Of a stretch of DNA of 36,112 nt, positions 1 through 36,112 are shown piece after piece. Source of the stretch: Trichocoleus desertorum ATA4-8-CV12 (GTDB taxonomy: Bacteria > Cyanobacteriota > Cyanobacteriia > FACHB-46); contig JAHHIL010000055.1 in assembly GCA_019358975.1 (NCBI GenBank), forward strand, positions 1 to 36,112, given 5' to 3'. The notes under the pieces are model-generated. The model saw only the letters and a program-made list of their open reading frames with translations. It had not been told where the DNA came from and did no database searches. Both the position numbers and the translations under genes were made by a program. Position 1 is the stretch's first letter, and the number at the start of each line of letters is the position of its first letter.

Positions 1-254
1 GCGTAGCGCATACCCCTCAACTCACGCGGGATGTCCGTGTATCCCGACGCTCACCGTTGGCGTAGCCTGCCGAAGGCATAGCGGTAGAGCGCGGGACTTA
101 CAGCCTCCCGAACCCACCACCAGTTAAAAGGTATACAGTCCCAGTCCGTCACCTTTTTAGTGCTACCAGGTTAGTGCTACCAGACTGAGAACCCCAAAAG
201 ACTTACATCCTAGCTAAGTTCTGCTCTGAGTAAACTAGCGTTGCATAAGTCGAT
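1..254. other. Non-coding left edge with short repeats
   Basis: I see no gene in this stretch. It holds a short GC-rich dispersed repeat at about 59-83 with the core GCGTAGCCTGCCGAAGGCAT, of a kind often seen between cyanobacterial genes. It also holds a 13-bp tandem duplication, TTAGTGCTACCAG, at 157-169 and 171-183. The frame of the following SulP fragment is closed by a TAA at 246-248, so the missing N-terminus of that gene is not here. Confidence 0.5.
157..183 (+). repeat. Tandem duplication of 13 bp
   Basis: TTAGTGCTACCAG occurs twice, separated by a single G. This is a direct reading. It probably arose by slippage, and no function is visible. Confidence 0.8.
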
Positions 255-1181
255 GTGGCATCCGGTGCAGGCCCGATTGCTGGCTTGTATGGTGCTGTCT
301 GCGTTGGTTTTTTTGCTGCCTTGTTTGGTGGTACACCGACCCTCATTTCAGAACCAACAGGCCCCATGACAGTTGTAATGACCACCATCGTTGCGTCATT
401 AACAGCAAACAATCCAGAGAACGGGCTAGCAATGGCATTCACTGTCGTGATGCTGGCAGGTATCTTTCAAGTAATCTTTGGCATATTTCGCTTGGGTAAA
501 TACATTAGAGAAGCACTGAATGAAATGGATCTAATTGCAGCCGGAATTGCCCTCTACGTCAAATTTCTGCTCATGCCCAATCCAGCCGCACATGTATCCG
601 ATCTCTCGATTATCGAAGCGGTGGTTCAAGATAGTGGCGTCCCAAATGCAGTTTCGGGCATCATTTTTAGAAATCGACTGTATGACACGATTTTTGAAGT
701 TATCGTCTTTACGATCGCCATCATGGGCGTCCACTTTCTGTTAGCAAATGAGCGACCCTTCCCCACGATTCATCAGTTTACCGATCAGCCTTCAATTGTA
801 CTAGCAAGACTGGGAGCTACTATTGCCGCGCTCGTCGGGGTGGAATTGGCGATTCGGGGGCACCTAACTCCGGGGGGTGGATTTGCGGCTGGAGTTGCGG
901 GTGGAACGGCGATCGCACTGGTGGCAATTACCTCACCCTCGGAGTGGATGGAGTCGATTTATCGACGCTGGTATGCCGCCACCTGGGAGAAAATTTCAGT
1001 GCTGGTTTTCATTGTTCTAGCGGTCATCACACTGATCGGCGTTGAATTACCCCACGGTGAGTTAGGCGCACTCGTGAGCGGCGGCGTAGTTCCCCTGCTC
1101 AACATCCTGGTTGCCATTAAAGTTGCGCTGGGTTCCTGGGCTGCGATTTTGGTGTTTATTCGCTATCGGGGATTGTTGTAA
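255..1181 (+). pseudogene. In-frame chimera: SulP transporter N-part fused to MrpB/MnhB-type antiporter subunit
   Basis: The 308-codon frame has two unrelated halves. Residues 1-84 match the first membrane segments of a SulP-type anion (bicarbonate/sulfate) permease, with ASGAGPIAGLYGAV and the SEPTGPMTVVM loop. From about residue 85 (nt ~507) the sequence becomes the last part of a cyanobacterial Mrp/Mnh Na+/H+ antiporter, subunit B type, with the family signature GHLTPGGGFAAG and several membrane helices. The SulP part lacks its first ~50 residues: a TAA lies just upstream at 246-248, and the GTG at 255 is only a nominal start. It also lacks everything after helix 3 or so, including the STAS domain. 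I infer that a deletion joined the interiors of two genes and happened to keep the frame open. A product could be made, but neither transporter is complete. Confidence 0.75.
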
Positions 1182-1264
1182 GGAATTTCCGACTAACTGG
1201 TTGTATCTAGCTTTAAGAACTAGTGAACCCATCCCTTAATCGCTGCCACTCTTAGGAAGTTTTG

Positions 1265-3193
1265 ATGAATCGCTCCTTTTTCGCTCTCCTACTAGGAACT
1301 AGCTTGGTTGTTTCCTGCTTCCCGCTCTCGGTGCTCTCAAATCAGGGCACACCCCAGGTCATGGCTCAAGCGGTTGCTGCCCCAGTGCTAGCTCAGGCTC
1401 CGCGCCTGGATGTGAGTGTTCTGCGGGAGCGGCTAAAGGCGCAAGATTGGCAAGCTGCCGATGCTGAAACTCGCCGCATTCTCCAAACTTGGGTGCATCC
1501 TAAGGATGATGTTTTTGGCTCACCGCTGGCCACCAATATTCCTCCTGAAGTTCTGCAAACCTTAGACCAGCTCTGGACGGAAGCGAGCGGAGGGCGTTTT
1601 GGCTTCAGTGCTCAGAAGCAGATTTGGGATCAAGTTAGAGCCCAACATCCGGATAACACCAACACTGCTGCCAAGGCCTTTGGCGATCGCGTGGGCTGGA
1701 CTCGACGAACCCCCGATCCAGAAAACTTTGTAGCCCCAGAGTGGCTGACTGAGCCAGAGCTGAATTACTCGCGCCAAGCTCCGGTGGGGCACCTACCTTG
1801 GGCAGGTATTTCCTGGGAGCGCATCAATACAATGCTCAATGCCCAAAGCTGTGGCAGTTGTACGATCGATGCTCAGTATTTGCAGGGAGAACGCTTTAAC
1901 CGATACCTGCCAGTGTTGTTCAATTGGCTCACCACAGCCCTGAAAGACCCTTTACCCACCGAAGGAGCCTGGAACCAAGCCCGTCTCGCCTACTCCATCA
2001 ATCTCAGAGCGCTTTATTCCGACAATGACTGCCCCGTCTATCCTTTAGCACAGGCGATTAGCCCCAACAGCAAGATTCTGGCAATTAGCAGCTATAGCTA
2101 TGGACGCTCCTGTCGTGGCGGTGCTAGCGCCCTAGCTCTATGGAATGCTGAGCGAGGGACTCGACTGATTACCCTACTCCGGGGACAAGCGACAGAAGCT
2201 CTCTCTGATTCAGGGCCACCTCAGGAACCCGCTACCGAGTCTAACCGCATGGTTGGGGATGTGGTGAATGCGATCGCTTTCACGCCCGATGGTCGTCTCG
2301 TGGCAGCGGGGCTATCCAATGGCACGATCCGCCTCTGGGCCACCGATCAAGGCAAAGCACAAGGCAAAGCAGTGCGGACGTTCAGTGGACATCGGTACGC
2401 AGTCAGGGCGATCGCCATTAGCACCGATGGTCAACGGTTAGTGAGTACCAGTGCCGACCGCACCATCAAGTTGTGGAACCTACAAACAGGGCAACTTCTA
2501 CGAACTATCACGTTGCAGCCATCCGATGGCATTGCTCATACTGTGCTCATTAGTGCTGATGGCAAACGACTCGTCACTGCTAGCGATCGCAACAGCTTAC
2601 AACTGTGGGATACCACAACCGGGCAACTGATTCGCACCTTGGTCAATCAAGCCACCAATCTACCCTCCGGAGCGCCCTTTGCCTTCAGTCCCAATAGCCA
2701 GCTCTTGGCAACTGCTGATCCAGATCGCAGCATCAAACTATGGAACGCCACAACCGGAGCGCGGCTGATCACCCTACGCAAGCACAGCGATCGCATCCAA
2801 TCCCTGGCATTTAGCCCCGACAGTGGGCGTCTAGCTAGTAGTGAAGAAAAAACAGCCTACCTCTGGAATCTCCGCACCTACCAACCCATCCATCGCTTCG
2901 GCTTGGTAGACTCCGCTGGACATCCGGTTAAGCCAAACAATCTGGGCTATGTGGCCTTCAGCCCCGATGGCACGATCTTGGCGACTAGTAGCCTGATCCT
3001 ACCCGTGGTAGAAAGTGAGCCGATTCCCCGACAGGGAGTTACCTTATGGGATACCCAAACAGGGCAAAGCATCACGTCCATCCGAGATGTAAATCGGTTT
3101 CAGTTCAGCCCTAATGGTCAGTTCTTGATGACCAACGGGAGAGCAATCCAAATCTGGGAACCTTATCGCCGCCTAATCGCAGCGCCCAATTGA
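1265..3193 (+). CDS. Secreted GUN4-domain protein with WD40 propeller
   Basis: The start is the ATG at 1265, preceded by AGGAAG; a TTG one codon earlier is in frame but less likely. Residues 1-35 look like a signal peptide (hydrophobic LLLGTSLVVSCFPLSVL, then an AQA-type cleavage region), so export to the periplasm or outer surface is likely. Residues ~50-200 carry a GUN4 domain, the porphyrin-binding fold of the Mg-chelatase activator: LWTEASGGRFGFSAQKQIW, FGDRVGW and APVGHLPW are its conserved blocks. Residues ~250-640 form about seven WD repeats with endings such as IKLWNLQTGQLLRTI and LQLWDTTTGQLIRTL, enough for one propeller. CGSC and other cysteines could form disulfides after export. 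Cytosolic GUN4 activates chlorophyll synthesis. An exported GUN4-WD40 protein cannot do that directly, so its role is unknown; tetrapyrrole or ligand sensing is a guess. It is the only intact gene in the first 5.9 kb. Confidence 0.85.
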   Translation: MNRSFFALLLGTSLVVSCFPLSVLSNQGTPQVMAQAVAAPVLAQAPRLDVSVLRERLKAQDWQAADAETRRILQTWVHPKDDVFGSPLATNIPPEVLQTLDQLWTEASGGRFGFSAQKQIWDQVRAQHPDNTNTAAKAFGDRVGWTRRTPDPENFVAPEWLTEPELNYSRQAPVGHLPWAGISWERINTMLNAQSCGSCTIDAQYLQGERFNRYLPVLFNWLTTALKDPLPTEGAWNQARLAYSINLRALYSDNDCPVYPLAQAISPNSKILAISSYSYGRSCRGGASALALWNAERGTRLITLLRGQATEALSDSGPPQEPATESNRMVGDVVNAIAFTPDGRLVAAGLSNGTIRLWATDQGKAQGKAVRTFSGHRYAVRAIAISTDGQRLVSTSADRTIKLWNLQTGQLLRTITLQPSDGIAHTVLISADGKRLVTASDRNSLQLWDTTTGQLIRTLVNQATNLPSGAPFAFSPNSQLLATADPDRSIKLWNATTGARLITLRKHSDRIQSLAFSPDSGRLASSEEKTAYLWNLRTYQPIHRFGLVDSAGHPVKPNNLGYVAFSPDGTILATSSLILPVVESEPIPRQGVTLWDTQTGQSITSIRDVNRFQFSPNGQFLMTNGRAIQIWEPYRRLIAAPN

Positions 3194-3196
3194 TAC

Positions 3197-3343
3197 TCAT
3201 TCCTGACTCATGAGGGCCACGATCGCCTGGACTAAAACCTTTGGTTCAATGGGCTTGGCAAGATGACGCTGGAAGCCAGCAGCAAAGGCTTGCTGTTGAT
3301 CCTGTTCCATTGCATAGGCACTCAGGGCGATCGCCTTCATTCG
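3197..3343 (-). pseudogene. Response-regulator receiver domain, C-terminal remnant
   Basis: On the minus strand the frame reads [19 protein letters not shown], then HLAKPIEPKVLVQAIVALM and a TGA at 3199-3197. This is the last ~48 residues of a CheY-like receiver domain. It includes the conserved Thr/Ser-Ala-Tyr region and the Lys-Pro dipeptide of beta strand 5, as in receiver modules at the end of hybrid histidine kinases. The phosphoacceptor Asp and everything before it are missing. The break at about 3341-3345 coincides with the start of the kdpA fragment on the other strand. It is a remnant, not a functional gene. Confidence 0.8.
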
Positions 3344-4280
3344 AGGATTGACAGGCAGACCGCTGGGTAACTTCTACGTTGATCTGATTCAATCCATTAC
3401 GCGAATTCTGCTGCCCATTAGCATTGTGGGTGCGATCGTCTTCATCGCTGCTGGAATGCCAGAGATGTTAGCAGGTCCAGCCATTGTTCCCACACTGGAA
3501 GATCCAACCATCAGTCAGGCGATCGCCCGAGGTCCGGTTGCCCACTTTGAGATTATTAAAGAGTTGGGCGAGAACGGTGGTGGCTTTTTTGGCATCAACT
3601 CGGCACACCCGTTTGAGAACCCCAATGGATTCACGAATTTGATTGAGCTGGTTGCGATGCTCGTGATTCCGTCCTCAATGATCATCACCTATGGCATCTT
3701 TGCCAATAACTTGAAGCAAGCTTGGTTGGTGTACAGCATTCCACTCACGTTTCTGGTCATCTTTGTTGCCATTACTGCGATCGGGGAATACCAGGGCAAC
3801 TCTGTGGTGAATGCGTTGCTGGGCGGTCAAGCTCCAAATTTGGAAGGAAAAGAAGTTCGATTTGGCTGGGCACAGTCTGCCTTATTTGCCGTGTTTACAA
3901 CCGCTAGTATGTGCGGTGCGGTGAACGGAATGCATGACTCGTTGATGCCCAACGGCGGCTTTATCACCCTGTCTAATATGTTCCTACAAATTGTGTTTGG
4001 TGGGCAGGGAGATTGAGAAACGGGAAGTCGTACTGGCAAGCTTTCTCCTGCTGCTGGTTCACCCGATCGCCGTCTTGATTCCATCTGCTATCACCTTGGC
4101 ATCGTCTGGGCAGTTGGCAGGCATCAGTAACCCTGGATTTCATGGTCTATCCCAGGTGATCTACGAATACGCTTCCGCCGCCTCTAACAACGGGTCTGGA
4201 TTGGAAGGGTTAGGCGATGCCACTCTTTGGTGGAATTTGAGTACTAGTTTTAGCTTGCTGGCAGGACGTTACATTCCCAT
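3342..4280 (+). pseudogene. kdpA: kdpA remnant, potassium-translocating ATPase subunit A
   Basis: This was the K+-binding membrane subunit of the KdpFABC pump. It contains a selectivity-filter region, [19 protein letters not shown], and another filter-like segment, [16 protein letters not shown]. The N-terminal ~150 residues are missing; the fragment starts inside a periplasmic loop at [10 protein letters not shown]. At about 4008 an internal deletion joins VFGGQG directly to [13 protein letters not shown]. This removes roughly 30 residues and shifts the frame, so TGA at 4014-4016 stops translation and the rest (to LLAGRYIPM) continues in the next frame. The C-terminal ~20 residues are also gone where the fragment runs into kdpD at about 4280. 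A full KdpA has about 555 residues, so this gene is dead. Confidence 0.9.
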
Positions 4281-5060
4281 GTGGTGATTGGGCTGCTGGA
4301 GACGCACGGACGCAAGGAAACCGCAGAAAAAGCAGAAGGTTTGGAGATAGTGCCACGCCAGCAGATTAATCACAATGGGGTTGTTCTGACGGAAATGGAT
4401 ACAGAGGCAGTGCTGGCACGTCAACCTCAACGGGCTCTGGTGGATGAACTCGCCCATACCAACGTTCCTGGCTCCCAGCGGGAAAAACGCTATCAGGATG
4501 TTGAGATGCTTCTAACGGCAGGAATCGATGTCTACTCTACCGTCAACATCCAGCATTTAGAGAGTTTGAACGATCTGGTTGCCCGGATTACAGGGATAGT
4601 GGTGCGAGAGCGAGTTCCCGATCGCCTTTTAGAAGAAGCGGATGAAGTTGTCGTTGTGGATGTCACTCCTGAAACACTGGAAGAACGACTACGAGATGGC
4701 AAGATTTATGCAATGGAGAAGGTGGAGCAGTCTCTCCAAAACTTTTTCCAGCGTCGTAATCTGGTTGCGTTAAGAGAACTGGCATTGCGAGAAGTCGCAG
4801 ATAATATTGAGGAAGATGCCCTTGAAGACAATGCCAATAATTCAAAAGTAGACACGCCCTATTGCAGCATCCATGAGCGTGTTTTGGTCTGTGTCTCAAC
4901 CTACCCCAATGCCCTTCAATTGATTCGACGTGGTGCCCGAATCGCTGGATATATGCACGCTCCTTTCTATTGTTTGTTGATGATCCAGACCGTTTTCTCA
5001 CTAAAGTAGAGAGTTTGCATGTTGAAACTTGCGAAAGACTTTGCAAGGAGTTTGGTGGTC
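4281..5060 (+). pseudogene. kdpD: kdpD remnant, sensor protein of the Kdp system
   Basis: The fragment starts at [19 protein letters not shown], a conserved block of the cytoplasmic KdpD N-domain, and continues through LVDELAHTNVPGS, STVNIQHLESLNDLV and VDVTPETLEERL. The first ~70 residues with the Walker A loop are missing. A USP-like segment follows (HERVLVCVSTYPNALQLIRRGARIA). At about 4965-4972 an indel shifts the frame: the original FVDDPDRFLTKVE is readable only in another frame, so the open frame ends at 5009. The remnant ends near KEFGG at about 5060. In Anabaena-type cyanobacteria KdpD is naturally short and lacks the kinase half, so the missing kinase need not be a loss. Loss of kdpB and kdpC between this and the kdpA piece is certain from the direct junction. 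Confidence 0.88.
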
Positions 5061-5494
5061 TATAAGTTCTCCGCAACTGAAGCAGTCGTCCCGAATTGGC
5101 AGAGTCAACTCACTCTAAATCTGGTCAGAGCTTATTTCCGAGCCATTGATGTGGATGCACCCGCAGAAGTTCTATTCCGGTGGTTGTGTCAACTGAAGAT
5201 CGGGTCTTATAGCTATGACTAGCTGGATTACTTAGAGCGGATGTTGTTTGATGTGCGGCAGTCCATCCCCGATCGCCCTAGCCCCAAACAACTACTATCC
5301 GGAGTGGAAAACTTAGCGCTGGGTCAGAGTGTGATGGGAGTTTTTAGGCTGGTTGAGTTTGACCTGAATCGACATTTGACGATCGTCCTGGCGGATCAGC
5401 GGGCGATCGCAATTTTTGGGGAGATTGCTGCGAGTTATGTGGTGGTGCCGAGAGCCGCAAACACCTGTCGGCTGATTCTCAAGGGACATGTACG
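5061..5494 (+). pseudogene. SRPBCC-like (polyketide-cyclase fold) protein remnant
   Basis: The frame reads PNWQSQLTLNLVRAYFRAI, DVDAPAEVLFRWLCQLKIG, then SYSYD-stop-LDYLERM, and continues in the same frame to LILKGHVRY. The pattern of a hydrophobic strand, APAEVLFRWL, and YSYDWLDNL is typical of SRPBCC/START-like proteins of the type often next to DoxX-like genes. The TAG at 5220-5222 most likely replaces the Trp codon of YSYDWLD. The 5' side is fused to kdpD at about 5060, and the 3' side to a DoxX-like gene at about 5494. The family assignment is moderately sure; the pseudogene status is clear. Confidence 0.6.
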
Positions 5495-5787
5495 CTACAT
5501 TTCATTGGTCACTGGTATTCAGCAGCGGATTTCTGGAGGTATTGGCTGGAGTGGGTTTACTGATTCCTCGATTCAGTCGGGCTGCGGCTTGGACTCTAGT
5601 AGTGCTCTACATTGTGGTTTTCCCGGCGAATCTATATCAGGCAATCCATAATATCGATGTCCCTGCTCTCCCTCACGATCCACCTTTGACTTGGTTGCGG
5701 TTGCCTATGCAAGTGTTCCTAGTGGCTTGGGCTTGGTGGTTTACAAAAGGCGATGACGTAATTCAATCACGACAAACTGATGAATGA
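5494..5787 (+). pseudogene. DoxX-like membrane protein, C-terminal remnant
   Basis: The frame FHWSLVFSSGFLEVLAGVGL, then LIPRFSRAAAWTLVVLYIVV and FPANLYQAIHNI is the second half of a small four-helix DoxX-like membrane protein. The first helix and upstream residues are missing. The ATG at 5488 is a chance codon at the junction with the SRPBCC remnant. It stops at TGA 5785-5787. Full-length relatives have about 130-150 residues, so roughly a third is lost. A membrane peptide could still be made, but no upstream translation signal of its own is visible. Confidence 0.65.
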
Positions 5788-5905
5788 AAGGTTGGTTATA
5801 GCTTCCAGCGATCGCAAACCAAAACTCGAACAAGGCGATCTACTATGAAACGACAACCAAAGCCAGTACACTCAGCATTCTGTAACTTTTCGGTGTTCAA
5901 CCTGT

Positions 5906-7810
5906 ATGCTGATGGAGTCAATCAGGGATAGCGCTATGCCCTACTACAGCCAGCCAGAGAGAATTTCAACACTGCTCGAAGCCCTCAATCATCAAACCGT
6001 TGATCAGCTAAAAGCACTGGCGCAACTGTTGCCGAATGGTAGAATTCCAACGCGAAAAGCCGAGCTTGTCAGCTACGTGATGGAACGAATGCAAGTCAAA
6101 TCGTTGCGATCGCTATGGCAGCAGGGCGATCGCCTGCAACAAGCCACGATTGTTGAAGTGGTTCACAGCTCAAACGATTACTACCAGCAGCAACGATTTG
6201 TCAGCAAGTACGGTGCAGAAGCGACTTGGACGACTGACGAGCGCTCATCCTATTATGCGTTCAACCACAATCCGTCAATTTTGGGGCTGTTTTTCTACAG
6301 TGGCACCATGCCGCAAGACCTAAAAGCGCAACTCAAAACATTTGTGCCGTTGCCAGAAACAACGCAAATTGAAAGTCTAGAGACGCTGCCACCTACCCTG
6401 ACGCGAACGCTCGTGGAGTATAACTACCGCGATCGCAAACAGCACTCTAGACAAGTTGAATTCCCATTGAGTATTCGTGAAACTGAAGCGGTTGCAGGAC
6501 GAGATGTGCAGACGGTTTTGCGGTTAGTAGACTTGGGCAAAGTGTCTGTCAGCGACAAAACGTTTTTCCCTCCGGGCGCGACCCTGACGACCATTGCTGA
6601 AGTGTTGGAAGACGGCGACTACTACAGTGATTGGACAGCGAAGCGATCGCCAGCAGAATGGGATTACAGTTATGACATCGGCGCAATCAAGCCATTCGCC
6701 TGGGTGATGCTGTTGCAGGCAGGCAAGCTTGTGGAATTGAACGGTAAACGGTTGGTTCTAACGAAGACTGGACAAAAAGCGATCAATCATTCGCCTGAAA
6801 AGACGCTGCAAACATTATGGAAACAGTGGCTGAAAACGACCAGTCTGGATGAACTGCGGCGCATTGACAGTATCAAGGGTCAAACCGGAAAAGCCAAACG
6901 CAGCCTCACCGCTGTAGCTGGACGACGCAGCGTGATTGTGAATGCACTGAAGGATTGCCCAGTCACGCGATGGGTGGCGCTGTCCGACTTTTTACGCTAC
7001 ATGGTCGCCGCAGGGTATGACTTTGAGGTTAGCCGCAACAGCGAGACATTGTCGATCGAGGGTTACGGTTCGCTCTACTATGGCAGTTGGCTATTTCTAG
7101 AAGCCCGATATATTCTATGTTTCCTGTTTGAGTATGTATCAACGCTGGGCTTAATTGATGTGGCTTACCTGCATCCGGATGAGGGCTTTTTAATATTGCC
7201 CAGCAATGATGATTATAATGATGCCACGTTGAGCCGCTACGATGGGCTAGCATATTTTCGTCTGAATGCGCTCGGTGCTTACTGTCTAGGCTTGAGCGAT
7301 CGCTACGAAGCTGCCGTCCCTGTGCAGAAAGAGATGCTGCGAATTCTGCCCAATTTAGAAGTTGTGGCGGTGAGTGAGCTGTCTCGTGCCGATCGCCTGA
7401 TGCTCAACAGTTTTCTTGTCTCCGTGTCTGACGTGGTGTGGAAGTTGGATCAGGCAAAGCTGTTGAATGCGATCGCTCAGGGTCGTACCGTGGCGGAACT
7501 GCAAGACTGGCTGATTGCCAACAGTAGCGAAGCCTTGCCGCAACCCGTGACTCAGTTTCTTGCCGACCTGCAAACCCGTACTACCAGTCTGCAAGATTTG
7601 GGTTCTGCCCGGTTGATTCGCTGTGCTGACGCTGCGCTTGCCGCCCAAATTGCCAGCGATTCGCGGACCAAAGCGTTCTGTTTTATCGCGGATCAGCCGA
7701 AAGCTGCTGCTGCGGGACAGGCGTGCTATCTGGTTGTGCCTGCCGAAACAGAAACCAAGTTTCACAATGGGTTAAAGAAGTTGGGCTACAGTCTGCCGGG
7801 GTTGAGCTAA
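5906..7810 (+). CDS. Helicase-associated protein (Helicase_C_3-type) paired with XPB
   Basis: This is a protein of 634 residues; an ATG at 5936 (MPYYSQPE), preceded by CAGGGA, is an equally good start and would give 624. Residues ~25-75 form a helical SAP-like segment (LKALAQLLPNGRIPTRKAELV). The middle has no motif I can name. The C-terminal ~150 residues (LRILPNLEVVAVSELSRADR through QACYLVVPAETE) resemble the Helicase_C_3 domain found next to bacterial XPB helicases. No Walker motifs are present, so it is not itself an ATPase. Three bases separate it from the XPB gene, so the two are surely co-transcribed. The same gene order is known from Mycobacterium (Rv0862c beside ercc3/Rv0861c). I infer that it is a partner or nuclease-recruiting subunit of the helicase; its biochemical role is not established. 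Confidence 0.8.
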   Translation: MLMESIRDSAMPYYSQPERISTLLEALNHQTVDQLKALAQLLPNGRIPTRKAELVSYVMERMQVKSLRSLWQQGDRLQQATIVEVVHSSNDYYQQQRFVSKYGAEATWTTDERSSYYAFNHNPSILGLFFYSGTMPQDLKAQLKTFVPLPETTQIESLETLPPTLTRTLVEYNYRDRKQHSRQVEFPLSIRETEAVAGRDVQTVLRLVDLGKVSVSDKTFFPPGATLTTIAEVLEDGDYYSDWTAKRSPAEWDYSYDIGAIKPFAWVMLLQAGKLVELNGKRLVLTKTGQKAINHSPEKTLQTLWKQWLKTTSLDELRRIDSIKGQTGKAKRSLTAVAGRRSVIVNALKDCPVTRWVALSDFLRYMVAAGYDFEVSRNSETLSIEGYGSLYYGSWLFLEARYILCFLFEYVSTLGLIDVAYLHPDEGFLILPSNDDYNDATLSRYDGLAYFRLNALGAYCLGLSDRYEAAVPVQKEMLRILPNLEVVAVSELSRADRLMLNSFLVSVSDVVWKLDQAKLLNAIAQGRTVAELQDWLIANSSEALPQPVTQFLADLQTRTTSLQDLGSARLIRCADAALAAQIASDSRTKAFCFIADQPKAAAAGQACYLVVPAETETKFHNGLKKLGYSLPGLS

Positions 7811-7813
7811 ATC

Positions 7814-9487
7814 ATGTCCTACGTTGCCGAAAATGCGCTGATTATTCAAAGCGATCGCTCCGTGTTGTTGGAAGTGCATTCACCTCGTGCGGATGCGGCT
7901 CGTGCAGCGATCGCCCCCTTTGCGGAACTAATTAAAAGCCCTGAACATATCCACACCTATCAGATTTCACCGCTGAGTATCTGGAATGCTCGTGCCGCCG
8001 GAATGCCTGTTGACGACATGATTGCAGCTCTACGCGACCACGCTAAGTACCCAATGCCCGAAGCGGTGGCTCAAGAAATTAGCGCTCTGGGCAGTCGCTA
8101 TGGTCTGACGGTGATTGAGCGCGATGACAATCGCCTGCTGCTTAAAACCGCCGATGTTCCACTCGCCGAACTCCTCAGCCGCACGAATGAGGTGGCGAAG
8201 TATCTCAAAGACCGTCTCTGCGATCGAGTGTTTGCGGTCAATGCTGGCGATCGGGGTGTCTTGAAGCAGGCGTTGCTAGTGGCAGGATATCCGGCGGAAG
8301 ATTTGGCAGGCTATGTCACGGGCGATGCGCTTAAGTTGGAGTTACGACCCATCACTACATCCGGTGCGCCATTTGGCCTGCGCGATTATCAGAAAGCATC
8401 GGCTGAAGCCTTTTATCAGGCGGGACGGGTACAAGGTGGCAGCGGTGTGATTGTGCTGCCCTGCGGAGCCGGAAAAACCATGGTCGGGTTAGCCGCGATC
8501 GCGCAGGTGCAGGAAAATACCCTGATTCTCACCAGCAGCCTCACCTCTGTTCGCCAGTGGCAGCGTGAACTATTGGATAAAACAACGCTGCCCCCAGATG
8601 CGATCGCCGAGTACAGTGGTGAATCAAAACAGACGGCTCCGATCACGTTGGCGACCTATCAAATCTTGAGCTATCGCGCCAGCAAAGACGGGGAGTTTCC
8701 GCACTTCCAACTGTTTAATGCGCGATCGTGGGGGTTAATTATCTATGACGAAGTGCATCTACTGCCTGCCCCCATCTTCCGAATTACGGCTGAACTACAA
8801 GCCCGCCGCCGTCTCGGACTCACCGCCACTCTGATTCGCGAAGATGGCAAAGAAGGAGATGTTTTCGCCCTGATCGGCCCCAAACGCTACGATGTGCCTT
8901 GGCGCGAACTTGAAGGTCAAGGCTTCATTGCGGCAGCGGAATGCACCGAGATTCGGATTCCCCAAACTACAGCTAGGCAGATGGAATATGCGGTTGCCGA
9001 CAAACGCCACCAGTTTCGGATTGCCGCAGAAAATCCGCGTAAACATGAAGTGGTGCGATCGCTGTTACAGAAAGAGCACGGTCATCGCATTTTGATCATT
9101 GGGGAATTTTTGGATCAACTGAAGCAGATCGCCACTTTGACTGGGCTACCGCTCGTGACAGGGAAAACGCCCCAAACAGAACGCGATCGCCGCTACGAGC
9201 AGTTCCGGTCCGGTGAAATCTCCGGGCTAATTTTGTCTCGGGTCGGCAACTTTGCGCTCGATTTGCCTGATGCTGATGTGCTGATTCAAGTGTCTGGCAA
9301 GTACGGCTCACGGCAGGAAGAAGCCCAGCGGCTCGGTCGAGTCTTGCGCCCCAAGTCGGATGGTCGTAGCGCCCAATTTTACACGTTGGTTTCCTTGCGT
9401 ACCTGTGAAGAAGAGTTTGCCCGTCATCGGCAGTTGTTTCTGGCTGAGCAGGGCTACAGCTATCACATCGAAATTCTTGCCGAATGA
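7814..9487 (+). CDS. XPB/Ssl2-type superfamily 2 DNA helicase
   Basis: The protein has 557 residues. Residues 1-180 form an N-terminal region resembling the damage-recognition part of bacterial XPB. The helicase core follows: the Q-tip RDYQKASAEAF, Walker A LPCGAGKTMVG near residue 215, the DEVH box IIYDEVHLLPAP near 311, and motif III LGLTATLIREDG, which includes the R-E-D triad characteristic of XPB. The last is motif VI, QEEAQRLGRVLRPK, near 505. This is a 3'-5' DNA translocase/helicase expected to act in DNA unwinding or repair, though bacteria lack TFIIH. No Bax1-type nuclease gene is adjacent; the partner is the upstream helicase-associated protein. The length is normal for the bacterial family (~550). 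Codon use and HIP1 sites match the neighbourhood, so it looks native or long resident. Confidence 0.92.
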   Translation: MSYVAENALIIQSDRSVLLEVHSPRADAARAAIAPFAELIKSPEHIHTYQISPLSIWNARAAGMPVDDMIAALRDHAKYPMPEAVAQEISALGSRYGLTVIERDDNRLLLKTADVPLAELLSRTNEVAKYLKDRLCDRVFAVNAGDRGVLKQALLVAGYPAEDLAGYVTGDALKLELRPITTSGAPFGLRDYQKASAEAFYQAGRVQGGSGVIVLPCGAGKTMVGLAAIAQVQENTLILTSSLTSVRQWQRELLDKTTLPPDAIAEYSGESKQTAPITLATYQILSYRASKDGEFPHFQLFNARSWGLIIYDEVHLLPAPIFRITAELQARRRLGLTATLIREDGKEGDVFALIGPKRYDVPWRELEGQGFIAAAECTEIRIPQTTARQMEYAVADKRHQFRIAAENPRKHEVVRSLLQKEHGHRILIIGEFLDQLKQIATLTGLPLVTGKTPQTERDRRYEQFRSGEISGLILSRVGNFALDLPDADVLIQVSGKYGSRQEEAQRLGRVLRPKSDGRSAQFYTLVSLRTCEEEFARHRQLFLAEQGYSYHIEILAE

Positions 9488-9527
9488 GGGCGAATTGCCG
9501 AGGTTGCGTTAGCAACAACGTATAGCC

Positions 9528-9785
9528 TACGGCATTCAAGAAAGGCTCTGGTCTGCTATTGACCATCGAACTGGCAAAATGCTGGCTTATGTCCTAGCAC
9601 CCCATGAGGATGCCGCCTTAATCAAGCTCAAAGCGTTGTTGCATCCGTTTGGTCTCACTCACTTTTACACAGATGCTTGGGGGGCTTATTTGCGATTGCT
9701 CGACGAGCAACATCACACCTTTGGGATACACGACATTGTGATTGGATTGTTTATTAACCGCTATGAGTTTGGTCAAGCGGTTTGA
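9528..9785 (+). pseudogene. IS1-family transposase fragment with internal deletion
   Basis: The frame reads YGIQERLWSAIDHRTGKMLA, then YVLAPHEDAALIKLKALLHP and FGLTHFYTDAWGAY: the DDE core of an IS1-type transposase (DHRTG, TDAWGAY). After HHTFG at about 9724 the sequence jumps to IHDIVIGLFINRYEFG, the extreme C-terminus. The roughly 30-residue stretch in between (IERKNL...RLARKT...CFS in relatives) is deleted. The N-terminal zinc-finger/HTH half is absent. This is a relic; the ATG at 9579 is internal. Confidence 0.85.
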
Positions 9786-9816
9786 TCATTTCCAAGTTTT
9801 TGTCCTGTACTGAGAT

Positions 9817-10347
9817 TCAAAATACATCATAGACACGCCACGTCCGAATCTCCCAACGCTTAAGGATGGGTTCAGCAATCAAAATCTCATTTTCTACTGC
9901 CTCCATGACAATCAAATAATCTCCCTGGTTAAATCTGTTGTTGTAGTTTTCTGCTTGTTCTTCTGGCACTAGCCATCCTCGAAGTGCGCCATACAGACCA
10001 CCAGCAGTTGCGGCAATTCCACTTCCAAAAAAAGTTGTTAAAAGGCTTTCTACCGCCAATGCCTGACCAATACCAGGAATTAGTAGGCTGCCGAGTCCAA
10101 CAATTAGGGTAAGTGAGCCTATCCCTATGCTGCCTGTAATTGCGCCTGTTTTTGCACCTTCTACCCTTGTCATTGAAGGCTGCTGTACACTTTGATAAGC
10201 CGAACTATCGTCATCACCAGAAGCTTTGGTAATCACCGAAAGCTTCTGCATCGGAAAACCCTTGTTTTCTAGCTCAGTTAGTGCCTGTTCTACGTCTCGA
10301 TGATTAGAAAATATGCCGATCGCACGTTTGAGATTATGAGAAGCCAT
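9817..10347 (-). CDS. General-stress-protein-17M-like protein with glycine-rich membrane hairpin
   Basis: The protein has 176 residues. Residues 5-50 (RAIGIFSNHRDVEQALTELE, NKGFPMQKLSVITK) have the alternating pattern of the YflT/GSP17M-type domain found in stress proteins. Residues ~70-125 are Gly/Ala-rich and hydrophobic (GAITGSIGIGSLTLIVGLGS, GGLYGALRGWLVPEEQAENY), likely a membrane-inserting hairpin or glycine zipper. The C-terminus is a second alpha/beta segment (GDYLIVMEAVENEILIAEPI). Similar cyanobacterial proteins are common and are presumed to be stress-related. No enzyme motif is present. It lies 76 bp downstream of the P-type ATPase on the same strand, but with its own spacing, so co-transcription is uncertain. 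Confidence 0.75.
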   Translation of the reverse strand: MASHNLKRAIGIFSNHRDVEQALTELENKGFPMQKLSVITKASGDDDSSAYQSVQQPSMTRVEGAKTGAITGSIGIGSLTLIVGLGSLLIPGIGQALAVESLLTTFFGSGIAATAGGLYGALRGWLVPEEQAENYNNRFNQGDYLIVMEAVENEILIAEPILKRWEIRTWRVYDVF

Positions 10348-10423
10348 AAGACAAAAATGGATATCTAACGCTAAAGATTTCGTAATGTCAGCACAATCAA
10401 AAGAGGGGCTTTATTGAAGTCAT

Positions 10424-13165
10424 TTATTTCAATGGAGCAAACCGCTTCAGCAACGCGGCTAAAGCAATCATAGGTAGACCAATGCCAAGGCAAATCAAGC
10501 CTTGAGTCAGAGTTAATGCTTCAGTTGCAAAGAGCCTGTTCATGAGGCTCCATTGGCTGAATAGAAGTTGAAGGATGAAAACCCCTGCAATACCGATCGC
10601 CACCGCGTAACCCAGCGACTCATCTTTACCACGTAGTTTCGCAGCGATCGCCGAAATAAAGCGGCTAATACCTAATAGGTAAAAAGCTTCTGCTGCAACC
10701 AAGGCTTGAATTGCCATTGTCCGCGCCAGATCCTCGTTTCCGGTGGTACGAACAATCCAATTGAACGTTCCAAAGATCACAATCCAGTTAAATAGTGAAA
10801 CGGTTAAAATTCGGATGATTAGCGTGCGAGACAACAGTGGTTCGTGAGTGGGACGAGGGGGGTGTTGCATCACATCTGGAGAGGGTGGCTCAAATGCCAG
10901 CGGTAGACTCAAGGCAACAGAACTGACCATATTCAGCCAGAGAATTTGCACGGGCAGAATCGGCAGTGGAGTTGCTAACATCACCGCAATTAAGATGGTC
11001 ATGGATTCGCCACCATTCACGGGCAGGATGAAGGCGATCGCCCGTAACAGATTTTTATAAACAGTGCGTCCTTCTTCAACAGCGGCTTCAATCGAAGCGA
11101 AGTTATCATTGGTCAGAATCATATCTGCTGCTTCTTTCGTGACTTCGGTGCCCGTGATGCCCATTGCCACTCCAATGTCAGCTTGCTTCAACGCAGGTGC
11201 ATCATTGACTCCATCTCCTGTCATTGCCACAATCTCACCTTTGGATTGGAGTGCTTCTACAATCCGCAGTTTTTGCTCAGGTGCAACTCGCGCAAACACA
11301 TCGCTCTGCTCAACGGCGTTGGCTAATCCTTGCTCATCCAGTCGGGCAAGTTCTTGACCTGTGAAAACGGGTGCATCCTTAGTTTGACTTAGACCCATTT
11401 GTTGAGCGATCGCCGCTGCTGTTTTGGCATGGTCGCCCGTGATCATCTTGACCCGAATCCCCGCAGACTTACAGGATTCGATGGCGTGAATCGCTTCGGG
11501 ACGAGGCGGATCGATCATGCCTTGCAATCCCAGGAATACCAAACCTTGCTCCAGGTCAGAATGCTCAATCGAGCTTTGAGAATCAGGTACAGCTTTCTTG
11601 GCAAGTGCCAGAACCCGTAGCCCTTTTTTTGCCATGCTCTCTACAGTTTGCTCAATTTGTGTTGGGTTGAGGGCGATCGCTTTGCAGTTCCCCGAAGGGG
11701 TAATCGCCTCTCCATCATCATCAACCATCTGACGGCATCGTTTGAGGATGGCTTCAGCCGAACCTTTGACATAAATCAACCGTTCTGGTCGGTTGCGATG
11801 CAGTGTTGCCATGTATTGAAATTGAGATTCAAACGGCAGGGTGTCAAGCCGAGGAAGCGCCTGCTCCAGCTTGTCTGTAACGAGTCCAGCTTTGTGAGCG
11901 GCAGCAATCAGCGCTCCTTCTGTGGGGCTACCAACCACCATCCAGTTTCCATCCTGCATTTCTAGATGCGAGTCGTTGCACAACAGTCCAGCTTGCAGGC
12001 ATTCATATAAAGCCGATGTCTTTGCCAGATCAATTGTGTGTCCATTCAGAGAAATTTCTCCATCCGGCGCATAGCCTCCACCACTTACCCGATAACGCCT
12101 GCCACCCGCATCAATTTCCTGAACCGTCATTTGATTCTCGGTCAGAGTTCCAGTTTTGTCGGAACAAATCACGGTGGTACTGCCCAGAGTCTCGATCGCT
12201 GGCAGTTTACGAATGATGGCGTGGTGCTTTGCCATCTGAGATACACCGATCGCTAATGTCACTGTAAGAATGGCAGGCAACCCTTCGGGAATCGCACTGA
12301 CCGCCAGAGCAACCGCCGCCTTGAACACCTCAATCCAGGAAAATCCTTGAGCAATGCCGACCGCAAAGGTGAAGGTAGCTAGTCCCAAAATGACGTACAG
12401 CAGGGTTTTGCTGAATTTATCGATTTTGCGAGTCAGGGGAGTTTCTATGGTTGTACTTTGTTGCATTAGTTGGGAGAGGTGCCCGGTTTCGGTCATTTCT
12501 CCAATGCCCACAACAACTCCACGCCCCTGCCCAAAGGTGATGAGACTGCCAGTGTACGCCATGTTGGTGCGCTCTGCTAGCGGAGTGTCTGCTTCTAGGG
12601 GATGAAGGTTTTTTTCGACTGGAACTGATTCTCCTGTAAGGGCTGATTCGTCTACCTGTAAGTCACGAATTTCAATCAGCCGCAGATCCGCAGGTACTTT
12701 ATCACCGGAAGATAGCAAGACGAGATCGCCAGGAACCAGTTCGCGGGATGAAACCACTTGCTTTTGACCGTTGCGGTGAATTGTTGCATCAGTTGTAACA
12801 GCTTCCGATAAAGCAGCGATCGCATCCTCTGCCTTAGACTCTTGCACAAAGCCAATGATGGCATTGAGCAGTGTCACCCCAAAAATCACGCCCGAATCGA
12901 TCCATTCTTGCAGAAACGCTGTCACTAGCCCCGCAACCAACAAAATATAAAGCAGCGGTTGATTGAACTGCTGGAGAAATCGCAACCAGGCACTCTGTTT
13001 TTTCTGAGCAGTTAATTGATTTGGGCCAAAGCGATCGTGTCGCTCCGCTACCTCTGTGAAAGACAAACCCTGCTCAGGATCAGTTTTGAGCAAACGGACA
13101 ACTTGCTCCTGAGAAAGGTGATGCCATTGCTGTTCTGTTGATTTGACACTATCCAGTACTGTCAT
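10424..13165 (-). CDS. P2-type cation-transporting ATPase with altered M6 site
   Basis: I place the start at the ATG at 13165 (MTVLDSVKS), 8 bases after GGAGG; upstream in-frame codons would add 34 residues that lack family character. The product of about 913 residues has the full P-type layout. It has an N-terminal cation-ATPase domain (GLSFTEVAERHDRFGPNQL), the actuator TGES, M4 with PEGLP, and the phosphorylation motif CSDKTGTLTEN. It continues with the KGSAE nucleotide-binding motif, MITGDHAKTA and the hinge TGDGVNDAPALKQADIGVAM. M5 NGGES and M6 NMVSSV follow, and then four more helices. It belongs with PacL/SERCA-like pumps. In SERCA the M6 reads NLVTDG and the Asp is a Ca2+ ligand; here Thr-Asp is replaced by Ser-Ser, while the M4 Glu and the M5 Asn/Glu remain. 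Ca2+ specificity therefore should not be assumed. Confidence 0.9.
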   Translation of the reverse strand: MTVLDSVKSTEQQWHHLSQEQVVRLLKTDPEQGLSFTEVAERHDRFGPNQLTAQKKQSAWLRFLQQFNQPLLYILLVAGLVTAFLQEWIDSGVIFGVTLLNAIIGFVQESKAEDAIAALSEAVTTDATIHRNGQKQVVSSRELVPGDLVLLSSGDKVPADLRLIEIRDLQVDESALTGESVPVEKNLHPLEADTPLAERTNMAYTGSLITFGQGRGVVVGIGEMTETGHLSQLMQQSTTIETPLTRKIDKFSKTLLYVILGLATFTFAVGIAQGFSWIEVFKAAVALAVSAIPEGLPAILTVTLAIGVSQMAKHHAIIRKLPAIETLGSTTVICSDKTGTLTENQMTVQEIDAGGRRYRVSGGGYAPDGEISLNGHTIDLAKTSALYECLQAGLLCNDSHLEMQDGNWMVVGSPTEGALIAAAHKAGLVTDKLEQALPRLDTLPFESQFQYMATLHRNRPERLIYVKGSAEAILKRCRQMVDDDGEAITPSGNCKAIALNPTQIEQTVESMAKKGLRVLALAKKAVPDSQSSIEHSDLEQGLVFLGLQGMIDPPRPEAIHAIESCKSAGIRVKMITGDHAKTAAAIAQQMGLSQTKDAPVFTGQELARLDEQGLANAVEQSDVFARVAPEQKLRIVEALQSKGEIVAMTGDGVNDAPALKQADIGVAMGITGTEVTKEAADMILTNDNFASIEAAVEEGRTVYKNLLRAIAFILPVNGGESMTILIAVMLATPLPILPVQILWLNMVSSVALSLPLAFEPPSPDVMQHPPRPTHEPLLSRTLIIRILTVSLFNWIVIFGTFNWIVRTTGNEDLARTMAIQALVAAEAFYLLGISRFISAIAAKLRGKDESLGYAVAIGIAGVFILQLLFSQWSLMNRLFATEALTLTQGLICLGIGLPMIALAALLKRFAPLK

Positions 13166-13266
13166 CCCATTTCCTCCCGACTCCATATCATCTGGAGCGG
13201 CACGGCTGCCGTAAGCCAGCATTGCCTGCTTCACTATCTCTCTAGCGTCCTTCAAGAAAGTGAGCA

Positions 13267-13311
13267 AAATGTGATCACTAGATTTCTACTGCTCACTTTT
13301 GGATCACATTT
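13267..13311. promoter_or_regulatory. 10-bp inverted repeat upstream of the P-type ATPase
   Basis: AAATGTGATC (13267-13276) and GATCACATTT (13302-13311) are perfect inverted copies separated by 25 bp. They lie about 100 bp upstream of the ATPase start and 35 bp upstream of the rhodopsin relic on the opposite strand. The half site TGTGA/TCACA resembles CRP-type operators, but the spacing is not that of a CRP site. It may be an operator pair for either divergent gene; this is inference only. Confidence 0.35.
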
Positions 13312-13346
13312 ATGAGCATAAGACTGGGAAGAAATGGAGATAGCTT

Positions 13347-13568
13347 ATGGACTTATAAACCCTGTTTCACTGGATTTATCTGATTGCGATGGCGATCGGC
13401 GCATTATATTTCATCGCCTGGTTAATTGGGCCTTCTAGCTTGGGTTGGGTCAACCAAACAATCGAGACATTACTGCTTTGTGTGCTGCCCTTCTTCTCTA
13501 AGGTTGGATTTAGCTATCTAGATTTGAATGGTTTGCGTCGCTTAAATACAGAAAGATTAGCAGTCTAA
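13347..13568 (+). pseudogene. Relic of an Anabaena-sensory-rhodopsin-like microbial rhodopsin
   Basis: The frame reads MDL-stop-TLFHWIYLIAMAIGALYF and passes directly into IAWLIGPSSLGWVNQTIETL and LLCVLPFFSKVGFSYLDLNG, ending RRLNTERLAV-TAA. From memory, Anabaena sensory rhodopsin starts MNLESLLHWIYVAGMTIGAL. It ends with the GPSGFGWINQTIDTF and LPFFSKVGFSFLDLHGLRNL segments, where the Lys of SKVGFS binds retinal. The relic thus keeps helix A's start and helix G with the Schiff-base Lys. It has lost about 180 internal residues, and codon 4 is TAA where relatives have Glu. It cannot make a photoreceptor. The reading frame is preserved across the deletion. It overlaps at its stop a GTCTAAC motif of the neighbouring attC-like site. 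Confidence 0.85.
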
Positions 13569-13651
13569 CGAACCCGTTCACCCACTGCTAATAGCCTCTT
13601 GAACTCAGCCAGTAACCTTTATATAGTCGGTGTGCAACGGGCTTGTTAGAC
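13563..13651 (-). repeat. attC-like inverted repeat after the HEAT-like gene
   Basis: On the minus strand an 89-bp element begins GTCTAACAAGCCCGTT and ends AACGGGTTCGTTAGAC. The outer heptamers fit the integron core consensus RYYYAAC / GTTRRRY, and the arms pair over about 16 positions with two mismatches. The inner arms (CACC/GGTG) pair after a 3-base bulge, whereas classical attC sites have single extrahelical bases. The element follows the stop of the HEAT-like gene by about 120 bp in the orientation expected for a cassette. No integrase gene is in the window. The call rests on pattern only. Confidence 0.4.
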
Positions 13652-13771
13652 AGTGTCGTTTAATACCAGGAATTCTAGCGGCTTCAGGTACCGCATCTAG
13701 AGAGCAAGCTACAATCATTAGTATCCGAGCTACTTGTTGTCTCAATACCTGCAACTTAAACCACCAAGAAT

Positions 13772-14701
13772 TCAATAAAAATTCTTCCTTGATAGAGATG
13801 AAGTAGGGCTAAAAACTGTTATCTGAAAGTCTTGCGAGAGATTATACTTGCGTAAGACTTTCTGAACCTCGGAAGATTTTAATGCTGTAGCACAAGCAGA
13901 GAGAAACAGTTCTAGGTATTGTAATGACGCTCCAGATTTCTCGAATTCTCTTTGCATCCACTGCCTCACAGCTTCGATTTCGCTTCCACAATAAGGCAAG
14001 CCATTCAATCTCCATTTGAGATAGTACTCATCACTATAGGCTTCTGGCAGATTAAAATCTTCTTGACCTGTGAGAAAACTTAATTCCAATTGCCCATACC
14101 AAGGAACACAGCGCAAATCAAAGCCATGAATCATTTCAAATTTTAAGCGCCTTTTCCATTGATATAGTTCACTCCGAAGCGCATCTGAAAGCTTTTTAGT
14201 AAAGTCAGCCATGCCCTGAATCGTTTCTTCATTGGCTGTTCCAATTGCGAATTTTCGTACTTCTTCATTAGGGTGATTGGCTGCTGCTTCCAAAATAGGA
14301 ATTATATCTTCATAGTTGACGGCATGCCAAAATAACATTTGATCTAGAATTTCAACGACAGTTCTTTGTATCTGTTCGTCTGGGTCGGCAAGGAATTCAG
14401 GAATGTATTCTAAAACTTTCCTATCAGAAGCGTATTTTAGAAGCCATACAGCACTTCGTCGTTCTTCAAGGTTATGGCTAGTTTCGTAGATTTTGTAGCA
14501 ATGTTTCATTCCTAGAGGTCTGAGGATTTTCAAAACTCCTTCAGCCAAGCCCCAACCTTCATCAAAATTGATGCAGCACTCAACAGCTTGGGCAAAGAAG
14601 TCCTCGCCAAGAAGTGCTTCGATCGCGTTTAAACTCAACTGAGTACTCTGTAAATTACCTGTCTCAAGTTCTCTTGCTAACTCTCCCCAGTCAATTCGCA
14701 T
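13772..14701 (-). CDS. HEAT-repeat-like hypothetical protein
   Basis: The protein of 309 residues begins MRIDWGELARELETGN. The first ~190 residues are helical with a two-helix periodicity and motifs such as EERRSAVWLLKYASD, DPDEQIQRTVVEILDQM and HPNEEVRKFAIGTA, typical of HEAT/ARM-like repeats. The last ~110 residues are acidic and aromatic-rich, with no motif I recognise. No signal peptide or membrane segment is seen. HEAT proteins mediate protein contacts (for instance with phycobilisome lyases), but nothing here points to that. The gene is flanked by GTTAGAC, 33 bp before its start, and by an attC-like element after its end. It contains no HIP1 octamer, so it may be a mobile cassette. Confidence 0.7.
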   Translation of the reverse strand: MRIDWGELARELETGNLQSTQLSLNAIEALLGEDFFAQAVECCINFDEGWGLAEGVLKILRPLGMKHCYKIYETSHNLEERRSAVWLLKYASDRKVLEYIPEFLADPDEQIQRTVVEILDQMLFWHAVNYEDIIPILEAAANHPNEEVRKFAIGTANEETIQGMADFTKKLSDALRSELYQWKRRLKFEMIHGFDLRCVPWYGQLELSFLTGQEDFNLPEAYSDEYYLKWRLNGLPYCGSEIEAVRQWMQREFEKSGASLQYLELFLSACATALKSSEVQKVLRKYNLSQDFQITVFSPTSSLSRKNFY

Positions 14702-14722
14702 AACGTCTCTAGAAATAATCCT

Positions 14723-14815
14723 GTTACATAGAGGTCTAACGGTTGCGTTCAGCGGATGTCAGCGATTGTTTTTTGATGGACTACGGCAACGATCAGGGTT
14801 ACATAGAGGTCTAAC
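14723..14815 (-). repeat. 18-bp direct repeats containing GTTAGAC
   Basis: GTTACATAGAGGTCTAAC stands at 14723-14740 and again at 14798-14815. Read on the minus strand each copy begins GTTAGACCTCTATGTAAC, immediately upstream of the HEAT-like gene. One copy could be a footprint of a tandem duplication or of a cassette insertion. Confidence 0.8.
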
Positions 14816-14827
14816 TATTATTAGGCT

Positions 14828-14876
14828 GAAAGCTTCTGCCTAAGATCCCGTAGTGGATGGATAGGCAGAAGCTTTC
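14828..14876. repeat. 15-bp perfect hairpin
   Basis: GAAAGCTTCTGCCTA (14828-14842) and TAGGCAGAAGCTTTC (14862-14876) are perfect inverted copies around a 19-base loop. There is no T-run, so a simple terminator is unlikely. It may be the end pair of a small non-autonomous element or a folded part of the cassette junction. Confidence 0.75.
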
Positions 14877-14975
14877 GACATAACGACAAGGTTGTGCAGC
14901 GGCAGATAACCTTAAACTTTTATCAACAACCTATGCGAATCGTGCCCATCAAATTACAACTCTAGTCTAACAGCC

Positions 14976-15377
14976 TCATTCAACAATCTCATAGCGGACT
15001 AACTGGCGTACATCTTGACGAGATAATTGAAGTTCTTGCGCGATCGCGGTCTCTATCCGATTGGGGTCTGTCATCGGCAATTCCAGTTCCAACCGCTTCA
15101 AAATAGGATCTGTTGTCTCTACCTCAACCTGCGTGACTTTTTGCTGTCGATTGACGATTGCATTGATTAGCAAAATGTTGATGGATACAGTTGCCTTGAT
15201 CTGAGTGTCTGCCTGAAGCCTTGTTTGGGTTAGTTGGGGTTGCCGTAGTTCTTGAGCCGTCAGAATATTGGTGCCAAACCAAAAGGCGATCGCTACAAAC
15301 GGCAATGGCAGCCAGAACTCTGCCCCTGACGCTTGGAACCAATGTTTGATCACACGCCACTCACTACCCTTTTTCAT
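14976..15377 (-). CDS. Small single-membrane-pass hypothetical protein
   Basis: The protein of 133 residues has a short positively charged start (MKKGSEWRVIKHW), one hydrophobic helix at ~21-40 (FWLPLPFVAIAFWFGTNILT), and a soluble tail of about 90 residues with Q/T-rich and charged segments. A signal-anchor with the tail in the periplasm is the natural reading. It is divergent from the OmpR-type regulator at 15526, with 148 bp between the starts, which leaves room for shared control. I do not recognise a family. A periplasmic accessory to the neighbouring sensor kinase is possible but unproven. Confidence 0.6.
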   Translation of the reverse strand: MKKGSEWRVIKHWFQASGAEFWLPLPFVAIAFWFGTNILTAQELRQPQLTQTRLQADTQIKATVSINILLINAIVNRQQKVTQVEVETTDPILKRLELELPMTDPNRIETAIAQELQLSRQDVRQLVRYEIVE

Positions 15378-15525
15378 CGACTCACATTTTCCGTTATTTG
15401 CACTCTAGTACAGCCTGCTCTACCTCAAAATCTGGCTCAAAGGGGATGTATACATTACCCTAAGTGCCTATCCTCAATCTTGCAAGCCACCAATCTCGCA
15501 AGCCACATAGGGGAGCAGCAAAGAA

Positions 15526-16212
15526 ATGAGAGTTTTGCTGGTAGAAGATGATCCAAAACAACTGATGCCGCTGCAAATGGCGCTCTCTCAGGCAGGACAC
15601 AGCGTAGATGGAGTCAAAGATGGTGAGACAGCTCAGTGGCTTCTATTAGAAAAAGAATATGATTTACTGGTTCTAGATTGGATGTTGCCGCGTGTCAACG
15701 GTGTCACCCTCTGTCGCCAATTTCGAGCAGCTGGGAAAACCGCTCCAGTTTTAATGATCACGGCAAGAGACACCACGCCTGAGAAAGTAACTGGATTAGA
15801 CGCAGGTGCAGATGATTACCTAGTGAAACCGATCGACCTAGTCGAGTTCATGGCACGAGTCCGGGCATTGAGACGGCGATCGCCCCTTTGGCAAGGAGAT
15901 ACACTGAGCCTTAAGGATCTCCACCTCCACCTAGATACTCTGACTGTTGAACGGCAAGGTGCATCTGTTTCGCTCTCCAGTCGTGAGTTTCAACTGTTGG
16001 AGTATTTCATGCGCCATCCCCGGCAGGTGTTAACCCGCCACCAAATCGAGCAGGCAGTATGGGAGTGGGGAACCGAACCCGAAAGCAATGCAATGACTGT
16101 CCTGGTTCGCAAACTGCGTCACCGCTTGCAGGCCGTAGGAGCGGCTGATTGGATTGAGAGCATTTATGGCATGGGCTATCGTCTAACTCCCCCTGAAACG
16201 CATGAATCTTGA
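15526..16212 (+). CDS. OmpR/PhoB-family response regulator
   Basis: The protein has 228 residues. The receiver domain (1-115) has the acidic pair EDD after MRVLLV, the phosphoacceptor Asp in LLVLDWMLPR (near residue 51), the Thr of MITARD, and the Lys of YLVKPID. A winged-helix DNA-binding domain follows (~125-225), with VSLSSREFQLLEYFMRHP and TVLVRKLRHRL and the final IYGMGYRL. The ATG follows GGAGCAGCAAAGAA. The partner kinase starts 9 bp after the stop. It resembles the RppA-type regulators of cyanobacteria that control redox- or metal-responsive genes, but the target cannot be read from the sequence. Confidence 0.93.
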   Translation: MRVLLVEDDPKQLMPLQMALSQAGHSVDGVKDGETAQWLLLEKEYDLLVLDWMLPRVNGVTLCRQFRAAGKTAPVLMITARDTTPEKVTGLDAGADDYLVKPIDLVEFMARVRALRRRSPLWQGDTLSLKDLHLHLDTLTVERQGASVSLSSREFQLLEYFMRHPRQVLTRHQIEQAVWEWGTEPESNAMTVLVRKLRHRLQAVGAADWIESIYGMGYRLTPPETHES

Positions 16213-16221
16213 AGGCAAGAC

Positions 16222-17502
16222 GTGTTTAACCGAAGTCGTCGCAACCTGGCTCGTTGGTTCACCCTTTCGATGGGAAGCATTTTGGTGCTGTTTGCTGGAG
16301 TGATTTATCAGATCGAGGTCAAGGATAAACTGGAAGCACTTGATCGCCTGCTCTACGACAAAACTAGAGTGATGGCTGCTAGCGTGCATTATGAAGTTCG
16401 TCAAGACCAGAGCCAGGTCGATCTGAACCATGTTCCGTTATTGGGCAGTGGCTCACACCCGCTTGCAGAAGATCTGATTTATGTGCGCTGGTATAACGCG
16501 CAAGGACAGCTTGTTCGCTTTTTTGGAGCTTCTCCCCCAGACCAGTTAAATGCGTCCTTCGGTTATCTCACGGTTCAATCGACTGATCCACTTTTGGAGA
16601 ACGAAATTTGGCTTCGTCAAGCGACATTACCCGTTGAGGGCAGAACTGGAACTTTGGGGTATCTTCAGGTTGCCACTCCCCTCAGAGAGACTCAGCAGGA
16701 ACTTCAGCAGCTTCAGATGGCGCTGACCCTAACCGTACCGATCGCACTAGGGCTAATTGCCCTCACAGGCTGGGTTCTTAGCGGCTTCGCCATGCAACCA
16801 ATTCGGCAAGCCTATCAACAGCTTCAACGGTTCACAGCAGATGCTTCCCATGAGTTGCGATCGCCCATTTCCGCTATTCTGACCAACGCTCAACTAGGAT
16901 TACTCATCGCCCCCAATGATTCCCACTACCATCATCCTTTAGAAAACATTGTCGATAGCGCGAAATCAATGGGTGCTCTCGTCAACAATCTGTTATTGCT
17001 CGCTCGTCATCAGGGACAACTTACACCAGAATCACTCAAATTAATCGACCTTAACGATTTGCTCAAAAGTTTGGCAACTCAGTTCGCAACCTTAGCAGAA
17101 CAGAAAACTATCGATCTGACCTATGAGCAGCCTGAGCAATTGATCGAACTGTGGGCTGATCCTGATTTGCTGCGGCAGGCGATCGAAAATCTGCTCAACA
17201 ATGCCTGTAAATATACCCGCGCTGGCGGCACGATCCGGGTGAATCTAGTGCCTTACCCCGGTTGGGCAGTTATTCAGGTAATCGATACGGGCATCGGAAT
17301 TCCAGAAGCTGACTTATCCTACATCTTCGATCGCTTCTACCGGGTAGATACCGAACGCTCCCTGGAGAGCGGTGGCTTTGGTTTAGGGTTGGCGATCGCT
17401 CAGCAAATTGTTCAAGCTCACAGTGGGTCTATCCATGTAACCAGCGTTGTCGGTCAAGGTTCAATGTTTCAAGTCGAACTACCGCTCAAACTACCCTCCT
17501 AG
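16222..17502 (+). CDS. Membrane sensor histidine kinase, partner of the OmpR-type regulator
   Basis: The start is a GTG (FNRSRRNLARW follows) nine bases after the regulator. Membrane helices lie at ~13-31 (FTLSMGSILVLFAGVIYQI) and ~168-192, enclosing a periplasmic sensor region of about 130 residues without a named fold. The kinase part has the H box ASHELRSPISAILTNA (phospho-His), the N box ENLLNNACKYTRAGG, G1 DTGIGIPEADLSYIFDRFYR and G2 GGFGLGLAIAQQIVQAHSG, so it is complete. It forms a two-component pair with the preceding gene. The length of 426 residues is normal. The signal is unknown; RppB-like kinases with similar layout respond to redox state or metals. Confidence 0.92.
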   Translation: MFNRSRRNLARWFTLSMGSILVLFAGVIYQIEVKDKLEALDRLLYDKTRVMAASVHYEVRQDQSQVDLNHVPLLGSGSHPLAEDLIYVRWYNAQGQLVRFFGASPPDQLNASFGYLTVQSTDPLLENEIWLRQATLPVEGRTGTLGYLQVATPLRETQQELQQLQMALTLTVPIALGLIALTGWVLSGFAMQPIRQAYQQLQRFTADASHELRSPISAILTNAQLGLLIAPNDSHYHHPLENIVDSAKSMGALVNNLLLLARHQGQLTPESLKLIDLNDLLKSLATQFATLAEQKTIDLTYEQPEQLIELWADPDLLRQAIENLLNNACKYTRAGGTIRVNLVPYPGWAVIQVIDTGIGIPEADLSYIFDRFYRVDTERSLESGGFGLGLAIAQQIVQAHSGSIHVTSVVGQGSMFQVELPLKLPS

Positions 17503-17524
17503 TAACACTCTCGCAGCTTCTGTC

Positions 17525-17854
17525 TTAAACTCTGGGAGCGTACATCATGATCAGGACACCCACTAGGATAATGGTGGCTCCAGTCCAATCTAGGCGATCG
17601 GGGGCAATCTGATCGATTCGCCATCCCCACAGAATTGACAGCAGAATAAAGATACCGCCATAAGCTGCATAAGCTCGTCCAAAATTTGCTGGTTGAAGCG
17701 TTGCCACAAATCCGTAGGTTGTCAGCAAAATAGCGCCAATCAACGCCAGCCAGATGCTTTTTCCTTCGCGTAGCCATAACCAAATTAGGTAGCCGCCCCC
17801 AATCTCACACAAACCCGACAAAACAAAAATCAATAGTGAAAAAATGGTTGTCAC
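17525..17854 (-). CDS. YnfA/UPF0060 family small membrane protein
   Basis: The protein of 109 residues has four membrane helices. Its motifs [19 protein letters not shown]-like (here [20 protein letters not shown]), [20 protein letters not shown] and [20 protein letters not shown] are the UPF0060 signatures. Distant SMR-type drug transporters have the same topology, but the family's substrate is not settled. It converges on the sensor-kinase gene with 22 bp between the stop codons. Start MTTIFSLL is the only good Met. Confidence 0.93.
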
Positions 17855-18002
17855 GATAAATCAAGTCATTGCTCACAATATTGAGATTACTATCGGTTGG
17901 AAGGAACTCATTCACTGGGTCTTCAAACTCTATCAATCCGCAGCCTTCGGTAGCTGGAACGCCTATAGTAATCTGTAATAGTCATCCTTTAATGGTTTAG
18001 CG
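17855..18002. other. Spacer with 10-bp inverted repeat
   Basis: No gene is seen. AGATTACTAT (17884-17893) and ATAGTAATCT (17965-17974) are perfect inverted copies about 70 bp apart, between the divergent ynfA-like and trkA-like genes. They could be end repeats of a small element or operator halves. Confidence 0.45.
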
Positions 18003-18719
18003 ATGTATGTTGTCATTGGTGGCGCAGGAATGATGGGACTGGGGCTAGCTCAGCAGTTATTAAAACTCGGTCATACTGTTGCAATCATCGATGTAGACCC
18101 GCTGGCTTGTCGCTTTGCGCGTGAAAAAATCGGTGTGATGGCATTTGAGGGAAGTGCAGTTAGCACGACAGTTCTCTTAGAAGCAGGGATTCGGCAGGCA
18201 GATGCGGTGGTGGCAGCCTTGAGAGATGATGCGCTCAATTTAGCGTTGATCACCCTATCGAGAAGCTACAGTATTTCTCATATTGTGGTGCGAATGCGCG
18301 ATCGCGAATTTCTAGAAGCTTACCGTTTAGCTCAAGCTAGCCACATTATCAGCACCGTTGATTTAGCCGTTGCGACCATGACGAACGCGATTGAATATCC
18401 TGAAGTCGAGTCGATGATGCATTTTGAGCAAGGGCAGGTGGAAGTGCTAAAGCTACCTGTTCCAAGCGATTGCTATGTAGCAGGTCGCACCGTTGCCCAA
18501 ATTGCTCAAGATCCACGTTTTCCAAACAGTTCGCTCATCATCGGGTATCAATGTCACGCTTGTGCCAACCTGGAGATTCCCAATGGCAACACCATTCTTG
18601 AAGCTGGCTCAACCATCTTGGTCGTCACTCGCCCTGAGCTAGTCCACCCGATGATTGAGTATCTGGGTATTCACGCTAGTCATCTTCCAACGATAGAAGT
18701 TTCTCATCCAAATCTTTGA
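18003..18719 (+). CDS. TrkA-N/TrkA-C (RCK) NAD-binding potassium-transport regulator
   Basis: The protein has 238 residues. Residues 1-130 form a Rossmann fold with GGAGMMGLGLAQ as the dinucleotide loop and an acidic end of strand 2 (AIIDVDP). Then come the typical VVAALRDDALNLALITLSRS and VVRMRDREFLEAYRLA. Residues ~145-230 form the TrkA-C ligand domain (VEVLKLPVPSDCYVAGRTVA, GNTILEAGSTILVVTRPE). Such proteins gate K+ uptake systems or channels in response to NAD(H), ATP or c-di-AMP. No transporter partner is beside it; its 3' end overlaps by 44 bp the end of a broken Na+/H+ antiporter gene on the other strand. It is a single-subunit form (one N and one C domain). Confidence 0.9.
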   Translation: MYVVIGGAGMMGLGLAQQLLKLGHTVAIIDVDPLACRFAREKIGVMAFEGSAVSTTVLLEAGIRQADAVVAALRDDALNLALITLSRSYSISHIVVRMRDREFLEAYRLAQASHIISTVDLAVATMTNAIEYPEVESMMHFEQGQVEVLKLPVPSDCYVAGRTVAQIAQDPRFPNSSLIIGYQCHACANLEIPNGNTILEAGSTILVVTRPELVHPMIEYLGIHASHLPTIEVSHPNL

Positions 18720-19407
18720 CATAAGGCTGCACTAGGTCTTCGGGGACAATGCGTTTGCGGAGCGCATCGCTCACGGCTCCTTTTTCCGCCAGAAGCAGTC
18801 GCCGTCGAATGGCATCTAGCCCGCTGCGATCGCTCTTCAATTTCCCTGCTCGATATTGATTATAAAAATCACGCAGCGCCCGTTCAGACTCTGCTACTCG
18901 TGCCTGATAGGAAGCCCAGAGTTCCTCATAAACAGCCTTCGGTAGTACACCCGATTTTAGTAAACTATCCAGTTCGTCTTGAGCTGCCTTAGCCGCAATC
19001 AATTGAATTTGTAGCTTCCCTGACTGTTCCGTCACCTCCGAAACCTGACTAATTTTTAGCCGTTTGACTAACCAGGGCAAACTTAATCCCTGCCCCACCA
19101 GAGAGAACAGCACTGCGCCAAAGACCAATTCAATGATGTTGTCTCGTCCGGATAAGGTCAGCGGAATACTCAGCGCCAGTGCCATTGACAAAGAGCCTTT
19201 GATGTTCCCCAAGAACAAAACATGCTGCCAGCGCAAAGGAATTGGGCGGTCGAACCAACGCAGCCCTGCTAGTAACAAATAAACCGAGAGAATTCGCCCC
19301 AATTGGTACGCCAGAATCACAAGCAAGATAGACGGCAGAATTCTCCACAGTGTTACTGGTTAATCTCAATGCCGATCAACAGAAAAATAAATGTATTGAC
19401 CCCGGAA
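18676..19407 (-). pseudogene. CPA1-type Na+/H+ antiporter remnant
   Basis: The minus-strand text SGVNTFIFLLIGIEI, then (in another frame) LWRILPSILLVILAYQLGRI and the later NIKGSLSMALALSIPLTLSG is the second half of a CPA1 (NhaP-like) antiporter. It ends in a long charged cytoplasmic tail to EKLLSLEDD. The frame breaks at about 19360: the text reads ATTAACCAGTAACA where one more C would give EINPVTLW. One lost base therefore explains the break. Upstream of about 19408 the gene is replaced by the C-terminal end of an IS1182 transposase, so the first ~250 residues are missing. The tail region of 651 bp is open and could be translated from TTG/ATG codons inside, but no transporter results. Confidence 0.85.
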
Positions 19408-20918
19408 ATGTAGCGACATTGCCGCAAGTCAAAGGAGCGTACCCCTTGAGAAATCGTTCCTTCAATTCCCGCTCGAATCGCATATTGCTGCTTGAATGCT
19501 TTAGTTGCTTGACGGATACGAGCCGCTTCCAAGGCTTGGTATTCTTCCTGCACTTTGATTGTTAAGGTTCTTGGCTGCTCCTTGGCACGAGTACAGTGGG
19601 AACGCATCGGACATTTCAGGCAAACTGAACGCTTAAACTCGATATGAATGATGGGTTTGCCCTAGCTATCTTTCCCTGGTGTCCATAAATGGCTTTGTTT
19701 GTGGTTCGGGCAGCGAACGACTTTGCGTGTCCAATCAATTTCAAACTGAGATAAGTCAAAGCCATCTTTTGCTTTGGCTTGCCAACCACTATCGAGTGCA
19801 ACTGAACTTAACAGATCGATGCCGTAGTCTTTTTGACTCTTCACTAACAACTGTGCTGAGGTATAACCCTGATCAACAACATGCTGTTTAGGTGCCCGTT
19901 CTTTGGCTTTTAGAGCTTGATGAATTCGAGGAATTGCTTCTTGGTCTGCGGTGGTTGCTTGGGTGGTTTCGACATGGGTGATCACTCGAGGCAATGAGTC
20001 CTCACAACTTTCGCTCAGATGTACCTTGTAACCAGTCCATTCTATAGAGCGTTTTGTACTATAACGAGCTTCAGTGTCTTGAGGGGAACGAAGTCGTAAT
20101 GCCCCTAGTGGGCTATCCTTGGTTGTTCGCAACTCAATTGAACTTGTCGGTGCATAAAACTGTTGCAGCCAAACCTGACGCAATGTCTCGACAGCCCCAA
20201 GTGCTCGGATATGGGTCGGAGCCGCATCTGCATAAATGGCATCGAGTAGGTGAAGGCCATCAGCCCCCATTCTGCTCGCTAGCGCCTCCCATTCGGGGGG
20301 TGTCTTGGGAAACTGAGATTCTTCTAAGCGTTTTCCATAATGGTTGTACCACTCCTCGGGCACCTGTGCTCGTAACCAACCTGGTTCTACTTGGGCAATG
20401 GTATTGAGGGTGTGTCTGAGGGTTTCGCCAATCAATCCCAAGCGAGTTAAATCTCTGACTCTGGCAATCACATGCGTCGAGTCCGTCCGCTGCCGTCCAT
20501 GAGCTTTCAGTAAGTCCTGCTGTTGAAATTGCTGCAACATGATTTCTAGCAGTTGTTGCTCTGCACCACTCGCTCGTAATCGATCGCGAAACTCACTTAA
20601 CACGGAAAAGTTAAACTCAGCATCAGTGAGATCGAGTGATAGCGCATACTTCCAGTCAATCCGAGCCCGAACGGCATCGGCTGCTTGACGGTCTGACAGG
20701 TTCTCAGCAAATTGCATAATCGTGATGAGGGCAAGCCGCCAAGGAGTTTGAGCCGCATGCCCACACTGGGGATACAAGCGAGCAAAATCTTGGTCTTTGA
20801 AAAAGACACCGAGTTCATCTCGCATCCGCAGGTAGCGATTCTCTTTCGCAAAGGCAGCACAAGCCACATAAGCAGTTTCTTCGGGAATTGGAGGAATGGC
20901 TTGAGGTTGAAGCGACAT
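19408..20918 (-). pseudogene. IS1182-family transposase, nonsense-disrupted and 3'-truncated
   Basis: Translation would start at the ATG at 20918 (MSLQPQAIPPIPEETAYVAC) behind AGGAGAG. The frame shows the IS1182 pattern: an N-terminal DUF772-like domain (RLALITIMQFAENLSDRQAA, DWKYALSLDLTDAEFNFSVL). The DDE-related core follows (GRQRTDSTHVIARVRDLTRL, TGYKVHLSESCEDSLPRVIT, QHVVDQGYTSAQLLVKSQKD). A TAG at 19664-19662 interrupts it. The same frame continues with GKPIIHIEFKRSVCLKCPMR (Cys pair) and AGIEGTISQGVRSFDLRQCR. At about 19408, within the last ~25 residues, it is fused to a Na+/H+ antiporter fragment, so the IS has lost that end. The element is dead. Confidence 0.88.
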
Positions 20919-20936
20919 TGAAAGAACTCTCCTCAA

Positions 20937-21151
20937 AAGATGGCCTGCTTCGATTCTCCTCTAATCTTTACGGCCACCGGCCTGACGCCAAGTTTTTTGA
21001 AAGAACTTTTAGCGATCAATTTTTCTCTCGTTGATTCGCCAACAGTATCGTATCCTGTCGCAATCCCTATACACAAACACACCCGGCAAACTTAGAATTC
21101 CGTCGTCATGTTGTCCATATCAAAATCTTTTGGTTTACGCTTTTTTGTAGC
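20937..21151. other. IS1182 upstream end region
   Basis: No gene is visible between the transposase start and the hydrolase stop. The stretch should include the surviving end of the IS. A short GC-rich palindrome-like segment, GGCCACCGGCC, lies at about 20971-20981. I cannot fix the IS boundary because the other end is lost. Confidence 0.4.
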
Positions 21152-21988
21152 TTAATCTTCTTTGAGAAAATCCAGCAGCACAGGGTTGACCTGATCAGGA
21201 TGAGTCCAGTTAATGGCGTGCGGTCCATCAGGGATAATGACAAGACAGCTGTCCTTAATAAGCTGCGGCAGCCTTGCTGCGGTAGATGCAAGCGGCAACA
21301 TGCGATCGGCATCGCCATGAATAATCAGCGTTGGTACATCTATGCGGGGCAAATCGTCGCGGAAATCAGTCAGCCAGGACGGCACACAATCTAAAGTCCC
21401 TTTAGCAGAAGCCCCTGCTGCCACATTCCAACTTGCCTGAATTGCTTCATTGCTGATGCGATCGCCCAGCAGCACATCCACATTGAAGAATTCTCTGAAA
21501 AATGCAGAAAAGTAGGCTGGACGGTCTTCAACAATTGCTTTCATAATGCCATCAAAAATGCTTTGGTCAACGCCTTCAGGATTATCATCGGTCTTTAGTA
21601 GGAAGGGGGGTACTGGAGCCATCAGCACGGCTTTCTGCACCCGCTCTGAGCCATATCTGCCGAGATAGCGCGTGACTTCACCTGTTCCCATTGAGAAACC
21701 GACTAACACAGCGTCATGCAAGTCAAGTTTGGTCATCAGCGTGTTCAAATCCGCCGCAAAGGTATCGTAGTCATAGCCAAACGAAGGCTGACTGGAGTTG
21801 CCAAATCCTCGGCGATCGTAAGTGATGACTCGGTAGCCTTCTTTCAGCAACACTCCAACCTGTTTTTCCCAGGAATGACCACTGAGTGGAAACCCATGAA
21901 TCAACACCACAGGTTGACCCACTCCGAAGTCTTCGTAGTAAATATCAATGCTGGCAGAATTTTCTTGATCGACAGTAACGTAAGGCAT
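21152..21988 (-). CDS. Alpha/beta hydrolase, non-haem chloroperoxidase-like
   Basis: The protein of 278 residues starts at an ATG preceded by GGAGA. It has the oxyanion HGFPLSG, the nucleophile elbow GFSMGTGEV (Ser), the Asp in IHGDADRMLP, and the His in PDGPHAINWTH, so the catalytic triad is complete. The pattern matches the cofactor-free haloperoxidase/esterase group of alpha/beta hydrolases (~275 residues). These hydrolyse esters or form peracids; the in-vivo substrate is unknown. It is the last gene of a same-strand block with another hydrolase, a GMC oxidoreductase and an SDR. One HIP1 site (near 21462) is present, unlike the rest of that block. Confidence 0.9.
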   Translation of the reverse strand: MPYVTVDQENSASIDIYYEDFGVGQPVVLIHGFPLSGHSWEKQVGVLLKEGYRVITYDRRGFGNSSQPSFGYDYDTFAADLNTLMTKLDLHDAVLVGFSMGTGEVTRYLGRYGSERVQKAVLMAPVPPFLLKTDDNPEGVDQSIFDGIMKAIVEDRPAYFSAFFREFFNVDVLLGDRISNEAIQASWNVAAGASAKGTLDCVPSWLTDFRDDLPRIDVPTLIIHGDADRMLPLASTAARLPQLIKDSCLVIIPDGPHAINWTHPDQVNPVLLDFLKED

Positions 21989-22048
21989 GAGAGTCTCCTT
22001 TTTTATGAATTGGTCTATTGTTTGATTTCGATAAGCACAAGAACAATC

Positions 22049-22897
22049 TCAGTCTTTATAAGAATTGGTTCCACGGCCGGTTTCGATATCCCGTAGGAAA
22101 TGTTCGAGTACCGGAGTGAATTCTTCCTGCGCTTCCCAGAAAGGGGCATGCCCTAGTCCGCTCAGGCGATGACAGCGGCCCTCCCACAAATTGGCATACG
22201 CGACGGTATCGAAGTAATCAAGATTGACTAAGCGATCCGCGCCACCATTCACCACTGCGAGCGGAACAGGATTGCTTTCCACGATCAGACGCTGGTTCAC
22301 GCCTTCTCCGGCACGCGCGGACTCAAACAGCCTCTTGCGAAAACGGCCATCTGCACGCGCGACGGCATTCCGGAGGAATGGCTCAGCCGATTTACCGATG
22401 ATGCCTTCAACGAAGGCGTTGATCTCTGCTTCAGACAACTCCTGCTTGCCTGCGACGCCCAGATGCGGTGACGCATTGAATCCTTGCGACATCTGATCGT
22501 GACTCACAGGTGGGGCACCGCAAAGCATCAGCCCTCGCATCCCCGGAAAACGCGGAATCATCTCTATCCCGATATGTCCGCCAAGCGACCAACCAAACAC
22601 GATGACCTCGGCTATACCCAACTCGTTGAGCAACTCGATGGTGGCGTCCGCAAGTCCGGGTAGCGTGTAGCTAAGTTTCGGATCGGCTGCGTTGCTGGAC
22701 TGCCCGTGACCTGGCAAATCGAACGCGATGAAGCAATGTTTCTTCACGATCTGTCCTTGCATCTGATTGCGGAAAACGCCACGACAAAACGAATTGCCAT
22801 GGATCAGCAGCACTGGTATACCGCCTGATCCAATCTCCTCGACTGCAAGGGAGCCGTGGGACGTAGCGATCATCTGCTGCCGGGTTGAGATACTCAT
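22049..22897 (-). CDS. Alpha/beta hydrolase (esterase/lactonase-like)
   Basis: The start is the ATG at 22897 (MSISTRQQ), nine bases after GGAGG; an upstream in-frame codon would add seven residues. The 282-residue product has the oxyanion segment LLIHGNSFCRGVFRNQ, the nucleophile elbow VFGWSLGGHIGIE, an acid in NGGADRLVNLDYF, and the final His in LSGLGHAPFWEA. It is a generic alpha/beta hydrolase related to hydrolases of aromatic or lactone breakdown. Base composition is richer in G+C than the flanks, without HIP1. It is 47 bp downstream of the GMC oxidoreductase, so it is probably co-transcribed. Confidence 0.88.
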   Translation of the reverse strand: MSISTRQQMIATSHGSLAVEEIGSGGIPVLLIHGNSFCRGVFRNQMQGQIVKKHCFIAFDLPGHGQSSNAADPKLSYTLPGLADATIELLNELGIAEVIVFGWSLGGHIGIEMIPRFPGMRGLMLCGAPPVSHDQMSQGFNASPHLGVAGKQELSEAEINAFVEGIIGKSAEPFLRNAVARADGRFRKRLFESARAGEGVNQRLIVESNPVPLAVVNGGADRLVNLDYFDTVAYANLWEGRCHRLSGLGHAPFWEAQEEFTPVLEHFLRDIETGRGTNSYKD

Positions 22898-22943
22898 GCG
22901 GCTATTCCTCCATGACACTTTTCATCTCTGTATAGTGAGCGGC

Positions 22944-24515
22944 TCAGCCAGCCACTTCCACCGCCTGGTAGGACGTCATCCGGTGCGCCTTCTTGAGGAT
23001 GTCTGCTGCTCGTTCGCCAATGACGACGCAGGGGGCCATCGTATTTCCACTTGTGATCTCAGGCATGATGGAAGCATCCGCTACGCGCAGCTTATTGATG
23101 CCATAGACCTTCAGCTTGCCATCGACTACAGACATGGAATCTTGCCCCATCTTGGCAGTACACGACTGATGCCAGTATGTAACCGCTGCGTTGCGGGCGA
23201 AGTTCTCCATTTCGCTTCGACCGAGTTTGCCTGGCAGCGCTTCACGTTTCACCAGCTTCTCGAAGACGGTACTATTGCCGAGGTCACGGCAAAGTTCGAT
23301 GTTGGTGAATGCGGCTTTCAGGTCATCGGGGTGCGACAGAGTATTTGCATCGATTACCACCAGATCCTTTACGTCAGGGCCGGAAAGCCTCACCGTGCCC
23401 CGGCTTTTAGGGTGCGCCAGACCCGCAAACATCGTCCAACCGTTCGCTGGAACCCCAAGGTGAGCCGTATCCGCGCTAGGCACCGGAAACTCAACCTGGC
23501 AGTGAAACATATCGGGCTGCTTGAGGTTGGGATCACTCGTCCAGTACAGAGTGGCTTCCGAGCCGCCATTTCCGATCGTCTGAGGCTCACGGTATTCAAA
23601 GATGCAGCCAAACGAAACGTGGTCTTGATGATTCTGTCCAACCCCAGGAAGGTGCTGAACAACGGGTATTCCGTGCCTGCGAAGTTCCTCTTCCGGCCCG
23701 ATTCCCGATTGGAGGAGAACCTTCGGCGTATTGATTGCGCCGAGAGAGAGTATGACTTCCTCCGAAGCGTAGTACTGATTGCGTCTGCCATCCTGGATCA
23801 CCTCAACTCCGATGACCGACCGACCATCAAAGATAAGCTTGCTGACCATAGTGTGAGTCAAGACCGATAAGTTCGGCTGATTCAGAAGAGGATAGACATA
23901 CGATCGAAAGATGGAAGAGCGATGTCCGTTCCGGATAATTAGATCGTTTATAGCAGCGCCTCCGCGCCCTTCCATCATTTCGCCGTTGGGACTCTCGAAA
24001 CGCGGAATACCTATGCTGTTCGCGGCCTCAACCATAGCCTGTGCAATGGGCTGGGGATTGTCTGCGGATTCCACGTGAACGGGACCGCCTGTTCCCCGAC
24101 GCACAGGGTCACTCGCTCCCTGCCAGTTTTCGATCCGGCGATAGATCTCCAGAACGGATTCATACCCCCACGCCGGATCACCAGAAGCCTCAGCGAAGTA
24201 GTTCCAATCATTCTTGTGTCCTCGTGCCCACACCATGACGTTGATACTTGAGCCGCCTCCAAGTACCTTGCCCATATTCAGTGGGATTGAGCGTCCTTTC
24301 AGATGCGGGTTGGGCTGTGCAACGAAGGCCCAATCACGTTCTGATCCAAGATTCAGCGGCCATTGTGCCGGAGTCATCACCTCTGGCACTTCATCAGTTC
24401 CACCTGCTTCGATTAGCAGAACATTAACTTGTTTGTCTTCGGCAAGCCTTGCTGCTATTACTGAACCCGCAGGACCTGCGCCGCAGACGATGAAGTCGTA
24501 GTGTTTGGTCACCAT
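22944..24515 (-). CDS. GMC-family FAD-dependent oxidoreductase (choline-dehydrogenase-like)
   Basis: The protein of 523 residues starts at an ATG behind GGAGGTACTTCTCTC. The N-terminus binds FAD: FIVCGAGPAGSVIAARLAED, then LLIEAGG. The GMC signature appears as GKVLGGGSSINVMVWARGH, and the second signature as LSLGAINTPKVLLQSGIG. The C-terminal active site has YWHQSCTAKMG (catalytic His) and SGNTMAPCVVIGERAADIL. Such enzymes oxidise alcohols (choline, aryl alcohols, glucose, PEG) to aldehydes or lactones. The length fits the choline/alcohol dehydrogenase group. The neighbours, an SDR and two hydrolases, suggest a small catabolic module. No HIP1 octamer occurs here, which suggests acquisition from a non-cyanobacterial donor. 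Confidence 0.93.
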   Translation of the reverse strand: MVTKHYDFIVCGAGPAGSVIAARLAEDKQVNVLLIEAGGTDEVPEVMTPAQWPLNLGSERDWAFVAQPNPHLKGRSIPLNMGKVLGGGSSINVMVWARGHKNDWNYFAEASGDPAWGYESVLEIYRRIENWQGASDPVRRGTGGPVHVESADNPQPIAQAMVEAANSIGIPRFESPNGEMMEGRGGAAINDLIIRNGHRSSIFRSYVYPLLNQPNLSVLTHTMVSKLIFDGRSVIGVEVIQDGRRNQYYASEEVILSLGAINTPKVLLQSGIGPEEELRRHGIPVVQHLPGVGQNHQDHVSFGCIFEYREPQTIGNGGSEATLYWTSDPNLKQPDMFHCQVEFPVPSADTAHLGVPANGWTMFAGLAHPKSRGTVRLSGPDVKDLVVIDANTLSHPDDLKAAFTNIELCRDLGNSTVFEKLVKREALPGKLGRSEMENFARNAAVTYWHQSCTAKMGQDSMSVVDGKLKVYGINKLRVADASIMPEITSGNTMAPCVVIGERAADILKKAHRMTSYQAVEVAG

Positions 24516-24565
24516 GAGAGAAGTACCTCCAAATTTCGTAATGTTGATTTGTTCTCGCTTGGGCG

Positions 24566-25402
24566 TCAGACGGTCGGGATCGTGCCCCCGTCAATGACAT
24601 ATTCAGCGCCTGTGATGTAAGAGGCGCGATCGGACACCAGAAAAGCGACAAGCTCCGCGACCTCTTCGGGGCGACCTGGTCGTGCCATCGGGATTCCTCC
24701 AAGTGAGTCCATCAGTCCTTGACGTGCAGCATCAAGGTCAGCGCCGGACTCCTGAGCTAATCTCTTGATGAGTCTCTCAGCCGCCTTCGTTTCGATGAAG
24801 CCGGGCGCGACGGCATTGACACGCACCCCCTGAGGCGCAACTTCGTTTGACAGCCCTTTGCTGTAGGTTGCCAACGCCGCTTTTGCCGCCGCATACGCTA
24901 ATGTCGCGTCGTGAAGCGGGAGCCGACGCTGGATTGACGAGATATGGATGATGACACCTGACTTCTGTTCAAGCATCCGGGGCAGAAATGCCCGATCCAA
25001 ACGGACGGCGGCGAATAAATTGTCATTGAATGCTTGCTGCCAATCCCCATCTGTTAAGGCAAGCGCGCCGCCGCTTGGCGCAGAGGATCCGCCGACATTG
25101 TTAATCAGAATGTCTACACTGCCGAAACGAGCGAAGACTTCCTGCACAACTTTGTTCACCCCATCGGGCGTGCTAAGGTCAGTCCCTATGAACAGGTCGG
25201 GCGATTGAAGGTTTGTGGGAATTGAACGAGCAGTAGTCATGACCGTTGCACCGGCTTGCCTTAGTCGTATAGCAATAGCTTCACCGATGCCTTTTGTCCC
25301 GCCTGTTACCAAAACTCTTTTGTCGAGTAGTTCGGTGGAATCAGTTTGTATGTTTGTGTTTGTAGTTGTGTTCATGTTGCATGTGTTTGTAGTTGTGTTC
25401 AT
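24566..25402 (-). CDS. Short-chain dehydrogenase/reductase (SDR)
   Basis: I start at the Met at 25402; a second Met at 25375 lies in a 27-bp tandem duplicate and is equally possible. The longer frame to 25492 adds a hydrophobic leader that seems spurious. The core of about 260 residues has the NAD(P) loop [15 protein letters not shown], the motif NNVGGS, the catalytic Ser in IHISSIQRR, and YAAAKAA (Tyr and Lys), with the C-terminal [10 protein letters not shown]. All four catalytic elements are present. It is a classical SDR acting on an alcohol or ketone; the substrate is unknown. It is first in the block followed by the GMC oxidoreductase 50 bp on. Confidence 0.92.
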
Positions 25403-25406
25403 GTTG
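25355..25406 (-). repeat. 27-bp tandem duplication at the SDR start
   Basis: TGTGTTTGTAGTTGTGTTC and the following six bases occur at 25355-25379 and again at 25382-25406. In the gene sense this duplicates the start codon and the residues MNTTTNT. It gives two possible initiation codons nine residues apart. Confidence 0.85.
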
Positions 25407-25617
25407 AAATCATCGAGCAATGGTAACAGTTCGAAAATACTGATAATGAAGTTCAAAAGAGATAAAATTATCTCTGTGACAATTCGATTCAATGAATTTT
25501 GTTAGAGGATGGTTGAGAAGTATCAAATACTACTCATGCGTTGGTATCTTAGGCAACCCCCCAGCAGATTTAGGGGACTCCCTCAGTACGGGGCTGAACC
25601 AGAAAAGTAGTTAGAGG

Positions 25618-25902
25618 CTAATAAGTACCCATTCTCAACACGTAGCCAACACTTCGCACTGTATGAATGAAGTGTTTTGCACTTTGTGCCTCTAGACAAT
25701 TCTCCTCAGGAAAAACAGAAGTGAAATGCTGTTGAATGACCTGAATTAATCGATGCAGTTCTCCGCATGGAGAACATTTGTAGTTCCCATATTCCACAAG
25801 TACAACTGGGGCATTGAGCATTCCCTGGTAGTGGTCACGCTGGGAAGGTAGAACAAGGAGTTGGTTAGAATATCTATCTTGGTTCATCGGACATTCTGAC
25901 AA
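25618..25902 (-). pseudogene. Chimera of a DsbA-like thioredoxin N-part and an OmpR-type regulator C-tail
   Basis: The 94-residue frame has two sources. Residues ~30-65 read APVVLVEYGNYKCSPCGELH, the start of a DsbA-like domain, with KCSPCG where relatives have a CPYC/CxxC site (here Cys-Ser-Pro-Cys). From about residue 74 it reads SAKHFIHTVRSVGYVLRMGT, the final wing strand of an OmpR/PhoB DNA-binding domain (HTVRGVGYVLR in relatives). The two parts are joined in frame, and neither domain is complete. It is another deletion fusion, and I doubt it is functional. Confidence 0.7.
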
Positions 25903-26208
25903 AAGAGTTTCTCATGACAGTAGTGACTGCCATGACTGATGTTTATGATTCCTCCTACAATCGTTGAACCTTCCAATACATCCTGATCAAGGAGAAAAGA
26001 GGAAAAAGGATGAAAAGCAATTTGTTTTATTTTTACTCTTGACCCTTTGTTCTTCCCAAAATATTGGAATTTTGCTCCTTCATTTCGATAGCTTCAGCTT
26101 ACAGAGTTGACAATACTTTGTCGCCAACTCAGCGTTGAGTCTTGGAAGAAACGAAAGGATAGGCACTATCTATCTCTGCGGCTAATCAGCAACCGAACTT
26201 AAGTTCAG
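25903..26208. other. Intergenic region, nothing recognised
   Basis: These 306 bp hold no gene or clear repeat. It is AT-rich around 26005-26060. The signalling operon ends at 26209 on its right side and the DsbA/OmpR relic begins on its left, so it may hold the relic's former promoter. Confidence 0.5.
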
Positions 26209-26838
26209 TCACAACTTAGCAAGCCCTCGTTTCAATGCTGTAACCACCGCCTGAGTGCGATCGCTCACGCCCAACTTGCTCAAGATGCGATTGATGTGGA
26301 ATTTGACCGTACTTTCAGTAATATTCAAAGCCACACCAATATCATGATTGCTTAAACCATCGACCATGAGATGAATGACTTCCCGCTCGCGATCGCTCAA
26401 CTCTGGGTTGTTCATGCGTTGCACCAGCTTGGCAGCAACTTCGGAAGGGATATATTGTTGCCCGCTATGAACGATATGGATGGTATTGAGGAGCGCTTCG
26501 GGTTCAGCATCCTTGAGCAGATAGCCTTTAGCGCCAGCACGCAATCCACGATAAATGTCTTCGTCGCCATCATAAGTGGTTAGCACAATGATACGGGCAT
26601 GGGCAAATTCAGCGCAGATGGCGATGGTCGCATCTACACCGCTCATGTGGGGCATGCGTAAGTCCATTAAGGTAATATCGGGCTGTAGCTGTCGATATTG
26701 GTCGATCGCCTCCTGCCCGTTGCCCGCTTGTCCTACCACGGTCATATCTGGCTCATTCTCAATCAAGGCGGCGAGTCCCTGGCGGACGATCGCGTGATCA
26801 TCAACAATCAAAATGCGGACTGCTGCGGCCTGACTCAT
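26209..26838 (-). CDS. NarL/FixJ-family response regulator
   Basis: The protein has 209 residues. The receiver domain has the acidic pair in VDDHAIVRQG, the phosphoacceptor Asp in PDITLMDLRMPHMSG, Thr in VLTTYDGD and Lys in GYLLKDAEPEAL. The LuxR-type HTH (LSDREREVIHLMVDGLSNHD, ALNITESTVKFHINRILSKL) fills the last 65 residues. The start overlaps the stop of the histidine kinase gene by ATGA (26838-26835), so translation is coupled. It is the output of the sensor kinase encoded upstream. Confidence 0.95.
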   Translation of the reverse strand: MSQAAAVRILIVDDHAIVRQGLAALIENEPDMTVVGQAGNGQEAIDQYRQLQPDITLMDLRMPHMSGVDATIAICAEFAHARIIVLTTYDGDEDIYRGLRAGAKGYLLKDAEPEALLNTIHIVHSGQQYIPSEVAAKLVQRMNNPELSDREREVIHLMVDGLSNHDIGVALNITESTVKFHINRILSKLGVSDRTQAVVTALKRGLAKL

Positions 26839-29800
26839 ATCGCTGCCTCCTGATTCACCGTGACAAGCACTTCTGTTCCCTGCCCTAGTTGACTCTCGAT
26901 CGAGAGCTGTGCCCCAATATGCTCGGCTCGTTCAGTCATCCCCAGTAGGCCAAATCCCTGGCTGAGTGTGGTCGTGGTAACTTCAAATCCTTGTCCATTG
27001 TCTTTAACTCGTAAAAAGCATGAGGTTGGTTCATAAACCAACTCCACTCGAATTTCGCCCGCATGAGCGTACTTGATTGCATTCGTAAAGGCTTCCTGCC
27101 CAATTCTCAGGAGATGATTCTCAGTTTCGGGCGGTAGCACATAGGGTGTGCCAATAATGTCGTAAACCAGACGGGTTTCGGTTAAGGATGACATGGTGGA
27201 TATAAATCGCTCCAGTGCCGTCCACAGGTCGCCATCTTCTAGTAATTGGGGACGCAGTGCCGCAACCGATCGTCGAGCCTCTATTAGCCCACTACGAGCC
27301 AAATCTCGAACCGTATCAATATGCATCTGCACGGCATCTGGGTTGGTCGCGACTAAGCGAGAAACAGCTCCCATATGAACCAGAATCCCTGTGAATGCTT
27401 GCGCCAGCGTGTCATGAATTTCTCGTGCTATGCGGTTGCGTTCCTCTAAAATGGAGGCTGCTTCGGCATGTTTGCGTTCTCGCAGTGCAGCGTTTCGCTG
27501 TTCGCTAATGTCGAAAGATACACCCAACATTTGTACAGGCTGTCCAGCTTCGTTATAGATACCTCGACCTCTACTGACAAGCCAGTGAATACTATCATCT
27601 GGGTAAATTATTCGATGTTCACCTTCATAATCAGTATGAGTTGCCAGAGCGGTTGTAAGTGCTTGCTCAACCCGATCGACATCTTCTGGATGAACCCGAT
27701 CGCGCCACGCCTGATAGCTAGCCTTAACTTCACCGGGCGCTACCCCCAGCAATCGGGTATTGTTATCATCCCAATGCACTGTATTCTCTAAGATGTTCCA
27801 ATTCCAACTGCCGATGTAGGAGAAATCCATTGTCAGCCTACGTTGCTCTTCACTTTGGCGCAGGGCGTTTTCAACTTGCTGACGCTGTTCAATCTCTTGT
27901 GAGAGCAGCAATGTTCGCTCAGTAACTTGTTGTTCTAACGTTTGGTTGTAGTCGGCTAGCAGTTTCTCTGATTGCTTACGCTCGGTAATGTCTTGAAAGG
28001 CTATGATCGCATAGGCAACATTGCCTTGTTCATCAAAGATAGGAGTTCCCCACCCTTCAACAGGAATAATTGCGTTGTTTTGGTGAATATCTACATCGTC
28101 AATCCTGGTGCGTTCACCGCTCAACGCCCGGATGATTGGTAGTCTCTCAAATGGATAGATTTGATCCGTCCCCGTTACATAAAATTGATAAACCTCTGAA
28201 AGTTGCTCCGGGGTGGCGGCAGGATCAACGCCTTTACCCATCAGCTCAATGCCCTGCTGATTGACATAGTAAGGGCGACCCATGGCGTCAATAATGCCAA
28301 TGCCTACGGGAACCGCTTCGAGAAATTGAGCCATTTGACTTTCGCTAGCGCGGAGCTTTGAGTAGAGTTTGGCCTTTTCGATCGCGATCGCTGCCTGGGT
28401 GGAGAGTAGATTCAGAACTTGGGTTCGATCGGGTGTAAAAGCTCCAGCCGCCAATTGATTTTCTAGATACAACACGCCGACAAGCTTACCCTGATTCAGC
28501 AGCGGCAAACAGAGCAGCGATTGCGTTTGGTTCCTTTGAATGTAGGGATCATTGATAAAATTTCCCTCACGAGTTGCATCACTTAAAATCACAGACTCAT
28601 GAGTTCGGATTACATATTGAATAATTGATTCAGGTAAGCGATTCGTGATTGGAGTCGATTGCAGTACTCGGGTCGTGCAAACACTTTTACCTTCATCCAG
28701 TTCACAAGCAGCGTCAATTCTCCACTCGCCTGCGTTCTCTAAAAGCAAACATCCGGTTTGTGCCCCAGCGTTCTTGATCAGCATGTGCATTAACGAACTG
28801 AGCAACTGCTCCAGGTCAATCTCGCTTGAAATTGCCTGAGCTGCTTTCATCACTGTTGCTAAATCGAAAGCAACCTGCGAGGTATTAGAGGTGATTCCAG
28901 TTGTGGTGAGGATTAAAGGAGCGTTCACACCCGACGACTGAGCAAAGAACTGGGGATAGCGCGTTTCTAAATCCTTGACTTTTGCGGTTGCCCCCCAGCG
29001 TTCGTAGCAATAATGAGATTCTTTCATGTAGAGTTGAGCAATCTTTTCTCGATCTCGCCCTAGATAGAACTTGGCAGCCAATTCATAGGCTAACGCTTCT
29101 TCTTGGATGTATGCATTCTCTCTAGCCCCTTGAATCGCTTGTTCATAGAACTCTTCTGCCTCAAGCAACTGATCTAAGACTCGTGCTTTTTCTGCTTCAA
29201 CCAAATGATATTTATGCAAATAATTCATGGGTGCATAATGTGCCCATTGCCTCATTTTTTTCTGGCTAACTGCAACTTTCTTGAGAATTTCCTCCTGCAC
29301 TTGAGTACTGCTATCAAGATAGGTTGCGAGTCTTGCCAGAGAATCATAAAGATAGTACAAAGGCTGAAGGAAGGCACCTGTTAGCCGGATCAAATGAGTT
29401 TCTGCTAGGGTTGCATTTTTAACGGCTTGAGCATATTCAGAAAAGAAGTAGCATAGGCAAAGTTTGTTCAAATGTACAGTAAAGATAGTACTTCCATCAT
29501 TTGCTGCTTCATATTTTGGCAGTTCATTCTCCTCGTTGTAGAATTCGCCGATGAGTTGAATTGGGCTAGTTGAGCGTCCCATTAAGTTTACGACGACCTG
29601 CCGAAAGATTTGATTCCAAGTTAGTGCCGTTTCCTGTTTGATTTGATGGATTGCTTTGCCATAGATTGCCATATCGCGCTCAACCTCTGCGAGTTCTTTT
29701 CCATTGGCGTAGGATTGAAAACAGTGGGTATAGGCGCAGTAGGCGGCAGATTCTAAATCTCCAGTTTCTAGCCCAATGTGATAGCCTTCCAGTAATGGCT

Positions 29801-31910
29801 TCAATAATTCTCTAGCATGTTCTTTCCAATGGATGATAAAGTTATTGACGGTCAGCAATGTTCTAGCTCTAAGTGTGTTGGTACGAGGCTGTGACAACAG
29901 CCGTAGAGCAAGCTGTCCAAATTGGTAGCCAGCCTCAATGTTTCCGATCATTCCGCAAAGGATTAACCCAAAGGTGGCATAGGCAAAGGGAGATACAACA
30001 GCATTACCGTACTGAATTGATAAGCTTACTTGTTTAGTCACAAGCAGAGGCATTAAATTAGGAACCGCAACATAGGCGGCGATCGTAATGCTTGATAGGA
30101 TTCTCATCGCCGCTAGCTTGTCCGGTTCAGTCATCTCTGGCAAATGGATCAAGCTCTCAACCTCTTTCTCATGGAAGAGACCGGTGATTGTATCTAGTTC
30201 AAGGTGAATATCTGATTGACTAGGCGTTTTTGGGAGATTGATTTCCAGTTGATGCAAAACTTGCAATGCCGTATTGATTGCTTTTAGGGGTTGGCTCTGT
30301 GCAATATCAGTTTGAATTTTGACTTCGTACGTTTTCACACTATCAAGAATCGTTTTAGCTTCTTGTAGAACGATCGCTGCCCAGTATTCCACCTGTTCAA
30401 AATCGCCACACAGGTACACGACTTCTGTTGTCTCTTGATATAACTCTAAGGTCAGATCATAGTTTGTTTGCCAGCTAGAAGCAGTTAGCCATGCTCTTCC
30501 TGTAGTTAGATAGTTTTGCGCTGTACTGTAGGCGACCGCCCCTTTTGCTTTCTGCCCTGCCATCAAATTCAATTTAGCAATCTCATCTCGTTCGGGTCGA
30601 GATGTAACAAGCTCAGTTCCATGATTGAAATGATCGACAATTTCAAATAATCGATCTGATTGGCGCTCTAGCAATGTCTTTTCAAGCAGAGTACGACCAA
30701 TTTGAAGATGAACAATTTGCTTTTGTGACTCATCAATCAAGGCATAGGCAGCTTGCTGCACACAATCGTGCAAGAATTTATACTCTTGAACTAACAAGTT
30801 CTCATCTAACTCAGAAAGAGGCTGAATCAATTCCGCTTGAATCGCTGCCAGCAAATCTAGAGAAATCGCTTGAGGAGATTGCTTGCAAACGATCGCCAAC
30901 GTCTCTAAATCAAATTCTGCCCCGACACAAGCAGCTAAGCGGAGTATTTGCTGAGTCCCCTCTGGTAGTTTCTGCAACTTGAGCAGTAGCAACTCCACCA
31001 CATTATCAGTCATGTTCTGGGCTTGGATCTGTCCCATGTTCCATTGCCAGCTTAAGCGTGTCGCATCAAAGGTCAATAGATTTTCGCGATGCAGCATTCG
31101 CAAAAATTCGTTGACAAAAAAAGGATTTCCCTTCGTTTTACGCAACACCAATTCAGCTAAGGAATGCACAGCGTCAGTGGTTTGATGCAGCGTTTCAGCG
31201 ATCAACTGGCTTAATGGCTCTAGTGTTAAGGGTGCCAGATTGATTTCTTGAAGCACTGCTCCTTGTTTTCGAAATCGCTCCAACAGGACTGTCAATGGAT
31301 GGGATGAACTCACTTCATGATCGCGATAGGCTCCAATCAGAAACAGGGATTGGGTTTGCTCGTCAAGCATGATTAGCTCAATTAATCTGAGTGTGGCTGA
31401 ATCTGCCCACTGTAAGTCATCAAAAAAGACCACGAGTGGATGCTCTGTTGAGCAAAATACTCGGATGAACTGCTGGAAGATGCGATTGAAGCGATTTTGA
31501 GCTTCCGTGGCTCCCACCTCTGGAACGGGTGGCTGCTTGCCAATAATCAGTTCTACTTCAGGAACTACATCAATGATGAGCTGTCCGTTGTTGCCTAAGG
31601 CTGTGAGTAGACGCGATCGCCATTGCTGCAATTGTTCTTCTGGTTCACCCAGCAGTTGTTGTAACAATTTTTGTAGAGCCTGGGCGATCGCGCTGTAGGG
31701 AATATTGCGCTGAAACTGATCAAACTTACCAGAGATAAAATAGCCGCGCTTTGCCGTAATGGGTTTGTAGAGTTCCTGTACCAAGGCTGACTTCCCAACT
31801 CCAGCGTAGCCAGAGACGAGCATTAGTTGACTATGGGTGAATGGGTGGATGGGTGGATGGGTGGATGAGGAAATATTTTCTCCTGCCATCCCACTCTCCC
31901 ACTCTCCCAC
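26835..31910 (-). CDS. AAA ATPase/GAF/PAS sensor histidine kinase: second part of a split multidomain kinase
   Basis: The open frame has 1,691 codons from a GTG at 31910. After ~30 residues of repeat-encoded text comes the NTPase: Walker A GYAGVGKSALVQ, and Walker B VVFFDDLQWAD near residue 165. A long helical TPR-like region (~320-1010) follows. Then come a GAF domain (~1060-1210, LLCLPLLNQGKLVGVLYLEN) and two PAS/PAC units (~1220-1345, ending FQDITERK; ~1395-1510, with WNWNILENTVHWDD and ending FDISEQR). Last is a HisKA_3-type kinase core with the phospho-His in EERNRIAREIHDTLAQAF and ATPase boxes EAFTNAIKYAHAG, DNGQGFEV and FGLLGMTERAEHIGA. In intact relatives this is one polypeptide with the upstream Ser/Thr kinase. 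Here an insert of 92 bp separates them by a frameshift. The kinase should phosphorylate the NarL-type regulator. Confidence 0.92.
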   Translation of the reverse strand: MGEWESGMAGENISSSTHPPIHPFTHSQLMLVSGYAGVGKSALVQELYKPITAKRGYFISGKFDQFQRNIPYSAIAQALQKLLQQLLGEPEEQLQQWRSRLLTALGNNGQLIIDVVPEVELIIGKQPPVPEVGATEAQNRFNRIFQQFIRVFCSTEHPLVVFFDDLQWADSATLRLIELIMLDEQTQSLFLIGAYRDHEVSSSHPLTVLLERFRKQGAVLQEINLAPLTLEPLSQLIAETLHQTTDAVHSLAELVLRKTKGNPFFVNEFLRMLHRENLLTFDATRLSWQWNMGQIQAQNMTDNVVELLLLKLQKLPEGTQQILRLAACVGAEFDLETLAIVCKQSPQAISLDLLAAIQAELIQPLSELDENLLVQEYKFLHDCVQQAAYALIDESQKQIVHLQIGRTLLEKTLLERQSDRLFEIVDHFNHGTELVTSRPERDEIAKLNLMAGQKAKGAVAYSTAQNYLTTGRAWLTASSWQTNYDLTLELYQETTEVVYLCGDFEQVEYWAAIVLQEAKTILDSVKTYEVKIQTDIAQSQPLKAINTALQVLHQLEINLPKTPSQSDIHLELDTITGLFHEKEVESLIHLPEMTEPDKLAAMRILSSITIAAYVAVPNLMPLLVTKQVSLSIQYGNAVVSPFAYATFGLILCGMIGNIEAGYQFGQLALRLLSQPRTNTLRARTLLTVNNFIIHWKEHARELLKPLLEGYHIGLETGDLESAAYCAYTHCFQSYANGKELAEVERDMAIYGKAIHQIKQETALTWNQIFRQVVVNLMGRSTSPIQLIGEFYNEENELPKYEAANDGSTIFTVHLNKLCLCYFFSEYAQAVKNATLAETHLIRLTGAFLQPLYYLYDSLARLATYLDSSTQVQEEILKKVAVSQKKMRQWAHYAPMNYLHKYHLVEAEKARVLDQLLEAEEFYEQAIQGARENAYIQEEALAYELAAKFYLGRDREKIAQLYMKESHYCYERWGATAKVKDLETRYPQFFAQSSGVNAPLILTTTGITSNTSQVAFDLATVMKAAQAISSEIDLEQLLSSLMHMLIKNAGAQTGCLLLENAGEWRIDAACELDEGKSVCTTRVLQSTPITNRLPESIIQYVIRTHESVILSDATREGNFINDPYIQRNQTQSLLCLPLLNQGKLVGVLYLENQLAAGAFTPDRTQVLNLLSTQAAIAIEKAKLYSKLRASESQMAQFLEAVPVGIGIIDAMGRPYYVNQQGIELMGKGVDPAATPEQLSEVYQFYVTGTDQIYPFERLPIIRALSGERTRIDDVDIHQNNAIIPVEGWGTPIFDEQGNVAYAIIAFQDITERKQSEKLLADYNQTLEQQVTERTLLLSQEIEQRQQVENALRQSEEQRRLTMDFSYIGSWNWNILENTVHWDDNNTRLLGVAPGEVKASYQAWRDRVHPEDVDRVEQALTTALATHTDYEGEHRIIYPDDSIHWLVSRGRGIYNEAGQPVQMLGVSFDISEQRNAALRERKHAEAASILEERNRIAREIHDTLAQAFTGILVHMGAVSRLVATNPDAVQMHIDTVRDLARSGLIEARRSVAALRPQLLEDGDLWTALERFISTMSSLTETRLVYDIIGTPYVLPPETENHLLRIGQEAFTNAIKYAHAGEIRVELVYEPTSCFLRVKDNGQGFEVTTTTLSQGFGLLGMTERAEHIGAQLSIESQLGQGTEVLVTVNQEAAI

Positions 31911-32881
31911 TCTCCCACTCCCGCTACTCTCTCAAATGCTGCCCACAAGGTTGCAATCTCTGCTTTCCGTCCATACAGTTTTTGGGGAATGTGAAACCGA
32001 TCGGAAATATCGTGCAGCGCGAGTGGGATGGTGTCGATTTGCCCGGTTGTTTTGAATTGTGCTGCCAAGTTTGCTAAATCTGCTTTGATGCCCCAGGCAC
32101 TTTGGTAGCGATCTTCGACATTCTTCGCCATCAGTTTCATGACAATGTCTGAAACGGACTTGGGAATGGTTGCATTCAGTTCGTGTGGTGGAACAGGTTG
32201 TTTAGCAATATGACAGTGAACTAATTCCAGGATATCGGTTGTTGCAAACGGCAACTGTCCAGTCAGTAATTGGTAGAACGTTATCCCGAGTGAATAGAAA
32301 TCGGTGCGGTAATCGAGCAACCGATTCATCCGCCCAGTTTGTTCTGGAGACAGGTAAGCAAGCGTGCCCTCTAAAACATGTGGGCTTTTGAATGGGGGAT
32401 TGGTGCGGTTAAATCGGGTGGCAATCCCAAAGTCAATGATTTTAACAACGCCAGTCTCTAAATTGAGAACGATGTTTCCAGGATTAATATCTTTGTGAAT
32501 GATATTGGCGGCATGGATTTTGTTCAGAATGTTGGTAAGAGCGATCGCCAGCCGCAGAAATGTGGCTAAGGGCATGGGGCAGAAATCTGGGCGCTGGCGC
32601 ATCCATCGTTCCAAGGACTCTCCACCAAAGTCTTCTAAGAGAATAAAAAGCGTGCGTTGATAGTCTTGCTGACTATATGCCTCGATCACGCCTTCCAGCT
32701 TGAGGGAGCGGGTGATTTCATATTCCTGTCGGTAGCGCGTTAGTTCTTGGGCAGAAGGGTAATCTTGCTTGAGCAGTTTGACCACGATCGCCACCCCATC
32801 GTCTCGAATGCCCCGATACACTAAAGAATTAGAGCTTTCGTAAATTTTGCTTTGGATAGCAATCCCTGGTAAAGCAACCAT
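31823..32881 (-). CDS. Ser/Thr protein kinase domain: first part of a split multidomain kinase
   Basis: The 352-residue frame begins MVALPGIAIQSKIYESSNSL. It has the kinase lysine (VAIVVKLLK), the catalytic loop IIHKDINPGNIVLN, the DFG in KIIDFGIATRF, and the APE-like SPEQTGRMN. The kinase domain is complete (~residues 10-270). A linker to ATLWAAFERVAG at ~residue 320 would normally run on into the AAA domain. It instead enters a repeat-encoded tail (GEWESGRVGW, PHPPIHPSTHS) and stops at 31825-31823. The continuing protein is in another frame downstream. Cyanobacterial and fungal-like relatives are single proteins of about 1,800-2,000 residues. The Hanks-type kinase may regulate the sensor half if the parts still meet. 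Confidence 0.9.
   Translation of the reverse strand: MVALPGIAIQSKIYESSNSLVYRGIRDDGVAIVVKLLKQDYPSAQELTRYRQEYEITRSLKLEGVIEAYSQQDYQRTLFILLEDFGGESLERWMRQRPDFCPMPLATFLRLAIALTNILNKIHAANIIHKDINPGNIVLNLETGVVKIIDFGIATRFNRTNPPFKSPHVLEGTLAYLSPEQTGRMNRLLDYRTDFYSLGITFYQLLTGQLPFATTDILELVHCHIAKQPVPPHELNATIPKSVSDIVMKLMAKNVEDRYQSAWGIKADLANLAAQFKTTGQIDTIPLALHDISDRFHIPQKLYGRKAEIATLWAAFERVAGVGEWESGRVGWQEKIFPHPPIHPSTHSPIVN
31830..31921 (-). repeat. 92-bp low-complexity insert of 8-bp tandem repeats splitting the kinase gene
   Basis: Between codons for RVA and LMLVSGYAG the minus strand carries GGGAGAGT repeated about three and a half times, a unique core of about 24 bp, then ATCCACCC three times plus one variant ATTCACCC. 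The insert is exactly 92 bp, 2 more than a multiple of three, so it breaks the frame. The encoded text (GEWESGRVGEW, HPPIHPSTHS) is of a kind found in repeat insertions of other cyanobacterial genes. Losing one 8-bp unit (84 bp) or gaining two (108 bp) would restore a single reading frame. Confidence 0.9.
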
Positions 32882-33163
32882 GCAGCTTTTTTAGAGGAGT
32901 ACGATGGGAGATACCTCAAACTATAGAAGACTCATCACAATTTTTGGCGATCACACCCATCCCAAATACATCCCTTCCATCCAAAAGTCCGCCATAGCCA
33001 GTCCAGCCTTCACCCGAACCTCAAGGCATTTGATGGCATAATTTACACCCTCCCCTTGCCACAGATGAGTGATGACTCACACTCGTCAGAAGCAGAAACA
33101 ACTCAACCCTCCTTTTTACCCCAGGAGCATAGTAGAGTAGGGCGTGAGTTCGGCTACCTTTTG
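32882..33163. other. Spacer between the kinase operon and IS remnants
   Basis: No assigned gene is present. A minus-strand stretch at about 32950-33055 reads VNYAIKCLEVRVKAGLAMAD before a stop, and might be a relic of a gene I cannot name. The promoter of the kinase operon should lie in the first 100-150 bp after 32881. Confidence 0.4.
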
Positions 33164-33786
33164 TCATTGCTTTAATCCTTTGCCCTCATACGTCCACTTG
33201 AATGGTTTAGCCATTGTGCGATTAAAGTAATCGATAAATTTCAGAATCTGGTTTTTGAGCTGCCCTTTACTCGCAGAGTCTGCTCGTTTGAGCAACTTAC
33301 GCACCAAAATGCTGAACCACATCTCAATCTGATTAAGCCAAGAACAATGCTTGGGGGTGAAGTGGAACACGATTTTGTGGCTCTGGTCGCGCAAAACTCT
33401 GAGCGAGTTTGCATCGATTTGACAATGCCCGATTCCCCTTTGACGCCCAATTCAATCTCAAGTCCTTCTGTTTGGGCGACAAATCGCACTAATGATGCAG
33501 ATTGGTGAATGTTCAAGCAATCCATCACCAGATGCCATTTAACTGCATTCGGGTCAGTAGCAATCAACTGTTGAATATGGTTAAGGTAATCCGTCTCAGT
33601 CCGCCGCTCACCCACCGTTGCTTCCACGACCCGACCTTGGGCGACATCAAAACTGGCAATCAATGTTTGTGTTCCGTGGCGAATATACTCAAATTCTCGT
33701 CGTTCTCGTTTTCCAGGTCGCATCGATTGGGTGGCAGCTTTCCGTTCTAAAGCTTGGATTCCAGTCATCTCATCAGCAATTCTCAT
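33164..33786 (-). pseudogene. IS630-type transposase, DDE part, frameshifted
   Basis: The frame from ADEMTGIQALERKA through RREFEYIRHGTQTLIASFDV and LVMDCLNIHQSASLVRFVAQ is the DDE_3 catalytic domain of an IS630-type transposase (Asp of ADE, Asp of MDCLN). At about 33395 a frameshift separates it from the end, QSHKIVFHFTPKHCSWLNQI, EMWFSILVRKLLKRAD, whose Glu after NQI is the third catalytic acid. The N-terminal HTH half is absent upstream of 33786. The element is dead in two ways: truncated and frameshifted. Confidence 0.85.
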
Positions 33787-34001
33787 TTTGAAGCATTTGT
33801 ACTATAAAAGAGGCCTTGAACGCGATTTCTGCCAAAATTCTTAAACGATAGAATCAGTGTTTCAGCGTGTCAGTTTTTCAAAGTAGGACATCTGTATTGC
33901 AAGAAATTTCATAATGAGAATTGCTGTCATCTCATACCAATTTAAATTAGACAGAAGGCAGATAAGCTAGGCTGAGAGGAGTTGTTTCGTCCGCTCTGCT
34001 A

Positions 34002-34475
34002 ATGGCTGGTGTCACCTCAATTGACGTGAAGGAAAATGTGGATGACCTCGTAGAACAGTTGCGCCAAGCAGCTACGCCAACCGCCAAAGAACGCTTGCAA
34101 GTGCTCTACTGGCTCAAGCAAGAGCAGGCACCGAGTATCGGCACGATCGCTCAAGCGGTGGGGAAACATCGCAACACGCTGCAAACCTGGCTATCGATGT
34201 ACCGAGACGGCGGGCTTGAAGCGATGCTAGAAGTGAAGAAATCACCTGGAAGAGTGCGGGTGATTCCGCAATGGGCGGAAGAGGCCCTAGCCAAGCGCCT
34301 ACAAGAACCTAATCATGGATTCCAGAGCTACGGAGCGGTGCAGCGGTGGTTGGCTCAGACACTGGGGGTAGAGGCTCAGTATCACGTGGTGTATCAGATG
34401 ACCCGCTATCGACTCCAAGTATCAAATGTCAATTACGTAGGGCTCTTCCCAGCTTTTGGTGATCGAGGTTCTTGA
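34002..34475 (+). pseudogene. IS630-type transposase, HTH N-terminal part, truncated
   Basis: Residues 1-139 form the DNA-binding half of an IS630 transposase: two HTH units (APSIGTIAQAVGKHRNTLQT, NHGFQSYGAVQRWLAQTLGV). After TRYRLQ (about 34418) the transposase sequence stops and an unrelated tail (VSNVNYVGLFPAFG) is read from an inverted-repeat element. This type normally has a separate or frameshifted DDE part, which is missing. It is probably not the missing half of the IS630 fragment at 33164-33786, since the two belong to different subgroups as far as I can judge. Confidence 0.8.
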
Positions 34476-34557
34476 GGTAGCCTTAAATCTAGAATCCACG
34501 TCGCTCAAGTTCGCGATCGCATCCACCTTCACCAAAAGCTCGGAAGAGCCTTACGTA
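34434..34557. mobile_element. 124-bp element with 29-bp terminal inverted repeats (MITE-like)
   Basis: TACGTAGGGCTCTTCCCAGC and the next nine bases (34434-34462) are mirrored at 34529-34557 with two mismatches in 29. The 66-bp centre has no gene. Small size, long inverted ends and a position inside a truncated transposase gene suggest a non-autonomous element or a folded RNA/terminator. TCTTTTTTGC follows the right arm. Confidence 0.55.
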
Positions 34558-34681
34558 GGCTCTTTTTTGCATAAAATCCCTCCTGAACTTGGCAGTAGAT
34601 CGAGATGAGAAAGCAGAGCAGATCGTGAGCCGAGAGAAATGACAACTATGTGGAAGACTTAGGAGATTTCTGGAAATGAAT

Positions 34682-34972
34682 TTACCCAGTAGCAGATTGA
34701 ATGAGGATGTCCCATTTCGGTAATTCTGGATTGCGTTCCAGCCTCTTTTCAACACTGCGCATGTCCGTTTTGGTCAGAGAGATGCCTTTTGAATAAAGCT
34801 GTGAGTTTAACTTGACAATGGGATGAATCCCTTTGCAAGTCATGCTTTGTGCCCACTTCAGCATTGTGTCCACATCCTTCAATTGGGTGCCATTCCAGTG
34901 TTGTTCTAAGGAGATTTCTAGCAAAGAGTTTACCCAAGCCTCTAAAATATGCTTGGTTCTTTTAGCAATCAA
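34682..34972 (-). pseudogene. ISAzo13-type transposase, C-terminal remnant
   Basis: The frame reads LEQHWNGTQLKDVDTMLKWA, QSMTCKGIHPIVKLNSQLYS, KGISLTKTDMRSVEKRLERN. This follows the end pattern of ISAzo13-type transposases (HWNG, then KGI-S after the Leu-Asn strand). It is only ~85 residues long, on the minus strand, and head-to-head with an ISAzo13 N-terminal part on the plus strand. The assignment is by pattern and is moderately sure. Confidence 0.5.
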
Positions 34973-34983
34973 GGAACAAGCAT

Positions 34984-35817
34984 TTGGAACGCTCGAATCC
35001 GAGTGGGCAGTTGCTAAATGCCTCTCAAATTGAGGATCTCCGTTTGGCTGCCTCTAAAATGAGTGGAGCCGCTCGTCGTAGCTTTCAAGCCCAGATGACG
35101 TTGAAGTATTGTGACGGCAATGCTCGATTAGCGGAGCGCGTCTTCGGATGGGGCAGAGTCAACGTCGAAGTAGGATTGGCAGAGTGCCGCAATGGTATCT
35201 TCTGTGCGGGCGCTCAAGCGGGTTGAGCGGAACCAAACGGTGGGAAGATAGCAACCTGAAGTCGCTGCGGCTTTACGGGAGCTAGCGGAGGCTCATGCCC
35301 AACAAGACCCGACGTTTGAAACCTCGATTGCTTACACCCGCTTAAGCGCTGTTCAAGCGCTTGAACAATTGCGCCAGCAAGGATTTGACTCAGAGCAACT
35401 GCCTGCGCCTAGTACCATGTCGGTGATTCTCAATCGAATGGGGTATCGATTAAAGCCAGTGGTGAAAGCGAAACCCCAAAAAAACTCCCAGAAACAGACG
35501 CCATCTTTGACGACATCAAAGCGAAAGACAAAGGCTCAAATACTGGGACGGTCAAACGATTAAGCATTGATTGTAAAGCTACGGTTGCGATTGGTCAGTA
35601 TTCACGAGGTGGACAAACTAGAGGCCATCATCAAGCGAACGACCATGATCTAGGCTGCCAGGAGAAATACATTCCTTGTGGCATTGGGGATGAGGATAGT
35701 GGACAACTGTATATTCACTTTGGCAGTTCCTACAAAACCAGTGATTTTATCGTCGATACACCTCAGGGGGTAACAAGAAGGCTAGAACAAAGACTGGAGG
35801 CGGGAAGCAGCGTGTAA
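34984..35817 (+). pseudogene. ISAzo13-family transposase, N-terminal and central part, frameshifted
   Basis: Three frames together give the protein. The first is IEDLRLAASKMSGAARRSFQ to about 35210. After an indel near 35220-35260 comes PEVAAALRELAEAHAQQDPT, ETSIAYTRLSAVQALEQLRQ and ILNRMGYRLKPVVKAKPQK. Beyond an A7 run at 35478-35484 comes KLPETDAIFDDIKAKDKGSN, VKRLSIDCKATVAIGQYSRG and SSYKTSDFIVDT. The DDE region is recognisable (IDCKA, KTSDFIVD). The real sequence ends at about 35763; the tail to the TAA at 35815-35817 is junction text. At least one frameshift (near 35230) is damage. The one at A7 could be programmed. Confidence 0.8.
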
Positions 35818-36112
35818 ACCTTGCTGAAGATACATTCGCTTATTGTCACTAAGCTGTAGCCAAGACTCTACCCAATCGGTGGCTAAGTCCATGCCATCTA
35901 ACCAGGCTTGGGCATATAAACCACCCAAAAATCACTATGTCTGCGCCTCATTCTTCGCCCTTCTTGGGCTCGACAAATATAGCTAGCTAAGCCTTGAGTG
36001 CGAACTTCATGACCTTGGATGACCGCACTGGTATAGGCAAGGGCTAAGAGGACAAATAAACCGGATAAACGTTGGGGATTGAGACGAGTAGATTCGACTT
36101 GATAGCCCCCAC
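35782..36112 (-). pseudogene. IS4/IS701-type transposase, C-terminal part, frameshifted and running off the window
   Basis: From the right edge the minus strand reads GGYQVESTRLNPQRLSGLFV, LLALAYTSAVIQGHEVRTQG and RRRHSDFWV. After a one-base shift at about 35930 it reads GLYAQAWLDGMDLATDWVES, and ends with RLQSLF-TAG at 35784-35782. YQVESTR with the Glu is the last catalytic residue of the IS4-like DDE group. The start lies outside the window, so only the C-terminal ~110 residues are visible. Confidence 0.75.

Follow-up and report, generated by a model that had tools for sequence, protein, structure and literature searches.

The window considered here, meaning the whole 36,112-nucleotide stretch of DNA that was analyzed, is contig C55 of a cyanobacterial draft genome of 6.06 Mb in 90 contigs. 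We found in it two consecutive genes that together display the domains of the HstK/cbSTKIII dual kinases and that occupy different frames in the window as assembled (Table 1). ORF A contributes the N-terminal Ser/Thr kinase domain (PF00069, 3.4e-35 in Pfam) and runs on into the invariant LYGRxxE motif, with which the AAA_16 domain starts, before it closes with the repeat-coded tail GVGEWESGRVGWQEKIFPHPPIHPSTHSPIVN and a TAA stop. ORF B contributes the remaining domains, with GAF represented at least once and a histidine kinase at the C-terminus (its Pfam matches include PF01590, PF07730 and PF02518). The genome codes for five other members of the family, all of them intact, which brings the paralogs to six; because these five and 98 homologous linkers belong to unsplit, single polypeptides, whereas the window domains are distributed over two frames, the window gene is a split descendant of the HstK/cbSTKIII family. 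The 6 kb of coding sequence in ORFs A and B hold no further stop or frameshift, and pairwise comparison of each half with the homologs in genomes G009 and G017 gives dN/dS values of 0.12–0.16, which show constraint in the past and not since the split, as pairwise values cannot date the break.

Table 1. Positions of the genes, repeat arms and putative coupling site of the split kinase in the window
Feature	Positions	Strand	Basis
ORF A: Ser/Thr kinase half, 352 aa	31823..32881	-	ORF calls and Pfam
ORF B: AAA_16/STAND, GAF, PAS, PAS, HisKA_3, HATPase; 1691 aa counted from GTG 31910	26835..31910	-	ORF calls and Pfam
NarL/LuxR-type response regulator; its gene shares 4 bases with the end of ORF B	26209..26838	-	Identity read from the ORF sequence
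G-rich hairpin arm: on the coding strand, the octamer GGGAGAGT repeated perfectly four times	31889..31920	-	TRF
C-rich hairpin arm: on the coding strand, the octamer ATCCACCC in 4.4 copies, predicted to pair with the G-rich arm	31833..31867	-	TRF and fold
Hairpin tip: AT-rich imperfect palindrome GAGGAAATATTTTCTCC	31867..31883	none	Gap-free alignment with the loop of the G017 homolog
TAATG: stop TAA of ORF A (31825-31823), whose last A is shared with a frame-B ATG; candidate termination-reinitiation site	31821..31825	-	Sequence

Several further features surround the two genes. Judging from gene order, the response regulator encoded immediately after ORF B is the likely partner of the histidine kinase. 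Upstream of ORF A lie two opposite-strand transposase fragments (33241–34475), apparently of the IS630 type (named by ORF reading and not by profile search), which have partial copies at other genomic sites. Positions 25355–25406, close to the beginning of an ORF for a short-chain dehydrogenase, are taken up by 1.9 copies of a perfect direct repeat of 27 bp, or nine codons. Comparison with the G009 homolog (L205) yields a dS of 0.46 for the kinase half and of 1.23 for the initial 776 aa of ORF B, a contrast that suggests recombination or domain shuffling.

The two halves part in the linker that leads from the LYGR motif to the P-loop. This distance is 167 nt in the window, which leaves a remainder of two on division by three; all 98 other linkers (a few of which are the same gene present in two collections) are in frame, with lengths of 84–237 nt that are always multiples of three, and the linker is likewise in frame at nine further plasmid loci. 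The original prediction that the two halves are one protein in relatives is thereby borne out. It had also placed 92 bp between them, a figure that holds for the span of the repeats and not for the length of an insert, the excess over the shortest homologous linkers (84–93 nt) being ~74–83 bp. Linkers of relatives carry varied, unrelated inserts, and sites with and without an insert both occur; among the 52 linkers of at least 120 nt, the window included, 14 fold with a z below -2. In two same-species plasmid pairs, one from L. boryana and one from T. variabilis, the linkers are identical within the pair and contain no octamer array, and a search for an empty site found, among the homologs, no two near-identical sequences of which one has the element and the other lacks it. 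In the predicted structure of an in-frame homolog with an insert, the helix bearing the YGR motif (residues 50–64) and a strand (residues 101–107) are modeled with confidence, and nearly all of residues 68–95 have a pLDDT below 50. The octamer site is accordingly modeled as a disordered surface loop between two elements of the AAA_16/STAND domain, the LYGRxxE helix and the Walker A strand. Because the AAA_16 profile is matched over positions 1–167 in an intact insert-free homolog and only from position 25 in ORF B, the break is predicted to fall within this NTPase domain and to leave the invariant YGR motif on the kinase half. In HstK-type kinases the loop preceding Walker A would be a hot spot for the gain and loss of repeat-rich inserts that leave the frame intact.

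At the frame change itself stand tandem arrays with an 8-bp unit, just as originally described from the letters and now recovered by TRF and the ORF calls. On the + strand, TRF reads the C-rich arm as 4.4 copies of ATGGGTGG (96%) and the G-rich arm as 4.0 copies of TCCCACTC (100%). The coding strand is predicted to form a single long hairpin with imperfect pairing of G-rich octamers against C-rich ones, closed at its tip by the palindrome (-51.1 kcal/mol versus a mean of -34.7 for shuffled sequences; z = -4.35; 0 of 200 shuffles equally stable). On this fold the two octamer arrays form opposite arms of a single structure and are not independent, and it is for this reason that they have the opposite base skew that had been attributed to separate arrays. 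The G-rich arm holds a G-quadruplex-type motif, and each arm, read on the strand that is its own, displays a GGG motif of four tracts. Neither array has a copy elsewhere in the window genome at up to one mismatch, and an origin from a dispersed repeat inside that genome was rejected on the grounds that each unit array is confined to a single site. The exact two-arm element is rare (only two genomes of the class besides the window genome have the pattern, among 388), and single octamer arrays are commoner.

Octamer arrays are present in many copies in four genomes (G332, G104, G019 and G005), and elements of this kind are found in frame in the RND pump and RadA genes of G104 (RadA being identified from its sequence and from KaiC/zinc-ribbon matches), in an ABC exporter gene of G332, which has two of them, and in the GcvP gene of G019, as well as in genes for a poly(A) polymerase, an alpha-mannosidase, a Ni-insertion protein, a P-type ATPase and QueG in other cyanobacteria. 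The octamers of the RND pump, RadA and ABC exporter genes fold as two-armed hairpins. Those of the ABC exporter (G332:C2; L127, 1466–1720, and L121, 1405–1640) are long octamer hairpins of ~190–240 bp with z of -3.7 and -7.2. Five other octamer sites are without a long frame across the array, and most of these look intergenic on ORF inspection. Because like octamer hairpins sit in frame inside unrelated genes, these sequences suggest that the element class is carried in coding loops more as a tolerated passenger than as a dedicated switch. Two-armed octamer hairpins in coding genes, RadA and transporters among them, constitute a class that deserves a survey of its own.

The most informative relative is the homolog in G017, whose in-frame linker of 183 nt shares with the window the element, its tip and the sequence that follows; a like insert thus exists at the same site in one homolog, while many other linkers carry different ones. 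A MAFFT alignment of the two places a single 16-bp gap, in the G-rich arm, over the whole element, so that the window has exactly two octamer units fewer than G017, a difference seen in a single comparison with a diverged linker from another survey family. The G017 units are degenerate with the period of 8 kept, whereas those of the window are nearly perfect. Since the two genes differ by exactly two octamers, a change in unit number is the most likely cause of the split. The repeat is an intragenic one whose unit shifts the frame, and the frame arithmetic of the original prediction is right: every gain or loss of an 8-bp unit changes the frame, and the loss of one octamer or the gain of two would restore it.

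We favor, with a probability of about 0.52, the reading that the hairpin sits in a hypervariable loop and that a repeat indel split one of six paralogs in a way that is reversible in principle. The octamer hairpin would occupy a disordered, hypervariable loop of the HstK-type (cbSTKIII) dual kinase, and slippage or unequal exchange (we infer both the cause and the direction) probably lowered the number of octamers in the window lineage. The gene would then read as two cistrons, a Ser/Thr kinase that ends in TAA and an NTPase-GAF-PAS-histidine kinase, from which translational coupling may produce two separate proteins instead of one, presumably with altered signaling as a consequence. Reversion could come about by the loss of one octamer or the gain of two. 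The window would thus present one case of a two-octamer difference that splits a protein.

How the split allele is expressed can be gauged from its start and stop signals. The TAATG directly precedes the Walker A strand MLVSGYAGVGKS, and a frame-B ATG at 31889 has a GGAG six bases upstream (GGAG-N6-ATG). Neither the stop-start overlap nor the position of the break inside AAA_16 figured in the original prediction. On account of these two features, two translationally coupled proteins are a plausible product, and either ATG 31889 or ATG 31823 is a likelier start for ORF B than GTG 31910. No Shine-Dalgarno sequence precedes the TAATG, which could be a coincidence, CTA ATG being coding in G017 too, there in the other frame.

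The original prediction had gone further and seen in the repeats a selected phase-variable (contingency) switch, by which octamer slippage toggles within a population between the fused dual kinase and two proteins. What stands of it is that the octamers very probably moved the frame, and beyond the unit arithmetic and the two-unit difference from in-frame G017, a switch is also consistent with the intactness of all catalytic domains, with the expression layout that the split form retains in its TAATG, with the homogeneity of the window units against the degenerate ones of G017, which suggests recent array turnover, and with a second homolog (G008:C12) whose frame is broken in the same linker beside a G8 run. 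Selection for switching nevertheless fits less well with arrays of only 4 and 4.4 units that recur nowhere else in the genome, with like elements that, where intragenic, are in frame in housekeeping genes elsewhere, with 98 of 98 other linkers in frame and with a product that is a cytoplasmic-type regulator backed by five intact paralogs; related heptamer repeats adjoin genes of all classes, and phase variation was judged unlikely for them (PMC4692102). We regard such a switch as unlikely, although it survives best among the alternatives. More doubtful still is a full cyanobacterial contingency locus, in which slippage of coding-hairpin octamers would toggle between the fused dual kinase and a coupled pair of kinase and histidine kinase; if true, it would amount to heritable rewiring of a signaling protein and not to on/off switching of a surface antigen.

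Besides the window, at least two homologs among the matches listed are frame-broken. One (G008:C12, L200) is an HstK-type gene broken in the same linker beside the G8 run, at about base 1145 of the reverse complement, which could be due to slippage or to a homopolymer sequencing error. The other (G009:C38, L205) is the nearest DNA relative and lies in two frames, with the change between 2567 and 2591 at an A7 run ~60 nt upstream of the linker, and this could be a sequencing error. Apart from G008:C12, the short open frames inspected among the homologs proved to be contig ends and were rejected as splits. Contigs G083:C69 (L202), G085:C173 (L199) and G061:C4 (L198) end in or just past the linker, the first of them within a G-rich and then C-rich stretch.

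An error of assembly or sequencing in the array count, with a true gene that is in frame and fused, comes second among the alternatives, and we consider it improbable. The count depends on a single assembly, a draft of 90 contigs, the three truncated contigs indicate that the site is sometimes hard to assemble, and the other 98 linkers are all in frame; however, arrays of 32–35 bp in an element of ~90 bp fit within one read, and the remaining repeat-bearing homologs were assembled in frame. It is also rather doubtful that the split is a loss-of-function mutation in a decaying paralog, neither half of which matters any longer. The coding sequence free of other lesions, the match of every catalytic family and the low dN/dS, undatable as it is with respect to the break, argue against decay, even though five intact paralogs are at hand, IS630-type remnants lie 0.4 kb upstream, the break cuts the NTPase domain and strands its YGR motif on the kinase, and the nearest DNA relative is broken as well. 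Recoding, in which an mRNA hairpin or G-quadruplex drives -1 ribosomal frameshifting to make some fused kinase, is very improbable because the element is common to in-frame genes, where a frameshift would be useless, even though joining A to B needs exactly a -1 shift, both frames are open over ~105 nt, the predicted hairpin is strong, the coding strand has four or five GGG tracts and RNA quadruplexes have been connected with -1 frameshifting in work cited in PMC4692102. A programmed -1 site was rejected as a candidate, the canonical slippery heptamer X XXY YYZ being absent from the overlap of ORFs A and B.

The indel reading that we favor can be set against several known systems. The palindromic elements of Rickettsia are, in outline, palindromic DNA that lies in frame at tolerant positions inside unrelated protein genes. 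The octamer element resembles them in this layout; its arms, however, are built of tandem octamers, and the copy in the window lies out of frame. Contingency loci carry an intragenic repeat with a unit that is not a multiple of three, such that a change of units alters the frame (described also in the introduction of PMC4692102); unlike them, the window gene has few units, is not a surface gene and is broken in its middle. The G-rich heptameric tandem repeats of Nostoc, GGGGA(C/T)T, and of Xanthomonas, GGGAATC, which are spread over their genomes, resemble the window arrays in being short and G-rich, in their preference for four units, in their quadruplex potential and in sometimes occurring as convergent pairs capable of forming a stem-loop, frequently so in Xanthomonas (PMC4692102). 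The window repeats differ in having a period of 8 and not 7 in both arms, in pairing arms of different units as one predicted hairpin, and in lying inside coding sequence, each at one site of the genome instead of in many dispersed copies. The STRR-type tandem heptanucleotides of Calothrix PCC 7601, which PMC4692102 cites as short tandem repeats of obscure role, are likewise set apart from an element that is octameric, two-armed and intragenic. The gene itself finds its closest counterpart in HstK (Alr2258 of Anabaena PCC 7120) and the other HstK/cbSTKIII dual Ser/Thr-His kinases of filamentous cyanobacteria, with which it shares the N-terminal kinase, the GAF and PAS domains, the C-terminal histidine kinase and the presence of several paralogs per genome (PMC2176072). 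The five other copies in the window genome are single proteins like these, whereas the window copy is split into two frames within AAA_16, and the fused and split forms together offer a natural test of why the kinase domains are joined.
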